Source: Bifidobacterium criceti (GTDB lineage Bacteria > Actinomycetota > Actinomycetes > Actinomycetales > Bifidobacteriaceae). Taken from it: a DNA stretch of 64,000 bases. Under the pieces are notes generated by a model, which made no database searches, was not told the origin of the DNA, and saw only the letters and a list, made by a program, of their open reading frames with translations. The stretch spans positions 1 to 64,000 of the forward strand of contig NZ_MVOH01000014.1 in NCBI RefSeq assembly GCF_002286935.1, read 5' to 3'. Below, piece by piece: positions 1 through 64,000 of this stretch. How positions within the stretch are numbered: position 1 is the first letter of the stretch; each line of letters begins with the position of its first letter. The position numbers were made by a program, and so were the translations under genes.

Positions 1-633
1 CATGTCCAGCAGTCTTGCCGGCCTGCCGTCGCAACGCGGGGTCAGGTCGACGATCACGGTCACGTACCGGTCTCCGAACGCGCCGTGGCGCCACACGTGC
101 TCGTCCACGCCGATCGCGCGCACCGAGGAGAACCGGTCGGCCTGCTCGAGCAGCAGCATGCCCTGCTCGCGCACCGCCCGGTCGACCACCGCCCATGCCA
201 CATGAAGCAGCCTGGCGCACGCCGAGACAGTCATCGAGTCCAGGCACACGCGCCGCAGCGCCCACATCACCGCCGGCACGCTCAACACGCCCCTGCCGGC
301 GCCCACCGCCTCAAGATCATCGCTCCACGAGCGTGAGCACGGCACGCACTCGTAGCGGCGCACGCGCACCAGCAGATGCACCGCGTCGTCGCCGTAGGGC
401 ACATGCGCCAGCGTGCGCAGCCACGACGAACGCACCCTGGCATACGCGCCGCACGAGGGGCACCAGCGTGCGTCGTGCGAGTCCGGCTCGCACCTGATCT
501 GCCTTAATCCCGGGCCGTCCGGCCTGCCAAGACGCCGCCACGAGAGCACACGAAGACCCATCTCATCCAAACCAAGGAAACGTTGGGGGTCGAACACGAT
601 AAACTCGGGTTCAGGCCGTGTTTCCTCATTCAA
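1..633 (-). CDS. ISL3-family transposase (N-terminal part, cut by window edge)
   Basis: An open frame runs without a stop from about 667 down to base 1. Its N-terminal part has an FLGLDE segment, then a zinc-ribbon-like CPSCG followed by ECVPC, the Cys pairs typical of the ISL3 zinc-binding domain. A helical region follows, and then the start of the DDE catalytic domain with AIGVDEHVW and VIVDLTP, where the first catalytic Asp is expected. The C-terminal two thirds lie beyond the left edge. The start is uncertain; I chose a TTG at 633, and no convincing ribosome site is visible. No stop is seen, so the visible part looks intact. Activity cannot be judged without the rest. Confidence 0.8.
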   Translation of the reverse strand, partial: MNEETRPEPEFIVFDPQRFLGLDEMGLRVLSWRRLGRPDGPGLRQIRCEPDSHDARWCPSCGAYARVRSSWLRTLAHVPYGDDAVHLLVRVRRYECVPCSRSWSDDLEAVGAGRGVLSVPAVMWALRRVCLDSMTVSACARLLHVAWAVVDRAVREQGMLLLEQADRFSSVRAIGVDEHVWRHGAFGDRYVTVIVDLTPRCDGRPARLLDM

Positions 634-693
634 TTTTTCTATCACACAAGCAATGATGAAGCACGGCCCTTACACACTAACTTGAGAAGAGCC
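1..693 (-). mobile_element. ISL3-family insertion sequence, one end (continues left of window)
   Basis: The minus strand carries most of an ISL3-type transposase. The element appears to end at 693: read on the minus strand, the terminus starts GGCTCTTCTCAAGTTAGTG, which matches the GGCTCTTC-type ends I know for ISL3 elements. From 694 onward the plus strand continues directly as a type I specificity gene, so the IS is inserted in hsdS. The other end and any 8-bp target duplication lie outside the window. That 693 is the exact end is inferred from the motif and from where the hsdS-like coding resumes. Confidence 0.75.
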
Positions 694-1728
694 ATTAAAG
701 CTTCGGATTACTGTGTATCGGGACGATATCCGATTATTGACCAAGGACAAAATGCGATAGCAGGATATACAGATGACGCGACGGGCATATATGAAAATGT
801 TCCTGCCATTGTCTTCGGAGACCATACGGGTGTGTTCAAATATGTGACACAGCCGTTCTTCATCGGCGCAGATGGCACAAAAGTGCTCGAGACTAAAGAC
901 CCAACAACAGAACAGCGATACCTATACCACGCGCTACGCTTTGTTGATCTTCCGGACGGAGGTTACAGCAGGCACTATAAATGGCTCAAGGAAGTTGCAA
1001 TACGCGTTCCAGATACTGTATTGCAGCGACGCATTGCCAACCGATTGGATGAGATTGAGCGTCTTCAACGTATCGCGCAGGATATGCTGGAGAAATACGA
1101 CGAGCTCATCCAATCCCGCTTCGTTGAGATGTTTGGCAGTTCGGATCAAGAGATGGTAACGCTCGGTGAGTGTTGCATGCTCCAGAGTGGTAAAACGCCT
1201 TCAAAAAGGAATGCTGATTTCTGGGAGCATGGCACTATCCCTTGGTTTAGTCCGAAGGATATGAAGCATCCTCATCTGACTGATTCGCAGGACCACATCA
1301 CAGAAAAGGCAATTACTGACGCGTCCATGACTGTATTCACCGAGCCCACGGTGGTCGTTGTAGTACGAGGTATGATTCTTGCCCATGATGTGCCCATTGC
1401 CGTGTTGAGTGGTCCACACGTTACAATTAATCAAGATATGAAGGCACTTATCCCCAAAGATGCAATGGACCCGACATTCTTGGCGGAAGCGGTGCGCAAT
1501 CAGGAACAGCTATTGCTGGCTGAAACGACCCAGTCTGCGCATGGCACATACAAACTGGATGCTCAGGTTCTTGTGCAAATTCCAATTCCACACGTCCAAT
1601 TGCCATCACAGCAGCGTTTCGCTGCCTTCGTCGAGCAAGTGAACCAGATGAAGGATGCGACAACAAGAACACTTGAGCAACTGCAGATGCTGTACGACAG
1701 TCTCGCACAGCAATATTTCGCCATCTGA
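694..1728 (+). pseudogene. hsdS: hsdS, type I restriction specificity subunit, 5' end removed by IS
   Basis: HsdS recognises the target sequence for a type I restriction-modification complex. The frame from 694 gives about 344 residues. A first target-recognition domain starts abruptly (IKASDYCVSGRYPIIDQGQ), then comes a conserved helical spacer around YDELIQSRFVEMFG. A second recognition domain begins TLGECCMLQSGKTPS, and the C-terminal helix contains TRTLEQLQMLYDSLAQQYF. Only about 20-30 N-terminal residues seem to be missing, replaced by the IS end at 693. The frame stays open leftward to an ATG at 583 inside the IS, so a 381-residue hybrid starting with IS-encoded residues is possible. 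An intact hsdR follows 73 bases downstream. The partner hsdM is not in the window and is presumably left of the IS. Confidence 0.8.
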
Positions 1729-1801
1729 ACCAGACCAGACGATGTTTTGTCCGGTTATCCAAGTCGCGAAACCATACCCACCACCACACGGAGGAAAGCA
1801 C

Positions 1802-4800
1802 ATGTCCACGAACTTCACCGGCAACTTTGGATTCCTTCTTGAGTATCCGGATTATGAGGCCTTCGCCAAACCATGCATGGAGGCGGAGCGCGCCATGGGA
1901 TTCTCATACAATACGGTCGTCGAAAACTCACGCAAGGCACTCGAACAGGTGGTGAAATGGATATACGCGACCGAGCAGTTTGGGGACATCTCGGTGCAGC
2001 GTGGTGTGCCGATGTTGGGTGATCTGCTCAAAGGACCGGAGTTCGTTCGGCTCATGGGGCAAGACGAAGTCAATAAACTGCGTAGCGACATCGTGACACC
2101 AGGCAACAAAAGCATGCACAAGAACACGCAGTACGGGAAAGATGAGGCGCTGCAGTCGTTGCTTCGCCTCTTCTCGTTCGTCGAAGGTGTGGATCGGCTG
2201 TACAACGAGGACTTCGTCAAGCGTTCGTTCGACGCCCGGAAGATTCCGATCGTGATGGCCCGTGCGCTGCAACGGCAGAAAGCGTCGGAAGCCGCAGAGC
2301 GGGAACGCCAGCGTGAAGAGGAGATGTCACAGAAGGAAATGGAAATCGCCGAGATCCGCCGTCAGCTGGAATCGGTGCGTGCGGAACTCGTCGAGACTCG
2401 CAAGACACGTCCCGTCGAGTCGACGATGGCGTCCTTCGATATCTCCGAAGCGAAGACGCGGAGCATCTACATCGATTACGAACTTCGTCTGGCCGGATGG
2501 ACACTCGGGGAGGATGCGCTCACCGAAGTGCCTGTGCCGGATATGGAAGGCCATGCCGGGCAACATGGACGCATTGACTATCTGCTCAATGGCCCGGATG
2601 GCAAGCCCCTTGCGATTATTGAGGCGAAGAAGACCTCACGTGACGCCCGTGATGGCGAGCATCAGGCGAAGCTGTACGCGGATTGCCTTGAGCGGCAATA
2701 CGGGTACAGGCCGTTCGTGTTCCTGTCGAACGGGTTTGAGATCTGGCTCGCCGATGATCATTTCGGCCCGTCGCACCGTGTTGGTGGATTCTACTCCCCC
2801 AATGACCTGGGCCGTCGTTTCCGGCAAAGCAGGGACTGGAACAATCCAGCGCTCGTACCAGTGAACAAGCAGATCGCTGGCCGCGACTATCAGCTGGAAG
2901 CCATCAAGGCGGTGTGCGACAACATCGATGCCAGGCATGCGCGCAGTCTGCTCGTCATGGCGACCGGCACCGGCAAGACGCGCGTCTCCGCGGCACTCGT
3001 CGACGTATTCTCCCGCGCGGGACTCGTGACGAATGTGCTGTTCCTGGCAGACCGTGTCGAGCTTGTCCGGCAGGCGAAAAGCTCCTTCGGTGAATATCTG
3101 AAGGACCAGTCGCTGTGCAACCTGTGCGATGACAAGTCCGGCGCGGCCGACTCCCGCATCGTGTTCTCGACCTACCAGACGATGATCAACGCGATCGACG
3201 CGCTGCAGCACCCTGACGGCAGCGCACTGTTCGGCGTGGCCCATTTCGACCTGATCATCATCGACGAGGCGCACCGCTCGATCTTCAACAAGTACGGCGA
3301 GATCTTCCGCTATTTCGACGGCCTCATGGTCGGACTCACCGCAACCCCGGCGAAGGATGTGGACCGCAATACCTTTGAGTTCTTCCATGTGAAGGAAGGC
3401 GAACCCACGTTCGAATACGAGTATGCGCAAGCACTCGCAGCAAAGTATCTGGTGCCGTTCTACTCAATCGAAGGCAGCACGAAATTCATCGATGAAGGCA
3501 TCACATACGATGAATTGTCCGACGAGGACAAACAACGCTACGAGGAGGACTTCGGCTCCGTTCCCGCAGACGACGATGAGGAACGCGAACAGCGCGATCT
3601 GCCGAAGCACATCAACGCGTCGGAACTCAACACGTTCGTCATGAACGAGGACACCGTGGACGAGGTGCTCCTCGATCTGATGGAGAACGGCATCCGAACA
3701 GCGGGTGGCGAACGGCTCGGCAAGACGATCATTTTCGCGCAGACGCAGGCGCATGCTCGTTTCATCGAGGAACGCTTCGGCATACTCTACCCGAAGGAAT
3801 CCGCAGACGGGTGGATGAAGGTCATCGTGCATAGCGAAAGCTACGCGAACAATGCGATCGACGAATTCAAGACCAAGCCGTTGCCCATCATCGCCGTCTC
3901 GGTCGATATGCTCGACACGGGCGTGGATGTACCCGAAGTGGTCAATCTCGTGTTCTTCAAGAAAGTGCGTTCGAAAATCAAGTTCTGGCAGATGATCGGA
4001 CGTGGCACGCGAACCTGCGAGGGCCTCGACTGCGTCGATGGCGTGGACGGTGAATACGTGGACAAGCGCCGCTTCTACATCTTCGATTATTGTGGCAATA
4101 TGCGGTTCTTCGGACAGAATCCGGAAGGCATCCCGGCTTCCGTCCCTGTCTCGCTCAGTGAACGCATTTTCCGTCAGCAAGTGCATCTCATCGAATCATT
4201 GCAGTCATCGGCAAGCACATCCGACGACAAGCTCATGCAATGGCGGGACGAGCTTGTGCGCGATGCCCAAGCACAAATCGCATCGATCGATACGAACACA
4301 TTCATTGCGCGACTGCACCGCGCCGCCATCGTACGATTCAGCGACGAACATGCGTTCGACCATCTCGACGACAAGGATGTGCAGATCCTTGACAAGGAGA
4401 TCGCACCCTTCGCCCATTATGGCGACGATGACATCCACGCGTTGCGCTTCGACTCGATGATGTATGAGTTCATGGCATTGCGCGTGGGCGGCGGGAAGAC
4501 CCAGGCCTATGTCAACCGGCTGACCGACGTCGCCTCGCAACTGGACGACCATATGACGACCCCCCAAGTGCGTGAACACCAGCAGACAATCAAACTCATC
4601 ACAAGCGACCCTGCGTTCATCAAGCATGTCGACGCACATGGGCTTGAAGATGTACGCGAAGAGCTTCGCGGCCTCATCCGGTTCATCTCGGATTCGAAAG
4701 AGGAGCGGGAAAAGGCAATCGTGTTCACCGCATTGCAGGACGAGGTGCGTTCGCGCGTGGAAGGCGAGGCATTCGACCAATTGGTGCAGGTCGATGCGCT

Positions 4801-5266
4801 CGCGGCCTACAAGACTGATGTCACGGACTACATCGACAAGCACCGCGAGGAAGGCGCGATCGGCATGATCGCACATAATGAGCCTGTTCCGATGCCTGAA
4901 TGGAGCGAACTCGAGAACGCGTTGATGAAGACGATTGGTTCCGAGGAGCAGTACGCACAGGCGTATGGTGACAACCCAGTGGGACTGACAGTACGCAAGA
5001 CGACCGGCGTGGACCATGCGGCGGTGCGTCGGGCATTCGCTGATTTCCTTGACGCCAATGAGCTGACGGACCCCCAAAGGGAGTTCATGGAATTCCTGAT
5101 CGACCAAATCGCCAAGAACGGGTACATCAAGGAAGCGGGTGAATTGTTCGAACCTCCATTCGACCGCCCACAGACGATGGACAAGCTGTTCTCCGAAGAC
5201 CAACAGCGCACCATCATCGCTTGCGTCAAGCGCATCAAGCACAACGCGGAGGGACCAGCCAAGTAG
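1802..5266 (+). CDS. hsdR: Type I restriction endonuclease subunit R (HsdR)
   Basis: The 1154-residue ATP-dependent translocase/nuclease subunit of a type I system. The N-terminal part resembles the DUF4145-like domain seen in EcoEI-type HsdR. A coiled stretch rich in Glu, Arg and Gln (about 160-200) is followed by a nuclease domain, GRIDYLL then PLAIIEAKK (about 257-278). Helicase motifs follow: Walker A MATGTGKTR (about 385), the DEAH box IIDEAHRS (about 486), GLTATPAK and a late QMIGRGTR motif. I used the ATG at 1802, which has GGAGGAAAG just upstream; an upstream in-frame extension to 1655 overlaps hsdS. All key motifs are intact, but the cognate hsdS is IS-truncated and no hsdM is visible here, so function is doubtful unless a second HsdS serves it. 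Confidence 0.95.
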   Translation: MSTNFTGNFGFLLEYPDYEAFAKPCMEAERAMGFSYNTVVENSRKALEQVVKWIYATEQFGDISVQRGVPMLGDLLKGPEFVRLMGQDEVNKLRSDIVTPGNKSMHKNTQYGKDEALQSLLRLFSFVEGVDRLYNEDFVKRSFDARKIPIVMARALQRQKASEAAERERQREEEMSQKEMEIAEIRRQLESVRAELVETRKTRPVESTMASFDISEAKTRSIYIDYELRLAGWTLGEDALTEVPVPDMEGHAGQHGRIDYLLNGPDGKPLAIIEAKKTSRDARDGEHQAKLYADCLERQYGYRPFVFLSNGFEIWLADDHFGPSHRVGGFYSPNDLGRRFRQSRDWNNPALVPVNKQIAGRDYQLEAIKAVCDNIDARHARSLLVMATGTGKTRVSAALVDVFSRAGLVTNVLFLADRVELVRQAKSSFGEYLKDQSLCNLCDDKSGAADSRIVFSTYQTMINAIDALQHPDGSALFGVAHFDLIIIDEAHRSIFNKYGEIFRYFDGLMVGLTATPAKDVDRNTFEFFHVKEGEPTFEYEYAQALAAKYLVPFYSIEGSTKFIDEGITYDELSDEDKQRYEEDFGSVPADDDEEREQRDLPKHINASELNTFVMNEDTVDEVLLDLMENGIRTAGGERLGKTIIFAQTQAHARFIEERFGILYPKESADGWMKVIVHSESYANNAIDEFKTKPLPIIAVSVDMLDTGVDVPEVVNLVFFKKVRSKIKFWQMIGRGTRTCEGLDCVDGVDGEYVDKRRFYIFDYCGNMRFFGQNPEGIPASVPVSLSERIFRQQVHLIESLQSSASTSDDKLMQWRDELVRDAQAQIASIDTNTFIARLHRAAIVRFSDEHAFDHLDDKDVQILDKEIAPFAHYGDDDIHALRFDSMMYEFMALRVGGGKTQAYVNRLTDVASQLDDHMTTPQVREHQQTIKLITSDPAFIKHVDAHGLEDVREELRGLIRFISDSKEEREKAIVFTALQDEVRSRVEGEAFDQLVQVDALAAYKTDVTDYIDKHREEGAIGMIAHNEPVPMPEWSELENALMKTIGSEEQYAQAYGDNPVGLTVRKTTGVDHAAVRRAFADFLDANELTDPQREFMEFLIDQIAKNGYIKEAGELFEPPFDRPQTMDKLFSEDQQRTIIACVKRIKHNAEGPAK

Positions 5267-5298
5267 CCCACAATCCCCTCATGCGACATGCGTCATAA

Positions 5299-6228
5299 TC
5301 AGTACGGCCTCAGGACGATAATGTGCCATCGGATGCCGCCCTTGCCTGTCTGCTGCGCCGACATCGTCATCATGCCCCGCTTGGTCTGCCTGTCGACCTG
5401 CACACGCCCGGCATCCTGAAACAGGTTGTGTTCATCTTCGGTGCATGCCGGGCCGTATTCGATGCCGCCGCCGGCATGCGCCCGAAACACGATGCGCATC
5501 CTGCCGCTGTCCCCCATCGCATACGCCAAAGCCGTATAGCCTCCGTCCGGAAGGAAGTCAGCGAATCGCCTCGTGACCGCCTGCCGCGACACCCGGCATA
5601 CCCTGCGGGTGCCACGGCTCTGGTCCGATTTGAAGAAATCCGCGACGTTCTTTGCGGTGAATGCACGGAGCATCCTGCAATGCTTACGCATATACGCATC
5701 CGGAAGCAATGAGAGCGACGCGAACCTATTGCACGCCCCCTCCTCGAAACGTTTGTTGTAATTCGTCGAGCTGATCGACATAAGCGTTTCGGCGAGGTCA
5801 TCGTCGGTCTGTTGCAGATAATGGCCCAGTTCATGCAGTATCGTGAAATACCGGCGCATCGAATACCGGGTCCGGTCGTTGCTCATCCGTTTGCGCTCGT
5901 CCCTGCGCTCTTTCTTCCTGTATTGGACCTGTATCCTATGGACGTGGCGGCTATCGAAGGAGGGACTGAACAACCCGAGCAGATCATTGAGCGAGGAACG
6001 GTCCTCACCGTCGTTCTCATAGAACACATACGCATCATCACGTAGCTGGCTGTCCACCAACGAATCGACAAAGCGGATGGACACATCGCCACGCCAATGC
6101 TTGGCAAGCATATCCGGATCCGTGATGCAATCCTCTTCGAATTCAGGATGCAGTGTACGGGCGAGCTCGATCATGCGCCTCGCCTGCTCGTCCACTGCGC
6201 GGTGAAATGCGGCGTTGGGATCCGTCAT
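5299..6228 (-). CDS. ImmA/IrrE-type zinc metallopeptidase domain protein
   Basis: A 309-residue cytoplasmic protein with the HExxH zinc motif HELGH at 132-136 and a downstream Glu-rich FEEGACNRFA (about 161-170) likely to supply the third zinc ligand. That is the pattern of the ImmA/IrrE peptidase family, which in phages, mobile elements and stress responses often cleaves or regulates an HTH repressor. No HTH domain is fused here. It is the last gene of a three-gene operon, starting four bases after the stop of the 297-residue gene upstream. The C-terminal third has no domain I recognise. It converges with hsdR of the left restriction locus. Substrate unknown. Confidence 0.8.
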   Translation of the reverse strand: MTDPNAAFHRAVDEQARRMIELARTLHPEFEEDCITDPDMLAKHWRGDVSIRFVDSLVDSQLRDDAYVFYENDGEDRSSLNDLLGLFSPSFDSRHVHRIQVQYRKKERRDERKRMSNDRTRYSMRRYFTILHELGHYLQQTDDDLAETLMSISSTNYNKRFEEGACNRFASLSLLPDAYMRKHCRMLRAFTAKNVADFFKSDQSRGTRRVCRVSRQAVTRRFADFLPDGGYTALAYAMGDSGRMRIVFRAHAGGGIEYGPACTEDEHNLFQDAGRVQVDRQTKRGMMTMSAQQTGKGGIRWHIIVLRPY

Positions 6229-6232
6229 CGTA

Positions 6233-7126
6233 TCACTGTCCGTGCTTCATCGATTCGATGGCTTTAAGGAACGCGCCGTTCACTGCGGCGGCATCGTGGC
6301 CGGATGTTCGGGCGGCGAGATCGAATGCCGCCGTGCGGGCGAGTTCCAAACGAACGTCATTGCCATCAAGATCCATATCATCGAGGGCTTGGTGCCAGCG
6401 GGGCTGTTCGGCCGCAATCAGATACTCATCGGGAATGGCCTCTTGCGCTTGGGGCGGAGTGGATGCGAAACCGGCCTTTTCCATCTTCTTGGCCTGTGAC
6501 GCCGTAAGACGCATGCCATGGTTCATGATCGCGTTGCGTTGCACAGCGCTCAGTCCAAGGACATCCTTCAACGCCTGCGCATACGCTTTGCGCTCATCGG
6601 AGACACCGAATGTGATGGCTGCTTCCTGATGCAGTGGCGGCAGATGCTTGCCAATCGTCCACCAATGCTGGAACAGCCGCGCCCGAGCGGATGCCTGGGC
6701 GTATGCTGTGAGGAAATCGTCCGGATTCTCCGCCCGGTGCACCCGTTGGTCCAGATCAGGCTCGTTGTGTGCGATGGCCTGTACGACCGTGGGTTCGAAA
6801 TCGCCAAGTGGCACATCCAATACACGGATGGGGATCGGAATCGCCAACGAGGGCCATGCGACCATCGGCATACCCAACGGCGTTGTTTCGATGACAAGCC
6901 CGTCCGACGTCTGCTCAATGGGGGCATTGGACATCGGGATGATGTGCGCGATGCGCGGATCGCACTCATCAATGTCTACAATCATCAGGAACTCGGTGCG
7001 GTCCTGCTCTTCGGCGATCCATAACTGACCGGCGTGTGGCCCTGCCTCAATCGCCTGACGACGGTAATCGGGATTGGTGACGTCGAGCATCTCCTGAGGT
7101 ATCTGCGCAGGTGTTCGTTCGTTCAT
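6233..7126 (-). CDS. Hypothetical protein, middle gene of ImmA/IrrE operon
   Basis: A 297-residue soluble protein I do not recognise. The first half is rich in beta-type hydrophobic patches with many Pro residues (IPIPIRVLDVPLGD). The second half is helical and charged, with a stretch around FGVSDERKAYAQALKDVLG and LTASQAKKMEKAGF that could form a helical DNA- or protein-binding domain. No signal peptide or membrane segment is visible. Its ATG overlaps the stop of the upstream 427-residue gene by four bases, and the metallopeptidase gene starts four bases after its own stop, so the three products are almost certainly translated together. If the peptidase has a dedicated target, this protein is a candidate; that is inference from position only. 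Confidence 0.7.
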   Translation of the reverse strand: MNERTPAQIPQEMLDVTNPDYRRQAIEAGPHAGQLWIAEEQDRTEFLMIVDIDECDPRIAHIIPMSNAPIEQTSDGLVIETTPLGMPMVAWPSLAIPIPIRVLDVPLGDFEPTVVQAIAHNEPDLDQRVHRAENPDDFLTAYAQASARARLFQHWWTIGKHLPPLHQEAAITFGVSDERKAYAQALKDVLGLSAVQRNAIMNHGMRLTASQAKKMEKAGFASTPPQAQEAIPDEYLIAAEQPRWHQALDDMDLDGNDVRLELARTAAFDLAARTSGHDAAAVNGAFLKAIESMKHGQ

Positions 7127-8406
7127 GAGCGGTCCTCCTTCATCGATTCACGCAATTCGGATTCGAGCTGCTCGATAATCTCATCCTTACTCGTTGTCCG
7201 CATACGTCTGCAACGTATTTCGATTGCAAGTCCCCTCAGCATGTGCGGCGGCAGCGCATGGACATCAATCAAGTCCTGTGCCTCCTCGGGTAATTCGGCG
7301 CGGATGATCCCGATCAACGCCCGCTGCTCACGAGTCCCCATCTCCTGGCTCTCGTAGAAGCCCAACGCGTCGGCGGGGTCTGTCGAATCCGGATACCCTG
7401 TAGGAACATGCCGCCCATATGCGCTCATTTCGACGTCAGTGCGCATCGTACCATCCTCAAACTCCAGTGATTCCATGTGCATGTCAACCTGATGGTCAGG
7501 GGCGAGATAGGGATGGTCGATGAGCATCACCTCGACGATCTCGGAAAGCGTCATCGACCCTTCGGCCGCGGTGAGCACGGCCAAAAGCCATGCGTCCAGC
7601 TGTGACATCCTTCCTTTTGCCCCATTTTTCCCAATCGTATACCTCGGCCCCCGTTGCTGATACAACATGCCGGTTTTGGGATCATATTCAAGGGCAAGGG
7701 CGGCACGTTTCCTGTCCACGTCCCTCACCTCTTCCTCGGTAGGCCACGAGACCGTGACCTTGGCGCCGGCTTCGGCCAGTGCTCCCTTCGTCTTCGTCGT
7801 CCGTGCAGTGGGCGCGCCCAGCACGTGCCACGCATTCACGTGTTCACTACGTTCGGGAGCATTGCACGCGGCCTTGATGTACTCAAAGACCGGCTCGCCG
7901 GATTCCACAGACGTGCACCGTTGCAATCTGGCTTCGACGCGCGCGCGAAGGCGTCCGAAATCCGTGTTCTGGGCGAATTCCTTGCCGAAGAAATCATGAA
8001 CGGGTTTATAGGAGCGGATACGGAACTGATGGTCGCTGTGGGAACTGAGATACAACTTGATGAATGCGGGACGCAATCCGATCGCCTTGCGTTTCTTGTC
8101 ATACAGCATATGCATCGTGCAGAACTCATTCGCCCAGTACTCACCCATCTGGTCGGCGCCACAACCATCCGTGTCATCCTGGTATGCAAACATGGCTTGC
8201 AAATCCGGGTAGAACACAATCCTGCTGTTGCAGGTCTTCCCCAAGACGCCGATAGTCTTCGGGCCCGGCTTCCTCAAGTCACGGATTTCCTCGCCGATCC
8301 GGTAACTGCCATCATCGGGCGTTTCAGGTGCTTCGAACCATTCCGCGGCCCACCCTCTCGGATGTTGTGCGGGATCCCATGTCGTTTTCGCCTGTTTGTT
8401 CGGCAT
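7123..8406 (-). CDS. Hypothetical protein, first gene of ImmA/IrrE operon
   Basis: A 427-residue soluble protein of unknown function. It has a Trp-rich N terminus (TTWDPAQHPRGWAAEWFEAP), a central region with scattered Cys and Trp, and a long acidic C-terminal half ending in charged helices (SKDEIIEQLESELRESM). No membrane segment or familiar catalytic motif is visible. I chose the ATG at 8406 with AAAGGGG a few bases upstream; a GTG immediately before it is also possible. It leads a tightly packed minus-strand operon that ends with the metallopeptidase gene, and its stop overlaps the next start by four bases. It is divergent from the gene at 8602, with about 195 bases between them holding a small palindrome. 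Confidence 0.7.
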   Translation of the reverse strand: MPNKQAKTTWDPAQHPRGWAAEWFEAPETPDDGSYRIGEEIRDLRKPGPKTIGVLGKTCNSRIVFYPDLQAMFAYQDDTDGCGADQMGEYWANEFCTMHMLYDKKRKAIGLRPAFIKLYLSSHSDHQFRIRSYKPVHDFFGKEFAQNTDFGRLRARVEARLQRCTSVESGEPVFEYIKAACNAPERSEHVNAWHVLGAPTARTTKTKGALAEAGAKVTVSWPTEEEVRDVDRKRAALALEYDPKTGMLYQQRGPRYTIGKNGAKGRMSQLDAWLLAVLTAAEGSMTLSEIVEVMLIDHPYLAPDHQVDMHMESLEFEDGTMRTDVEMSAYGRHVPTGYPDSTDPADALGFYESQEMGTREQRALIGIIRAELPEEAQDLIDVHALPPHMLRGLAIEIRCRRMRTTSKDEIIEQLESELRESMKEDRS

Positions 8407-8489
8407 CACTCCCCCTTTCGCTATCCTTCTGCGGCATGTCTGATTCTAGCGAGTCGACGCACGAACGGACAACCCTCACCGTCACCAAC

Positions 8490-8504
8490 CGGACAATATG
8501 TCCG
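8490..8504. promoter_or_regulatory. Perfect palindrome in divergent intergenic region (possible operator)
   Basis: CGGACA-ATA-TGTCCG is a perfect 6-bp inverted repeat with a 3-base centre, in the roughly 195-base gap between two divergent unknown operons. A further CGGACA half-site lies just upstream in ACGAACGGACAACC. It could be a repressor site controlling both directions. No regulator is identified, so this is inference. Confidence 0.3.
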
Positions 8505-8601
8505 TTACACCGACTGTTTTGGCGACAGGTCGCAAGTTTTATCCGGTTCATAGCTATACCACCGCAACGAATCGTGCACAACAGGAAAGGATTGATGGGT
8601 C

Positions 8602-9387
8602 ATGAACAATGCATACAACGACATCGATGGTCATGGCGAAGGGTTCATCTGGGTCGGGGACACAAGCCGACCTGATGCAGTCGAACAGGTACAGCGTTCG
8701 TTCAATGAGCAGCTCGCGCATGCGGCCGAGCAATTCCGTATCACTGGCTTCAAGGATTTTTCAACACTCGAATGCAACAAGTATGGTTGGCCTTCCGCGT
8801 TCCTGCTGTTGCGTCGCGACTGGCATGATTCGCGCATGCGGATACAACACGACACACTCAAGGAGATCGCGTTCAATATGGCCGCACTGCGCTCCCTCAC
8901 CCCGGTCAATTCGGTGAGCACCGGCGATTTCGTCGTGCGTTTCCTTGATGAAGGCGGCTTGGATGAGCACCGTATATTGACGAACGTCCAACGCACCAAC
9001 GTGCTGCATAGGCATGGTTTCCTCACCGACGACTACAACAAGCGGGAAGGCTGCGCGCTCGCCCTCAATTGTGTACGTACCGGATTCACATTGGCGCTGC
9101 CAAGTGAGAGCGTCGTGGTATGGAAAACCGATGACAATGGATTGATCATCGACCTCGGCATCTATGACGCGGTGTCACTGCGCATGCAGATGCGAGCCTA
9201 CCCGCAGCTCTTCGACAAGGGCTCCATGCTCTCGGACGATGATATGGAACGCGATATCACCGATTGTCTCAATGTACTCAATTTGATTCGCGATGCGCAT
9301 CTCAATCCACAGGAGGTACCGCAGGAACAACTGCTATTTCTGCCGCCACACGCACTGAACAAACGATACGAACCACAACAATATTGA
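8602..9387 (+). CDS. Hypothetical protein
   Basis: A 261-residue soluble protein I cannot place in a family. It is rich in acidic and aromatic residues, with no signal peptide, membrane segment or recognisable catalytic motif. The ATG at 8602 follows GGAAAGG. It starts a plus-strand group of three genes (8602, 9458, 9947), divergent from the ImmA/IrrE operon. The gaps between genes in this group are 70 and about 114 bases, so co-transcription is possible but not tight. Base composition is lower in GC than the housekeeping genes further right, in keeping with an accessory island. Confidence 0.65.
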   Translation: MNNAYNDIDGHGEGFIWVGDTSRPDAVEQVQRSFNEQLAHAAEQFRITGFKDFSTLECNKYGWPSAFLLLRRDWHDSRMRIQHDTLKEIAFNMAALRSLTPVNSVSTGDFVVRFLDEGGLDEHRILTNVQRTNVLHRHGFLTDDYNKREGCALALNCVRTGFTLALPSESVVVWKTDDNGLIIDLGIYDAVSLRMQMRAYPQLFDKGSMLSDDDMERDITDCLNVLNLIRDAHLNPQEVPQEQLLFLPPHALNKRYEPQQY

Positions 9388-9457
9388 CGGACCTGTCTTC
9401 GTCCATTGACCTATATTTCATATTTCATCACAACAATGCATCAGATAAGGAGTCATC

Positions 9458-9832
9458 ATGATATCGCTAAACGTGACCTGTGTGGACACACATGCACTCA
9501 CCATCACGCCCGACAATACGCAAACACAGGATGATGGTGATTTCATCGACACCATCGGTCCGCTGTTCGACAATGACGACGGACCCCACGACGAATCATG
9601 CAATTATCTGTACGGTACGTGCGATGATGTAGCCACATTCTCGATCACCAACATCGACTTCGATGGCATGGCCAACACACGGTTCTACTGCCCCAAGCAT
9701 TTCCTATTGTGCCTGCACTTCATCATCGACGCGACGACAAGCGACAACTGGTTCTCCCAATTGGACACCCAGGAAGAGCGAGCCGCGGCGTTCCGCACAT
9801 ACTATGCCAGCGCGCAACGCATCCGTGGGTAA
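9458..9832 (+). CDS. Small Cys-containing hypothetical protein
   Basis: A 124-residue acidic protein with five Cys residues spread through ESCNYLYGTCDD and FYCPKHFLLCLHF. The CPKH segment with flanking Cys and His could bind a metal. GATAAGGAG lies at good spacing before the ATG. No known family is recognised. It sits between the unknown gene at 8602 and the metallophosphoesterase at 9947 on the same strand. Confidence 0.6.
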   Translation: MISLNVTCVDTHALTITPDNTQTQDDGDFIDTIGPLFDNDDGPHDESCNYLYGTCDDVATFSITNIDFDGMANTRFYCPKHFLLCLHFIIDATTSDNWFSQLDTQEERAAAFRTYYASAQRIRG

Positions 9833-9946
9833 TCGGCGATGCCCGCATGCCGCACTATGCTATGCTCATTGCGCGGCATCGGCACCACAGAACGCCACAG
9901 ATACTTCATGCGATGATGCGCCATGACCGCTGGCAGGAGGAAGCAT

Positions 9947-10705
9947 ATGCGCTATTTCACTTCCGACACGCATTTCGGTCATCCCCTCGTCTCCGCATTG
10001 CGCGGGTATATCAAGGACGGTGATGTACGCTCGCGGTATCTGGGGATCTGGCGTGATGAAGGACGCGACAATGCCCAAACATGGCTCAGCCAGTATGTGC
10101 GCGATCATAAGACCGCGTTCCGCCGCATAGCGGATGTCGACGCGCATGACAATGCCGTCATCGCACATATCAATGGCACGGTGGGTGCTGATGATGAGCT
10201 GTGGATACTCGGCGATGTCTCATTCCGTTGTTCGGCCGACCACACGATACGGCGGTTGCGTGAAATCGACTGCCGCCATCTGCATATGGTCATCGGCAAC
10301 CATGATTTCAACTTCGAAGACCGGACGAAGGACGGCATATACAGCAGCGTGTTCGAGACGATCGATGCGTGCGCGCAGATCATGATGCCGTTGCCGGTGT
10401 TGTCCGGCGACAGCATCACAGGCGACATCGCGGAGCAACCGGTGACACTTTCGCATTTCCCGCGGCGCAGCGCCGTAGAGGCGGTACGCGAAGGCGCCAC
10501 CGTAACGAATGACCAGGCTCCGAACGCCGCCGATTTCGTCGACGAGGCACCGGCGACGGATGGCTGGCTCCTGTACGGCCATACGCATCAGGGCGTCCCC
10601 GATGGCACCGATGCGCGTAGCGTCAACGTCGGACTCGACGCGTGGGACATGCATCCCGTATCCGAACGCGAGATCATTGACTGGTTCACGAAAGCCAATG
10701 CGTAA
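9947..10705 (+). CDS. Metallophosphoesterase
   Basis: A 252-residue calcineurin-like phosphoesterase. The five family signatures are all present: SDTHFGH near the N terminus (residues 6-12), GDVSF, IGNHDF, SHFPRR and YGHTHQG, together supplying the Asp, His and Asn ligands for a two-metal centre. I chose the ATG at 9947 because it has a strong AGGAGG and puts the first metal-binding motif at residue 6; an in-frame ATG at 9923 would add only an unstructured octapeptide. The substrate cannot be told; similar small enzymes act on phosphodiesters or are found in mobile regions. A bidirectional hairpin follows at 10809. Confidence 0.9.
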   Translation: MRYFTSDTHFGHPLVSALRGYIKDGDVRSRYLGIWRDEGRDNAQTWLSQYVRDHKTAFRRIADVDAHDNAVIAHINGTVGADDELWILGDVSFRCSADHTIRRLREIDCRHLHMVIGNHDFNFEDRTKDGIYSSVFETIDACAQIMMPLPVLSGDSITGDIAEQPVTLSHFPRRSAVEAVREGATVTNDQAPNAADFVDEAPATDGWLLYGHTHQGVPDGTDARSVNVGLDAWDMHPVSEREIIDWFTKANA

Positions 10706-10808
10706 CGATCAACGTACAGCAACGCTCACGTGTGATTCGGGTATCCGCATGTGTACGTGTGAGGCAAAAACAGTTGTAGCCTGCGCATGGGCCACTGCAC
10801 CAATACAA

Positions 10809-10851
10809 AAAGCGCATGCCGTACATCCGATTGGATGCCGGCATGCGCTTT
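10809..10851. terminator. Bidirectional hairpin terminator
   Basis: Perfect 12-bp arms AAAGCGCATGCC / GGCATGCGCTTT separated by 18 bases, between the convergent metallophosphoesterase and the membrane protein gene. The A-start and T-end of the arms suit termination in both directions. Confidence 0.8.
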
Positions 10852-10887
10852 CCTTTACTGTCCAGATGGAGCAAAGGTTAGGTTTGG

Positions 10888-11550
10888 TCAGTCGCGACGT
10901 AGATTGGTGAATGTCTCCACACTCGCCGATGGCACGGCGTTTTCCTGCATTTTCGCCTGTTCCATGTTGGACAGTGCCTCATCGACCTTGCGGCGGATTT
11001 CGCTGTCCGCCATGCCATTATGGCGTTTCATTTCCTGCCGCTCCTCATAGGTCGGGCCCGGGTCAGCCGCCACGCCATGCGCACAGGCGAGACCAATGAG
11101 GCATATGATGCCGCTGAGTATGATCATCAGCCAGTTGTGGCGGTAGGTGAGCATGAGCCATGCGGCCGGGCCGACGATGAACGGGGACATGGCGATGGTG
11201 ATCAGGATCGGGTGTTTGGAGTTGGTCTTGCTGCCGATAGCGCCGGCGATTGTGCAGATGATGTAGGTGACGGCGAACAGGGCGACGAGCAGGCCGATGC
11301 CTGCGAGCATGCCATTGAAGCCATTGAGGCCGAACGTGTTCTGTGAGGTGTCGCATACGGCTTCGTCCCAAGCGTTGAGGCCTGTGCACTTGTAGCGTCC
11401 GGTTTCGTCGGTCGGCATGAGGATGTTGCCGATGAATTGGATGCCCGTGATTGCGCCGACGCCTGCGACTGCGAAGATGATGATGCCGCCGACGATGGCG
11501 ATGGCGATCAGTGTGAGGACTATTTGTCCGATTTGTTCGAGCAGTTTCAT
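10888..11550 (-). CDS. Small multi-pass membrane protein, unknown function
   Basis: A 220-residue protein with about four membrane helices: residues roughly 9-37, 80-105, 112-132 and 140-160. A short external loop between helices one and two contains two Cys (YKCTGLN and AVCDTSQ) that could form a disulfide. The C-terminal 55 residues are hydrophilic and helical (EERQEMKRHNGMADSEIRRK), probably cytoplasmic. This layout resembles many bifidobacterial hypothetical membrane proteins and I know no function for it. The gene is alone, convergent with the phosphoesterase and separated by about 240 bases from the ABC transporter operon upstream. Confidence 0.75.
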   Translation of the reverse strand: MKLLEQIGQIVLTLIAIAIVGGIIIFAVAGVGAITGIQFIGNILMPTDETGRYKCTGLNAWDEAVCDTSQNTFGLNGFNGMLAGIGLLVALFAVTYIICTIAGAIGSKTNSKHPILITIAMSPFIVGPAAWLMLTYRHNWLMIILSGIICLIGLACAHGVAADPGPTYEERQEMKRHNGMADSEIRRKVDEALSNMEQAKMQENAVPSASVETFTNLRRD

Positions 11551-11744
11551 GTTGGGTTCCCCTCCCTCTCAATTTCTATAAACATATAACTATATCATAT
11601 AAAGCAACACACAGCGTAGATGCTCATATCCCATTCATAAAGAATTATTTCAGTATGCAGGACCGGCGCTGTAGCGTCTGTCGTGAAATAAAGATGAATC
11701 GAATAATCCTGTGACCACGAATAACTTGTGTGGCATTGGCCTAC

Positions 11745-11769
11745 AAAAAAGGGGAACCATCGCTCCCCC
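11745..11769 (-). terminator. Intrinsic terminator of GntR-ABC operon
   Basis: On the minus strand, GGGGAGCGATGGTTCCCC is followed by TTTTTT, a short GC stem with a U tract placed just after the stop of the permease gene. Confidence 0.65.
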
Positions 11770-11789
11770 AATCGACTCATGCTGTCATC

Positions 11790-12413
11790 TCACAGCTGTG
11801 CACGGCGCAACGCATGCAAGGAGACCATCGCGGACACGGCGAGCGACGCGACGCCAATCGCGACACCCGCGCCATACAATGCCCACGCCGGTATCGACGC
11901 GATCGTCCGCAGCAACCCTTCGGGGCCCATGTCGATCGACACCGCGAGCACGACGAGCGTGAACACGACCGCGAGCACACATACGCGCGCGACCTGCGCA
12001 CGGTCGCGGAAGACGATGTTCACCGGGATCTCGACCGACACGGTGAGCGCCGTCAGGAACGCCGCGCATGCGACGACCATCACCGACTGCGCGAACGTCT
12101 GCCGGTGCACGGCCGCGCTGACCGATTGCAGCGCGATGGCGAACAGAATGGATGGGGCAGTCGAAACGAGGTACTTCTCCGCGACGTACTCCCCTTTGCC
12201 GAACGGCAACGCGAACAACGCGCGCCGTATCGGCGCGCTCATGTCATTGCGCACCATCGCGCCGCACACCGTCGCGAACAGCATCGGCATGAGCAACACG
12301 CCCGTGACGTACATGTCCGAAACGACATAGCACACGCACAGCACGACCATCACGGCGAGGAACACACGATTCTTGCCCATTGCGATGACATCCCGCTCGA
12401 ACAACCCTTTCAT
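11790..12413 (-). CDS. ABC-2-type transporter permease
   Basis: A 207-residue membrane protein with about six predicted helices (for example 19-36, 38-52, 86-104, 112-130, 145-162 and 176-198). It resembles the ABC-2 permeases that pair with YtrB-like ATPases in GntR-controlled operons. Its ATG overlaps the stop of the ATPase gene by four bases. Substrate is unknown; relatives are linked to cell-envelope stress or export. It is the last gene of the operon and is followed by an intrinsic terminator at 11745. Confidence 0.8.
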   Translation of the reverse strand: MKGLFERDVIAMGKNRVFLAVMVVLCVCYVVSDMYVTGVLLMPMLFATVCGAMVRNDMSAPIRRALFALPFGKGEYVAEKYLVSTAPSILFAIALQSVSAAVHRQTFAQSVMVVACAAFLTALTVSVEIPVNIVFRDRAQVARVCVLAVVFTLVVLAVSIDMGPEGLLRTIASIPAWALYGAGVAIGVASLAVSAMVSLHALRRAQL

Positions 12414-13297
12414 GACCTGCTCCTTTCGTTACGTGCGCCGTGAGCACCGGCCGCAGCGATGATCGTGACCAATTCGTCGATGTCGCCGCGCACGACCGCG
12501 ACGCCGGGCATATTCTCCTCGACATACCGCCGCGCGTCGGTGAGCGCACGGACACCGCCGTGCACATGCGCGCTCGCGAGGATGTGCGTGCCGTCGAGCG
12601 TTTTCGCCTGCTCGTCGGTGAGCATGAGGACCGCGTAGTCGTCGCGCAGCCGGTCGATTGTCTCATGCAGCAGGATGCGGCCGCGGTCGATGAGGTAGAA
12701 GTCGTCACACAACGTCTCGATGTCCTTCGAATTGTGCGAACTGATGAGGATCGAGCGGCCCGGTGTCTCCATGTAGGCGCGCAGCACGTCGAGCAGTTCG
12801 CTGCGTGCGACGACGTCGAGACCGGCGGTCGGCTCGTCGAGGATGAGCACGTCGGGCCTGTGGCTCATCGCGATGATTGTCTTGAACTTCGCCGCCATAC
12901 CGGTCGAGAACTCCTCCATCTTCCTGTCCTTCGGCAGGCCGAACCGCGCAAGCAGCGCGTCGCAGCACGCGGTGTCGAAGTCCGGATAGAACGCCTGCAT
13001 CTGACGGATGACGTCGGCGCCCGTGAACGCCACGTCGAACGACGAATCCGCGAGGACGGCGCCCACGCGTCGTTTGACGGCGTTCGGCAGTCCGGTGACG
13101 TCCGCGCCAAGCAGTGTGCCGTTGCCACTGTCCGGTGTCGTGAGTCCGAGGATGATGCGGAACGTCGTCGTCTTTCCCGATCCGTTGACGCCGACGAGTG
13201 CGGTGATCGTGTCCTGCGGCACATGCATCGTCACATCGAGCGTGAAATCGTCGTACCGTTTCGTGACATCGTCGAGCATGATCACATCGTTCGTCAT
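12410..13297 (-). CDS. ABC transporter ATP-binding protein
   Basis: A 295-residue nucleotide-binding subunit. Walker A is GVNGSGKTT, Walker B is VLILDEPTAGLD and the switch His is in ISSHN. The signature region EEFSTGMAAKF departs from the usual LSGGQ, as is common in YtrB-like ATPases. The C-terminal about 75 residues are an accessory domain. I set the start at MTNDVI (13297), which overlaps the end of the GntR gene by four bases; the longer upstream frame is a shadow of the regulator. It works with the permease at 11790, and translation of all three genes is coupled by four-base overlaps. Confidence 0.9.
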   Translation of the reverse strand: MTNDVIMLDDVTKRYDDFTLDVTMHVPQDTITALVGVNGSGKTTTFRIILGLTTPDSGNGTLLGADVTGLPNAVKRRVGAVLADSSFDVAFTGADVIRQMQAFYPDFDTACCDALLARFGLPKDRKMEEFSTGMAAKFKTIIAMSHRPDVLILDEPTAGLDVVARSELLDVLRAYMETPGRSILISSHNSKDIETLCDDFYLIDRGRILLHETIDRLRDDYAVLMLTDEQAKTLDGTHILASAHVHGGVRALTDARRYVEENMPGVAVVRGDIDELVTIIAAAGAHGARNERSRS

Positions 13298-13713
13298 CGC
13301 GTTGCTCCTTCCGTGTGTGCACCGCTGTCCGCACTGTCTTCGGTGTCGTCGAGCAGCATCGTGACAAGTTCCCTGATCTCCGCGTCGCCCAGCCGCAATC
13401 GGCGCGCCTTCGCGATCGCCTGGGCGAATTCCTCTTCGACCTGGCGGTTGAGTTCCTCGGCGACGATGTTCGGTGAGACGTCGGCGACGAACGTGCCTTT
13501 GCCCTGCGCGGTGACGACGAGTCCCTCCTGTTCGAGCACGTCGTACGCCTTCTTCGCGGTGAGCGCCGAGATCGCGCACTGCCGCGCGAGGCCGCGCACC
13601 GACGGCAGCGGGTCGCCCGCCTTGAGTTCGCCTTGCTTGATGAGCGCGCGTATGCGGTCGACGATCTGTTCGTAGATCGGCGTCATCGATGTCGGATTGA
13701 TGATGATGTCCAT
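13294..13713 (-). CDS. GntR-family (YtrA-like) transcriptional regulator
   Basis: A 139-residue regulator with an N-terminal winged helix (residues about 6-75: YEQIVDRIRALI, GDPLPSVRGLA, KAYDVLEQEGLV, GKGTFVA) and only a short helical C-terminal tail. This is the hallmark of the YtrA subfamily, which dimerises through the tail and represses its own operon. The start at 13713 has GAGGAG upstream and removes an N-terminal extension lacking homology. It is the first gene of the operon with the ABC ATPase and permease. The promoter region carries two copies of GTATATAAC that may be its operator. Confidence 0.88.
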   Translation of the reverse strand: MDIIINPTSMTPIYEQIVDRIRALIKQGELKAGDPLPSVRGLARQCAISALTAKKAYDVLEQEGLVVTAQGKGTFVADVSPNIVAEELNRQVEEEFAQAIAKARRLRLGDAEIRELVTMLLDDTEDSADSGAHTEGATR

Positions 13714-13782
13714 GATCTCCTCATCGTGTGTGCTTCGTGTCCTTGTGCGATACCGACGTTTCATCCACGATGTCCGAACGTG

Positions 13783-13821
13783 GTATATAACACTATACAA
13801 CAGTGAGATACAGTATATAAC
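13783..13821. promoter_or_regulatory. Candidate operator and promoter of the GntR-ABC operon
   Basis: Two direct copies of GTATATAAC start at 13783 and 13813, 30 bases or about three helical turns apart, with ACTATAC between them. The stretch is strikingly AT-rich next to GC-rich coding sequence. It lies 70-110 bases upstream of the GntR start, and YtrA-type regulators usually bind such AT-rich repeats over their own promoter. Confidence 0.45.
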
Positions 13822-14235
13822 TTTCGACGACGAACCGAGGGCGTTTGCGGTTTCGGCGTGTCGTCCAACCGCTCAAAACACTGGGCAAAATCGCCAGTGC
13901 CCTAGGCAAACGTGTACACGTCAGCATCAGCTGACCTCATGCCCTCGGACTGGACGACGCACGTCTGCAGGACACGAACGCAGATTTGTTCATCGGCACC
14001 GCACTCGGTGGCACCGCGCGACGACGGGAGCCCACATCCGTCCATCGTTGCCACATGCAGCGAGATCGTGCGACGCAAACAGGTGCCGCAAAGTCCAGCG
14101 GCAGCGCATATCGCGGTATCGCACGTCGCGCAGGGGTGATGCAGCGTCGCGTCATGCAGCATCCTGCGGCACCGCGCGACGCTCGCGATATCTCCGAGGG
14201 CAGTCCCCTGAAACCGATCCGCCACCGCAGGGAAC
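13822..14235. other. Region without a confident gene between GntR operon and tRNA cluster
   Basis: About 410 bases with no gene I can support firmly. The minus strand has an open frame at 13902-14162 (86 residues) with Cys pairs (PCATCDTAIC, LCGTC) that might bind zinc, but it lacks a clear ribosome site and homology I can recall, so I do not call it as a gene. Confidence 0.3.
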
Positions 14236-14272
14236 GCGAGAGGCCCCCGGAATGCATCCGGGGGCCTCTCGC
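14236..14272 (-). terminator. Terminator of tRNA operon
   Basis: Perfect 15-bp arms GCGAGAGGCCCCCGG / CCGGGGGCCTCTCGC around a 7-base loop, nine bases after the last tRNA of the minus-strand cluster. Confidence 0.85.
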
Positions 14273-14280
14273 TGTATCTG

Positions 14281-14353
14281 TGGGTGATGTAGGAATCGAA
14301 CCTACGACCCCTTCCGTGTGAAGGAAGTGCGCTAGCCGCTGCGCCAATCACCC
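14281..14353 (-). tRNA. tRNA-Val (anticodon CAC)
   Basis: A 73-base cloverleaf on the minus strand. Acceptor stem GGGTGAT / ATCACCC with discriminator A, anticodon stem CTTCC / GGAAG around loop TTCACAC giving anticodon CAC, and the T arm with GGTTCGATTCC. CCA is not encoded. It is the last of four tRNAs. Confidence 0.95.
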
Positions 14354-14386
14354 GTATTCGGTTATATGCGCCGATTGCTCGGCTCG

Positions 14387-14458
14387 TGGGCGATACAAGA
14401 TTCGAACTTGTGACCCCTTCCGTGTCAGGGAAGTGCGCTACCACTGCGCCAACCGCCC
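14387..14458 (-). tRNA. tRNA-Val (anticodon GAC)
   Basis: A 72-base cloverleaf on the minus strand. Acceptor GGGCGGT / ATCGCCC (one G-U pair), anticodon stem CTTCC / GGAAG around loop CTGACAC giving GAC, and T arm AGTTCGAATCT. It lies 33 bases upstream of the CAC isoacceptor. Confidence 0.95.
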
Positions 14459-14488
14459 GGTCGGCTCGGATGATCGCTCATCCATGCG

Positions 14489-14559
14489 AGGTGGGTACGA
14501 GAGTCGAACTCGTCTATACGGCTTTGCAGGCCGCTGCCTAACCGCTTGGCTAACCCACC
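14489..14559 (-). tRNA. tRNA-Cys (anticodon GCA)
   Basis: A 71-base cloverleaf on the minus strand. Acceptor GGTGGGT / ACCCACC with discriminator U, normal for tRNA-Cys, anticodon loop CTGCAAA giving GCA, and T arm AGTTCGACTCT. Confidence 0.95.
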
Positions 14560-14587
14560 AACAAGGTCTGCACATTGTGGACCTTAG

Positions 14588-14660
14588 AGCGGACAACGGG
14601 ACTCGAACCCGCGGTCTCGACCTTGGCAAGGTCGCGCTTTACCAACTAAGCTATGTCCGC
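14588..14660 (-). tRNA. tRNA-Gly (anticodon GCC)
   Basis: A 73-base cloverleaf on the minus strand. Acceptor GCGGACA / TGTCCGC, anticodon stem CGACC / GGTCG around loop TTGCCAA giving GCC, and T arm GGTTCGAGTCC. It is the first tRNA of the cluster in transcription order. Confidence 0.95.
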
Positions 14661-14908
14661 ATGTGCCGTCCAGAAGGGCCTTCGCCGCTGTCTGAGCACG
14701 ATTGACTACCTTAAACGACACGGACGTCATTCGCAACACGTCGGCGTGTCGCACATGGCGCGACCACAGTGCGGACGTGGCGCATATGCGCCCGTTGGGG
14801 CAATCTATGCTGTGAAAACCAACATTCATGCCGAGCTGTTTGTACACAGTGTCAGCCCGGGGCTAATCTTCACAATTCCGGAACAAACCGGGGATTAGAG
14901 TAAGAACC

Positions 14909-15742
14909 ATGTACGGACAGAGAACCAGAGCGAAATACATCATGGTCGCGGCATTCGACGGTTGGAACGACGCCGGGCAAAGCGCGACGAACGTTATCCG
15001 CCATCTGGTCTCCAAGTTCCATGCGCTTGAGGTCGGCCACATCAGCCGGGACGGCTACTACGACTATCAGACCGCACGCCCGATGCAATGCGTCATCCAG
15101 GGCACGCGGCGCATCCTGTGGCCGCAGACCGCGTTCTACGACATCACGATAAACGAATCGCTGCACATCCTCGCACAGCTCGGACCGGAACCGAACTACC
15201 AGTGGATGGAATACTGCAAGGAAAGCCTGCATTTTGCACGCCAATATGATGTGGACAGCATCATCACGCTCGGATCGATGTTCGCCGAATGCCCGCATAC
15301 GAGGCCGCTGCCGATGGACATGAGCATCGGCGGCGAACAGACGGATCCGGACAACGAATACAACGGCCCGATCGGCATCCCCCACGTGCTCGATGTAGCG
15401 GCGATCGAAGAGGGGTACGAGACGAAGGCGATTTGGGTGTCGCTGCCCCAGTACTTCGGGTCAGACCCATGCCCCCAGGCCACATTGCAGCTCCTCGAGA
15501 CGCTCTCCGACATCATCGGCGTCAGACTCGACCCCAAGGAGATCGCGGAGCGAGCGGAACAGTGGCGCGCGCACTGCGACATCATGGTGCGCAGCAACGC
15601 CGACCTCGCGCAGTATGTGGACCAGCTCGAGCATGACGCGGACATGCGCCAACATGCGAAAGACATCGCATCCTCCGGAACGCCCGCGGTCGAACAGCTC
15701 GTCCAGGAAGCGGAGGCCTATCTGCGTGACCAGCAGATCTGA
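14909..15742 (+). CDS. PAC2-family protein
   Basis: A 277-residue cytoplasmic protein of the PAC2 (proteasome assembly chaperone 2-like) family, common in Actinobacteria. It shows the family N terminus AFDGWNDAGQSATNVI, then HISRDGYYDY and ITLGSMFAECPHTRPLP, and a helical C-terminal tail. In actinobacteria with proteasomes these proteins are tied to proteasome biology. Bifidobacteria mostly lack 20S proteasomes, so the role here is unclear. The start is the ATG at 14909. A very long hairpin ends transcription and separates it from the convergent uppP. Confidence 0.88.
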   Translation: MYGQRTRAKYIMVAAFDGWNDAGQSATNVIRHLVSKFHALEVGHISRDGYYDYQTARPMQCVIQGTRRILWPQTAFYDITINESLHILAQLGPEPNYQWMEYCKESLHFARQYDVDSIITLGSMFAECPHTRPLPMDMSIGGEQTDPDNEYNGPIGIPHVLDVAAIEEGYETKAIWVSLPQYFGSDPCPQATLQLLETLSDIIGVRLDPKEIAERAEQWRAHCDIMVRSNADLAQYVDQLEHDADMRQHAKDIASSGTPAVEQLVQEAEAYLRDQQI

Positions 15743-15754
15743 AACAACGTCATT

Positions 15755-15816
15755 GTGTGTATATGGTTCGGCGCCCACGGAATCGAAATTCCGTGGGCGC
15801 CGAACCATATACACAC
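15755..15816. terminator. Long perfect bidirectional terminator
   Basis: Perfect 29-bp arms (15755-15783 and 15788-15816) with the 4-base loop CGAA, between the convergent PAC2 and uppP genes. The stem contains TTCGGCGCCCACGGAAT and its complement. Confidence 0.88.
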
Positions 15817-15831
15817 GAAGATGTCAGCGTG

Positions 15832-16722
15832 TCACGCGTTGCCTCCAAGCGGCGCACCCTCAAGCGGCTGCAGGACGCCGGTGAGCAGCAGCACCGCGAC
15901 GACGACCGCAAGCACGATGCGGTAGATCGCGAACGCCTTGTACGAGAACGTCGAAACGAACTTGAGGAAACCGATGATGACGATGTAGCCGACGACGAAC
16001 GCGACGACGGTCGCCGCGATCGTCGCGCCCCACCCCGGGAACATCGGATCGGCGGCCGCTCCCCCATGGATCGCCTTGTACGCCTCGAGGATGCCGGCGC
16101 CGAACACGGCGGGGATCGCCATGAGGAACGCGCAGCGCACGGCGGCCTCGCGCGTGTAGCCCATCGCGCGGCCGAACGTGATCGTGCCACCCGAACGGGA
16201 GACGCCCGGGATGAGGGCGAGCATCTGGCCGATGCCATACAGGACCGAATCCTTCGTCGTCATGTCGTCGATCGTCTTCGCCTGCGGCGCACGATCATCG
16301 ACGATCCACAGGATGATGCCGAAGATGAGCAGCATCGCCGCGGTGATCCACAGGTTGCGCAACGTGCTTTCGATCGCGTCCTGGAACAAGAGGCCTGCGA
16401 CGACGATCGGGATCGTCGCGATGATGATGTACCAGCCGAGTCGCGCGTCCTTGTTGCCCGCGCCCATGCGGTGCCGCCAATCGGAGCCGTGCTTGCCCGC
16501 AAGGCACAGGCACCAGTTCTTGAGGATGTTCCAGATGTCATGGCGGAAATACAACAGGACGGCGAGCTCGGTGCCGATCTGGATGATCGCCGTGAACGCC
16601 GCACCCGGATCCTGCCCAAGCATGAGATCGCCGATGATGCGGATATGCGCGCTTGACGAGACCGGCAGATACTCGGTCAACGCCTGCACAAGTCCGAGGA
16701 AGATGGCCTGAAAGAAGTTCAT
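15832..16722 (-). CDS. uppP: Undecaprenyl-diphosphatase (UppP/BacA)
   Basis: A 296-residue integral membrane enzyme that dephosphorylates undecaprenyl diphosphate to recycle the lipid carrier for cell-wall synthesis, and confers bacitracin tolerance. Both signature regions are present: EYLPVSSSAH near residues 17-26, preceded by an N-terminal helix, and PGVSRSGGT around residue 170, which together form the active site. About eight membrane helices are visible and length is normal for the family. The gene is single, convergent with the PAC2 gene and divergent from the fructosamine-kinase-like gene. Confidence 0.95.
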   Translation of the reverse strand: MNFFQAIFLGLVQALTEYLPVSSSAHIRIIGDLMLGQDPGAAFTAIIQIGTELAVLLYFRHDIWNILKNWCLCLAGKHGSDWRHRMGAGNKDARLGWYIIIATIPIVVAGLLFQDAIESTLRNLWITAAMLLIFGIILWIVDDRAPQAKTIDDMTTKDSVLYGIGQMLALIPGVSRSGGTITFGRAMGYTREAAVRCAFLMAIPAVFGAGILEAYKAIHGGAAADPMFPGWGATIAATVVAFVVGYIVIIGFLKFVSTFSYKAFAIYRIVLAVVVAVLLLTGVLQPLEGAPLGGNA

Positions 16723-16987
16723 GAACCCTCGTTGAGATAGATGGATAATCGGATAGACTTCATGTTCACTGTACCGCGACCCATTCCATCACACCCACAT
16801 GTGCACCGGCGGCGTAGGGACAGTCCATCCACACGACCCATACCGGACATGCACGATGCCCCACGCACGGACGGCCGTTTTGCGCCGAACGCGCATACCA
16901 CCACCGTCCTACGATGGGAGAGGACAGCGCCACCACGGCGCGCATGACCAACCTACAACCATCCCTCAGCAGGAAGGAGCCTCGACG

Positions 16988-17782
16988 ATGACTTCGGTAT
17001 ACAGGAAAAGCAGGGCGTTCGCACCCAAAGGGTTCTTCGAATGCGAAGGCAAAGGCCTTGAATGGCTCGGCGCGGCGCAACCCGAAGGCGGACCACGCGT
17101 CGTCAAGGTGTTCGACTGGGGCGACGACCACCTCGACATCGAACGTGTGGCCCCCTGCCCAGCGACGCCCGACGCCGCCTACCGCTTCGGCGCGGCGCTC
17201 GCGCATATGCACGACGCCGGCGCACCGTACTTCGGCTCCGCGCCGGACGGCTACGACGGCACATGCTACTTCGGTCCCTTGCAGGACCCGGTGCCGATGG
17301 ACACCGGCACATGGACCGATCCGGCCACCTACCTCGCCGAAGGACGCCTGCGCCCGATGGTGCAGCTCGGCATCGAACGCGGCACACTGCGCGCGTCGGA
17401 CATGAACCTGACGAACGACGTCATCGACGCACTGCCCGAACTCCTCGGACGCGCCGCCACGGACAAGCCCGCACGCGTGCACGGCGACCTGTGGAGCGGC
17501 AACGTCATGTGGACAGGCGACAGCGGACACGTCGAAGCCGTCCTCATCGACCCCGCCGCACACGGCGGCCACCGCGAGGAGGACCTCGCGATGCTCCACC
17601 TGTTCGGCATGTCCTATCTGAGCGACATCACAGCCGGATACCAATCCGTCCACCCGCTCAAAGCCGGCTACGAGGAACGTACAACACTCTGGCAGCTCTA
17701 CCCGATCGCCGGACACTGCGTGTTCTTCGGCGGCGGCTACGTCAGCGAATACCGGCAGGTGTGCCGGTCACTGCTCGGCTGA
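16988..17782 (+). CDS. Fructosamine kinase family protein
   Basis: A 264-residue kinase-fold protein. HGDLWSGNVMW at 165-175 is the catalytic loop of the fructosamine-3-kinase family, which phosphorylates sugars attached to amines so that they are removed from proteins or metabolites. LIDPAAHGGHREEDLAML carries the metal-binding Asp. I chose the ATG at 16988 (GGAAGGAG upstream) because the N-terminal extension in the longer frame has no homology. Bacterial members often act on small ribulosamine or erythrulosamine adducts; the real substrate is not visible. It is convergent with dnaJ. Confidence 0.88.
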   Translation: MTSVYRKSRAFAPKGFFECEGKGLEWLGAAQPEGGPRVVKVFDWGDDHLDIERVAPCPATPDAAYRFGAALAHMHDAGAPYFGSAPDGYDGTCYFGPLQDPVPMDTGTWTDPATYLAEGRLRPMVQLGIERGTLRASDMNLTNDVIDALPELLGRAATDKPARVHGDLWSGNVMWTGDSGHVEAVLIDPAAHGGHREEDLAMLHLFGMSYLSDITAGYQSVHPLKAGYEERTTLWQLYPIAGHCVFFGGGYVSEYRQVCRSLLG

Positions 17783-17804
17783 CGACGGCCGGCTCCAGCC
17801 GAAC

Positions 17805-18953
17805 TCAGCTGAACGCGTCCTTGATCTTGCTGAAGAACCCCTTCTTCTGTGACGGGACCGGCTTCGAGCCCTGCGCATCGACGGAACGCTCACCGTCCTT
17901 GCGTAGCTGGCCGAATTCGTCGATGAGCTTGCGCTCGCGGTCGTTGAGCTTCGTCGGAATCTGCACGTCGATATGCACGACGAGGTCGCCGCGCGAGCCG
18001 TCGCCGTCGAGGTGCGTCACGCCGAGACCTTTGAGTTCGATCGACTGTCCCGGTTGGCATCCGTCGGGAATCTCGAGCGTCTGCGCGCCATCGAATGTGT
18101 CGATCGACGTTTCGCGGCCGAGCACGGCCCATGTCATCGGCACCGTGATCCAGCAATGCAGGTCGTCGCCGTCACGCGTGTACTGGCGGTCGCGGCGTAC
18201 ACGGATGTCGACGTAGAGGTCGCCTTCCTCGCCGCCGCATTCGCCGACCTCACCCTGATGGGCAAGGCGGATGCGCATGCGGTCGGCGACGCCCGCCGGG
18301 ACGGGGACGCCGATCGTACGGCGTGTGGGGACGCGGCCATGGCCGTGGCACACCGTGCACGGATGCTCGATGATCGTGCCATGCCCCTCGCACCGTTCGC
18401 ACGGCGCGGACGTCATCATCTGGCCGAGCATCGTGCGCACGACCTTCTGGACGTGTCCGGTGCCATGGCATTGCGGGCACGTGACAGGCGGCTTGCGGTC
18501 CTCGGAACCGGTCCCCTCGCAATGCTCGCATACACCGAACGTGCTGTATTCGAGGTCCTGTGTGCCGCCGAACACGGCCGTCTTGAGCGAAATCGCGAGG
18601 GACGCGAGCGTGTCGCGGCCCGGCTGTGTGCGTGGGACCGGCCCTTCCCCGCCCCCGCCGAACGCGCCGGTGAAGAACTGGCTGAAGATGTCGCCCATGT
18701 CGAACGCACCTGACCCGCCGAAGCCCGCGCCGCCGCCGTTCGGGCCGTTCGGGTCGACGCCCGCGTCGTACATCCTGCGCTTGTCCGGGTCGGAGAGCAC
18801 CTCGTAGGCGCTGTTGACCTCCTTGAACTTGTCCTCGTATTCGGGTCCGGCGATGTCGGGATGGTATTTGCGGCTCATCTTGCGGTACGCCCGCTTGATC
18901 TCCTCTTCGGTAGCCGTGCGTTCCACGCCAAGCGTTTCGTAGTAGTCAGCCAC
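17805..18953 (-). CDS. dnaJ: Chaperone protein DnaJ
   Basis: A 382-residue Hsp40 co-chaperone that delivers substrates to DnaK and stimulates its ATPase. The J domain at 1-70 contains the HPD triad (KYHPDIAG) and is followed by a Gly/Phe-rich region with GGAGFGGSG. Then come four CxxCxGxG zinc repeats (CEHCEGTG, CPQCHGTG, CERCEGHG, CTVCHGHG), a substrate-binding beta domain and a charged C terminus. It lies directly downstream of hrcA, 63 bases away, and probably shares its CIRCE-controlled transcript. grpE and dnaK are not nearby. Confidence 0.97.
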   Translation of the reverse strand: MADYYETLGVERTATEEEIKRAYRKMSRKYHPDIAGPEYEDKFKEVNSAYEVLSDPDKRRMYDAGVDPNGPNGGGAGFGGSGAFDMGDIFSQFFTGAFGGGGEGPVPRTQPGRDTLASLAISLKTAVFGGTQDLEYSTFGVCEHCEGTGSEDRKPPVTCPQCHGTGHVQKVVRTMLGQMMTSAPCERCEGHGTIIEHPCTVCHGHGRVPTRRTIGVPVPAGVADRMRIRLAHQGEVGECGGEEGDLYVDIRVRRDRQYTRDGDDLHCWITVPMTWAVLGRETSIDTFDGAQTLEIPDGCQPGQSIELKGLGVTHLDGDGSRGDLVVHIDVQIPTKLNDRERKLIDEFGQLRKDGERSVDAQGSKPVPSQKKGFFSKIKDAFS

Positions 18954-19016
18954 TGCCAGGTTCCTTTTCTGTTGCTGTTGCGGTTCTTCCGGTTGATCTG
19001 CGGGTATGGTCCCGTG

Positions 19017-20111
19017 TCACGAGGCCATGCTGGTCTTCGACGTCCCGGTGTTGCCCAGGAACGTCGTCAGGTATTTCGCCACGGCGCGCACCGACGCCAT
19101 CGTGGCCGCATAGTTCATATGCGTCGGTCCGATCGAACCGACGAACGCGATCGGCTCATGCATGCCGTCCGTTGGCGTGTCAACGCCGTCAGACGACTCG
19201 CTCGCACCGTATCCGCTTGTGACGACGGCCGCGTGGATGAGGCCGGGCGTGTTCGTCTCCGATCCGATCGCCACGCCGACGCCACGGACGTCCGGCGTCT
19301 CGCTGAGTTCGGTCATCAGATGCATGAGGACGGCGCGTTCCTCGAGCGCGTCGAACAATGGGGCGAGGTCCTGCGCGCTCGCCTGCTGGTGCGCGAGTGT
19401 CGAGACGCCCGACATGAACAGTTCATGAGTCCGTTCCTCGTCGGCCATCGATTCGAAGGCCTGGGCGAGCATATCGGGCAGTTCACGAACATCCTGCAGG
19501 TCGTCGCCGTACCGCAGCGTGCGGATGTGCGCCGCGGCGGCGCGCAGCGTCATCGACCCGCACCGTTCGTTCACGGTGTCGCTCAGCGACCGCAGATGGT
19601 CGCGCGACGGCAGCTGCGCGACCGAAAGCACATGCTGTGCGACACGCCCTGTGTCGGTGACGACGACCGCGAGGATCGAATTGGCGGAGACGGGCACGAG
19701 TTCGAGGTGCCACAGCCGTGATTTGCTCAGCGAAGGCGATGCGACGACCGCGACCTGGCCGGTGAAACGCGACAGCAGATGCGCGGCGCGCTGCAGTGTG
19801 TCCTGCAGGTTGACCGAATCGTCAAGGAACGTGTGGATCGCGCGTCGTTGCGTCTCGCTGAGCGGGACGACGGTCGCAAGTGTGTCGACGAAATAGCGGT
19901 AGCCGCGCTCGGTCGGCACACGTCCCGCAGACGTGTGCGGCTGGACGAGGTAGCCTTCCTCCTCGAGCGCGGACATGTCCTTGCGGATCGTGGCCGAGCT
20001 CACATGAAGGTCGTGGCGTGCGATGAGCGCCGCGGAACCCACGGGTTCCTGTGTGCGGATGTAATCCTCGACGACGGCGCGCAGTACCTGCATGCGACGT
20101 GTCTGGGTCAT
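19017..20111 (-). CDS. hrcA: Heat-inducible transcription repressor HrcA
   Basis: A 364-residue repressor of class I heat-shock genes that binds CIRCE operators and is kept active by GroEL. The N-terminal winged helix (QEPVGSAALIARHDLHVSSA, ATIRKDMSALEEEGYL) is followed by GRVPTERGYRYFVD and the C-terminal GAF-like dimerisation domain. A Ser/Asp/Gly-rich insertion (SESSDGVDTPTDG) lies close to the C terminus. The gene is preceded by a CIRCE element at 20198, implying autoregulation, and is followed by dnaJ. It is divergent from tkt. Confidence 0.97.
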   Translation of the reverse strand: MTQTRRMQVLRAVVEDYIRTQEPVGSAALIARHDLHVSSATIRKDMSALEEEGYLVQPHTSAGRVPTERGYRYFVDTLATVVPLSETQRRAIHTFLDDSVNLQDTLQRAAHLLSRFTGQVAVVASPSLSKSRLWHLELVPVSANSILAVVVTDTGRVAQHVLSVAQLPSRDHLRSLSDTVNERCGSMTLRAAAAHIRTLRYGDDLQDVRELPDMLAQAFESMADEERTHELFMSGVSTLAHQQASAQDLAPLFDALEERAVLMHLMTELSETPDVRGVGVAIGSETNTPGLIHAAVVTSGYGASESSDGVDTPTDGMHEPIAFVGSIGPTHMNYAATMASVRAVAKYLTTFLGNTGTSKTSMAS

Positions 20112-20197
20112 GGTCGCTCAAGCCTCCTGAACTTGGTTGCGCGTAATCGTGCATGCGCGCATCGGGGCGCACGTGCACAGCACTCATTCCATTGTAT

Positions 20198-20222
20198 GAG
20201 CACTCTTGGTCATCGAGTGCTA
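20198..20222. promoter_or_regulatory. CIRCE operator
   Basis: On the plus strand, GAGCACTC-N9-GAGTGCTA, nearly identical to the CIRCE consensus TTAGCACTC-N9-GAGTGCTAA. It lies about 90 bases upstream of hrcA, so HrcA should repress the hrcA-dnaJ transcript. Confidence 0.9.
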
Positions 20223-20376
20223 GTTTTGACTCATAGAAGAAGGCGCTTGCCCTGCGCAGGCTCGTGAGGCACCATGGCACACGATACGGCCCCGTATATA
20301 TACAGCACTGTGACGAACACGCCAAACCCCGCGGTTTAAGTCGGTTACGGCGGCTAGTATGTAAGGGCAATGTGAA

Positions 20377-20419
20377 GGGCATGCGAAAGACCGGCACAAT
20401 GCCGACCTTTCGCACGCCC
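20377..20419 (+). promoter_or_regulatory. Leader hairpin of transketolase mRNA
   Basis: Arms GGGCATGCGAAAG and CTTTCGCACGCCC pair with one A-C mismatch. A small inner stem GGCA-CAA-TGCC is nested in the loop. It lies about 30 bases before the tkt ATG and just before the GGAAGGAAAG ribosome site. It could protect the 5' end of an abundant mRNA or act as an attenuator. Which of these is not visible. Confidence 0.5.
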
Positions 20420-20447
20420 GAAGTATTGGAAGGAAAGTAGATCACCT

Positions 20448-22544
20448 ATGACCGATAACACCTGGTCTGAACTGGACGAGCGCGCCATCAAGATGGCGAA
20501 GGCCCTCTCCGCCGATGCGGTGCAGAAGGCGGGCCACGGCCATCCGGGCTCCCCGATTTCGCTGGCCCCGATCGCCTACACGCTCTATCAGCGCTTCATC
20601 AAGCAGGATCCGAACGACCCGAACTGGGCCGGCCGCGACCGCTTCATCCTCTCGGGTGGCCACGCCTCGCTCACCCAGTACGTGCAGCTGTACTTCTCCG
20701 GCTACGGACTGACGCTCGATGACCTCAAGTACTTCCGCGGCGGCGCGGACACCCGTACGCCGGGACATCCGGAATACGGCCTGACCCCGGGCATCGAGAT
20801 GACGACCGGCCCGCTCGGCCAGGGCGTCGCCTCCGCCGTCGGTTTCGCGTACGGCCAGCGCTACGAGCGCGGCCTGCTCGACCCGGACGCCCCGGAGGGC
20901 ACCTCGCCGTTCGACCACAAGGTGTGGGTCATCTGCGGCGAAGGCGACATCGAGGAAGGCGTCTCCGGCGAAGCCTCCTCGCTCGCCGGCAATGAGCAGC
21001 TCGGCAACCTCTTCGTCATCTTCGACGCGAACCATATCCAGATCGAAGGCGAAACGAAGATCTCGCTCGACGAGGACGTCATCGCGCGTTACAAGGCCTA
21101 CGGCTGGTACACCGACGAGTTCAGCTTCATCCAGCCCGACGGCTCCTACAAGGAAGACATCGAAGGCCTGACGAAGGTCCTCGAGAAGGCCGAGCAGGTC
21201 ACCGACCGCCCGCACTTCATCAAGGTCGACACGCTCATCGCATGGCCGACCCCGGGCAAGACGAACGATCCGTCGTCGCACGGCTCCGCCCTCGGCGACG
21301 AGGCCGTCGCCGGCCTCAAGAAGGCCCTCGGCCTCGACCCGGAGAAGACCTTCGAGGTCGACGAAGAGGCGCTTGCCCACGCCCGCAAGGTCGCCGAGCG
21401 CGGCCTCGAGGCACACAAGGAATGGGACGAGGCTTTCGACAAGTGGGCCGCGGCGAACCCGGACAAGGCTGCGCTGTACAACCGCATCAAGAACGGCGAG
21501 CTCCCGGAGGAGTTCGACAAGGCGATCGACGACCTCGAGGCCGGTTTCGAAGCCGGTTCGAAGGTCGCGACCCGCAAGGCCTCCGGCGCCGTCCTCAACG
21601 CGATTGCGCCGATCATGCCGGAACTGTGGGGCGGCTCCGCCGACCTCGGTGGCTCGAACAACACGAACATCAAGGGCGCTGCTTCCTTCGCCCCGGCCGA
21701 TGACGCCACGACCCAGTGGCCGGACTGCTCGCCGTACGGACGCCAGCTGCACTTCGGCGTGCGCGAGTTCGCGATGGGCTGCATCACGAACGGCATCCTG
21801 CTCGGTTCGGACACCCGTCCGTTCTCCGGCACGTTCTTCCAGTTCGCCGACTACATGCGCGCCGCGGTCCGCCTGTCGGCCCTCATGGAGATCCCGAACC
21901 TCTACATCTGGAGCCATGACTCCGTCGCCCTCGGCGAGGACGGCCCGACCCACCAGCCGATCGAGCACCTGAGCTCCTTCCGCGACATCCCGCAGCTCGA
22001 AGTCGTTCGTCCTGCCGATGAGTGGGAGACGGCCGAGGCCTACCGTTACTTCTTCGAGAAGAAGAACACGCTGCCGACCGCGATGGTCCTCACCCGCCAG
22101 GGTGTCCCGACGCTCGTCGAGACCGCCGAGAAGGCCAAGGAAGGCGTGCGCAAGGGCGCCTATGTGCTCTACGGCGAGGAAGGCGAGCCGGATGTGATCA
22201 TCATGGCTTCCGGCTCCGAGGTCCAGTGGGCCCTCGAAGGCGCGAAGCAGCTCGCGTCCGAAGGCATCAAGGCCCGCGTCATCTCGATGGTCTCGATGGA
22301 ATGGTTCGAGGAGCAGGACGACGAATACAAGGAGGAGATCCTCCCGAAGAGTGTCAAGGCCCGCGTCTCGATCGAAGCCGGCTCCGCGATGTCCTGGTAC
22401 AAGTACCTCGGCACCTATGGCAAGGCGATCGCGATCGACCAGTTCGGCCTGCAGGGTGACGGCGCCCAGAACATGATCGATTTGGGCATCACCGCCGAGC
22501 ACGTCGTCGAAGCCGCGAAGGCCTCGATCGAAGAAGCCCGCTGA
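20448..22544 (+). CDS. tkt: Transketolase
   Basis: A 698-residue thiamine-diphosphate enzyme that moves two-carbon ketol units between sugar phosphates. In bifidobacteria it works with transaldolase and phosphoketolase in the bifid shunt. The N-terminal domain has AGHGHPG and the ThDP motif GEGDIEEGVSGEA around 165-177. The pyrimidine domain has GLREFAMG-like VREFAMGC and SHDSVALGEDGPTHQP (about 485-500). Codon use is strongly biased to GC-ending codons (TCC, CTC, AAG), as expected for a highly expressed gene. The minus strand carries an open frame nearly as long; it is a shadow of this bias. tal follows. Confidence 0.98.
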   Translation: MTDNTWSELDERAIKMAKALSADAVQKAGHGHPGSPISLAPIAYTLYQRFIKQDPNDPNWAGRDRFILSGGHASLTQYVQLYFSGYGLTLDDLKYFRGGADTRTPGHPEYGLTPGIEMTTGPLGQGVASAVGFAYGQRYERGLLDPDAPEGTSPFDHKVWVICGEGDIEEGVSGEASSLAGNEQLGNLFVIFDANHIQIEGETKISLDEDVIARYKAYGWYTDEFSFIQPDGSYKEDIEGLTKVLEKAEQVTDRPHFIKVDTLIAWPTPGKTNDPSSHGSALGDEAVAGLKKALGLDPEKTFEVDEEALAHARKVAERGLEAHKEWDEAFDKWAAANPDKAALYNRIKNGELPEEFDKAIDDLEAGFEAGSKVATRKASGAVLNAIAPIMPELWGGSADLGGSNNTNIKGAASFAPADDATTQWPDCSPYGRQLHFGVREFAMGCITNGILLGSDTRPFSGTFFQFADYMRAAVRLSALMEIPNLYIWSHDSVALGEDGPTHQPIEHLSSFRDIPQLEVVRPADEWETAEAYRYFFEKKNTLPTAMVLTRQGVPTLVETAEKAKEGVRKGAYVLYGEEGEPDVIIMASGSEVQWALEGAKQLASEGIKARVISMVSMEWFEEQDDEYKEEILPKSVKARVSIEAGSAMSWYKYLGTYGKAIAIDQFGLQGDGAQNMIDLGITAEHVVEAAKASIEEAR

Positions 22545-22553
22545 TTCATCCAT

Positions 22554-22579
22554 GAGGGGATGTCGTCCGGCATCCCCTC
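22554..22579 (+). terminator. Hairpin after tkt
   Basis: Arms GAGGGGATG / CATCCCCTC (9 bp) with an 8-base loop, ten bases after the tkt stop. It may end or attenuate transcription into tal, which begins about 60 bases later. Confidence 0.55.
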
Positions 22580-22639
22580 CCCTTTGTGCCTATACTGATA
22601 GGCGAATGATTTTCCCCAACAACAATTAGGAGAAGCAAT

Positions 22640-23743
22640 ATGACTGCATCTACTCAGGCAATTTCCGACGCCGGCGTTTCGATCTGGCTGGACGATCTGT
22701 CCCGCACCCGCATCGAATCGGGCAACCTCGAAGAGCTCATCAAGAACGACAATGTGGTCGGTGTCACGACCAACCCGTCGATCTTCCAGAAGGCCCTGAG
22801 CCAGGTCGGCCCGTACGACGCGCAGCTCAAGGAGCTCGGCAAGGTCGATGTCGAGACCGCGATCCGCGAGCTCACGACGACCGACGTGCGCAATGCCTGC
22901 GATATCTTCAAGCCGGTCGCCGAGGCTTCCGACTACGTCAACGGCCGTGTCTCGATCGAGGTCGACCCGCGCCTCGCGCATGAGACCGAAGCCACCGAGA
23001 AGCAGGCCGAGGAACTCTGGGCCAAGGTCGACCGCAAGAACGCGATGATCAAGATCCCGGCGACCCTCGAAGGCCTCCCGGCGATCACCGCGACGCTCGC
23101 GAAGGGCATCTCCGTCAACGTCACGCTCATCTTCTCGCTCGAGCGCTACGAGCAGGTCATCGACGCCTTCATCGAGGGCATCGCCCAGGCCGCCGAGAAC
23201 GGCCATGACCTTGAGCACATCGCTTCGGTCGCTTCGTTCTTCGTCTCCCGCGTGGACACCGCGGTCGACAAGCAGCTCGAGGAGATCGGCTCGCTCGAGG
23301 CCAAGGGCCTCCTGGGCAAGGCCGCCGTCGCGAACGCGCGCCTCGCGTATGAGCTCTTCGAGAAGAAGTTCGCCGAGGATCCGCGTTGGGCCGACCTCGA
23401 AGCCAAGGGTGCGAAGAAGCAGCGTCCGCTGTGGGCCTCCACCGGCACGAAGAACGCCGCCTACTCCGACGTCAAGTACGTCGACGAGCTCGTCGCGAAG
23501 GACGTCGTCAACACGATGCCTGAGAAGACGCTCATCGCCGTCGCCGACCACGGTGACGCGACGATCGGCATCACCGGCAACTATGACGAAGCGCACGACA
23601 TCATGAACGACCTCGCCGAAGTCGGCGTCAACTTCAAGGATGTCACCGACAAGCTCGAGGCCGACGGCGTCGCCGCCTTCATCAAGTCCTGGGATTCGGT
23701 CCTCACCGACGTCCAGTCCGGCATCGACCGCGTCAACGCCTGA
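22640..23743 (+). CDS. tal: Transaldolase
   Basis: A 367-residue class I aldolase of the actinobacterial long-type transaldolase family; it moves dihydroxyacetone units between sugar phosphates. The Schiff-base lysine is K138 in MIKIPAT, and the upstream DDLSRTRIESGNL and VVGVTTNPSIFQKA segments match the family. Length and motifs are normal. It lies about 95 bases after tkt with AGGAGAAG before the ATG. The pair supplies the sugar-phosphate rearrangements of the fructose-6-phosphate phosphoketolase pathway. Codon bias is as strong as in tkt. A hairpin follows at 23781. Confidence 0.97.
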   Translation: MTASTQAISDAGVSIWLDDLSRTRIESGNLEELIKNDNVVGVTTNPSIFQKALSQVGPYDAQLKELGKVDVETAIRELTTTDVRNACDIFKPVAEASDYVNGRVSIEVDPRLAHETEATEKQAEELWAKVDRKNAMIKIPATLEGLPAITATLAKGISVNVTLIFSLERYEQVIDAFIEGIAQAAENGHDLEHIASVASFFVSRVDTAVDKQLEEIGSLEAKGLLGKAAVANARLAYELFEKKFAEDPRWADLEAKGAKKQRPLWASTGTKNAAYSDVKYVDELVAKDVVNTMPEKTLIAVADHGDATIGITGNYDEAHDIMNDLAEVGVNFKDVTDKLEADGVAAFIKSWDSVLTDVQSGIDRVNA

Positions 23744-23780
23744 GATCATCCGGATTCCCTGAATCCGGACCGATAGCGTA

Positions 23781-23820
23781 TATGGGGATGCCCCGGCACC
23801 TGTGCCGGGGCATCCCCATA
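23781..23820. terminator. Bidirectional terminator between tal and aminotransferase
   Basis: Perfect 18-bp arms TATGGGGATGCCCCGGCA / TGCCGGGGCATCCCCATA, with a 4-base loop, between convergent genes. Confidence 0.85.
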
Positions 23821-23856
23821 TTGCATATGTAGGAACATGGTTGGTTGGGTTTCCGG

Positions 23857-25020
23857 TCAGGCGTCGCGCAGCGTTTCGAGGAACCCCTCGATGCGCGCGC
23901 ACGCCTCTTTGATCTGTTCCATGCTCGTCGCATAGGAGATGCGCACGAAACCTTCGCCGGACTCGCCGAATGCGGTGCCCGGCACGACCGCGACCTTCTG
24001 TTCCTCGAGGAGGCGTACACAGAATTCATCCGACATCAGTCCCGACGATGTGATGTTCGCGAAGACATAGAAGGTGCCTTTCGGAACGTTCGTCGTCAAT
24101 CCCATCCGGTTGAGCCGCGCGCAGATGAGGTTGCGGCGCGCCTCGTATTCGCCGCGCATCGCTGCGATGTCCGGCATGCCGTGTTCGAGCGCCTCGATCG
24201 CCGCGTATTGCGCGGAGGTGGGCGCCGACATGATGACGAACTGGTGCACTTTCGTCAGCTGCGCGCTCAACTCCGGATTGGCGAGCAGGTAGCCGAGGCG
24301 CCAACCGGTCATCGCGAACGCCTTCGAGAACCCGTTGATGACGAGCACCTGGTCACGGATCTCGTCGAAATGCGCGGGAGAGCAGAACTCCCCGTCGAAC
24401 ACGAGTTCCGAATAGATCTCGTCGGATATGACGTAGATGCCGGATGCTTTGAGGATCGGCACGAGGCGCGCGTAGTCCTCACGGGTCATCACACCGCCCG
24501 TCGGGTTCGACGGGAAGTTGACGATGACGGCTTTCGTCCGCTCGGTGATCGCCTGTTCGAGGTCTTCGGGGAGCAGTTTGAAATCGTGTGCCTGCGTGAG
24601 CGGGATGCGCACGGGTACACCGCCCGCCATCAGGATCGCTGGTTCATAGGCGACGTAGTTCGGGTCGAGCACGATGACCTCATCCCCCGGTTCGATGATC
24701 GTGCGGCAGCACAGGTCGACCGCCTCCGATCCGCCGACTGTCACGAGGATCTCGGATTCGGGGTCGTAATCGATGCCGTAGCGGTTGCGGTAGTAGTTCG
24801 CGATCTGCCGGCGCAATGCGATCAGGCCGCGGTTCGCCGTGTAGTGTGTGTGCCCTTCCGCGAAGGATTCGACGGCCTTCGCGCTGATGTGCCAGGGCGT
24901 GTCGAAATCCGGTTCGCCGACGCCGAGCGAGATGACGCCTTCCATCGCGTTCGCGAGGTCGAAGTATTTGCGGATGCCGCTCGGCTTGAGCCGTTCGATT
25001 GTGCTGTTGATCGGTTTCAT
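23857..25020 (-). CDS. Pyridoxal-phosphate aminotransferase (class I/II)
   Basis: A 387-residue fold-type I aminotransferase. NFPSNPTGGVM carries the cofactor-contacting Asn-Pro, VISDEIYSEL the Asp, and INGFSKAFAMTGWRLGYL the Schiff-base Lys and an Arg. It resembles the aromatic/aspartate aminotransferases of the PatA/AspC type. The start at MKPINSTIE (25020) is chosen because its A is shared with the TGA of the Lrp gene upstream, so translation is probably coupled. The Lrp-type regulator is therefore likely to respond to an amino acid this enzyme makes or degrades. The exact substrate cannot be told. Confidence 0.9.
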   Translation of the reverse strand: MKPINSTIERLKPSGIRKYFDLANAMEGVISLGVGEPDFDTPWHISAKAVESFAEGHTHYTANRGLIALRRQIANYYRNRYGIDYDPESEILVTVGGSEAVDLCCRTIIEPGDEVIVLDPNYVAYEPAILMAGGVPVRIPLTQAHDFKLLPEDLEQAITERTKAVIVNFPSNPTGGVMTREDYARLVPILKASGIYVISDEIYSELVFDGEFCSPAHFDEIRDQVLVINGFSKAFAMTGWRLGYLLANPELSAQLTKVHQFVIMSAPTSAQYAAIEALEHGMPDIAAMRGEYEARRNLICARLNRMGLTTNVPKGTFYVFANITSSGLMSDEFCVRLLEEQKVAVVPGTAFGESGEGFVRISYATSMEQIKEACARIEGFLETLRDA

Positions 25021-25538
25021 CAGTAGCTCACCACCAATCGCCCTTCGCCCGGCGTCGTGCGCCCGGCGCCTGTGAGCACTCCGGATTGCTTGTATTGTTT
25101 GAGCACGAACAGTGTCTTCGTGCTTTGCACGTTCTCCATGACGGCGATGCGGTCGGCGACGAACTGGCACACTTCGAACATCGTCCTGCCCTGTACAAGG
25201 CATATGAAGTCGTTGTCTCCGGTGATCAGGTACAGCGAATCGATCTCCGGGTATTTCGCGAGCAACGCCGCGGTGTGGTCGTAGCCTTTGTCCTTCATCG
25301 GCGAGACGTCGACTTCGATGAACGCCATGATGCGTTCGTCGCGCAGCACTTTGTTGTAATTGATGACCGTATGGTATCCGCAGATGATTCGCTCGTCCTC
25401 CATGCGCCGCACGGCGTCACGCACGGCGTCCGCGTCCTCGTTGAGGATGTCCGCGAGGTCCTGCGCGTTGAGCCGTGCGTCGTTCTCGAGCAGTTCGAGG
25501 ATCGATTGGTCGCGTCCGCTGATGTTCGGTTCCGTCAT
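25020..25538 (-). CDS. Lrp/AsnC-family transcriptional regulator
   Basis: A 172-residue regulator with an N-terminal HTH (QSILELLENDARLNAQDLADIL, then RRMEDERIICGY) and a C-terminal RAM/AsnC ligand-binding domain (DNDFICLVQGRTMFEVCQFV). I chose the ATG at 25538 with ACAGG upstream; a GTG two codons earlier is also possible. The gene overlaps the aminotransferase gene at 25020 by one base, so the two are an operon and the ligand is probably an amino acid related to that enzyme. A second aminotransferase follows downstream on the same strand. Confidence 0.9.
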   Translation of the reverse strand: MTEPNISGRDQSILELLENDARLNAQDLADILNEDADAVRDAVRRMEDERIICGYHTVINYNKVLRDERIMAFIEVDVSPMKDKGYDHTAALLAKYPEIDSLYLITGDNDFICLVQGRTMFEVCQFVADRIAVMENVQSTKTLFVLKQYKQSGVLTGAGRTTPGEGRLVVSY

Positions 25539-25580
25539 ATCCACCTGTCCTTCGCTGTCCCGTGCATCGTCATCGTGGTG

Positions 25581-27455
25581 TCACTGTCGATAGTAGCCGA
25601 AGAAGTCCGTCATTTTCTCGACGGCGCCTTTGAGCACTTCGACGCGCGGCAGGTAGACGACGCGGAAATGGTCGGGGTCCTTCCAATTGAAGCCGGTGCC
25701 TTGCACGATGAGCAGTTTCTCGTCGTGCAGCAGGTCGAGCGCGAACTGTTCGTCGTCGTGGATGTTGAATTTCCTCACGTCGATCTTCGGGAAGATGTAG
25801 AACGCGGCCTTCGGTTTGACGGCGGTGATGCCGTCGATCGAGTTGAGCGCCTCGTAGATGTATTCGCGCTGCTCGTAGAGGCGGCCGCCGGGAACAAGGT
25901 AGTCGTTGACGCTCTGGTGTCCGCCGAGTGCCGTCTGCACGATCGACTGCGCCGGTACATTCGAGCAGATGCGCATGTTCGTGAGCATGTCGATGCCTTC
26001 GATATAGTCCTTCGCGATCGCCTTGTTGCCCGACAGGACCATCCATCCGATGCGGTATCCGGCGATCATATGCGATTTCGACAGGCCGCTGTAGGTGACG
26101 CAGAACAGGTCGGGCGCGAGCGACGCGATCGACGTGTGCTCGAGGCCGTCCATGACGAGACGGTCGTAGATTTCGTCGGAGAAGATCATCAGCTGGTGTT
26201 CGCGCGCGAGGTCGACGATCTGTTCGAGGACTTCCTTCGGATAGAGCGCGCCCGTTGGATTGTTCGGGTTGATGATGACGATTGCCTTCGTGCGATCGGT
26301 GATCTTCGCGCGCATGTCGTCGATGTCCGGATACCATTCCGACTGTTCGTCGCAGATGTAGTGCACCGGTTTGCCGCCGGCGAGTGTGACACATGCGGTC
26401 CACAACGGGTAGTCGGGCGCCGGGAGAAGCACTTCGTCGCCGTTGTCGAGCAGCGCGCTCATGCTCAGGTTGATCAGTTCGCTCACGCCGTTGCCGGTGT
26501 ACACGTCCTCGACGCCGACGTTCGGCAGATGCTTGAGCTGCGCGTACTGCATGATCGCCTTGCGCGCCGAGAACAGGCCCTTCGATGCCGAGTAGCCTTC
26601 CGTGTCGGTGAGCTGCTGCGCCATGTCGTAGACGACTTCGTCGGGTGTACGGAAACCGAACGGTGCCGGATTGCCGATGTTGAGCTTCATGACGTGCATG
26701 CCCGCCGCCTCCATGCGCGCGGCCTCGTTGACGACTGGTCCGCGTACATCGTAGAGGACGTTGTCGAGCTTATGCGATTTTGTGAACGTCCTGCGTGAAC
26801 GGACGGTCGGCTGTCCTTCCGTCACACTCGACGGCACGTCGGTGAACGACGGGTCCTGTACGCTGTTGTCGAATTGCGGTTCCATGACGTGCTCCTGTCC
26901 TGTGGATGGCTGCTGCGGATGATGACGGTCTGTCGCGGACGATTGTTGTGCAATCGTCGAAGAATGTTCAATATTGGCCGCGACTGCATTGTTGTTCAAT
27001 GTTGATGGCGTCGCATGTTCCGCATCACTATGCTCAATATTGATGTGTTCAATGCCCTGTTGTTCAACATTATGGTCATTAGTTTGTTCAATATAGTATG
27101 CACTATTACGTTCAATGTTGTGTTCAACCCCGCGTGCACGAGTATGTTCAACGTTCCTTTGCGCCATATGGATGGAATCGTTTCGTGCGGCAATCTTCTG
27201 CACATCGTCGAAGGTCGCCGGACACTCGTCGAACGGCACGCGCTCCCCTGCGAGCCACCGTGCGTCGACGCGGAGCACGGCGGCGAGGAAGCATTCGATC
27301 TCCGGACGTGGTTTCGTCTTCCCGTTGACGTATTGGCTCACATGGCTGCGTCCGAGCTTGACGCCGTGTTCTTCGGCCGCTTTGACGAAATCGCTCTGCC
27401 GTATGTTGCGCAGGTCCATCGCCTGGTTGAGGCGTTGCGTGAAGAGATCGGCCAA
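25581..27455 (-). CDS. XRE-type HTH domain fused to alanine-type aminotransferase
   Basis: A protein of about 624 residues with three parts. Residues about 1-70 are an XRE-like HTH (IRQSDFVKAAEEHGVKLGRS, then HVSQYVNGKTKPRPEIE). Residues about 85-225 are a low-complexity linker with repeated (I/V)EH units (VEHNIER, GIEHINIEH, NIEHSS). The rest is a class I/II aminotransferase of the AlaT type, with INPNNPTGALYPKE, FSDEIYDRL, the Schiff-base Lys in SGLSKSHMIAGYRIG, and FRVVYLPR. I used a TTG start at 27455, six bases after GGACGGGAG; the open frame continues to a GTG at 27527. Such a fusion suggests a metabolic enzyme that also controls transcription. The linker DNA and upstream region carry a dense repeat that could be its own operator. 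Confidence 0.88.
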   Translation of the reverse strand: MADLFTQRLNQAMDLRNIRQSDFVKAAEEHGVKLGRSHVSQYVNGKTKPRPEIECFLAAVLRVDARWLAGERVPFDECPATFDDVQKIAARNDSIHMAQRNVEHTRARGVEHNIERNSAYYIEQTNDHNVEQQGIEHINIEHSDAEHATPSTLNNNAVAANIEHSSTIAQQSSATDRHHPQQPSTGQEHVMEPQFDNSVQDPSFTDVPSSVTEGQPTVRSRRTFTKSHKLDNVLYDVRGPVVNEAARMEAAGMHVMKLNIGNPAPFGFRTPDEVVYDMAQQLTDTEGYSASKGLFSARKAIMQYAQLKHLPNVGVEDVYTGNGVSELINLSMSALLDNGDEVLLPAPDYPLWTACVTLAGGKPVHYICDEQSEWYPDIDDMRAKITDRTKAIVIINPNNPTGALYPKEVLEQIVDLAREHQLMIFSDEIYDRLVMDGLEHTSIASLAPDLFCVTYSGLSKSHMIAGYRIGWMVLSGNKAIAKDYIEGIDMLTNMRICSNVPAQSIVQTALGGHQSVNDYLVPGGRLYEQREYIYEALNSIDGITAVKPKAAFYIFPKIDVRKFNIHDDEQFALDLLHDEKLLIVQGTGFNWKDPDHFRVVYLPRVEVLKGAVEKMTDFFGYYRQ

Positions 27456-27690
27456 GTCCAGCTCCCGTCCTCGGATGTTCAAAACAACAACTGGGAACCA
27501 GTCTACCACGCGTTGAACACAACACACAGAACATTGAACATTATCGACGATATGATGCCGTTAGCGACGACATACGCAATCGCAGCTCAAGCATTGTTCA
27601 AAGTTTACATCTGATTCCTGATTGTTCAATATGAATACTGTATATTCAACGACACTCGTCTATGTTCAATTTACAACAATTTCTGTTCAA
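26965..27690. repeat. Array of 17 TGTTCAA-type motifs in linker, promoter and preceding gene
   Basis: Exact TGTTCAA begins at 26965, 26993, 27046, 27061, 27085, 27121, 27145, 27476, 27595, 27623, 27663 and 27684; its complement TTGAACA begins at 27513 and 27534. One-mismatch copies begin at 27031, 27109 and 27643. Flanks favour (A/T)TGTTCAA(T/C)(A/G)TT. About 0.1 exact copy would be expected by chance in this length. The HTH-coding part (about 27180-27455) has none. Nine copies lie in the coding linker, six between the fusion gene and the HAD gene, and two at the end of the HAD gene. Confidence 0.9.
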
Positions 27691-28501
27691 TCCATTGGGC
27701 GACGCCATCGTCGTTGTTCGACGGGCAGACTTCGTCCGCTATTTTGAGTACGTCGGGATTCGCGTTCGCGACGGCGACACCGGTACCGCTTATCCGCATC
27801 ATGTCGATGTCGACGATGTCATCGCCGAACGCCGTGACATCGGACAGGTCGGCGCCCCACCGTCCGCACAATGTCCGTGTCGCCTGTTCCTTGTTCGCGT
27901 CGGGTGCCATGAGCATCCAGAGGCGTCCTTCCGAGACGTGCACGTCGAAATCATCAGGGATGAGCGCCGCGAGCGACTTCGTCTGGTCAGGGCGCGGGAA
28001 CGCGATGATCTTGTCGGCGGTCCCCTCGGGTACGTCGCGGAAATCGGTGTAGGTCCACGTCTGCGTCGTCCAGTATTTCGATACGTCGAACGTCGTGTAC
28101 CGCACGTCGTCCATGACGATGCCGATCTCAAGGTCGGGGATGACATTGAGGATCGCACGGCAGACGTCGCATGCGCGCGACGAGGTGAAGCCGACCTTGA
28201 GCAACGTGTCCGCACGCGGCGGCTTCCTGCCAGTGAGCATCTCGATGTCGGAATGCGCGGGGTCGAAATCGATGAGCGCCCCGTTCAAATAGATGCACGC
28301 ATCGGCGCGCAGACGGCGTACGATGTCATGTCCGGTGCTCACGGGACGTGCCGTCGCGACGGCGAACGGGATGCCCTCGTTGTGCAGACGGTCGACGGCG
28401 CGCTGGGTGCGCATCGTGAAGTCACGGTCCTCGAAGCGCGCGGCGTCATGCAGCAATGTGCCGTCAAGGTCGACGATGACGATCGGTGTTGTGGAAGGCA
28501 C
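27671..28501 (-). CDS. HAD-superfamily (Cof-type) phosphatase
   Basis: A 276-residue hydrolase of the Cof/IIB subgroup of HAD phosphatases. Motif I is IVIVDLDGTLLHD at the N terminus with the nucleophilic Asp, motif II is in FAVATARPVS, and motif IV is VTAFGDDIVDIDMM. Such enzymes dephosphorylate sugar phosphates or FMN-like cofactors. The start is a GTG at 28501, five bases after GGAG; the longer upstream frame has no homology. It lies upstream of the HTH-aminotransferase on the same strand, about 215 bases away. Its last codons and stop region already contain the TGTTCAA-type repeat. Confidence 0.88.
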   Translation of the reverse strand: MPSTTPIVIVDLDGTLLHDAARFEDRDFTMRTQRAVDRLHNEGIPFAVATARPVSTGHDIVRRLRADACIYLNGALIDFDPAHSDIEMLTGRKPPRADTLLKVGFTSSRACDVCRAILNVIPDLEIGIVMDDVRYTTFDVSKYWTTQTWTYTDFRDVPEGTADKIIAFPRPDQTKSLAALIPDDFDVHVSEGRLWMLMAPDANKEQATRTLCGRWGADLSDVTAFGDDIVDIDMMRISGTGVAVANANPDVLKIADEVCPSNNDDGVAQWIEQKLL

Positions 28502-28601
28502 GGCCACTCCCCTACTGTTGTGTCCTGTACTGTTGGTGTTCGGTTGATGTTGGTGTTGGCATCCGTACGGTAACCGTCGCTGTGCGGATGCGGATATGCA
28601 G

Positions 28602-28632
28602 CGATCCCATGGCCTTCGCGGCCATGGGATCG
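28602..28632 (-). terminator. Terminator after secG
   Basis: Perfect 13-bp arms CGATCCCATGGCC / GGCCATGGGATCG with a 5-base loop, about 30 bases after the secG stop. It closes the minus-strand cluster from uvrA to secG. Confidence 0.8.
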
Positions 28633-28661
28633 GCAACGTCATTTCCCTGCGTTGGGATGCG

Positions 28662-28922
28662 TCATGCGGTCGGGACGAACTTCGCGATGAGCCCGAGCGC
28701 GACGACGATCGCGACCCAGACGAGGGCGATGATGACCGTCCAACGGTTCAGGTTCTTCTCCGCGACACCCGATGAGCCGGCGTTCTGCGTCAGACCGCCG
28801 CCGAACATATCGGACAGGCCGCCGCCCTTGCCCTTGTGCATAAGGATGAGCAGGGTGAGCAGCAGGCTGAGCGCGACGAGCACAATCTGCAGAATCAGCT
28901 TGACAACTGCAATACCGGACAC
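28662..28922 (-). CDS. secG: Preprotein translocase subunit SecG
   Basis: An 86-residue membrane protein with two helices (about 3-28 and 60-80) and the conserved Gly-rich loop MHKGKGGGLSDMFGGG between them, as in SecG of the SecYEG channel. I used the GTG start at 28922 with GGAGG seven bases upstream; the longer frame adds eight residues of no interest. It is the last gene after tpiA, an order usual in Gram-positive bacteria. Confidence 0.93.
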   Translation of the reverse strand: MSGIAVVKLILQIVLVALSLLLTLLILMHKGKGGGLSDMFGGGLTQNAGSSGVAEKNLNRWTVIIALVWVAIVVALGLIAKFVPTA

Positions 28923-28995
28923 TGGTGAACCTCCAAAACTTTTCAATTGCTTGTACCACCATAGCGCATGGTGGAGAACAAAACGACGGGTAATC

Positions 28996-29802
28996 TCAAA
29001 GACCTTGTGAAGATGTCGTCTTGAGCGTGAGCATGCAGATCTTCGTCAGTTCGTCGACGTCGAGCGCGGCGCCGCCGATGAGGAAACCGTCGACGTCGGG
29101 TTCGCTGATGAGTTCGACGGCGTTCTTCGACGTGACCGACCCTCCGTACAGGACGCGTACCGTCTGTGCGACATGCTCGTCGAAGGTCTGCGACAGGTGC
29201 GCGCGGAACGCCTCGGCGGCGTCCTGGGCGCTCTGCGGCGTCGCGACCATGCCGGTTCCGATCGCCCAGACGGGTTCGTACGCGATGATGAGTTTTGCGG
29301 CCTCCTCATCGGACAGGTCCCGTGTCACATCATGAACCTGCCCGACCGCGAAGTCGAGTTCGATGCCTTTGCGGCGTTCCTCGAGGCTTTCGCCGACGCA
29401 CAGAATCGGCTGCATGCCTGCGGCGAGGACCGCGCGCACCTGGTCGACGATGTTCGCGTCGTCCTCGGGGTGGTATTTGCGCCGTTCGGAGTGTCCGACG
29501 ATGACATAGCTGCAGCCGAGGCGTGCGAGCATGTCCGCGGAGACGTCACCGGTGAACGCGCCCTGCGATGTGACGGAGACGGTCTGCGCGCCGTAGCGGA
29601 TCTTGAGGTTGTCCGCGTCGACGAGCACCTGGACGCTGCGCAGCGACGTGAACGTCGGGAAGAGCGCCACTTCGCACTTCGGGAAGTCGAACCGTTTCGA
29701 TTTGAGGTTCTTCGCGAACCGTTCGACAAAGGACGTCGCCTCGAGATGGTCGAAGTTCATCTTCCAGTTGCCGGCAACCATCGGCACACGTGCTGATGCC
29801 AT
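28996..29802 (-). CDS. tpiA: Triosephosphate isomerase
   Basis: A 268-residue TIM barrel that interconverts dihydroxyacetone phosphate and glyceraldehyde 3-phosphate. N and K of the substrate site are in GNWKMN, the electrophilic His in VGHSERR, the catalytic Glu in AYEPVWAIGTG, and the phosphate loop in LYGGSVTSKN. I used the ATG at 29802 with GAGGGG upstream; the longer frame to 30099 overlaps pgk and is not real. It lies 121 bases after pgk, with a hairpin in the gap, and before secG. Confidence 0.97.
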   Translation of the reverse strand: MASARVPMVAGNWKMNFDHLEATSFVERFAKNLKSKRFDFPKCEVALFPTFTSLRSVQVLVDADNLKIRYGAQTVSVTSQGAFTGDVSADMLARLGCSYVIVGHSERRKYHPEDDANIVDQVRAVLAAGMQPILCVGESLEERRKGIELDFAVGQVHDVTRDLSDEEAAKLIIAYEPVWAIGTGMVATPQSAQDAAEAFRAHLSQTFDEHVAQTVRVLYGGSVTSKNAVELISEPDVDGFLIGGAALDVDELTKICMLTLKTTSSQGL

Positions 29803-29847
29803 ATCGTTCCCCTCGGACGTGATGAAGGCTTGATGATTCAAGCGCAA

Positions 29848-29883
29848 GGCGCGCACCGCCGTGCTTGCCGGACGGTGCGCGCC
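29848..29883 (-). terminator. Hairpin between pgk and tpiA
   Basis: Arms GGCGCGCACCG / CGGTGCGCGCC (11 bp) with a 14-base loop, about 40 bases after the pgk stop. It may attenuate or process the pgk-tpiA transcript rather than end it, since tpiA follows closely. Confidence 0.55.
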
Positions 29884-29923
29884 GCGCGTGGGCCGCATCG
29901 GTCGCGCCAGTGGCGCTCCGATG

Positions 29924-31129
29924 TCAGTCGAGGACCTTGAGGCCCGGGAGTTCCTTGCCTTCGAGGAATTCGAGGGAGGCGCCGCCACCGGTCGAGATGT
30001 GCGAGAAACCGTCCTCCGGGAAGCCGAGGTTGCGCACCGCGGCCGCCGAATCGCCACCGCCGACGATCGTGAACGCGCCGTTCGCGGTCGCGTCGACAAG
30101 CGCCTGGGCGACGGCGCGTGTGCCCGCCGCGAACTGCGGGATCTCGAACACGCCCATCGGTCCGTTCCAGACGACGGTCTTGGAATCGACGATCTTGTCG
30201 TGGAAGAGCTTGCAGGATTCCGGTCCGATGTCGAGGCCCATCATGTCGGACGGGATCTGGTCGGCCGGGACGACCTTCGGGTCGATCGGGGTGTCGCCCG
30301 CCGGGAAGCCCTTGTTGACAACGATGTCGACCGGCAGCACAAGTTCGACGCCGTTCTTCTCGGCCGTCTCGATGTAGCCCTTGACCTTGTCGATCTGGTC
30401 CTCTTCGAGGAGCGACGTGCCGACCTCATAGCCCTTGGCCTTGAGGAACGTGAACACCATGCCGCCGCCGATGACGAGACGGTCGGCCTTGTCGAGCAGG
30501 TTCTCGATGACGCCGAGCTTGTCGGAGACCTTCGAACCGCCGAGCACGACGGTGAACGGACGCTCGGGGTTCTCGGTCGCCTTCGAAAGCGCCTTGACTT
30601 CCTTCTCGACGAGCAGGCCCGCGGCGGCCGGCAGGTCGGCGGCGACATCGTAGTTGGAGCCCTGTGCGCGGTGCACGACGCCGAAGCCGTCGGAGACGAA
30701 GACGTCGCCGAGCGCGGCGATCTTCTTCGCGTACGCGGCGCGTTCGGCCTCGTCCTTGCTCGTCTCCTCGGGGTTGAAGCGGACGTTCTCGAGCAGGACG
30801 ACGTCGCCGTCGTTCATCGCGGCGACCTTCTCCTGGGCGTCCGGGCCGTATGTGTCCTTCGCGAGGACGACCGGGCAGCCGAGCAGTTCGCTCAGGCGTG
30901 CGGCGACCGGGGCGAGGGAGAGCTCCGGGACGACCTTGCCCTTCGGGCGGCCGAGGTGCGCCATCAGGATGACCTTCGCGCCGTCCTTGCGCAGTTCCTC
31001 GATCGTCGGCAGGGCGGCCTTGATACGACCGTCGTCGGTGATGGTCGTGCCATCGAGCGGCACATTGAAATCAGCGCGGACGAGGACGCGCTTGCCCTTG
31101 AGATCTCCAAGATCCTTGAGTGTCTTCAT
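29924..31129 (-). CDS. pgk: Phosphoglycerate kinase
   Basis: A 401-residue glycolytic kinase that forms ATP from 1,3-bisphosphoglycerate. [10 protein letters not shown] is the N-terminal substrate signature, [10 protein letters not shown] the basic patch, [10 protein letters not shown] the hinge region, and GGGDSAAAV the nucleotide loop. Length is normal. The start is [10 protein letters not shown] at 31129. It lies between whiA and tpiA on the same strand. Codon bias towards GC-ending codons points to high expression. No gap (glyceraldehyde-3-phosphate dehydrogenase) gene is next to it here. Confidence 0.98.
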
Positions 31130-31310
31130 ATGGATTATCCTTTCTCGCCGCCGGTGTTGGCGCCGAACGGCTGCATGATCCGCCAGTTACGCATCATAGC
31201 GTCAAAAACGAACAAGCGCGGCATTCGCCGAGAGCGGCAACGCCACGCCCGTCCAACAATCATCGAAGGGCCCGGCACGATGCGGGTCCGGAAAACCGGG
31301 AGCCGGTCAG

Positions 31311-32261
31311 TCAGTCCGCGGCGCCCTGGGTCTTGGCGACCTTGTCAGCGAGCTGCAGCAGACGGCGGATGCGTCCCGCGACCGCGTCCTTCGTGATCGG
31401 CGGGTCGGCGAGGCGGCCGAGCTCCTCAAGGCTCGCGTCGTCGTGGTCGAGGCGCAGCTGGCCCGCGGCGCGCAGGTTCTCCGGGATGTCGTCGCCGAGA
31501 ATGTCGAACGCGCGGCGCACCTTCTCACATGCTTCGGCGGCGGCTTTCGCGCTGCGGCGCATGTTCGCGTCGTCGAAGTTCGCGAGGCGGTTCGCCTTGC
31601 CGCGCGCCTCGCCGTCGGAGCGTTTGCCGGTCCACTCGCGCGCCGCATGCGGCGCGCCCATGAGGATGAGCATGCGTTCGATCGCGTCGGGGTCCTTGAG
31701 CGTGACGCGGCGCGAGCTGCGCAGCTGACGCGGCTTTGCGCTTATGCCAAGGCGGCGTGCGGCGCTCGTGAGCGCCAACGCGGTCTCATCGGTCGGGCAG
31801 ATGATTTCGAGGTAGCTCGCCTTGCCCGGGTCGGACAGGCCACCATGCGCGAGGAACGCGCCACGCCATATAGCCTTGACCTGTGCGATGTTGCCGGACG
31901 TGAGCTCTTGCGGCAGTCCCATGACGGCTTGGCGTTTGTGGCGGTCAAGCAGTCCCGTTTGCAACGCGAGGGCGACGCCGCCGCGTTCGACGATCACCAT
32001 GTAGCGGCGTACCGGTCCTGCGGGCGTCTGGCGCTCGACGGCGGTGAGCATCGCATCATGGCCGTACAGGTTCTTGATCGCCCGTTGGAGCCATTGCGCG
32101 GCATCGATCGTATCGAACTGCGCCTGGACGATGATGGTTCGGTCGCTTTTGCGAAGGCCGCCTCCGAAACGGAGCATGGACGTCACTTGTGCCTTCTGTG
32201 CGAGGACCATCTCCCCGTCGATTTCGGACAGCTCACGTTTGACTTCATCGAGAAGAGCCAA
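31311..32261 (-). CDS. whiA: DNA-binding protein WhiA
   Basis: A 316-residue sporulation/cell-division regulator of the WhiA family, found widely in Gram-positive bacteria including non-sporulators. It combines a degenerate LAGLIDADG-like domain (about 20-200, with [16 protein letters not shown]) and a C-terminal HTH ([38 protein letters not shown]). The ATG at 32261 has GGAGGATCC upstream. In many actinobacteria the order is rapZ-yvcK-whiA. Here whiA lies 158 bases after rapZ with no yvcK between. It is upstream of pgk in the same orientation. Confidence 0.95.
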
Positions 32262-32419
32262 AGGATCCTCCTGTTGTATTGATCGTGATCGATACGGCGT
32301 GTCGCGAGTGACTACCGAGATTCCGTGATACCGAAGGTCTTGGACATCTGCGGATGTGGACGCTCATTTGACAAACCGTTGGAATTATGCTTATTTGTCC
32401 GCGTGTCGCACCCGCGCGA

Positions 32420-33355
32420 TCAGGATTGGCGGCGGTCGAGTTCGCGTGCGGACACGCTCACGTTGAGGCCGTGTGCGCGCAGCCGGTCGGCAAGCGCCTC
32501 GCTCATCGCGACCGACCTGTGCTGGCCGCCTGTGCAGCCGATCGCGATCGTCACATAATGCTTGTCCTCCTGCGCGTAGCCGTTGACGGCGGTCTCGATC
32601 GCCTTCTCGTACGCGTCGAGGAAGTCGGACGCCCCCGTGCTGCGCAGCACGTAGTCGCTCACCGGCTTGTCCTTGCCGTTGAGCTCGCGCAGTTCGGGCA
32701 CCCAGTACGGGTTCGGCAGGAAACGCACGTCGGCGACGAAGTCGGCGTCAATCGGGATGCCGTATTTGAAACCGAAGCTGAAGATGTGCACCGAGACGGT
32801 CGTCGGCCCCGATCCCATGAGCGCATTGTACAGTTTCGTCGACAGTTGGTGGATGCTCAAATGGGATGTGTCGATGACGATGTCGGCGCGTTCCTCGAGG
32901 TTCTCGAGCATCTCGCGTTCCTCGCGGATGCCGTCGATGAGCCTGCCGTTGCGTTGCAACGGGTGCGGGCGGCGCACCGATTCGAAGCGTTTGATGAGCA
33001 CTTCGTCGTCGGCGTCGAGGAAGAGGATGCGTGTCTTGACGCCGAGGTCGTCGAGATGGCTCAGCATCGCGGACAGGTCGGCGAAGTAGTCGCGCGAACG
33101 CACGTCGATGACGGCGGCGAGCTTGTGCACGCCGCTCTGCGACGCGGTCATCATGTCGACCATCGGCACCATGAGCTGGGGTGGCATGTTGTCGACGACA
33201 TACCAGCCCATGTCCTCGATGCTGTGCGCGGCATGCGAACGGCCTGCGCCGCTCATGCCGGTGATGAGGATGACCTCGAACCCTTCCGCGGGGCTGCCGA
33301 CGTATCCCCCAGGCTTGCCGTCCGCTTCCCGCTGCGCCTCGTTCGTCTGGCTCAC
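32420..33355 (-). CDS. rapZ: RapZ-family nucleotide-binding protein
   Basis: A 311-residue P-loop protein of the RapZ/YvcJ family. Walker A reads GMSGAGRSHAA, with Arg in the place of the usual Lys, as I recall for actinobacterial members. RILFLDADDEVLIKRFE, the C-terminal FGFKYGIP and the conserved CTGGQHRSV follow. In E. coli RapZ guides RNase E to the glmZ small RNA; in Gram-positives the role is less clear. The start is GTG at 33355, whose bases overlap the aroE stop (GTGA), so translation is coupled to aroE. Confidence 0.93.
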   Translation of the reverse strand: MSQTNEAQREADGKPGGYVGSPAEGFEVILITGMSGAGRSHAAHSIEDMGWYVVDNMPPQLMVPMVDMMTASQSGVHKLAAVIDVRSRDYFADLSAMLSHLDDLGVKTRILFLDADDEVLIKRFESVRRPHPLQRNGRLIDGIREEREMLENLEERADIVIDTSHLSIHQLSTKLYNALMGSGPTTVSVHIFSFGFKYGIPIDADFVADVRFLPNPYWVPELRELNGKDKPVSDYVLRSTGASDFLDAYEKAIETAVNGYAQEDKHYVTIAIGCTGGQHRSVAMSEALADRLRAHGLNVSVSARELDRRQS

Positions 33356-34263
33356 AACGCCTCCTCCAATGCTGCCCTCATGGCCGTTTCGAGTGCTTCG
33401 TGCGTGGCCTGCGCCCCGACTTGGTCGAATGCGTCGTCGTGCGCGCGCCCCGTCATCAGGAGCACTTGGGCCACCGCTTGATACAGTAGCATCTCCTCTC
33501 CGCCGAGCGTGATCCCTCCCAGACGTGACCACGCGCGCATGAGCGCGGTCGGCCTGGGATCGTAGACGACGTCAAGCAGCATGCCATGCACACGGGCATC
33601 GGCCGCGTCGAGCCGGGCGGCGACGTCGTCCGCGCCATGGCCGGGAATCGTCGAGATGGCGATGCCGGCCGTTTCGAGCCGCACGATCGTGCCGTCGGAC
33701 GCGAGCGGCAGCATCGACACCTGGATGCCGTGGCGTGCGCCGAGTTCGGCGAGGCCGGGGTTGCGTTCGGGGTGGCGTGCGGCGACGGTGACGTCGCGTA
33801 TGCCCATCATGATGCATGCGGCAAGCGCCGATGTCGCCGTGTTGCCATTGCCGAGGATGACGGCGTCGTCGATGTGCGGCGCCGTCTCGCCCCTCGCGTG
33901 CGCGAACGCGCGTGCGATGCCGTAGACATCCGTGTTGTACAGCTTGACGCCGCCGTCGGAGAACACGGCCGTGTTCGCGACGCCGAGTTCACGCGCCCAC
34001 AGGTTCGCGGGGTGCCCGTATGGCTGGATTGTGCGTTTGAGCGGCATCGTCAGGCTCAGTCCCGCCCATGTCCCGTCGAGCGTCGCGAGGAATGGCGCGA
34101 GGTCGTCCTCCCCCGCCTCGACGCGCCCGTAGGTCCATCCGTCGAGGCCGAGCGCGCGGTATGCGGCTTCGTGCAGCACGGGCGAGAGCGAATGCGCGAT
34201 CGGTTTGCCGAGGACCGCGCACCGTCGTGATCCGCGCGTCCCGCCTTGTGGTACCTGTGCCAT
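33352..34263 (-). CDS. aroE: Shikimate dehydrogenase
   Basis: A 303-residue NADP-dependent enzyme that reduces 3-dehydroshikimate in aromatic amino acid synthesis. GKPIAHSLSPVLHEAAY is the shikimate-binding Ser motif, LSLTMPLKR carries the catalytic Lys, and VILGNGNTATSALAA is the nucleotide loop with Asn where Gly is usual (GxGGxA), a mild oddity. The C terminus has GGEEMLLYQAVAQ. ATG at 34263 follows GGAGGTGTT. It lies in the uvrC-aroE-rapZ order, with a four-base overlap into rapZ. Confidence 0.92.
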   Translation of the reverse strand: MAQVPQGGTRGSRRCAVLGKPIAHSLSPVLHEAAYRALGLDGWTYGRVEAGEDDLAPFLATLDGTWAGLSLTMPLKRTIQPYGHPANLWARELGVANTAVFSDGGVKLYNTDVYGIARAFAHARGETAPHIDDAVILGNGNTATSALAACIMMGIRDVTVAARHPERNPGLAELGARHGIQVSMLPLASDGTIVRLETAGIAISTIPGHGADDVAARLDAADARVHGMLLDVVYDPRPTALMRAWSRLGGITLGGEEMLLYQAVAQVLLMTGRAHDDAFDQVGAQATHEALETAMRAALEEAL

Positions 34264-34276
34264 AACACCTCCTGAC

Positions 34277-34310
34277 AGGCTGTGCGTCGCCGCGGGGCGC
34301 CGCACAGCCT
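34277..34310 (-). terminator. Hairpin between uvrC and aroE
   Basis: Arms AGGCTGTGCG / CGCACAGCCT (10 bp) with a 14-base GC-rich loop, located between the uvrC stop and the aroE ribosome site. It may separate the repair genes from the aroE-rapZ pair. Confidence 0.5.
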
Positions 34311-34400
34311 TATCGTCGTCTTCTTGTGACATCTGCTTTGTGCGTCCAGCGTACCGAACATGTGCGTCTTGCGCCGGTGCACCGTCCGGCCGGTGGCCCG

Positions 34401-36707
34401 TCAGGCGTCCGTGGCCACATCCCGTTCGGCGGCTGTCTCCGTTGCCGTCCGCGCATCTGTCGTGGCCATGCCATTGCCTGTGCCCGTGCCGTCGGCATGG
34501 AGCGCCGACCAGATCCGTTGCGCCTTCGCATGGCCGATGCCTTTGACCTCCTCAAGCTCTTCGACGCTCGCTTTGCGCATCGCGCGCACCGACCCGAAAT
34601 GCGCAAGGAGGCGTTTTTGGAACGCGGGGCCGACGCCTGGGATCTCGTCGAGCGCGGAACGCAACGCGCCTTTGCGGCGCGTCTGGCGGTGGTAGATGAT
34701 CGCGAAGCGGTGCGATTCGTCACGCACCCGTTGCAGCAGGTACATGCCTTCTGATGAGCGTTTGAGGATGATCGGATAGTCGTCGTCTGGCACCCACACT
34801 TCTTCGAGGCGTTTCGCGAGCCCGCACACGGCGACGTCGGTCACGCCGCTGTCAGCGAGGGCCTTCGCGGCCGCCATGACCTGCGGTTTGCCGCCGTCGA
34901 CGACGACGAGGTTCGGTTTGTAGGCGAACCGGTGGCGCTCCGTGCGCTGTTGCACGGCGTCCGCATCCCCCGCCTGTGCGGCACGGCGTTCGTTGTCGAT
35001 GCTGTCACCGCTGTCACCGGCGATGTTGCCATGGCGGAACCGCCTCGTGAGCGTCTCATACAACGCCGAAAGGTCGTCGAGCGCGCCGGAGCCGTCGTCG
35101 CCGCGGATCGCGAAGCGCCGGTACTCCGATTTCTTCGCGACGCCGTCCTCGAACACGACCATCGACGCGACCTGGTAGGCGCCGCCGACCGTGTTCGAGA
35201 TGTCGTAGCATTCGATGCGCAGCGGCGCCTCGTCGAGGCCGAGCGCGGCGGCGACGTCGTTCATTGCTTTCGTGCGCGCGCCGATGTCGCTTATGCGGCT
35301 CATCTTGCTGCGTTGGAGCGCCTGGCGCGCGTTCTCGTCGGCGCGGTCGAGCAGTTGCCGTTTCGTGCCGCGTTGCGGCACGTCGATCGAGACGGTTCCC
35401 CCGCGCAGGCCGGAAAGCCATTGTTCGAGCTCGGCCTTGCGCGCCGGTTCGATCGGCACGAGGATCTGGCGCGGCACGGGCGCGATCGGCGCGAGCAGGT
35501 CGGCGCGGCCCGTCTGTTCACGCCGTTCGTTGCGTGCGCGCGTCGCCTGGGCGCGCGCGGCCGCATCGGTCGCGCGGAATCGCTGCGACGCGGCGACAGC
35601 GTTGCGTTCCTCGTTGACGACGACGTTCGACGCGCGCTCCTCGCCGACGAGGTCGGCGTAGACGCGCACGAGCAGGTCGGCGATGATCTCGCCGTCCTCG
35701 ATGCGTTCGGTGCGTTCGACGCTCCAGTTGCGTTCGCCGCGGATCGTGCCCGCACGTACGAAGAACGCGTGCACGGACGCTTCGAGTTCGTCGGTGTCGA
35801 AACCGAAAACATCGGCGTCGGTGTCTTGGTCGAGCACGACCGAGTTCTGTTCGACGACGGTCGACAGCATCTGGATGTCGTCACGCAATCTCGCGGCGCG
35901 TTCGAAGTCGAGGTCGGCGCTCGCCTCCTTCATCTGCGCGGTGAGCTGTGCGATGTAGCTGCGGCCGATGCGTCCGGTGAGCACGCCGACGAGCTGTTCG
36001 CACATGCGCCGGTGTTCCTTCGCGCCGATCCTGCCGACGCATGGCGCCGAGCATTTGCCGATCGAGGCGAGCAGGCATGGCCGTCCCGTCAGATGCGCCT
36101 TGCGGAACACCGACGGCGTGCATGTGCGCACGGGGAAGGCGCGCAGCAGCCGGTCGAGGCTTTTGCGCAGGTCCCATACCTTCGCGTACGGCCCGAAGTA
36201 GCGTGTGTCGCGGCGTTTGCGGCTGCGCGTGACCCATACGCGGGGGTATTCCTCACCGACCGAGACCGCGAGGTACGGGTAGGTCTTGTCGTCGCGGAAC
36301 ACGACGTTGAACCGTGGGTCGAATTCCTTGATCCACGTGTATTCGAGCGTGAGCGCCTCGAGTTCGGTGCCGACGACGGTCCATTCGAGCGACCGTGCGG
36401 TGAGTACCATCGTCTGGGTGCGCGGGTGCAGCTGGTGCAGTGGTTGGAAGTAATTCGTCAGGCGGTTGCGCAGGTTCTTCGCCTTGCCGACGTAGATGAC
36501 CTGCCCGTCGCCGTCGCGCCATTTGTAGACGCCGGGCTGGGCGGGGATGTCCGAGGTCTTCGGGCGGAACAGGTCGCGGCTGTCGCCGAGCAGCGGCGCG
36601 CCGTTCGCGTTGACGCCCGCGCCGCCCTGCCCGATCGGCGCGGGCGCGGCGAGGCTGCGCGCGATCGCGTCCCATGTGCCCGGCGCGTGCCGTTCGAATA
36701 TACTCAC
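34401..36707 (-). CDS. uvrC: Excinuclease ABC subunit C
   Basis: A 768-residue nuclease of nucleotide excision repair that makes both incisions around a lesion. The GIY-YIG domain (about 58-135: GVYKWRDG, VIYVGKAKNLRNRL) makes the 3' cut. The CxxxC-type region around FRKAHLTGRPCLLASIGKC is followed by a UVR domain (about 265-300), the RNase H-like domain (ECYDISNTVGG, LVVVDGGKPQ, KRSSEGMYLLQRVRDESHRF) and tandem HhH motifs (IPGVGPAFQKRLL). An unusually long, Ala/Arg-rich central insertion and a Thr/Ala-rich C terminus make it longer than most UvrC. It lies 51 bases after uvrA. Confidence 0.97.
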   Translation of the reverse strand: MSIFERHAPGTWDAIARSLAAPAPIGQGGAGVNANGAPLLGDSRDLFRPKTSDIPAQPGVYKWRDGDGQVIYVGKAKNLRNRLTNYFQPLHQLHPRTQTMVLTARSLEWTVVGTELEALTLEYTWIKEFDPRFNVVFRDDKTYPYLAVSVGEEYPRVWVTRSRKRRDTRYFGPYAKVWDLRKSLDRLLRAFPVRTCTPSVFRKAHLTGRPCLLASIGKCSAPCVGRIGAKEHRRMCEQLVGVLTGRIGRSYIAQLTAQMKEASADLDFERAARLRDDIQMLSTVVEQNSVVLDQDTDADVFGFDTDELEASVHAFFVRAGTIRGERNWSVERTERIEDGEIIADLLVRVYADLVGEERASNVVVNEERNAVAASQRFRATDAAARAQATRARNERREQTGRADLLAPIAPVPRQILVPIEPARKAELEQWLSGLRGGTVSIDVPQRGTKRQLLDRADENARQALQRSKMSRISDIGARTKAMNDVAAALGLDEAPLRIECYDISNTVGGAYQVASMVVFEDGVAKKSEYRRFAIRGDDGSGALDDLSALYETLTRRFRHGNIAGDSGDSIDNERRAAQAGDADAVQQRTERHRFAYKPNLVVVDGGKPQVMAAAKALADSGVTDVAVCGLAKRLEEVWVPDDDYPIILKRSSEGMYLLQRVRDESHRFAIIYHRQTRRKGALRSALDEIPGVGPAFQKRLLAHFGSVRAMRKASVEELEEVKGIGHAKAQRIWSALHADGTGTGNGMATTDARTATETAAERDVATDA

Positions 36708-36758
36708 GGTGTCTCCCTGTGCGTGCGTTTCCTCATCGTTCCAAGACCGTTGCGCCGT

Positions 36759-39746
36759 TCAGCCGAGCAGCGGTTCGAGGAACCTGCCGGTCCACGACGC
36801 GTCGCATGTCACGATGTGTTCGGGTGTGCCTTCGGCGACGATCGTGCCGCCGCCTTCGCCGCCTTCGGGGCCGAGGTCGATGATCCAGTCGCTGGATTTG
36901 ACGACGTCGAGGTTGTGTTCGATGACGATGACGGTGTTGCCTTTGTCGACGAGGCCCTGGAGCACGACGAGGAGCTTGTTGACGTCCTCGAAGTGCAGGC
37001 CCGTCGTCGGCTCGTCGAGGATGTACACGGTCTTGCCGGTGGAGCGCCGCTGCAGTTCGGTCGCGAGCTTGACGCGCTGCGATTCGCCGCCCGAAAGCGT
37101 CGTGGCGGGCTGGCCAAGGCGGATGTAGCCGAGGCCGACCTGCACGAGCGTGTCGAGGTAGCGTGCGATCGACGGGTACGCCTTGAAGAACTCGGCCGCC
37201 TCGCTTATCGGCATGTCGAGCACGTCGGCGACCGACTTGCCGTTGTACTTCACTTCGAGCGTCTCGCGGTTGTAGCGTTTGCCATGGCATTCCTCGCAGT
37301 CGACGTAGACATCCGGCAGGAAGTTCATCTCGATCTTCAACGTGCCGTCGCCGTGGCAGGCTTCGCAGCGGCCACCCTTGACGTTGAACGAGAAGCGTCC
37401 CGGACCGTAGCCGCGCACCTGCGCCTCGGGCGTCTTCGCGAACAGCGCGCGGATCTTGTCCCAGACGCCCGTGTAGGTCGCCGGGTTGGACCTCGGGGTG
37501 CGTCCAATCGGGTTCTGGTCGACGTGGATGACCTTGTCGCATTGGTCGACGCCTTCGACACGGGTGTGCTTGCCGGGCACGATCCTCGCGCCGTTGAGCC
37601 TGTCGGCGAGCACCGGGTAGAGGATCTGGTTGACGAGCGTCGACTTGCCCGAACCGGAGACGCCGGTGACGCATGTCATGACGCCGAGCGGGAAGTCGAC
37701 GGTGAGGTCCTTGAGATTGTTCTCGCGGGCGCCGACGACACGCAGCCTGCGGCCCTTCTTCGCCTTGCGTCGCTTCTTCGGCGTCTCGATGCGTCTGCGG
37801 CCGGCGATGTAGTCGCCGGTGATCGAGCGTTTCGCGTCGACGAGATGGTCGGCGGGGCCCGAGTAGACGACTTCGCCGCCGTGTTCGCCGGCACCGGGGC
37901 CGATGTCGACGAGCCAGTCGGCGCTGCGGATCGTGTCCTCGTCGTGTTCGACGACGATGAGCGTGTTGCCGAGGTCGCGCAGATGGTGGAGCGTGTCGAT
38001 GAGGCGCGTGTTGTCGCGCTGGTGCAGGCCGATCGATGGTTCGTCGAGCACGTACATGACGCCGACGAGGCCAGACCCGATCTGCGTCGCGAGGCGGATG
38101 CGCTGCGCTTCGCCGCCCGAGAGCGTCTTCGCGGCGCGTGAAAGCGTCAGGTAGTTGAGGCCGACGTCGTTGAGGAAGCCGAGACGCGCCCGGATCTCCT
38201 TGACGACTTCGCCGGCGATGTGCGCGGCGGCGCCGGAGAGCTTGAGCCCGTTGATCCATGCGAGGCTGCGCTCGGCGGACATGTCGCACACGTCGGCGAT
38301 CGACTTGCCGTCGACGGTCACGGCGAGCACCTCGGGCTTGAGGCGTTTGCCGTGGCATACGGCGCATGGCACCTCACGCATGTACGACTCGTAGTACTGT
38401 TTGCGCTGTTCGGAATCGGTCTCCTCATGGCGGCGCATGAGCGAACGCACGACGCCTTCGAAACCGGTCGAGTATTCGCGCATGCGCCCCCAACGGTTGC
38501 GGTAGGAGACGGTGACTTTGAAGTCCTTGCCGTACATGATCGCCTGCCGTACCTCCTCGGGCAGGTCCTTCCAAGGCGTGTCGAGGTCGAAGCCGAGTTC
38601 CGAGGCGAGACCCTCGAGCACATGGCGGTAGTAGTCACCCGAGCTTTTCGTCATCATCCACGGTTCGATCGCGCCCTCGTTGAGCGTCTTGTCCGGGTCG
38701 GGCACGACGAGTTCGGGGTCGATCGCGAGGCTGAAGCCCAGACCCGTGCATTCGGGGCATGCGCCGTAGGGGGCGTTGAACGAGAACGTGCGCGGCTCGA
38801 TCTCGTCGAGTTCGAGCGTGTGCCCGTTCGGGCACGCCATGTGCTCGGAGAACGGTACACGGCGCGACGGGTCGTCCTCGTCCCGGTCGACGAAATCGGC
38901 GACCATGAGGCCCTTCGCGAGCCTGAGCGCCGTCTCGACGGAGTCGGTGAGGCGTTGACGGATGCCGTCCTTGACGACGAGACGGTCGACGACGACCTCG
39001 ATCGTGTGCTTCTTCTGCTTCGTCAACGTGATGTCGTCGGACAATTGGCGCATCTCGCCGTCGATGAGCGCACGCGCATAGCCGTCACCGCGCAACAGCT
39101 CGAGTAGGTCCCCGAACTCGCCTTTGCGGCCGCGCACGACGGGCGCGAGGATCTGGAACCTGGTGCGCTCCGGTTCGCCGAGGAGCCTGTCGACCATCTG
39201 CTGCGGCGTCTGCGCGCTCACCTCGGCGCCGCACACCGGGCAATGCGGCACGCCGGTGCGCGCGAACAGCAGGCGCAGGTAGTCGTAGACCTCGGTGATC
39301 GTGCCGACCGTCGAACGTGGGTTGCGGTTCGTCGTCTTCTGGTCGATCGACACGGCGGGGCTCAGGCCCTCGATGAAATCGACGTCCGGCTTGTCCATCT
39401 GGCCGAGGAACTGGCGCGCGTACGCGGACAGCGACTCGACATAGCGCCGCTGGCCCTCGGCGAACAACGTGTCGAACGCCATCGACGACTTGCCCGACCC
39501 GGACAGGCCCGTGAAGACGACCATGCGGTTGCGCGGGAACTCGAGGTCCGCGTTCTTGAGGTTGTGCTCACGCGCGCCCTGGATGACGATCTTGAGATCG
39601 TTCGGCAGATGGCCGATGTCCGCGATGAGCGAACCATGCTCCTCGCGCAACGGCGCTTTCGCAAGCTCGCGGCTCAGAAAGGAATCGCTCGACATCACAC
39701 GTTCGAGGACGACGTTCGTACCCTGTGCTGCACGTTCGGCTGCCAA
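36759..39746 (-). CDS. uvrA: Excinuclease ABC subunit A
   Basis: A 995-residue damage-recognition ATPase of nucleotide excision repair. It has two ABC modules: the first has Walker [14 protein letters not shown] and a zinc finger (CPVCG near 158; CPECTGLG), and the second has [36 protein letters not shown] and the zinc module CEACHGDG / [10 protein letters not shown] placed the start at TTG 39746 because GGAGG lies four bases upstream. An ATG at 39695 and a longer frame to 39860 are alternatives. uvrC follows, so the repair pair is co-transcribed; no uvrB is in the window. Confidence 0.97.
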
Positions 39747-39997
39747 TGTTCCTCCATACCTTGACGTGTCCGTAACAACCACGACAAGGATACCGCATCG
39801 AAACGAAAAAATCGAACACCTGTTCGAAACCTTCGCATGTGCATGCCACACACCCGACACTGACGCCCCGGTTGTTTACCCCTTGTTTTACCCCGCAGGG
39901 GAAAACGTCGCGGCCCTACGCACACAAACCCCGTTTTCCTCTACTGTGGGAGACAGGCCGGGACACATCCGGCAGTACCGAGCGCAAAGGAGAGACG

Positions 39998-40918
39998 ATG
40001 ACGCACGACACAGACGTACAGGACGACGGGAAGGCGAAAGTCACACGCGACATCGAAATGATCGTCGCCTGGGTCTCCTTCCTCGCGCTCATCATCGTCA
40101 TGGCGCTCGCGCAATGCGGCGTGCTGGTCCACATCGACATGGACGACGAACGCCAACGCGTCTACTCATGGTTCGCCGCCGAACGCTACGTGCAACTCAT
40201 CTGGGTGCCCGTCTACCTGCTGCTCGCGATCTGGCTCATACGCATCGGCAACGGCCGCAAGCACGCACGCAAGCTCGGACACACCCGCTTCACGCTCATC
40301 GGCGTGCTGTTCATCGCCACATGCCTCGTCGGCATCGGCTGGGTATTCGCATGGGCGTTCAAGAACTACCCGAGCGCCGTGCCGCTCATCGGCATCCAGA
40401 CGCTCCTCGTCTGGGCCCTGTGGTTCTTCTCGCGCCGTGAGGACGGCAGCTTCTGGGGCTGGGCGCCATTCTCGCTGTGGGGCGCATGGCTCGTCGTCGA
40501 AACGGTCACCGACCTCGCACGCGCCGTCACCTACTACGTCTCGAAGGACGGACCGATTGCGGCGGGTGGACAGTCGGCCGCGACGATCGCGCTCGCGCTC
40601 ATCCTGTTCGCGCTCGCGTGCTTCGCACGCTTCAGGTTCGACGACTGGCTCTTCGGCCTCGTCGTGCTGTGGTCGATGGTGGGCGTCGCGATGCGCCTCA
40701 TGGATGTCTCGAAATTCACGGCCGTCGTCGTCATCGCGCTTGCCGCCGTATGCGCCGTGTTCATGTACATCCCATGGAAGCGCGTCTCTGGGCGTCTCGA
40801 CGCGATCGAGCCGCGCAAGCCGCAGCCGACGCCGGAGCAGCGCAAGGCGGCGCAGGAGACGTCGACGCCGCACGTCGAGGACTATGACGGCGGCACCCAC
40901 GAGGAGGCGCTGCGATGA
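39998..40918 (+). CDS. Multi-pass membrane protein, Trp-rich
   Basis: A 306-residue integral membrane protein with about eight helices covering residues 20-260 and a hydrophilic C-terminal tail rich in Pro, Gln and Glu. Trp is abundant (WVSFLA, YVQLIWVP, WVFAWAFKN, LWGAWLVVE), somewhat like TspO/MBR or PQ-type sensor proteins, but I see no decisive motif. ATG at 39998 follows AAGGAG; the longer frame upstream has no homology. Its last bases overlap the glycosylase gene (ATGA), so the two are an operon. It is divergent from uvrA, about 250 bases away. Confidence 0.72.
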   Translation: MTHDTDVQDDGKAKVTRDIEMIVAWVSFLALIIVMALAQCGVLVHIDMDDERQRVYSWFAAERYVQLIWVPVYLLLAIWLIRIGNGRKHARKLGHTRFTLIGVLFIATCLVGIGWVFAWAFKNYPSAVPLIGIQTLLVWALWFFSRREDGSFWGWAPFSLWGAWLVVETVTDLARAVTYYVSKDGPIAAGGQSAATIALALILFALACFARFRFDDWLFGLVVLWSMVGVAMRLMDVSKFTAVVVIALAAVCAVFMYIPWKRVSGRLDAIEPRKPQPTPEQRKAAQETSTPHVEDYDGGTHEEALR

Positions 40919-41475
40919 GCGGCCGGAGCGGCGCCAGCACGCAATGGACACGTGTCGAGCACGGGTTCGGCCCATTGTTCGACGCCCGTTCGCGTGTCCT
41001 GTTCCTTGGCACGATGGCGAGTCCGAAATCACGTGAGGCCGGATTCTTCTACATGCATCCGCGCAACCGGTTCTGGCCGATCATGGATGCGCTCTTCGCC
41101 GATCCGCACGACCCGGATGACAAGGTCGGCGCGACGCGTGCGACACGGCGCGCGTTTGCGCTGCGGCATCGCTTCGCGCTCTGGGACACGGTCGAATCCT
41201 GCGAGATACTTGGCGCGTCCGACGCGTCGATCAGGAACGTCGTGCCGAGCGACCTGACGCCGATCATCCGCGGTTCGCAGATCAGGCACATCTACCCATG
41301 CGGCACGAAGGCGATGCAATTGTACGAACGCCTGTGCCGTCCGCTGCTGCTCGGCGACGGCATCGACCTTCCGGTGACGGCGTTGCCGTCGACATCACCC
41401 GCCTATGCGTCGAAGACGCTCGCCGACCTCATCGGCATCTACCGCTCGCGCATCGACATGTCCGATTTCGTCTGA
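40915..41475 (+). CDS. DNA-deoxyinosine glycosylase (UDG superfamily)
   Basis: A 186-residue base-excision enzyme of the uracil-DNA glycosylase superfamily, hypoxanthine/deoxyinosine type. The active-site loop is VLFLGTMASPKSREAGFFY, followed by HPRNRFWPIM, and the second motif is TALPSTSPAYAS near the C terminus. It should remove hypoxanthine produced by adenine deamination. Length fits the small family. The start overlaps the stop of the membrane protein gene by four bases. Placing a DNA glycosylase next to uvrA-uvrC may be a repair neighbourhood, but it reads in the opposite direction. Confidence 0.88.
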   Translation: MSGRSGASTQWTRVEHGFGPLFDARSRVLFLGTMASPKSREAGFFYMHPRNRFWPIMDALFADPHDPDDKVGATRATRRAFALRHRFALWDTVESCEILGASDASIRNVVPSDLTPIIRGSQIRHIYPCGTKAMQLYERLCRPLLLGDGIDLPVTALPSTSPAYASKTLADLIGIYRSRIDMSDFV

Positions 41476-41597
41476 CGGCCGCGGCGGCCGCGCACAGGGG
41501 CGGCCGCCGCCGGGACAGTGACGTCCCGGCAGCGTTCATGGCCGCGTTTATGATGGTTTTCCGGCAACGAACAGTGCTCATATGAAGACGGAGACGC

Positions 41598-43199
41598 ATG
41601 GCAATCGAAGTACAGGGACTGGAGATCCAGATCGGCGCGCGCACGCTGCTCAATCCGACGAGCTTCCATGTCGCGAGGGGAGACAAGATCGGCCTCGTCG
41701 GCCGTAACGGCGCCGGCAAGACGACGCTCACACGCACGATCGTCGGCGAACTGCTGCCGACGGCGGGCACCGTGCGTGTCAGCGGCAAACTCGGCTACCT
41801 GCCGCAGGACACGCATGCCGACGATCCCGAACAGTCCGCGCTCGACCGCATGATGAGCGCGCGTGACATCGCCTCGATCATCAGACGCATCCGCAAGGCG
41901 GAGAAGGAGATGACCGACCCCGACCCGGACGTCATGACGAAGGCGATGAACCGCTACGACAAGGCGATGCAGGATTTCGAGAAGGCCGGCGGCTATGCGG
42001 CGCAATCGGAGGCGCAGGCGATGGCGGCGAGCCTCGGCCTGCCACAGGACGTCATGGACCGCCCGCTCGGTACCCTGTCCGGCGGCCAGCGCCGCCGCAT
42101 CGAACTCGCGCGCATCCTGTTCTCGGATGCGGACACGCTCATCCTCGACGAGCCGACGAACCACCTCGACGCCGATTCGATCGAATGGCTGCGTGACTTC
42201 CTCAAGAAATACGAAGGCGGTTTCCTCGTCATCTCCCACTCGGTCGAACTGCTCGACGAGGTCGTCAACAAAGTGTGGCATCTCGACGCGCAGCTCGCGC
42301 AGATTGACATGTACTCCCTCGGCTACAAGGCGTATCTGCACCAGCGCGCCGTCGACGAGGAGCGCCGCCGCCGCGAACGCGAAGTCGCAGAGAAGAAGGC
42401 CGAACGCCTCATGCAGCAGGGCATCCGCCTGCATGCGAAAGCGACGAAGGCCGTCGCCGCGCAGAACATGATGCGCCGCGCCGAGAAACTGCTCAGCGAG
42501 ACGAGCGGCGAGCAGAAGAAGGAGAAGGTCGCGGACATCCGCTTCCCGGAACCAGCGCCATGCGGACGCACGCCGATCATGGCGAAGGACATTTCCAAGG
42601 CGTACGGATCGAACATCGTGTTCGCCGGCGTCGACCTCGCGATCGACAAGGGCTCACGCGTCGTCATCCTTGGATACAACGGCGCCGGCAAGACGACGAC
42701 GCTGCGTCTGCTCGCCCACCTCGACGAGCCGGACACCGGCACAGTCGAATACGGACATGGCGCGAAGATCGGCTATTTCGCCCAGGAGCATGACACGCTC
42801 GAACTCGATATGACGGTCCTCGAGAACCTCCAGCATGTCGCCCCCGAACTCACCGACACGCAGGCGCGTTCGATCCTCGGCTCGTTCCTGTTCTCCGGTG
42901 ATGACGCGTTCAAACCGGCGCGTGTGCTCTCTGGCGGTGAGAAGACACGTCTCGCGCTCGCGACGCTCGTCACGTCGCGTGCGAACGTGCTGCTGCTCGA
43001 CGAGCCGACGAACAACCTCGACCCCGCGTCGCGCGCCGAGATCCTCAAGGCGATCTCGAAATACGAGGGCGCGATCGTGCTCGTCACGCACGACGAGGGC
43101 GCCGTCGAGGCGTTGCGCCCCGAACGGGTGCTGCTCATGCCGGATGGTGACGAGGACCTGTGGAACGATTCCTACCTTGAGCTCGTAGCCGAGGAGTGA
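41598..43199 (+). CDS. ABC-F family ATPase
   Basis: A 533-residue soluble protein with two ABC domains and no membrane segments, as in ABC-F translation factors that act on the ribosome. Domain 1 has GRNGAGKTTL, LSGGQRRRIELA and LILDEPTNHLD; domain 2 has GYNGAGKTTTL, LSGGEKTRLALA and LLLDEPTNNLD. The linker between them (about 240-320) is a charged helical pair typical of the P-site tRNA-interaction motif. Some relatives protect against ribosome antibiotics, but this sequence alone does not say so. ATG at 41598; it is followed by a remarkable palindrome shared with the CDF gene. Confidence 0.92.
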   Translation: MAIEVQGLEIQIGARTLLNPTSFHVARGDKIGLVGRNGAGKTTLTRTIVGELLPTAGTVRVSGKLGYLPQDTHADDPEQSALDRMMSARDIASIIRRIRKAEKEMTDPDPDVMTKAMNRYDKAMQDFEKAGGYAAQSEAQAMAASLGLPQDVMDRPLGTLSGGQRRRIELARILFSDADTLILDEPTNHLDADSIEWLRDFLKKYEGGFLVISHSVELLDEVVNKVWHLDAQLAQIDMYSLGYKAYLHQRAVDEERRRREREVAEKKAERLMQQGIRLHAKATKAVAAQNMMRRAEKLLSETSGEQKKEKVADIRFPEPAPCGRTPIMAKDISKAYGSNIVFAGVDLAIDKGSRVVILGYNGAGKTTTLRLLAHLDEPDTGTVEYGHGAKIGYFAQEHDTLELDMTVLENLQHVAPELTDTQARSILGSFLFSGDDAFKPARVLSGGEKTRLALATLVTSRANVLLLDEPTNNLDPASRAEILKAISKYEGAIVLVTHDEGAVEALRPERVLLMPDGDEDLWNDSYLELVAEE

Positions 43200-43210
43200 C
43201 GCCGCACACC

Positions 43211-43302
43211 GGACTCCGGCTTCCGCGCCGCGGCATGCCCAGGCCCCTCCCACCGTACGGTGGGAGGGGCCTGGGCATGCCGCGGCGCGGAAGCCGGAGT
43301 CC
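43211..43302. terminator. 92-bp perfect palindrome between convergent genes
   Basis: Positions 43211-43256 are the exact reverse complement of 43257-43302, with no loop bases at the centre (CACCGT|ACGGTG). It starts GGACTCCGGCTTCCGCG and passes through CATGCCCAGGCCCCTCC. It begins 11 bases after the ABC-F stop and ends 44 bases before the CDF stop. In RNA it would form one long hairpin and stop transcription from both sides. Confidence 0.9.
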
Positions 43303-43345
43303 AACTTGGCAATACGGTTTGCGCCGGGCTGTGGCCGTCTGGGGG

Positions 43346-44434
43346 TCACTCGTCGTCGTCCGGGTCCTCGAACTGTGCGGGGCCGTGCGCCTTCGCCGGG
43401 TTGTAGATGTCCGGTTCGACGTAGATCTCCCAGTTGAACCATGGCATCGCCGAACGCACGGAGTCCTCGATCTTGTTGACGGTGTCGACGTCGTAGTCGC
43501 GGTCGAGTTTCGACGTCTGCACTTTGAGGCACAGCAGGATGTTGTCCTCGGACATGTGCACGGTTTGCATGTTGATGAGTTCCTCGACGCCTTCTGTGCC
43601 TTCGACGGCGTCGATGATGCGCGACTGCGTCAGGTCGCTCGCCGATTCGCCGATGAGCAGCGAACCGACCTTGTATGCGAGCAGGAGCGACCCGATGATG
43701 AGGACGACACCGACGCCGAGGCCGCCGAGCGCGTCGTAGAGTTCGTCATTGCACACGATCGCGGCGCCGATGCCGAGGAACGCGAACGCGAGGCCGATGA
43801 GCGCGAGTGTGTCCTCCATGATGACCGAGGCGAGGTCGGCTGATTTCGTCACGCGCCAGAACCGGTAGATGCCCATATGCGGCATGCCGGTGTGTTCCAT
43901 GCGTTCGTTGGCTTCCTTGATGCTTTGGTGCAGGCCGTAGCCTTCGAGGCATGCGCTGATGATGACGACGATGAGCGCGACGACGAGTTCGCCGCGGTTC
44001 GCGGCGCGTGCCGCCGGGTTTGCGCATACGTCGATGACCTTCTTGATCGCTTCGCTTGACGAGAAGAAGCCGCCGACGAAGAACAGCAGTGTCGCGACGA
44101 CGAATGACGCGAGGTATTTGACACGGTACCAGCCGAACGGATGCACGGTGTTGTACCGGTGTTTCGAGAATCTGCCGCCTGCAAGGAGCACGATCTCGTT
44201 CGAGCAGTCCGCGATCGAGTGGACGGATTCGGACAGCATCGACGACGACCTGGTGAACGCGAATGCGGCGAGTTTCGCGAGGGCGACGCCGATGTTCGCG
44301 GCGAGGGCCGCCTTGACGGCCGCGCCTTCGTGTTTGCGTTCGCGTCGCACGTCCGCGTTCGCCTTCGGTGGGATCGTGCGCACCGCCGCGCGTTGCGCTT
44401 CGCCGGCGTCGGGTGTCGCGCCTGTGGATGCCAT
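43346..44434 (-). CDS. Cation diffusion facilitator transporter
   Basis: A 362-residue membrane transporter of the CDF family, which exports Zn, Fe, Mn or Co in exchange for protons. Helix 2 carries SSMLSESVHSIADCSNE, with Ser-x-x-x-His-x-x-x-Asp at the metal site, and another His/Asp cluster lies at KSADLASVIMEDTLAL. About five to six membrane helices lie between residues 45 and 255. The C-terminal cytoplasmic domain (about 270-362) contains HMSEDNILLCLKVQ. The N-terminal 40 residues are hydrophilic. It is downstream of the CMD gene on the same strand, 44 bases away. Metal specificity cannot be read from the sequence. Confidence 0.9.
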   Translation of the reverse strand: MASTGATPDAGEAQRAAVRTIPPKANADVRRERKHEGAAVKAALAANIGVALAKLAAFAFTRSSSMLSESVHSIADCSNEIVLLAGGRFSKHRYNTVHPFGWYRVKYLASFVVATLLFFVGGFFSSSEAIKKVIDVCANPAARAANRGELVVALIVVIISACLEGYGLHQSIKEANERMEHTGMPHMGIYRFWRVTKSADLASVIMEDTLALIGLAFAFLGIGAAIVCNDELYDALGGLGVGVVLIIGSLLLAYKVGSLLIGESASDLTQSRIIDAVEGTEGVEELINMQTVHMSEDNILLCLKVQTSKLDRDYDVDTVNKIEDSVRSAMPWFNWEIYVEPDIYNPAKAHGPAQFEDPDDDE

Positions 44435-44478
44435 GGGTGTGGTTCCTTCCTTATTCCTTCATTCCTGTCGTGTGCGGT

Positions 44479-45237
44479 TCAATCCTTGACGACGTCGCGT
44501 ATGCATGCGATTGCGTTGAGTGCGCGCGGATAGCCGATGTAGGGCAGGCATTGCGAGATGACGGCGATGAGGTAATGCGTGTCGCGTCCCAAGTGCAGGT
44601 TGCCGCGGATGTGTGCCCTGACCTGCGCGTCGCAACCGCCTTGGGCGATGAGGATGCACAATGTGACCATCTCGCGTTGTGCGAGGGTCAGGCCGCCGCG
44701 CGTGTAGTAGTCGCCGAAGCAGTTGTCGGTGAGCCATACGTTGATGTGCTTCGTGTCGTCGGGGCCTTTGCGGTGGAAGTCCTGCATCGCGTCGCCGAAA
44801 ATCGCCGTCTCGACCTGGGCGCCTTTCGCGAGCCTGTCGTCCGCGGTGACGGTCGCCTGTGGCGCGAGCGGCAGTTGCACATTGCGCGCGTTGAGGAAAT
44901 CGTTGAGTTTCTTCAGATACGGCAGGGAGTGCGCGAATCCGGCGAATGCGGTCGCCTGGTAGATGACCTCCTTGAGCTGGACCGATGTGACGCCCGCCTG
45001 GTAGACGACCGGCAGCATCATATCGAACGCGTCCATGCCTTGCGCGCCGATGATCGCGGCGATGACGGCGAGGCAACGGTCGGTCTCGTCGAGTGCGTCG
45101 TCGTTCGCTTCGGGCTCGTGCACGACCTCGTCGTAGGCGAACCGTGAGAACAGTTCAATGAATTCCGGATCGGTCTCGCTCAACGTGCGGTCGTCATTCC
45201 AGAAATGGTTCATTTTCCTATGCAGTTCCTCGAACAT
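44479..45237 (-). CDS. Carboxymuconolactone decarboxylase family protein
   Basis: A 252-residue protein with two CMD-type helical repeats: LAVIAAIIGAQGMDAFDMML with QLKEVIYQATAFAGFAHSL, and EMVTLCILIAQGGCDAQVRA with LGRDTHYLIAVIS. Neither repeat has the CxxC of AhpD-type peroxidases, so a redox role is less likely. I chose the ATG at 45237, six bases after GGAAGG; ATGs up to 45273 are also in frame. It is placed between bile salt hydrolase and a CDF transporter on the same strand but separated from bsh by two hairpins. Function unknown beyond the family. Confidence 0.85.
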   Translation of the reverse strand: MFEELHRKMNHFWNDDRTLSETDPEFIELFSRFAYDEVVHEPEANDDALDETDRCLAVIAAIIGAQGMDAFDMMLPVVYQAGVTSVQLKEVIYQATAFAGFAHSLPYLKKLNDFLNARNVQLPLAPQATVTADDRLAKGAQVETAIFGDAMQDFHRKGPDDTKHINVWLTDNCFGDYYTRGGLTLAQREMVTLCILIAQGGCDAQVRAHIRGNLHLGRDTHYLIAVISQCLPYIGYPRALNAIACIRDVVKD

Positions 45238-45369
45238 CGATAACCTTCCATCCATTGTGCTCATGTCGCTCATGGTCTCGCCCGCGCCTGAACACTAAGG
45301 GTGGATGGTGGGATGTTCGCGCACAGATCAAGACTCCGATGACCGTGTAATACGACAGAATATTGCATG

Positions 45370-45415
45370 GTGCCCATGACGAGCCTTTCCTGTGCGGCCG
45401 GCTCGTCATGGGCAC
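45370..45415 (-). terminator. Second hairpin after bsh
   Basis: Arms GTGCCCATGACGAGCC / GGCTCGTCATGGGCAC (16 bp) with a 14-base loop, between bsh and the CMD gene. With the hairpin at 45428 it forms a tandem terminator. Confidence 0.75.
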
Positions 45416-45427
45416 CGTTGTTCGAAT

Positions 45428-45458
45428 GCCGTGGGCGGCGCGGATCGCCGCCCACGGC
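45428..45458 (-). terminator. First hairpin after bsh
   Basis: Arms GCCGTGGGCGGCG / CGCCGCCCACGGC (13 bp) with a 5-base loop, six bases after the bsh stop on the minus strand. Confidence 0.8.
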
Positions 45459-45464
45459 CGCATG

Positions 45465-46409
45465 TCACTTCTCCTGCAGCTTGTTGCTCGACGCGTCGAA
45501 GTCGGAGACGGGTGTTGCGACGATCGTCGGATCGTCATACGTGGACATGTAGTACGTCTGCGTCTTCGCCGAATAGCCGCTCGTGAAGACGGTCTTCTCG
45601 AACTGGCCGTCGGCCATCGCGCTCATGCCCTCGACCATCGCGGCGCTCGAAAGGGTCTTGAACAGGCGCGTGACGTTGTCCTTCTCCCCCTCCTTGTTCG
45701 GATAGTGCGCGTTCGCATAGGCGACGCGCACGAAGCGGGACATCGAATTCGGGTCGCCCGGCAGGCCATGCGAGCTCAGTCCGGCACCCCACGGCTTGAG
45801 TTCCGCATTGCCCCACTTGACGGGCTTGACCATCGCCGGATCGCAGTTGATGTAGTTGATGAGATTGGCGCGATGCACCGGGAACTCCGGCTGGTTCGTC
45901 ATGACATCGATGTCGTTGTCATAGACATGCATGCCGCTCTCCGTGTATTCGACGACGATGCTGCGCGTCGCGTCGGCGATGATCCAGTGGAGCATCGCAA
46001 CCGGATACTTGTCGTTGATCGGCTTGCCGACGATCGTCACGTTCTTGAGCGCCTCCTGCACCTCGTCGACGCTCGTGAAGCAACGCGCGACCCACAGCGG
46101 GAACTCATACGCGGCGACATTCGTCGTCAGGTTGACGGCATCCGGCGCGTACTGCGCATAGCCCGGGAAATTCAGGCCGGCGACTGCGAGGCCCGCATCA
46201 TTCGCGCAATCGAAATACAACGGGGTGTCATCGGAAATGATGCCGACGCCGATGACGGCATGGTTGCGGTCCTCGGCGTTGAACGCAGGCTGATAGTCGT
46301 AGTCGGCCGGCGTGTAGACGATCTTCTCGCCATAATCGAACGACCAGTCGAGGTTGCGTCCGAAGAACAGGTTGCCGTCGCCGTCGACGAAGCGGACTGC
46401 AGTGCACAT
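45465..46409 (-). CDS. bsh: Bile salt hydrolase (choloylglycine hydrolase)
   Basis: A 314-residue Ntn-type hydrolase that splits glycine or taurine from conjugated bile salts in the gut. The mature enzyme starts at Cys2 (MCTAVRF), which becomes the nucleophile after Met removal. Other family residues are Arg18 and Asp21 (GRNLDW), the Asn-rich NLTTNVAAYEF region, and Arg near RLFKTLSSAA. Starting at Met-Cys (46409) with AAAGGA upstream fixes the start; the longer frame to 46463 would hide the catalytic Cys. This supports a mammalian or other animal gut habitat. Two strong hairpins follow the stop. Confidence 0.96.
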   Translation of the reverse strand: MCTAVRFVDGDGNLFFGRNLDWSFDYGEKIVYTPADYDYQPAFNAEDRNHAVIGVGIISDDTPLYFDCANDAGLAVAGLNFPGYAQYAPDAVNLTTNVAAYEFPLWVARCFTSVDEVQEALKNVTIVGKPINDKYPVAMLHWIIADATRSIVVEYTESGMHVYDNDIDVMTNQPEFPVHRANLINYINCDPAMVKPVKWGNAELKPWGAGLSSHGLPGDPNSMSRFVRVAYANAHYPNKEGEKDNVTRLFKTLSSAAMVEGMSAMADGQFEKTVFTSGYSAKTQTYYMSTYDDPTIVATPVSDFDASSNKLQEK

Positions 46410-46751
46410 GATGATGTTCCTTTCGTATACGGCAAGACCATCGTCCCACCGTGGGTTTCGCATGGGCGGCGTAACGCGTCACCGGAACCGGCCCAAGTCC
46501 GGACATGCCATATAGCCGCCATTGTAGGAAGCCACGGCATGCACCGGCCACGGTTATCGTTGACAGAGGAAGCGCCGCCGCATTCGCCGACGGTGTGCTT
46601 AAGCTCACACACCCGGCCTTCAGACGATGGCGTAACGGCCGCACGGACCCACACGCGGCGGTACTACAGTGGACAACGTATCCGGTTGCCGTACACGACG
46701 TGCGCTGATGGATCCGGCCACGCCCCACGGCATGACGCGAAAGGACGACCG
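46410..46751. other. Divergent intergenic region between bsh and nnr
   Basis: About 340 bases between divergent genes. It must hold the promoters of bsh and nnr. I see no gene in it; small open frames on both strands look like chance. The ribosome sites are GAAAGGA before bsh and AAAGGACG before nnr. Confidence 0.5.
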
Positions 46752-48587
46752 ATGAACGATTCCGGCACGACGACAACGGGCCCGACGCCACACACCGACG
46801 ATGCGGACATCGACGAGGACCTGCGCGTCGACACCCTACTGTCCTCCGCATTCGACACGGCGACCATCCGCGCACTCGAACGCCCCCTGCTCGACGATGG
46901 CGTCCCCCTCATGCGCATCGCCGCCGGAGCCGCCGCGAAACACATCCTCGACGTCATCGCCGACGAGGAATGGGACCCCGCCACGTTGCGAGTCTGTGTG
47001 CTCGCCGGCGCCGGCGACAATGGCGGCGACGGACTCTACTGCGGCGCGGCGCTCGCGGCCGAAGGGTTCAATGTGACCGCGATTGCCGTAGGCCGTGCGC
47101 TGCACGACGCCGCATTCGACGCGTTCCGCCGTTCCGGTGGCCATGTCTTCACACTCGACCCGAACGCGCGCATCCCCGGGGCGCCTTCCGGCATGTCGTC
47201 GGGAGAGGCTGGGCAGCGCCTTGAACAGGCAGTGCAGTTCGTGTCCCGCGCGCACATCATCATCGACGCGATGACCGGCATCGGCGTCGAAGGCGCCTTG
47301 CGCGGCATCCCCGCGGCGATCGCGGCCGCCGTCGGCGCGCAGGATGGCGCGCCACGGCGCATCGCGTTGCCCGACGACGAACTTGACATCGAATTCCCCT
47401 TCGTCGTCGCGATCGACACCCCATCGGGCATCGGCGTCAATGACGGCACACTGCCCGGCCCGTACATCCCCGCCGACATGACGATGATGTTCGGCGCGCT
47501 CAAGCCATGCGCGGTGCTGCCGCCCGCCTCCTACGCATGCGGACGCATCACGCTCGTCGACTTCGGCTTCGACGTGGACGACACCGACGTCGAACCGGCC
47601 GTCGAAGTCGCCGACCGCGCCTTCGCGCAATCGGCGATCCGCATACCGAACATCGAGGACGCGAAATACGACCGTGGGGTGACCGGGCTCATCACCGGAT
47701 CGGTCCACTACCCCGGCGCCGCCGTGCTCTCCACGGCGGCGGCCGCGCGCTCGAACATCGGCATGGTCCGCTACCTCGGCCCCGAACGCGCACAGAACCT
47801 CGTCCTCAACGCATTGCCCGAAGCCGTCATCGGCAAAGGCCACGTCCAATCCTGGGTCGTCGGCTGCGGCGTGCCCGACGGCACGCACGGCGACGCCGAC
47901 GACATGCAACGCGCCGCGATCGCGGCGTTGCTGCACCACTACGCGCTCGACGACGCCGACGACATGGATGAGGAAGCGGCGCTCACGATGCCGCCGATCG
48001 TCGTCGACGCCGGCGCACTCGACCTGCTGCCCGCCCACGTCCCCGCGCAGGTCGTCCTCACACCGCACGCGGGCGAGATGGCCGCATTGCTCACCCGCCT
48101 CGGCCATGACCGCACCGCACAGGACGTCAATGGCCATCCGCTCGAAAGCGCGGCGCTCGCCTGCGAACTCACCGGCGCGACGGTGCTGCTCAAAGGCGCG
48201 ATGACGGTCATCGTCGGCCCAGACGGCACCGGGGCGACACGCACGCTCGTGTGCGGGCGCGCACCAGCGTTCCTTGCAACGGCTGGCGCCGGCGATGTCC
48301 TCGCCGGCATCACCGGCGCGATGCTCGCCCAACAGGCGGACGCGATTATCACCGACCCGTCGCTCACCGCCGAGGTCGTCGCCGGCGCCGCCTACGTCCA
48401 CGGCCTCGCCGCGGCGCTCGCCTCGCACAGCGACCAACGGTTCTGGAACGAACCGGTGTTGTTCTCGGATGGCGCGTCGAAGGCGCATACCGTCGAATCG
48501 GTCGGCCATCCGATCGTCGCGTCGGACGTCATCGACGCGTTGCCGGACGCGTTCGACATGCTCAACGCGACGGCGCGCTACGAGTGA
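46752..48587 (+). CDS. nnr: Bifunctional NAD(P)H-hydrate epimerase/dehydratase (Nnr)
   Basis: A 611-residue enzyme that repairs damaged NADH and NADPH hydrates. The N-terminal YjeF_N epimerase domain (about 20-285) has LAGAGDNGGDGLYCGAALA and DAMTGIGVEG. The C-terminal kinase-like dehydratase domain (about 300-605) has ITGSVHYPGAAVLS, VLTPHAGEMAALL and the nucleotide loop ATAGAGDVLAGITGAML. Large Asp-rich insertions lengthen it. I used the ATG at 46752 with AAAGGA before it; the open frame upstream to 45363 has no homology and overlaps the bsh gene antisense. ahpC follows 51 bases after the stop. Confidence 0.93.
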   Translation: MNDSGTTTTGPTPHTDDADIDEDLRVDTLLSSAFDTATIRALERPLLDDGVPLMRIAAGAAAKHILDVIADEEWDPATLRVCVLAGAGDNGGDGLYCGAALAAEGFNVTAIAVGRALHDAAFDAFRRSGGHVFTLDPNARIPGAPSGMSSGEAGQRLEQAVQFVSRAHIIIDAMTGIGVEGALRGIPAAIAAAVGAQDGAPRRIALPDDELDIEFPFVVAIDTPSGIGVNDGTLPGPYIPADMTMMFGALKPCAVLPPASYACGRITLVDFGFDVDDTDVEPAVEVADRAFAQSAIRIPNIEDAKYDRGVTGLITGSVHYPGAAVLSTAAAARSNIGMVRYLGPERAQNLVLNALPEAVIGKGHVQSWVVGCGVPDGTHGDADDMQRAAIAALLHHYALDDADDMDEEAALTMPPIVVDAGALDLLPAHVPAQVVLTPHAGEMAALLTRLGHDRTAQDVNGHPLESAALACELTGATVLLKGAMTVIVGPDGTGATRTLVCGRAPAFLATAGAGDVLAGITGAMLAQQADAIITDPSLTAEVVAGAAYVHGLAAALASHSDQRFWNEPVLFSDGASKAHTVESVGHPIVASDVIDALPDAFDMLNATARYE

Positions 48588-48638
48588 CCCACGGATAACC
48601 CTTGACAACAAGCAACCATCATCCACAAAGGAGCCAAT

Positions 48639-49202
48639 ATGACATTGCTGCAACACGACCTCACCGATTTCACCGCGGATGCATACCAGAACAACGAGAT
48701 CAAGCAGGTGCGCAAGGACGACCTGCTCGGCCACTGGTCCGTCCTCTTCTTCTATCCTGCCGACTTCTCGTTCGTATGCCCGACCGAGCTCGAGGACCTC
48801 GCCGACCATTACGACGAGTTCAAGCAGGCCGGATGCGAGATCTACTCGGTCTCGTGCGACACACAATGGACGCACAAGGCATGGCATGACGCGAACGAGA
48901 AGATCGGCAAGATCACGTTCCCGATGATCGCCGACCCGACCGCGCTCCTCGCTCGCGACCTCGACACCTACAACGAGAAGACCGGCCTCGCCGAACGCGG
49001 CGACTTCATCATCGACCCGGAAGGCCGTGTCGTCGCCTATGAGGTCATCTCATCGAACGTCGGCCGTGACGCCGCCGAGATCCTGCGCCGCGTCAAGGCG
49101 TCGCAATTCGTCTACGAGCACACCGACCAGGTGTGCCCCGCCAAGTGGGAGCCCGGTGAGGACACGATCAAGCCGAGCCTCGACCTCGTCGGTGAACTGT
49201 GA
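48639..49202 (+). CDS. ahpC: Alkyl hydroperoxide reductase subunit C (peroxiredoxin)
   Basis: A 187-residue typical 2-Cys peroxiredoxin that reduces hydroperoxides. The peroxidatic Cys is in DFSFVCPTE (about 48) and the resolving Cys in DQVCPAKWEPG near the C terminus (about 168). The ATG at 48639 follows AAAGGAG. The TGA shares its A with the ATG of the reductase gene, so AhpC and its electron donor are translated together. In anaerobic bifidobacteria this pair is a main defence against peroxide. Confidence 0.96.
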   Translation: MTLLQHDLTDFTADAYQNNEIKQVRKDDLLGHWSVLFFYPADFSFVCPTELEDLADHYDEFKQAGCEIYSVSCDTQWTHKAWHDANEKIGKITFPMIADPTALLARDLDTYNEKTGLAERGDFIIDPEGRVVAYEVISSNVGRDAAEILRRVKASQFVYEHTDQVCPAKWEPGEDTIKPSLDLVGEL

Positions 49203-50977
49203 TGCCGATTCCACAGGACGATTTCCATGACGCCGTCGTCATCGGCGGCGGCCCCGCCGGGCTCACGGCGGCGATGTACCTCGCACGTGCCCGCTACCGC
49301 ACCTTGCTCGTCGAGAAGGACGATTTCGGCGGCCAGATCACGATCACGGACGACGTCGTCAACTATCCGGGCGTCCTCACGACGAACGGCAGGAAACTGA
49401 CGGCGGTGATGCGCCGGCAGGCGCAGGATTTCGGCGCCGAACTGCGCGTCGCCGACGTGACGGGCATCGATGTGCTCGACGACGGCGTCAAAGTCGTGCA
49501 CACGACGCGCGGCGACGTGCGCACGTTCGCCGTCGTGCTCGCGATGGGCGCATCCCCGCGCAAGGTCGGCTTCGCCGGCGAACGCGAATACGCGGGACGC
49601 GGCGTCGCCTACTGCGCGACATGCGACGGCGAGTTCTTCACCGGACGCGACGTCCTCGTCGTCGGCGGCGGTTTCGCGGCGGCCGAGGAATCGGTGTTCC
49701 TCACACGCTATGCGCGCAAGGTCACCGTGCTCGTACGCGAGGACGATTTCACCTGTGACGCGTCGGTCGCCGCGCACACGAAGGCCAATCCGAAGATCGA
49801 CATCATGTACGGCACCGAACTCAAAGGCGTCGAAGCGGGCGAACGCGGCCTCGTCGCCGCGACGCTGCGCGACGCGCACACCGGCGAACGGCGCCGTTGG
49901 CAGCCCGATGACGACGGCACGTTCGGCGTGTTCGTCTTCGCCGGCTATGTGCCCCAGACGTCGATCGTCGACGGCGTCGTGCCGCTCGATGACCACGGCT
50001 ATGTGCTGTGCGACCCGATGACGCTCGAAACGACGGTCCCCGGCATCTACGCGGCCGGTGACCTGCGCGTCAAGGACCTGCGTCAGGTCGTCACGGCGAC
50101 GGCCGACGGCGCGATCGCCGCCGTGCACGCCGAACAGTATGCGGCCGAGGCGAGCAAACGCACCGGCATCGTCCCGAAACGACCGACCGACACCGTCTAC
50201 GAACGCGACGCGCGCGACGCGCGCACGTCCGCCCCGGCGCAGACGTCGATCGCCCCCGTGTCGAACGACGTCGAGGACACACCTGCCGCGTCCGTCCATG
50301 CGATCTTCGACGACGACGTGCGCGCACAGCTCACGATGGTGTTCTCGCGCATGGCGCGCCCGGTCACGCTGCAGCTGCAGCTCGACGACACCCCGTTGAG
50401 CGTCGAACTCGACGCGTTCATCGACGAGCTCGTCTCGCTTTCGGACGGCAAACTCGGGAAGGTCGCCGACCACGTCGGCCGTATCGACGAGCACGGACGT
50501 GGTGCGTTCGACGCGTCGCAGCCGCTGCCGTTCGCAGCCCCCGTCGTGAGCGTCCTCGTACGCAACGACGACGGCGAACTCATCCCGACCGGCATCTCGT
50601 TCCACGGTGTGCCGAGCGGTCACGAATTCAACTCGTTCGTGCTCGGCATCTACAACGCGGCAGGCCCCGGTCAGCCCTTGACCGACGACGAACGGGCGCG
50701 CATCGAGGAGATCCACGAGCCGGTCGACATCATGCTGCTCGTCTCGCTCACATGCACGATGTGTCCGGAAACGGTGCGCGCGGCGCAACGCATCGCCGCG
50801 CTCAACCCGAACGTGCGCGCGGAGGCGTATGACATCGCGCACTATCCGGAACTCAAGGAACGCTACGACGTCATGAGCGTGCCCTGCATCGTGCTCACAC
50901 GTGCCGGTGAACGGCATATCGATTTCGGCAGGAAAAGCGTCGCGCAGATGCTCGACCTCATCGAACAACAGCACTGA
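49202..50977 (+). CDS. AhpF-like reductase: thioredoxin reductase with C-terminal thioredoxin-fold domain
   Basis: A 591-residue FAD/NADH reductase likely to feed electrons to AhpC. Residues about 1-310 are a thioredoxin reductase: GGGPAGLTAAMYLARA binds FAD, YCATCDGEFF has the active CxxC, VVGGGFAAAEESVF binds NAD(P)H and GIYAAGDLRVKDLRQV closes the FAD site. A variable linker (about 325-360) leads to two thioredoxin-like halves with CTMCPET (CxxC) near 520 and MSVPCIV. Classical AhpF has the thioredoxin-fold domain first; here the order is reversed. The start is ATG 49202, overlapping the ahpC stop by one base. Confidence 0.92.
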   Translation: MPIPQDDFHDAVVIGGGPAGLTAAMYLARARYRTLLVEKDDFGGQITITDDVVNYPGVLTTNGRKLTAVMRRQAQDFGAELRVADVTGIDVLDDGVKVVHTTRGDVRTFAVVLAMGASPRKVGFAGEREYAGRGVAYCATCDGEFFTGRDVLVVGGGFAAAEESVFLTRYARKVTVLVREDDFTCDASVAAHTKANPKIDIMYGTELKGVEAGERGLVAATLRDAHTGERRRWQPDDDGTFGVFVFAGYVPQTSIVDGVVPLDDHGYVLCDPMTLETTVPGIYAAGDLRVKDLRQVVTATADGAIAAVHAEQYAAEASKRTGIVPKRPTDTVYERDARDARTSAPAQTSIAPVSNDVEDTPAASVHAIFDDDVRAQLTMVFSRMARPVTLQLQLDDTPLSVELDAFIDELVSLSDGKLGKVADHVGRIDEHGRGAFDASQPLPFAAPVVSVLVRNDDGELIPTGISFHGVPSGHEFNSFVLGIYNAAGPGQPLTDDERARIEEIHEPVDIMLLVSLTCTMCPETVRAAQRIAALNPNVRAEAYDIAHYPELKERYDVMSVPCIVLTRAGERHIDFGRKSVAQMLDLIEQQH

Positions 50978-51004
50978 CGGAAGCACGATACACACCAAGG
51001 TTAC

Positions 51005-51045
51005 GGCGTGGGCGGAGGTCTGGCACACAGACCTCCGCCCACGCC
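51005..51045 (+). terminator. Terminator of ahpC-reductase operon
   Basis: Perfect 18-bp arms GGCGTGGGCGGAGGTCTG / CAGACCTCCGCCCACGCC with loop GCACA, about 28 bases after the reductase stop, followed by TTCGCGTTTGTT. Confidence 0.85.
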
Positions 51046-51194
51046 GTTCGCGTTTGTTACCCCGATATTTCGAGATGTGCACATAACACGTCCACGGCAA
51101 CAGCCGTGCAGTACACTGACGAAGGCGCGGCTCGGCATACGCCCGCGCCGGCCACAACATGGCACAGCCCTGCGGATCCTGAAACGAGGTAGCG

Positions 51195-51827
51195 ATGAGC
51201 GTTGAACGTCCGATAACCGATGCCGTCTTCGATTTCTGCGGCGTACTCGTCGACTGGCAGTCCCATTGCGCGCTCGACGGCCACGTGGACGCCGCCCTCG
51301 TCGCACGCATATGCGCGCCCGACGACCCCTATGGCTTCTTCCGCTACGAGGACCTCATGGACGGCGGCATGCGCCTCGACGACGTGCTGCCGATCGTCGA
51401 ACGCGATCACGGCGCGGACATCGCCGCGATCTACCGCTATTACATCGAACACTACGGCGATGCGCTGCCGGCCACGGTCGACGGGATGCCGCAGCTGCTC
51501 AAGGACCTCAAACATGCGAGCGTACACGTGTGGGGGTTGACGAACTGGGCGGATGAGACGTTCCACTTCGCGTTCGAACGCTTCCCCGAACTCGCCGAAC
51601 TCCTTGAGGGGACGGTCGTCTCGGGCACCGAGCGCCTGCACAAGCCACAGGAGGCGATCTACCGCCTCGCCGAGGAACGCTTCTCGCTCGAGCCCGAGAC
51701 GACCGTGTTCGTCGACGACACGGCGAAGAACATCGCGGGCGCGCAGGCGCTCGGATGGCACGGCATCCACTTCACCGACGCGGCATCCACGCGCGCCGCG
51801 TTACGCGCGCTAGGCGCCGCGATCTGA
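51195..51827 (+). CDS. HAD-superfamily hydrolase (YihX-like)
   Basis: A 210-residue HAD-IA family protein. Motif I is FDFCGVLVDW; the second Asp of the usual DxD is replaced, as happens in the FDxGGVxxD(W) group that includes YihX alpha-glucose-1-phosphatase and epoxide-hydrolase-like proteins. Motif II is WGLTNW, motif III the Lys in RLHKPQEAIY, and motif IV VFVDDTAKNI. The substrate is probably a sugar phosphate but is not proven. ATG at 51195. It precedes the LysR gene by about 70 bases on the same strand. Confidence 0.88.
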   Translation: MSVERPITDAVFDFCGVLVDWQSHCALDGHVDAALVARICAPDDPYGFFRYEDLMDGGMRLDDVLPIVERDHGADIAAIYRYYIEHYGDALPATVDGMPQLLKDLKHASVHVWGLTNWADETFHFAFERFPELAELLEGTVVSGTERLHKPQEAIYRLAEERFSLEPETTVFVDDTAKNIAGAQALGWHGIHFTDAASTRAALRALGAAI

Positions 51828-51898
51828 CGAATCCATCCAAAGACAACACCGGTATTGCAGAAGAGCACAGGAACACAACAGAAAGGAACGGCATCGCC

Positions 51899-52828
51899 AT
51901 GGCCACGTTGCTGCAGCTCAAATACATCGTCAAAATCGTCGAATGCGGATCGATGAACGAGGCGTCGCACGCGTTGTACATCTCGCAGCCCGCGTTGAGC
52001 TCGTCGGTCAAGGAACTCGAGAACGAACTCGGCATCGAGATCTTCACCCGCTCGTCGCAAGGCATCGCGCTCACCGTCGACGGCGCCGAGTTCCTCACGT
52101 ACGCACGTCAGGTGCTCGACCAGGTCTCACTGATGGAGGAACGCTACAAGAACGCGAAACCACGCAAGCAATTGTGCTCGGTCTCGACGCAGCATTACAT
52201 GTTCGCGGTCGAGGCGTTCGTCGAGATGATCGAATCGATCAGATCGGACGAATACGAATTCACGATCCGCGAGACCCGGACGCGCGACATCATCAACCAG
52301 GTCGCGAACATGCGTTCGGACATCGGCATCCTGTACCTGTCCGACTTCAACAAGCAGGTCATCGGCAAGCTGCTGCGCGAGAAGCACCTCGACTTCCATC
52401 CGCTGTTCCGCGCGCCGCTGCACGTGTTCATCGCGCGCACGAACCCGCTCGCGATGAAGAAGAAAGTCACGATGGAGGACCTCAAGCCGTTCCCGTTCAT
52501 CCAATACGAGCAGGGCGAGGAAGGCAGCTTCTACTTCGCCGAGGAGGCGGTGTGGCCCGACCACTCCCCCAAACAGATCAACGTGACCGACCGCGCGACG
52601 ATCCTCAACTTCATCATCGGTCTCAACGGGTACACGGTGTGCACCGGCATCGACAACGGCGACCTCAACAATGAGAAGATCGTGACGGTGCCGCTTGAGA
52701 CCGACGAGACGATGCTCCTCGGATGGATTTCGCACGAGCGCGCGAAACTCACGACGCCCGCGCAGGTGTACCTCGACAAGCTCAAGGAGGTCATCGCCTC
52801 CCACGGCTACGACATCATCGAACAGTGA
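51899..52828 (+). CDS. LysR-family transcriptional regulator
   Basis: A 309-residue regulator. The N-terminal winged HTH (LLQLKYIVKIVECGSMNEAS, LYISQPALSSSVKELENELG) is typical of LysR, and the C-terminal effector domain of about 210 residues contains IGILYLSDFNKQVI and FIQYEQGEEGSFYF. I used the ATG at 51899 with AAAGGA upstream; the longer frame overlaps the HAD gene. It follows the HAD gene and may be co-transcribed. The targets and effector are not visible. The nearby ahpC operon on the same strand raises the idea of a redox role, but that is only proximity. Confidence 0.92.
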   Translation: MATLLQLKYIVKIVECGSMNEASHALYISQPALSSSVKELENELGIEIFTRSSQGIALTVDGAEFLTYARQVLDQVSLMEERYKNAKPRKQLCSVSTQHYMFAVEAFVEMIESIRSDEYEFTIRETRTRDIINQVANMRSDIGILYLSDFNKQVIGKLLREKHLDFHPLFRAPLHVFIARTNPLAMKKKVTMEDLKPFPFIQYEQGEEGSFYFAEEAVWPDHSPKQINVTDRATILNFIIGLNGYTVCTGIDNGDLNNEKIVTVPLETDETMLLGWISHERAKLTTPAQVYLDKLKEVIASHGYDIIEQ

Positions 52829-52831
52829 CGT

Positions 52832-52862
52832 GTGATGTGTGGTGTGTGCGCCTGCACATCAC
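52832..52862 (+). terminator. Possible terminator after LysR gene
   Basis: Arms GTGATGTG / CACATCAC (8 bp) with a 15-base loop, immediately after the stop. Confidence 0.4.
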
Positions 52863-53296
52863 AACTCGTAGATGTGTGCGTGATTTCGATTTGTGAGCCC
52901 GTGCCGTGTGTGCTGCGCATCCCCTATGAGCGACACACACGGCGAATGTCACACAACCAACCAATGCCGCACGATTCGCGCACATTTACACACGGTAGCG
53001 CTCATATGCGCACATGTACTTTCTCGCATGAGCGCGCGTAGGCGTGCCCCCGGGGCCACCATTCGCGATATCCTCCGTATCTGCGATTTATGACCCCGGG
53101 ATTGACGTACATGCACCCCGTCAGATCATCGTACGCCCACGGTATGCCGATTCGAACGCGTCGCGCAGCGTATGCGAATAATCTTTCCTCTTGTTGCGAC
53201 ATCCGCGCATCCGGCTAAGGCAAGCATCGACCTTTCCGCTAGGTGCTTTACTTGCTGTGGTCAGGTTGGTGCTGTGTGCGGTGGTTTGGGAAGTGA
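52863..53296. other. Region without a supported gene
   Basis: About 430 bases. It begins with TG-rich sequence. A minus-strand open frame at 53002-53202 (66 residues, containing IPWAYDDLTGCMYVNPG) might be the remnant of a gene, but I cannot identify it and see no ribosome site. The last 80 bases are AT-richer and probably hold the HxlR promoter. Confidence 0.4.
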
Positions 53297-53315
53297 TACT
53301 TACTATCCGTAAGTA
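53297..53315 (+). promoter_or_regulatory. HxlR-type operator
   Basis: TACTTAC-TATCC-GTAAGTA is a perfect 7-bp inverted repeat with a 5-base centre, about 30 bases before the HxlR gene. TATATTTGTATGATACAATGG follows, containing AT-rich promoter-like elements. HxlR/YodB regulators commonly bind such TACTTACxxxxxGTAAGTA sites and autoregulate. Confidence 0.7.
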
Positions 53316-53344
53316 CCTGTATATTTGTATGATACAATGGTCTC

Positions 53345-53689
53345 ATGCAAGACATCGACATCTTCTCGAAGGACTGCCCCACGCGCTTCAACCTCTCGGT
53401 CATCAGCGGCAAATGGGGCCTGCTCATCATCCTCGCGCTCGACGACCATCCGCTGCGGTTCAGCGAGCTCGTGCACACGATCGGTGGCATAAGCGAACGC
53501 ATGGCGTCGCAGACACTCAAGTACCTCGAACGGTGCGGCGTTGTGCGCAGGCACGTCGTGCAGCACGCGAAGCCGCCGCAGGTGTACTATGAGCTCACGT
53601 CGCTCGGGCGGCAGTTCGTCGCTCCCCTCTCCCAGCTCGTCGAAATCGCGAACCGCAACGTCGACGCGCTCGTCTACCACCACGACTGA
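53345..53689 (+). CDS. HxlR-family transcriptional regulator
   Basis: A 114-residue winged-helix regulator of the HxlR (MarR-like) family. FNLSVISGKWGLLIILAL is the family signature, then RFSELVHTIGGISERMASQTLKYLE is the recognition helix region and GVVRRHVVQHAKPPQVYYELT the wing. A single N-terminal Cys (KDCPTRF) matches the redox-sensing Cys of YodB/HypR-type members, so it may sense electrophiles or oxidants. A matching palindromic operator lies directly upstream. The ADP-ribosylglycohydrolase gene starts 34 bases after it. Confidence 0.93.
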   Translation: MQDIDIFSKDCPTRFNLSVISGKWGLLIILALDDHPLRFSELVHTIGGISERMASQTLKYLERCGVVRRHVVQHAKPPQVYYELTSLGRQFVAPLSQLVEIANRNVDALVYHHD

Positions 53690-53723
53690 CGCACGTCCCG
53701 GCACAACAACCACAGGAGGTCAT

Positions 53724-54623
53724 ATGTTCGGAGCGATCATCGGTGACATCGTCGGTTCGAAATACGAGTTCGCGCCAATCAAGACGAAGGATTTCCCGCT
53801 GTTCTCCGAGGGCTGCAGCTTCACCGACGACACGGTCATGACGTGCGCGGTCGCCGAGGGCATCATGAACGGCGGCGGCACCGACGATTTCATCGACGCG
53901 TTCAAGAAATACGGGCGCATGTATCCGGACGCCGGATATGGCGGACGGTTCATGCGCTGGCTGTTCTCGGACACGCGCGAGCCGATCGGCAGTTTCGGCA
54001 ACGGCGCGGCGATGCGCGTCGCGCCATGCGCATGGATGATGGATTGCGGATTCATGATGCGCACCGGGCTCATGCCGATCGCGGGACGCGAGCTCGCCGA
54101 ACGGTCGATCGCCGTCACGCACGACCATCCCGAGGGCATCAAAGGCGGCATGGCGGTCGCCGACGCGATCTTCCTCGCACGATACTGGTTCGGCGGCTGC
54201 CACGGCGAATTCGAGAAGGGCGTCGCCGACGACCCTGCCGAATGCAAACGCCGCATCCGCGACTACATCAACCACGCGTACGGGTACAACCTGAGTCTGC
54301 CGCTCGACAGGATCCGCCCCACCTACCGTTTTGACGTGACGTGCCAGGGTTCCGTCCCCGAGGCGATCCGCTGTTTCCTGGAGAGTGAGGATTTCGAGGA
54401 TGCAATCCGCAACGCCGCCTCGCTCGGCGGCGACAGCGACACGCAGGCCGCGATCGCCGCGAGCATCGCACAGGCGGCCTATGGCATCCCCGATGACATC
54501 GCCGCCGAGGCGCTCTCCTACCTGCCGACGCCATTGCGCGACGTGCTCGAACGTTGGGACGACTTCTACCGCGAGCGCGACGTGCCGCCGTTATTTGTTG
54601 TGCATCGTCCGTTGGGAAGATGA
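53724..54623 (+). CDS. ADP-ribosylglycohydrolase family protein
   Basis: A 299-residue DraG/ARH-fold hydrolase that removes ADP-ribose from proteins, nucleic acids or small molecules. The metal-binding motifs are intact: GAIIGDIVGSKYEF at the N terminus, CSFTDDTVMT with the Thr-Asp-Asp pair, SFGNGAAMRVAP in the middle, and GGDSDTQAAIAASIAQA near the C terminus. ATG at 53724 has AGGAGG upstream; the longer frame overlaps the HxlR gene. It forms an apparent operon with the HxlR regulator. No ADP-ribosyltransferase is next to it, so the substrate is unknown. Confidence 0.93.
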   Translation: MFGAIIGDIVGSKYEFAPIKTKDFPLFSEGCSFTDDTVMTCAVAEGIMNGGGTDDFIDAFKKYGRMYPDAGYGGRFMRWLFSDTREPIGSFGNGAAMRVAPCAWMMDCGFMMRTGLMPIAGRELAERSIAVTHDHPEGIKGGMAVADAIFLARYWFGGCHGEFEKGVADDPAECKRRIRDYINHAYGYNLSLPLDRIRPTYRFDVTCQGSVPEAIRCFLESEDFEDAIRNAASLGGDSDTQAAIAASIAQAAYGIPDDIAAEALSYLPTPLRDVLERWDDFYRERDVPPLFVVHRPLGR

Positions 54624-54661
54624 GGTGTGTGTTATGGTGCCGAACATGGATGATATGAATT

Positions 54662-54784
54662 ATGAATGAGGAGTCGAACGCGGTGAGCTTGGAAGCGATT
54701 GCGGAGGGCGACGTGTTCCTTGATGGTGGTGGTACCGGTCGTTTTCAGGATGCGCCGTCGTTGATTGCCGCGGCTCTTGGCTGA
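54662..54784 (+). CDS. Possible small protein, 40 residues
   Basis: An open frame with ATG at 54662 codes for an acidic 40-residue peptide (for instance SLEAIAEGDVFLDGGGTGRF). It may be just chance or a remnant. Its 3' end overlaps the convergent truncated antidote gene. I recognise no family. Confidence 0.25.
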   Translation: MNEESNAVSLEAIAEGDVFLDGGGTGRFQDAPSLIAAALG

Positions 54785-54984
54785 CTGGTTTCTACGGCGT
54801 CACCGTTCTTTGGCGCGGAAGACGACGAGTGGGGGTGGTTTCTTTGTGTTTTGGCTATGTCTCCGATGGCGGCTTGGAGTAGTACGGGATCGTTGAGTTC
54901 TATTACTGCGTTGAGGTATTCGGCGATGCCTTCTTCGTCTTCGAGATACTCGGTTATGTCCCATGCCGTGGTGTTCAGTGCCAT
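54745..54984 (-). pseudogene. Truncated addiction-module antidote
   Basis: 79 residues. The first 46 match the N terminus of the probable addiction-module antidote (HigA-like) family: WDITEYLEDEEGIAEYLNAV, then QAAIGDIAKTQRN. In intact members the next about 50 residues hold the HTH that binds DNA. Here the sequence instead turns into an unrelated Ser/Ala tail (HSSSSAPKNGDAVE). No toxin gene of the RelE/HigB type is adjacent. It therefore looks like the remains of a toxin-antitoxin pair, although a partial protein could still be made. Start at 54984 with GAGGAG upstream. Confidence 0.65.
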
Positions 54985-55042
54985 GCCATGCTCCTCGATA
55001 TCGTGTGTGCGCGGTTTGCTCGGTTCGGCACAACGTCCATGT

Positions 55043-55471
55043 TCATGTGTCGATGCGGGTAATGTGGCGTAACGCTTTGTTGCGGTAGGTGAGGTCGTCG
55101 CGTGAGGTGAAGCCGAGCCGTTCCCAGAAGGTGTTGCCGGCGGTGTTCTTTGTGAAGACGACGAGGGTGACGTTGATGATGCCTTCGTTCGCGAGCGCGT
55201 GCAGTGTCGCGTTGACGAGTGCGGTGCCGATGCCTTGGTTGCGGTGGTTGGGGTGGACGGCGGTGTGGTAGACGGTGCCGCGTCTGCCGTCGTGTCCTGC
55301 GAGGATGGCTCCGTCGATGGTGCCGTCGCTGGTTTCGTGGACGAAGCTGGTGGCGGGGTTGCGCTGGAGGTATCTGGTGATGCCTTGGCGTGAGTCGTCG
55401 ATCGTGTTGAGTCCCATGCCGGTGCAGGACATCCAACATGTGTGGACGGCGTCGTAGTCGTCGGGTGTCAT
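55043..55471 (-). CDS. GNAT-family N-acetyltransferase
   Basis: A 142-residue acetyl-CoA-dependent acetyltransferase. The acetyl-CoA loop HPNHRNQGIGTALVNATL is near residue 70-90, preceded by YHTAVH and followed by FTKNTAGNTFWERLGF, which is the family C-terminal signature. I placed the start at MTPDDYDAVHTC; the frame runs on to 55546 with a Pro/Thr-rich stretch that has no homology. The substrate is unknown. It lies in a decayed patch between a truncated antidote and a broken fic gene. Confidence 0.85.
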   Translation of the reverse strand: MTPDDYDAVHTCWMSCTGMGLNTIDDSRQGITRYLQRNPATSFVHETSDGTIDGAILAGHDGRRGTVYHTAVHPNHRNQGIGTALVNATLHALANEGIINVTLVVFTKNTAGNTFWERLGFTSRDDLTYRNKALRHITRIDT

Positions 55472-55561
55472 GATGCGGTTTGGTGGGTGTGGTGTGGGTG
55501 CTGTGTGCTTTGTCTGGGTTATCGTGCAAGGAACGGCATGCCTCATTCGTCTACTTCGACA

Positions 55562-56331
55562 CTATGCGCTCTGGCTTCTTCGCTGGGTGTTCCGCTGCCC
55601 GCAGCGGGGACGATGATGGGGGTGTCCGTATTCATCAAGTCCTGTGATGTTCGCATTGTAGTCGGCGAGCCATTGCATGACTCTCCTGTCCCCTTGCACG
55701 TGCCATAGGCCCATCAGATCGTTGAACGTGCGTCGCTCCGGGTCTTGGGTAGGTATGATCAATGCACGCGCCGTTCCATGGCCCAGCAGCACCCGGTTGG
55801 CGACGAGAAGCGCCGTGCGTTTGTTGCCGTCACCGAAGGGCTGCATTCTGGCGAGTCAGGCGAACACTTCGGAAGCGTCACGAAGGTTACCGTCACCGTT
55901 CCTCGCCGCGGCCAGAACTGATTCCATCTTCTCCTCATCGGGCGGTTCGGGGATGTAATCACCTGCCGATGTCCTCACCATGCTGTTGCGTTCCGTGCGC
56001 AACACGCCTGGTTCAATCGCCGCGGTCCGGCTCAGCTTCGCATTGACATCTTGCACGAAATCCACGTCCAGTGGGGATGAAGCGTGCAGAGCATACAACG
56101 AAGCGTCCTTGAGGTCCTCCAGCAGTGCGAGGTCGGCACGCGATTCAATCACGTTCGGGTTGTTTGTGCGCAGGAACTCCTTCGTGGCGGCATAGGTCGC
56201 GGACAGATTGTCGAAGGTGTGGCCCATGGAGTACAGCAGCCCTCGCCAATTGTCTCGTATTCAACCCCATGGTTTTGCCTCCATTTGTCGAAACATGCCT
56301 GCCAGCGGTGCCCGCCATGCCTTGCATCCAT
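55562..56331 (-). pseudogene. Fic-domain protein, broken by frameshift and stop codon
   Basis: Fic proteins attach AMP or another group to target proteins. The pieces read in order on the minus strand. An N-terminal segment (KWRQNHGVEYETIGEG) is followed, one base out of frame near 56235, by LLYSMGHTFDNLSATY. This leads to ASEVFA, then an in-frame TGA at 55856-55858, then LARMQPFGDGNKRTALL and the C terminus to 55562. The TGA could come from a CGA (Arg) by one change. The catalytic His of the HPFxDGN motif is Gln here (MQPFGDGNKR), so the intact ancestor may already have lacked typical activity. Start at 56331 is a guess. Confidence 0.8.
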
Positions 56332-56770
56332 GGATGCTCCACCCGTCGTCCTCCCAGTCGACGGTCCGCACACATCATCCCATCATATCTTCGTGACTAC
56401 TGCAGGAAGATATGCGTTTAATCAAGCTAGTTGCCCAATACCCGCAGATGCAGATCTATTCAAGCAAACAGCAGTGGGCATCCCCCCAATACGGCACGAG
56501 TGCGGTTGGGAAGGGGCAAAACCCCGGAGGCATGGCACATGGGCCAGAGGCTGTTCCGGAGCATCCGATGGACAGTGTATCAGCATCGCTGTATGGCCGC
56601 AATATGATTGTTGGTTCGCGGGCGCAGCCAGCGTTATCTCCGTTATTGCCTGCATGATGATTCATGGCACACTTGTTCTCGTGCTTGCGATCCGTTCCTG
56701 ATACCTCCTTGCCTGTACAACTCTGATAGGCTTACGTTTGCATGTAGCGTAAGGATCGAGGAGGGATTCC
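56332..56770. other. Gap upstream of second restriction locus
   Basis: About 440 bases without a supported gene. It probably contains more of the broken fic N terminus on the left and the promoter of hsdR on the right. A small repeat CTTACG-N11-CGTAAG at 56731-56753 lies just before the hsdR ribosome site. Confidence 0.5.
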
Positions 56771-59700
56771 ATGCTGACTGAGGCGCAGTTTGAATCAGAG
56801 TTGATTCATTATCTGGAGACGGTGGGTAATATCAAGCAGTGGGAGTACAGACCGGATATCAAGACTACGGAACAGCTGTGGCAGAATTTTCGCGAGATCT
56901 TGGAGCGTAATAATCAGGAGGCGCTCCGTGGGCGCCCGCTGACTGATGGTGAGTTCGCTCAGGTTCAGCGCGAAATATGTGATTTGAAGACGCCGTATGA
57001 TGCGGGGCGTTTCCTGTATGGATTCAATGGTCGTTCTACTGTGTCAGTGATGCGTGATGAAGCGCGTGATGCTGAAGCACCGTCGATGATTTTGACGATT
57101 TTTAAACAGGATGAGGTTGGTGCCGGTAATACGACGTATCAGGTTGTCAATCAGATTCGTCGTGAGCATGTGCAGGCTGGCATGCAGGATCGTCGTTTTG
57201 ACACGACGTTGTTGATCAACGGTCTGCCCATCATCCATATCGAGGAGAAGGCAGACAGGCATGATGCGTATGAGGGTTTGAATCAGATCCGCCAGTACAT
57301 TGATGAGGGATTGTTCGGGGACATTTATTCCACTACCCAGATTCTGATTGGCATGACGCCGCAGGATACGAGGTATATGGCGAATACTGATTCGCGGAGT
57401 TTTAACACTGATTTCGCTTTCCACTGGCAGACCGAGTCGGACAACAAGACCGTGTGGCAGTGGCGCGAGTTCTGCGACAAGATGCTTTCCATCCCAATGG
57501 TTCACTATATGGCTACGAAGTATATGATTCTTGACGGGGCTCGTGATCATAAGCAGCTGATGGTCATGCGCCCGTATCAGGTGTATGCCACGCGCCGTGT
57601 CATCGAACGTCTGCGCGCACATGAATTCGGTATGGATCCGCTTGAAGTGGGATATGTGTGGCATACGACCGGATCGGGTAAGACGGTGAGCAGTTTCAAG
57701 ACCGCTTGGCTTGCTTCCCGCCTTCCCAACGTGGACAAGGTGGTGTTCCTTGTCGACCGTCGCGCGTTGACATCGCAGACCTATGACAATTATGCCGCGT
57801 ATGATCCGGACACTGATGATGACAACAATGGCGGCGTCATTTCGGATACGCGCAATACGGGTGATTTGAGAAGGCGCATGAGGAGTTCCCGTACCGAGAA
57901 CAACATCATCGTCACCTCGATCCAGAAAATGGGTCGCCTTGCGAAGACGATGGATGGCGTCATCGATGATCACAACGTGGTCTTCATTGTCGACGAGGCG
58001 CACCGTTCCACAAATGGCGAGCTACTCCCGCTGATCAAACAGCGGTTCCCTCGCTCCGCCTGGGTCGGTTACACTGGCACCCCTGTTTTCGATAAGGATC
58101 TGACCCACAAGGCATTCGGCGATCTCATCCATGCCTATACGATTCGCGAAGCGATTGCCGACAGGAATGTGCTTGGCTTCCAAGTGGATTTTGAGCACAC
58201 GCTCAGCGAGGATGAGATCAAGGAAAAACTCCTCCCCGACCTGCTGCGTATCAAGAACCCAACGCTCACCGATCCGGAGATCGAAATGCGCATAGCGAGC
58301 ATGACCGGCGAGGAAGTGGACTCACTGGTGGATAGCGGCATCTACGACTGTAACGAACAACATGTGCAAGCCGTCGTGGAGGATGTCATATCGCATTGGG
58401 ACAGCCGATCGGTGAATGGCAAGTACAGTGCCATCTTCACCACACATGTCGGCGCAGGCAAACCTTCCGCACCGATGGCGTTGATGTACTTCGACGCATT
58501 CCAGCACGCCAATGCCAAACTGATGGAGCAAGGCAAACAACCGCTGAACATTGCGGTGACGTTCTCGATGGACACGAGCAACTCCGACATGCAGTTCAGT
58601 AAGAACGCAGGGCTGAAGGAAGCGATCCGCATATACAATGCTGCGTTCGGCACACAGTTCGGCGCGGACACCGTCGAAGAGTATTTCAATGATGTCACGG
58701 ATAGGCTCTCGGGCAAGGCCGAAGGTCCCAAACTGGATATCGTCATCGTCATCGACCAGCTGCTGACCGGCTTCGATTCGAAGATCGTCAACACGTTATA
58801 CGTGGACCGCGTGCTTTCCGGGGCGAACCTGATCCAGGCATACTCACGCACCAACCGCGTCTACGACATGCAGACCAAACCATTCGGCCATATCGTCAAT
58901 TACCGTTGGCCGCTCATGTCGAAGCGACTCATGGACGCGGCGCTCAAAGTATACGCGAATCCTGATTCCGCCCTTGTCCAAGGTGACTTGGGCGGGGAGA
59001 AACAGCAAGAAGAACGTGGCTTGGACGGCGTATTGACCATTCCCTTCCGCGAGCGCGTCGAACAGACAGGCAAGATCGTCGACACTTTGCGCGATCTCAC
59101 CGACGATTTCACCCAAATTCCTCCCAGCGAAGCACAACAGGAGCATGCTGCGGAACTGCTACACGACTACAACAATGAAATCGCCGCACTGAAACAGTAC
59201 ACCGATTACGACCCCTCCCATCCTGAGCAACTGCTCAACCAGCTCCGTCTCAGTGACGACAACCACGAATGGCTGCTCACCTCACTGCGCTATGGCCTGC
59301 AAAGGATCGCCGTCGATTACGCCGACTCGTACATAGACACTTCCGATTTGAATTTTGAAGCCGAACATGTGGCCGACGTCAAGGTCAACTATGACTATAT
59401 CGAGGAACTGGTGGCCAAACTGCTCAATCAGGTTCATGATCACGAACCTGAAGCGGATAAGACATTCGACGACCTGCAGCATGCCACCGACCGCTTGCCT
59501 GACCGGCACCATGCGGAACAAATCATGCGCACCGCACAAGATGCGATGGATGGCAATCTGGATGCGCAACACTATCCTGTCGAACCTTCCGACGTCAGTG
59601 GCATCGTACGCTCGCATATGGAGAATTCACGGCGCCACGCCGTGCTCAAATTCCGTGAGGAATGGGGGCTCGTCGATATCATCACAGCCACCCAGCTCAT

Positions 59701-59914
59701 CAATACGATGCTCAACCGCCACGTCATAGGCAAGGATGACTTGGACATAGGAGAAGACATGTCCACATTGCTTACCGCAGCGGTCAAGAACAGGTTCTAC
59801 CAAACCGACGCGAAGCGGATAGAGATCCGTCAGCTCTCTCCCATCCAATACAAGCGGGAGCTGCGCAAGGCCCTGCGCGAATTCACCGATCAGATCATCG
59901 CCGATTTCGGCTGA
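56771..59914 (+). CDS. hsdR: Type I restriction endonuclease subunit R (HsdR)
   Basis: A 1047-residue motor and nuclease subunit. The N-terminal nuclease domain has RRFDTTLLING and IIHIEEKAD (about 140-161), matching the D...ExK catalytic pattern. Helicase motifs follow: Walker A HTTGSGKT (298-305), VDRRALTSQ, DEAH in VDEAHRS (about 409), GYTGTP, and QAYSRTNRV late. The C-terminal part binds the HsdM/HsdS core. The ATG at 56771 has GAGGAGGG upstream. It leads the hsdR-hsdM-hsdS operon at 56771-62871 and is not closely related to the HsdR at 1802. Its base composition is lower in GC than the core genes, which suggests transfer. Confidence 0.96.
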   Translation: MLTEAQFESELIHYLETVGNIKQWEYRPDIKTTEQLWQNFREILERNNQEALRGRPLTDGEFAQVQREICDLKTPYDAGRFLYGFNGRSTVSVMRDEARDAEAPSMILTIFKQDEVGAGNTTYQVVNQIRREHVQAGMQDRRFDTTLLINGLPIIHIEEKADRHDAYEGLNQIRQYIDEGLFGDIYSTTQILIGMTPQDTRYMANTDSRSFNTDFAFHWQTESDNKTVWQWREFCDKMLSIPMVHYMATKYMILDGARDHKQLMVMRPYQVYATRRVIERLRAHEFGMDPLEVGYVWHTTGSGKTVSSFKTAWLASRLPNVDKVVFLVDRRALTSQTYDNYAAYDPDTDDDNNGGVISDTRNTGDLRRRMRSSRTENNIIVTSIQKMGRLAKTMDGVIDDHNVVFIVDEAHRSTNGELLPLIKQRFPRSAWVGYTGTPVFDKDLTHKAFGDLIHAYTIREAIADRNVLGFQVDFEHTLSEDEIKEKLLPDLLRIKNPTLTDPEIEMRIASMTGEEVDSLVDSGIYDCNEQHVQAVVEDVISHWDSRSVNGKYSAIFTTHVGAGKPSAPMALMYFDAFQHANAKLMEQGKQPLNIAVTFSMDTSNSDMQFSKNAGLKEAIRIYNAAFGTQFGADTVEEYFNDVTDRLSGKAEGPKLDIVIVIDQLLTGFDSKIVNTLYVDRVLSGANLIQAYSRTNRVYDMQTKPFGHIVNYRWPLMSKRLMDAALKVYANPDSALVQGDLGGEKQQEERGLDGVLTIPFRERVEQTGKIVDTLRDLTDDFTQIPPSEAQQEHAAELLHDYNNEIAALKQYTDYDPSHPEQLLNQLRLSDDNHEWLLTSLRYGLQRIAVDYADSYIDTSDLNFEAEHVADVKVNYDYIEELVAKLLNQVHDHEPEADKTFDDLQHATDRLPDRHHAEQIMRTAQDAMDGNLDAQHYPVEPSDVSGIVRSHMENSRRHAVLKFREEWGLVDIITATQLINTMLNRHVIGKDDLDIGEDMSTLLTAAVKNRFYQTDAKRIEIRQLSPIQYKRELRKALREFTDQIIADFG

Positions 59915-59978
59915 TGCCTTATCACCATCACACAGACGCACATCATATTTTTTATAGTTATAGTAACGAGGAGTATCC

Positions 59979-61670
59979 ATGGCACCGACCACACACAACA
60001 ACGCACGTGAGCTCACGTCCCAGCTTTGGGCGATGGCGAATGACCTTCGTGGAAAGATGGACGCCAGCGAATACCGTGATTACATTCTCGGTTTCATCTT
60101 CTACCGGTATCTTTCCAAACGGCAGGAACGGTATTTGGCGGACTCCGGCCTACTCGAGTTCACCGACACTGAAAACAGTTCGAACCCACAGGACGTCAAT
60201 AATGCATTTGCACGCCAAGTAGCGTTGGACGGCATCGAGGATTGGCGTGAGGATCTCGCTTTGCAAAACGGGTACGCCATCGACCCCGAATACACGTGGA
60301 CAACGATCATCAATAAAGTGCAATCCCAGAGCATCAGGCCCGAGGACTACCAGAATCTGTTCTCTCGATTCAAAGACAATGCCCTGTTGAACACCAATGC
60401 GACCAACGATTTCAAAGACGTGTTCGACAATATCAACCTCTCGGATTCCAGTCTGGGCAATTCCGTTGCGGCACGTGCCAAAGCATTGTCGCAACTGGTC
60501 GAACGCATCGACAGCATCGACTTCCACGACGAGTCCGGGCATGACATCCTCGGCGACGTATACGAGTACCTCATCGCTGAATTCGCCGGCGCCAGCGGCA
60601 AGAAAGCAGGCGAATTCTACACGCCACACGAAGTGTCCCGCGTGTTGGCGAAACTCGTCACCTACGTCTCCCCCGACTCCAGCGAGGAAGCCAAAGAAGT
60701 CATCGAACACGCAAGCCGACCATTCATGGTCTACGATCCGACGATGGGATCCGGCTCCCTACTGCTCACCGTGCAGCATGAACTCAAAACCGAAACCGAC
60801 AACCCTGACACTGCACGTGTGCACTTCTTCGGCCAGGAAATCAACCGGACCACCTACAACCTCGCGCGCATGAACCTGATGATGCACGACGTGAAATACC
60901 AGTACATGGACCTCCGCTGTGCCGATACACTGGAATCGGACTGGCCCAATGGCATGGACGAGAACGGCATCGATCATCCTGAATTCTTCGACGCAGTTGT
61001 GGCAAACCCTCCTTATTCGCTCAAATGGGACAATGCCGAATCCAAACTGAAGGACCCACGATTCAAGGACTACGGCAAACTGGCCCCAAAGTCGAAAGCA
61101 GACTACGCATTCGTTGAACATGGTATCTACCATTTGAAGCCAAGCGGTCGCATGGCGATTGTATTGCCTCACGGTGTCCTCTTCCGAGGTGCAGCCGAAG
61201 GAACAATCCGCAAAGCGATCATCGACAAGAACTACCTTGATGCCGTCATCGGACTCCCCTCAAACCTCTTTTACTCCACCGGCATCCCCACCGTCATCCT
61301 CGTGTTCCGAAAAGACCGCAAGACCAACGATGTGCTCTTCATCGACGCCTCGCAGCATTTTGAGAAAGACAAGAAGCAAAACCGCCTGCGCGAGGAAGAC
61401 ATCGATCTGATTCTCGAGACCTACAAGAATCGTCAGGATGTCGACAAGCTCGCGCACGTCGCCACCCTTGATGAAATCAAAGACAACGACTACAACCTCA
61501 ACATTCCCCGATACGTCGACACGTTTGAGGAAGAGGAGCCAATCGATCTGGATGACGTCAACCGTCAGCTCGCGGAAGTCGACGAGGAAATCGCCCGTTT
61601 GGAGAAGGAACTCGAAGCCATGCTTGCAGAGTTGGTCCCAACCGATCAGAACGATGAAGACGATGAGTGA
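59979..61670 (+). CDS. hsdM: Type I DNA methyltransferase subunit M (HsdM)
   Basis: A 563-residue N6-adenine methyltransferase. The N-terminal HsdM helical domain (about 10-170) is followed by the SAM-binding region (HDILGDVYEYLIAEFA, KKAGEFYTPHEV, YDPTMGSGSLLLT) and the catalytic NPPYS at 343-347. A C-terminal coiled region rich in Glu and Leu (LEKELEAMLAEL) docks HsdS. The ATG at 59979 has GAGGAG upstream. It follows hsdR by 64 bases. The hsdS ATG at 61702 comes 31 bases after its stop; an earlier in-frame ATG at 61663 overlaps the hsdM end. Confidence 0.97.
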   Translation: MAPTTHNNARELTSQLWAMANDLRGKMDASEYRDYILGFIFYRYLSKRQERYLADSGLLEFTDTENSSNPQDVNNAFARQVALDGIEDWREDLALQNGYAIDPEYTWTTIINKVQSQSIRPEDYQNLFSRFKDNALLNTNATNDFKDVFDNINLSDSSLGNSVAARAKALSQLVERIDSIDFHDESGHDILGDVYEYLIAEFAGASGKKAGEFYTPHEVSRVLAKLVTYVSPDSSEEAKEVIEHASRPFMVYDPTMGSGSLLLTVQHELKTETDNPDTARVHFFGQEINRTTYNLARMNLMMHDVKYQYMDLRCADTLESDWPNGMDENGIDHPEFFDAVVANPPYSLKWDNAESKLKDPRFKDYGKLAPKSKADYAFVEHGIYHLKPSGRMAIVLPHGVLFRGAAEGTIRKAIIDKNYLDAVIGLPSNLFYSTGIPTVILVFRKDRKTNDVLFIDASQHFEKDKKQNRLREEDIDLILETYKNRQDVDKLAHVATLDEIKDNDYNLNIPRYVDTFEEEEPIDLDDVNRQLAEVDEEIARLEKELEAMLAELVPTDQNDEDDE

Positions 61671-61701
61671 TTACACAACAAACGGGAAAGGACAGAACAC
61701 G

Positions 61702-62871
61702 ATGGGCAAGAAACTACAGCCAAAACTCCGCTTCAGAGGCTTCACTGACGCTTGGGAGCAGCGCAAGCTCGGCGACATACTGTCGTATGAGCAACCTTAT
61801 GAGTACATCGTTTCCAGTGACGATTATTCACCTGTCGCGCGCACGCCTGTGTTGACCGCGGGAAAAACTTTGATATTGGGATATACCAACGAGGCAGATG
61901 GTGTTAAGGCAGCGACCAAAGACTCTCCTGTAATCATATTTGATGACTTTACCGCATCGAGCCATATAATTGACTATTCGTTCAAAGTCAAGAGTTCGGC
62001 GATGAAGATATTGTCTCTACGTGATTCTGAAAATGACCTGTACTGCATCTACTATGCCCTGACAAGAATCATCCGTCCGTCCGCGTCACATGAGCGGCAA
62101 TGGATCTCAAAATATGCTAGGGCGACAGTGACTGTTCCCTCCAAGGATGAGCAGCAGGTCATCGGCGACTTCCTTCGCAAACTTGATCGACTTATCGCTG
62201 CCGAAAAGCGTAAACTCGACCTCTGGAAGAAGAAGAAGACAGCCCTTCTCCGCCAAATCTTTGAGCAGAAGCTGAGATTCAAGGGATACAGTGATTTCTG
62301 GGAACAGCATAAACTAGGTAGTCTTGGCAACTCTTATTCGGGTCTATCTGGGAAAAATAAAGCAGATTTCGGGCATGGGCTTGCTTCATATATTACATAT
62401 ATGAACGTATTTCAAAATTCTATCGCTGATATTGATGGCAATGGTCAAATCGAGATTGACTCTAAGCAACATGCGGTGCAGTACGGTGATGCGCTTTTTA
62501 CTATCTCTTCGGAAAAGCCTGAAGAGGTTGGTATGTCATCTGTATGGCTTGGAAATCAGAAAAATGTCTATTTGAACAGTTTCTGTTTCGGGTACAGGCA
62601 GAATGGCGCATTTGATGCACTGTATTTGGCATACATGCTTCGATCAGAGGCCGTTCGAAGCCAAATGAGAATGCTCGCACAAGGCATCTCTAGATTCAAT
62701 ATATCACAACATAAAGTAATGGATATCAATGTTACGATTCCATCTATTTCTGAACAGCAAAAGATTGGTTCCTTCTGCAGAGGATTAGACCAGCTCATCT
62801 CCGCCGAGATGAAAAAGATCGATTTGCTGATGCTCAAGAAGAAAGCCCTTCTGCAGCAGATGTTCGTCTGA
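61702..62871 (+). CDS. hsdS: Type I specificity subunit (HsdS), intact
   Basis: A 389-residue DNA-recognition subunit with two target-recognition domains. Each half begins with the same repeat: LRFRGFTDAWEQRKLGD (about 9-25) and LRFKGYSDFWEQHKLGS (about 192-208). Each ends with a helix such as LDRLIAAEKRKLDLWKKKK and LDQLISAEMKKIDLLMLKKK. The second domain (about 205-340, DNA 62315-62720) is clearly AT-richer than the first, as if brought in by recombination. The start at 61702 has AAAGGA upstream. A recombinase gene and an inverted partial hsdS follow, so this gene probably exchanges domains with the inverted copy. Confidence 0.93.
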   Translation: MGKKLQPKLRFRGFTDAWEQRKLGDILSYEQPYEYIVSSDDYSPVARTPVLTAGKTLILGYTNEADGVKAATKDSPVIIFDDFTASSHIIDYSFKVKSSAMKILSLRDSENDLYCIYYALTRIIRPSASHERQWISKYARATVTVPSKDEQQVIGDFLRKLDRLIAAEKRKLDLWKKKKTALLRQIFEQKLRFKGYSDFWEQHKLGSLGNSYSGLSGKNKADFGHGLASYITYMNVFQNSIADIDGNGQIEIDSKQHAVQYGDALFTISSEKPEEVGMSSVWLGNQKNVYLNSFCFGYRQNGAFDALYLAYMLRSEAVRSQMRMLAQGISRFNISQHKVMDINVTIPSISEQQKIGSFCRGLDQLISAEMKKIDLLMLKKKALLQQMFV

Positions 62872-62872
62872 A

Positions 62873-62927
62873 TACATATGTTCCTTTCTGTCTCGCAACA
62901 GGTGCGAGACAGAAAGGAACATATGTA
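62873..62927. repeat. 25-bp perfect inverted repeat overlapping recombinase ribosome site
   Basis: Arms at 62873-62897 and 62903-62927, loop ACAGG. The right arm contains AGAAAGGAACATATG, the ribosome site and start codon of the recombinase gene, and the left arm begins one base after the hsdS stop. In an mRNA reading through from hsdS the hairpin would hide the recombinase ribosome site or end transcription. A transcript starting in the loop would be free. Confidence 0.85.
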
Positions 62928-63843
62928 CCGAAAACAACTCCTGACCCGTTATTTCGCCGAATGGGTCAATACCTACAAACGTGGTGCCGTGGCGGATATA
63001 ACGTTAAGCAAGTATCTGATGACCTTGCGTCATCTTGAAGAACTTGCACCGAGTGTGACTTTGGGCGATTTGAATCGCATGGAATATCAGCGCATCCTCA
63101 ACGACTTTGCTAGGAATCATGAGCGGCAAACGGTCATGGATTTCCATCATCAGGTCAAGGCAGCCATCATGGATGCTGTTGACGAAGGGGTCTTGCGTCG
63201 AGATCCAACTCGCAAGGCAGTCGTCAAGGGCAAGCAGTCCCGTGAAAAACGTCCCAAGTATCTCAATCAGTTCGAGCTACGCACGATGCTTACAGCACTG
63301 CAACTTGACGATGAGCATCCCAATGACTATCTGCTTCTTTTGGTCGCCAAGACCGGATTGCGTTTCGGGGAGGCCTTAGGGTTGACTCCCAGTGACATCG
63401 ATTTCCAAACGCAGCAGATCAATGTTGAGAAGACCTGGAACTACAAAGATCCGAAAGGCGGCTTTGCCCCTACAAAGAACCGTTCCTCTCAGCGGAAAGT
63501 GCGTATGGACTGGTCGCTTTGTATGCATCTCAAGCATCTCTGCGACGGTCGCGACCCCAGCAAGCCTCTATTTGTCACTGAGGGGAAACGCATCTTCAAC
63601 GCAACAGTGAACGACCGACTTTCTGCCGTCTGCAAGCAGTGCGACATTCCTGCGATCACTGTTCATGGGCTGCGTCATACGCACGCGTCATTGCTTCTTT
63701 ATGCGGGGGTGTCGGTGGCATCCGTGGCCAAGAGACTTGGCCACGCCAACATGACGACAACGCAGATGACCTATTTGCACATCATCAAAGAGTTGGAAGC
63801 CAAGGACACCGATAGGATTATGCAGTTCCTGAGCACGTTGTAG
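62923..63843 (+). CDS. Tyrosine recombinase (site-specific integrase)
   Basis: A 306-residue tyrosine recombinase. The N-terminal SAM-like DNA-binding domain covers about 1-105 and the catalytic domain about 115-300. Catalytic residues are R147 (TGLRFGE), K near 187, H248 and R251 (HGLRHTH), H274 (GHANMTTT) and the nucleophile Y284 (MTYLHI). I chose the ATG at 62923 because AAAGGA precedes it; an earlier ATG at 62878 lies in the left arm of the inverted repeat. In such loci the recombinase inverts hsdS segments to switch methylation specificity. That role is inferred from its position between two oppositely oriented hsdS genes. Confidence 0.93.
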   Translation: MYRKQLLTRYFAEWVNTYKRGAVADITLSKYLMTLRHLEELAPSVTLGDLNRMEYQRILNDFARNHERQTVMDFHHQVKAAIMDAVDEGVLRRDPTRKAVVKGKQSREKRPKYLNQFELRTMLTALQLDDEHPNDYLLLLVAKTGLRFGEALGLTPSDIDFQTQQINVEKTWNYKDPKGGFAPTKNRSSQRKVRMDWSLCMHLKHLCDGRDPSKPLFVTEGKRIFNATVNDRLSAVCKQCDIPAITVHGLRHTHASLLLYAGVSVASVAKRLGHANMTTTQMTYLHIIKELEAKDTDRIMQFLSTL

Positions 63844-63855
63844 ATTCGAGTTCTG

Positions 63856-63889
63856 GCTGAGGGTTCTCAGCGAATTGAGAGCCCTCAGC
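63856..63889. terminator. Bidirectional hairpin between recombinase and inverted hsdS
   Basis: Arms GCTGAGGGTTCTCA / TGAGAGCCCTCAGC (14 bp, one G-U pair) with a 6-base loop, starting 12 bases after the recombinase stop and ending 2 bases before the inverted hsdS stop. Confidence 0.75.
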
Positions 63890-63891
63890 GA

Positions 63892-64000
63892 TCATACGAA
63901 CATATCTCGGAGAAGAGCCTTCCTCTTCTTTTCCAGTAATCGTATTTTTTGATTAGTTTCATCCAGTATTGAATCAAATAATGAGAATAACTCTCCTATC
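63892..64000 (-). CDS. hsdS: Second hsdS, 3' end, opposite orientation (cut by window edge)
   Basis: The minus strand at the right edge reads the last 35 codons of an HsdS: GELFSLFDSILDETNQK, then RLLEKKRKALLRDMFV and a stop at 63892. This matches in style the end of the intact hsdS (KKKALLQQMFV) but is not identical in sequence. It converges on the recombinase. The gene start and any recognition domains lie beyond the window. Together with 61702 it makes an hsdS-recombinase-hsdS' layout. Confidence 0.85.
   Translation of the reverse strand, partial: IGELFSLFDSILDETNQKIRLLEKKRKALLRDMFV

Follow-up and report, generated by a model that had tools for sequence, protein, structure and literature searches.

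Half-site operators of the class considered here, and the type of repressor that recognizes them, are already known. The CI repressor of phage TP901-1 has an operator, OL (AGTTCATGAAACGTGAACT), that is made of AGTTCA half-sites (PMC4941734), and it resembles the fusion protein described below in this half-site core (PMC4941734, PMC7250872), in the flexible linker that joins its helix-turn-helix (HTH) to an oligomerising domain, and in the placement of one operator (OD) within a gene, mor. It differs in serving a phage lysogeny switch through paired inverted half-sites, and in having a C-terminal oligomerisation domain instead of an enzyme. SinR of Bacillus subtilis likewise has an XRE-type HTH, and at its target promoters the 7-bp word GTTCTYT recurs, with copy number and orientation differing from one promoter to another (PMC3163267). 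The core of these words is different, however, and SinR controls a biofilm regulon and is devoid of an enzyme domain. We know of no intragenic self-array for SinR. Metabolic enzymes may also act on their own genes, as does Escherichia coli PutA, which has a DNA-binding domain and uses several operators to repress the gene that encodes it, although its domain is of the ribbon-helix-helix type and both its enzyme and its operators are others. Finally, the MocR/PdxR regulators resemble the fusion in that a DNA-binding domain is joined to a fold-type-I aminotransferase-like domain (PMC5320631); in MocR the DNA-binding part is a winged helix of the GntR type and the aminotransferase-like part is sensory, whereas the fusion combines a CI-type HTH with an enzyme part near AlaA in which the catalytic lysine is kept. 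In the open-licence literature searched, an HTH-AlaA fusion with an operator array, an intragenic array of this kind and the corresponding natural specificity change are undescribed. The initial annotation of this DNA knew of no described system like it, which holds for the fusion system in the papers searched but goes too far for half-site arrays, these being known for the repressor class from TP901-1 CI and SinR.

The window, by which we mean the whole 64,000-nucleotide stretch of Bifidobacterium criceti DNA that was analysed, encodes on its reverse strand (25581..27455) an XRE-HTH/AlaA fusion of 624 residues, as defined from the open reading frame, Pfam and the match to AlaA. The frame is open as far as 27527, and the likely start is the TTG at 27455-27453, since orthologues begin with MTDRF in the alignment and a GGGAGC lies upstream. 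The protein matches the Pfam models Aminotran_1_2 and HTH_3, as well as HTH_31 and HTH_26, and does not match the GntR model, on which ground membership of MocR/PdxR was rejected. A SinR-like repressor was rejected as well, given that the fusion operator is [A/T]GTTCAAT and not GTTCTYT and that the C-terminal part is AlaA and not a multimerisation domain. The CI-type HTH domain (residues 1-75; 27231..27455, reverse strand) was delimited from the TP901-1 CI match and the pLDDT, and the N-terminal domain of TP901-1 CI is its closest PDB relative (E 2e-7 with the single sequence, 5e-18 with a profile). AlphaFold predicts a five-helix fold with high pLDDT (helices 2-15, 20-29, 36-43, 51-61 and 65-68), in which the recognition helix is present, with values of 82-97 over residues 1-100. 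The linker that follows (residues 101-221; 26793..27155, reverse strand) appears disordered, with a pLDDT of about 30 over residues 106-221, and its coding DNA hosts the intragenic array. Confidence is lower in the enzyme part, for which we take a shallow alignment to be the cause. By sequence this part is an AlaA glutamate-pyruvate aminotransferase with predicted activity: E. coli AlaA (4cvq) is the top fold match, over the full length, with 60% identity and E 1e-170, and the PLP lysine, K460 in SGLSKS, is invariant in the 42 sequences compared. The fusion gene is followed directly, on its own strand, by an Lrp/AsnC-like gene (25020-25544) and then by another aminotransferase gene, of class I/II (about 23857-25026); these possibly form an amino-acid operon together with the fusion gene.

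The window contains 20 exact TGTTCAA words on its two strands, against a mean of 4.9 and a maximum of 11 in shuffles, and 14 of these fall between 26965 and 27690, where the shuffle density predicts about 0.06. The word count thus recovers the 14 exact and three near copies reported earlier for these roughly 730 bases, and the excess stands, although the chance expectation is nearer 0.06 than the 0.1 then given. Inspection of the sequence itself gave the near copies, each of which has one mismatch. The nine copies attributed to the linker in fact comprise seven exact ones (26965..26971, 26993..26999, 27046..27052, 27061..27067, 27085..27091, 27121..27127 and 27145..27151) and two near ones (TGCTCAA at 27031..27037 and CGTTCAA at 27109..27115), all on the forward strand; translation bears out that the word at 26993 lies in another frame and reads Leu-Asn-Asn. 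The HTH-coding DNA is free of the word, as had been noted, with no occurrence in 27152-27475. Between the HTH and the stop codon of the neighbouring HAD gene there are five exact copies and one near copy: the forward-strand word at 27476..27482 sits in the 5' leader, immediately before the ribosome-binding site, two words on the reverse strand (27513..27519 and 27534..27540) lie 21 bp apart, and forward-strand words at 27595..27601 and 27623..27629 are followed by the near copy TATTCAA at 27643..27649 (forward strand). Two copies had been placed in the end of the HAD gene; the one at 27684..27690 is indeed inside its 3' end, but that at 27663..27669 is just beyond the stop codon (both forward strand). 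Tandem Repeats Finder reported no tandem repeats in 26800-27800, and tandem duplication as the source of the array was rejected, there being no match in the window.

The array is not peculiar to the window. The fusion was found in most Bifidobacterium genomes and in other genera of Bifidobacteriaceae, and outside this family in Coriobacteriia, Lachnospiraceae and some other Clostridia bins, and we compiled a sample of 161 distinct loci from Bifidobacteriaceae, Coriobacteriia and Lachnospiraceae. Six genomes of the same genus (G082, G086, G087, G090, G091 and G103) have no match to the HTH and give a best match to the whole fusion of only E ~1e-41 to 1e-44; judged from these matches, the fusion is absent from them or has been lost. 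All 161 loci have GTTCAA within 400 bp upstream, with a median of five per locus, and the pooled count of 795, against a mean of 44 and a maximum of 59 in dinucleotide shuffles, is like the spacing statistics below drawn from related species and so not from independent cases. At fusion loci the extended consensus approximates A[A/T]GTTCAAT[x]T. AlaA loci without an HTH show no such excess (five GTTCAA against 6.3 expected in 29 loci, chiefly from streptococci, lactococci and Clostridia), which indicates that the array tracks the HTH and not the enzyme.

Spacings between upstream words of the same orientation peak at 11, 21, 31 and 41-44 bp, and among seven periods tried the best fit is 10.5 bp (R 0.36, 389 upstream pairs), a strength that is overstated because the pairs come from related species. 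A block conserved in six sequences of the window's clade, TGTTCAACGyrTGsTAkACT, places one operator word next to TGnTAkACT, which is plausibly an extended -10 element; in the window this candidate reads TGGTAGACT (27500..27508, reverse strand), with the word at 27513 directly upstream of it, and in B. pseudolongum it reads TGGTATACT. A consensus scan of the window locus returned no full sigma-70 promoter, and the promoter position is thus taken from the conserved block.

A further property of the linker array emerges when the protein is held fixed. With the linker of the window recoded by synonymous codons, 0.19 GTTCAA are expected on average and eight are present (P 0.0005), and all 13 loci with at least four linker sites exceed this null expectation (P at most 0.002), mixed frames and orientations occurring among them. 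The linkers of B. choerinum and B. italicum have 11 GTTCAA each, those of B. pseudolongum four to five and that of L007 six, and the excess is also seen in relatives of the Lys36 type (L009, L017, L050, L055, L056 and L071; see below). The comparison of homologous loci that the initial annotation had proposed shows that the words persist while the amino acids of the linker drift: in B. pseudolongum alone the word encodes IEH, MFN, SLN, VQQ and FEQ, its copies occupying several frames and both orientations. On the tree, a clade of 13 genomes that includes the window has an apparent single gain of linker sites, with a loss in B. canis, and L071 has apparently gained them separately, its five linker copies following one another at intervals of exactly 12 bp. 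From the codon null and these comparisons, the linker words are under selection at the DNA level, beyond what protein and codon usage account for.

The residue that is predicted to read the first base of the word varies along with that base. Residue 36, the first of the predicted recognition helix (36-43), is an arginine encoded in the window at 27348..27350 (reverse strand) and was assigned from the alignment and the AlphaFold model; it aligns with Lys40 of TP901-1 CI and, by extension of the gapless helix alignment, corresponds to Gln28 of the 434 repressor. It is lysine in 152 of the 161 fusions and arginine in nine. The base before upstream GTTCAA is A at 509, G at 129, T at 71 and C at 23 of the 732 sites of Lys loci, whereas at Arg loci it is T at 51 sites, A at 11 and G at one; accordingly, T is the single commonest first base at all nine Arg loci and at none of the 141 Lys loci with at least three sites. 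On a tree built from the enzyme part alone, the residue and the T majority each change twice and in the same lineages, namely L180, which belongs to another genus, and the eight-genome clade of the window, although two events are by themselves insufficient for significance and that of L180 is thin, with T at two of its three upstream sites and an uncertain position on the tree. In the Arg clade the flanking preferences are alike at linker and upstream sites. In the lineage of the window the docking word and the residue predicted to read it changed together. B. canis (L008), the first branch of this clade, has Arg36, no linker sites and operators that begin with T in six cases and with A in five, and from these sequences it seems to represent an intermediate stage in the change of specificity. 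L071 (G065) has a Lys36 protein and an array composed mostly of GGTTCAA (11 of 13), in which a third kind of first base predominates.

A comparable change is known from the laboratory. Wharton and Ptashne reportedly found in 1987 that replacing Gln28 of the 434 repressor by Ala shifts the preference at base 1 from A to T. The equivalent residue of the recognition helix is changed in both systems, and in both the outer base of the operator goes from A to T along with it; however, the 434 case is a laboratory substitution acting on one operator, while that of the fusion is a natural Lys to Arg change and involves a whole array. In the 933W repressor, mutation of Ser41, the first residue of the recognition helix, showed that this residue sets the preference at the matching outer base (PMC3317979). 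If the change from Lys36 to Arg is what it seems, it represents a natural counterpart of the classical altered-specificity experiments.

Taken with the drift of the linker protein and the core shared with TP901-1 CI, this covariation supports the earlier proposal that selection acts on the words as DNA and that they are operators of the HTH encoded by the same gene. We consider it very probable that they are half-sites bound by the HTH of the encoded fusion, which would then repress its own gene. AlaA-type enzymes are dimers, so that each molecule would carry two tethered HTHs, and such a pair could bind half-sites two at a time over a wide range of spacings and orientations. With sites over the putative promoter and on the same helix face, the fusion protein would repress its own transcription once it has accumulated sufficiently, or under a permissive state of its substrate or cofactor; regulation could also be activation and not repression. 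Because the enzyme is probably abundant, single half-sites would have to be weak and specificity would come from the avidity of the array; for the same reason, titration by some 15 extra sites is unlikely as its purpose. These considerations suggest that common gut bacteria from two phyla possess a central enzyme of nitrogen metabolism in a self-regulating form, the operator code of which would be readable from sequence.

The role of the linker words is less clear-cut. We see a slightly less than even chance that they constitute a selected regulatory element, the linker being writable space for sites of the protein's own HTH, and that regulator and more than 12 sites switched specificity together when Lys36 became Arg. 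In the window's clade they would probably add avidity, or serve as a downstream roadblock or loop partner, at a position where the protein sequence varies freely. Alternatively, the upstream array alone may matter, the linker words being tolerated by-products (of drift or duplication, or weak decoys) without measurable regulatory effect. In agreement with this, in most fusions the sites, four to five in number, are all upstream, B. canis manages without linker sites, and the linker spacings of 12, 15 and 18 bp are codon steps that lack the helical phasing of the upstream sites. Passive copies would nevertheless be expected to decay, whereas linker sites extend across the whole clade and arose again in L071, they share the A to T change and similar flanks with the upstream sites, and the excess over the synonymous null is strong at all 13 loci with four or more of them; we thus regard the by-product explanation as rather unlikely. 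If linker words are instead a selected element, they offer a case of disordered protein regions hosting regulatory DNA, and the Arg36 clade a natural case of a transcription factor and its many binding sites changing specificity together.

Other explanations concern the word itself. Most linker copies of the window encode Ile/Val-Glu-His, so that the words might have followed from selection for an (I/V)EH repeat in the protein, but words also occur outside the gene, and the five peptides, several frames and both strands of B. pseudolongum, together with a synonymous null of 0.19 and not eight, make this hardly credible; as a source of the whole array the repeat was rejected. That the words act in the transcript as UUGAACA, for instance as sites for an RNA or an RNA-binding protein, would suit the several copies in the window that lie in one orientation across the 5' leader and the coding sequence. 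Most loci, however, have words in both orientations, these are equally common upstream of the likely promoter, and their spacing tracks the DNA helix, all of which renders such a role very improbable. Somewhat less remote, though still improbable, is binding by another regulator, for example one common to several genes: TGTTCAA occurs 250 times in the whole genome against 105 for the reversed word, and other functions are possible for these copies. Against it, the word varies with the fusion's own recognition helix, is not enriched at AlaA genes that lack the HTH, and has its clusters concentrated at the fusion locus. In fact, close pairs (within about 40 bp) in the source genome are found at this locus and as two isolated opposed pairs elsewhere, and across the eight Arg-clade genomes they again lie mainly at the fusion locus, with few isolated pairs elsewhere; a wider regulon in the clade was rejected on this concentration. 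Genomes of the Lys36 type also have a few clusters of TTGAACY away from alaA (G044:C4:52163-52207, G074:C1:2387379-2387439 and G026:C30:1426-1480), which may be additional targets or else belong to CI-like repressors of prophages.
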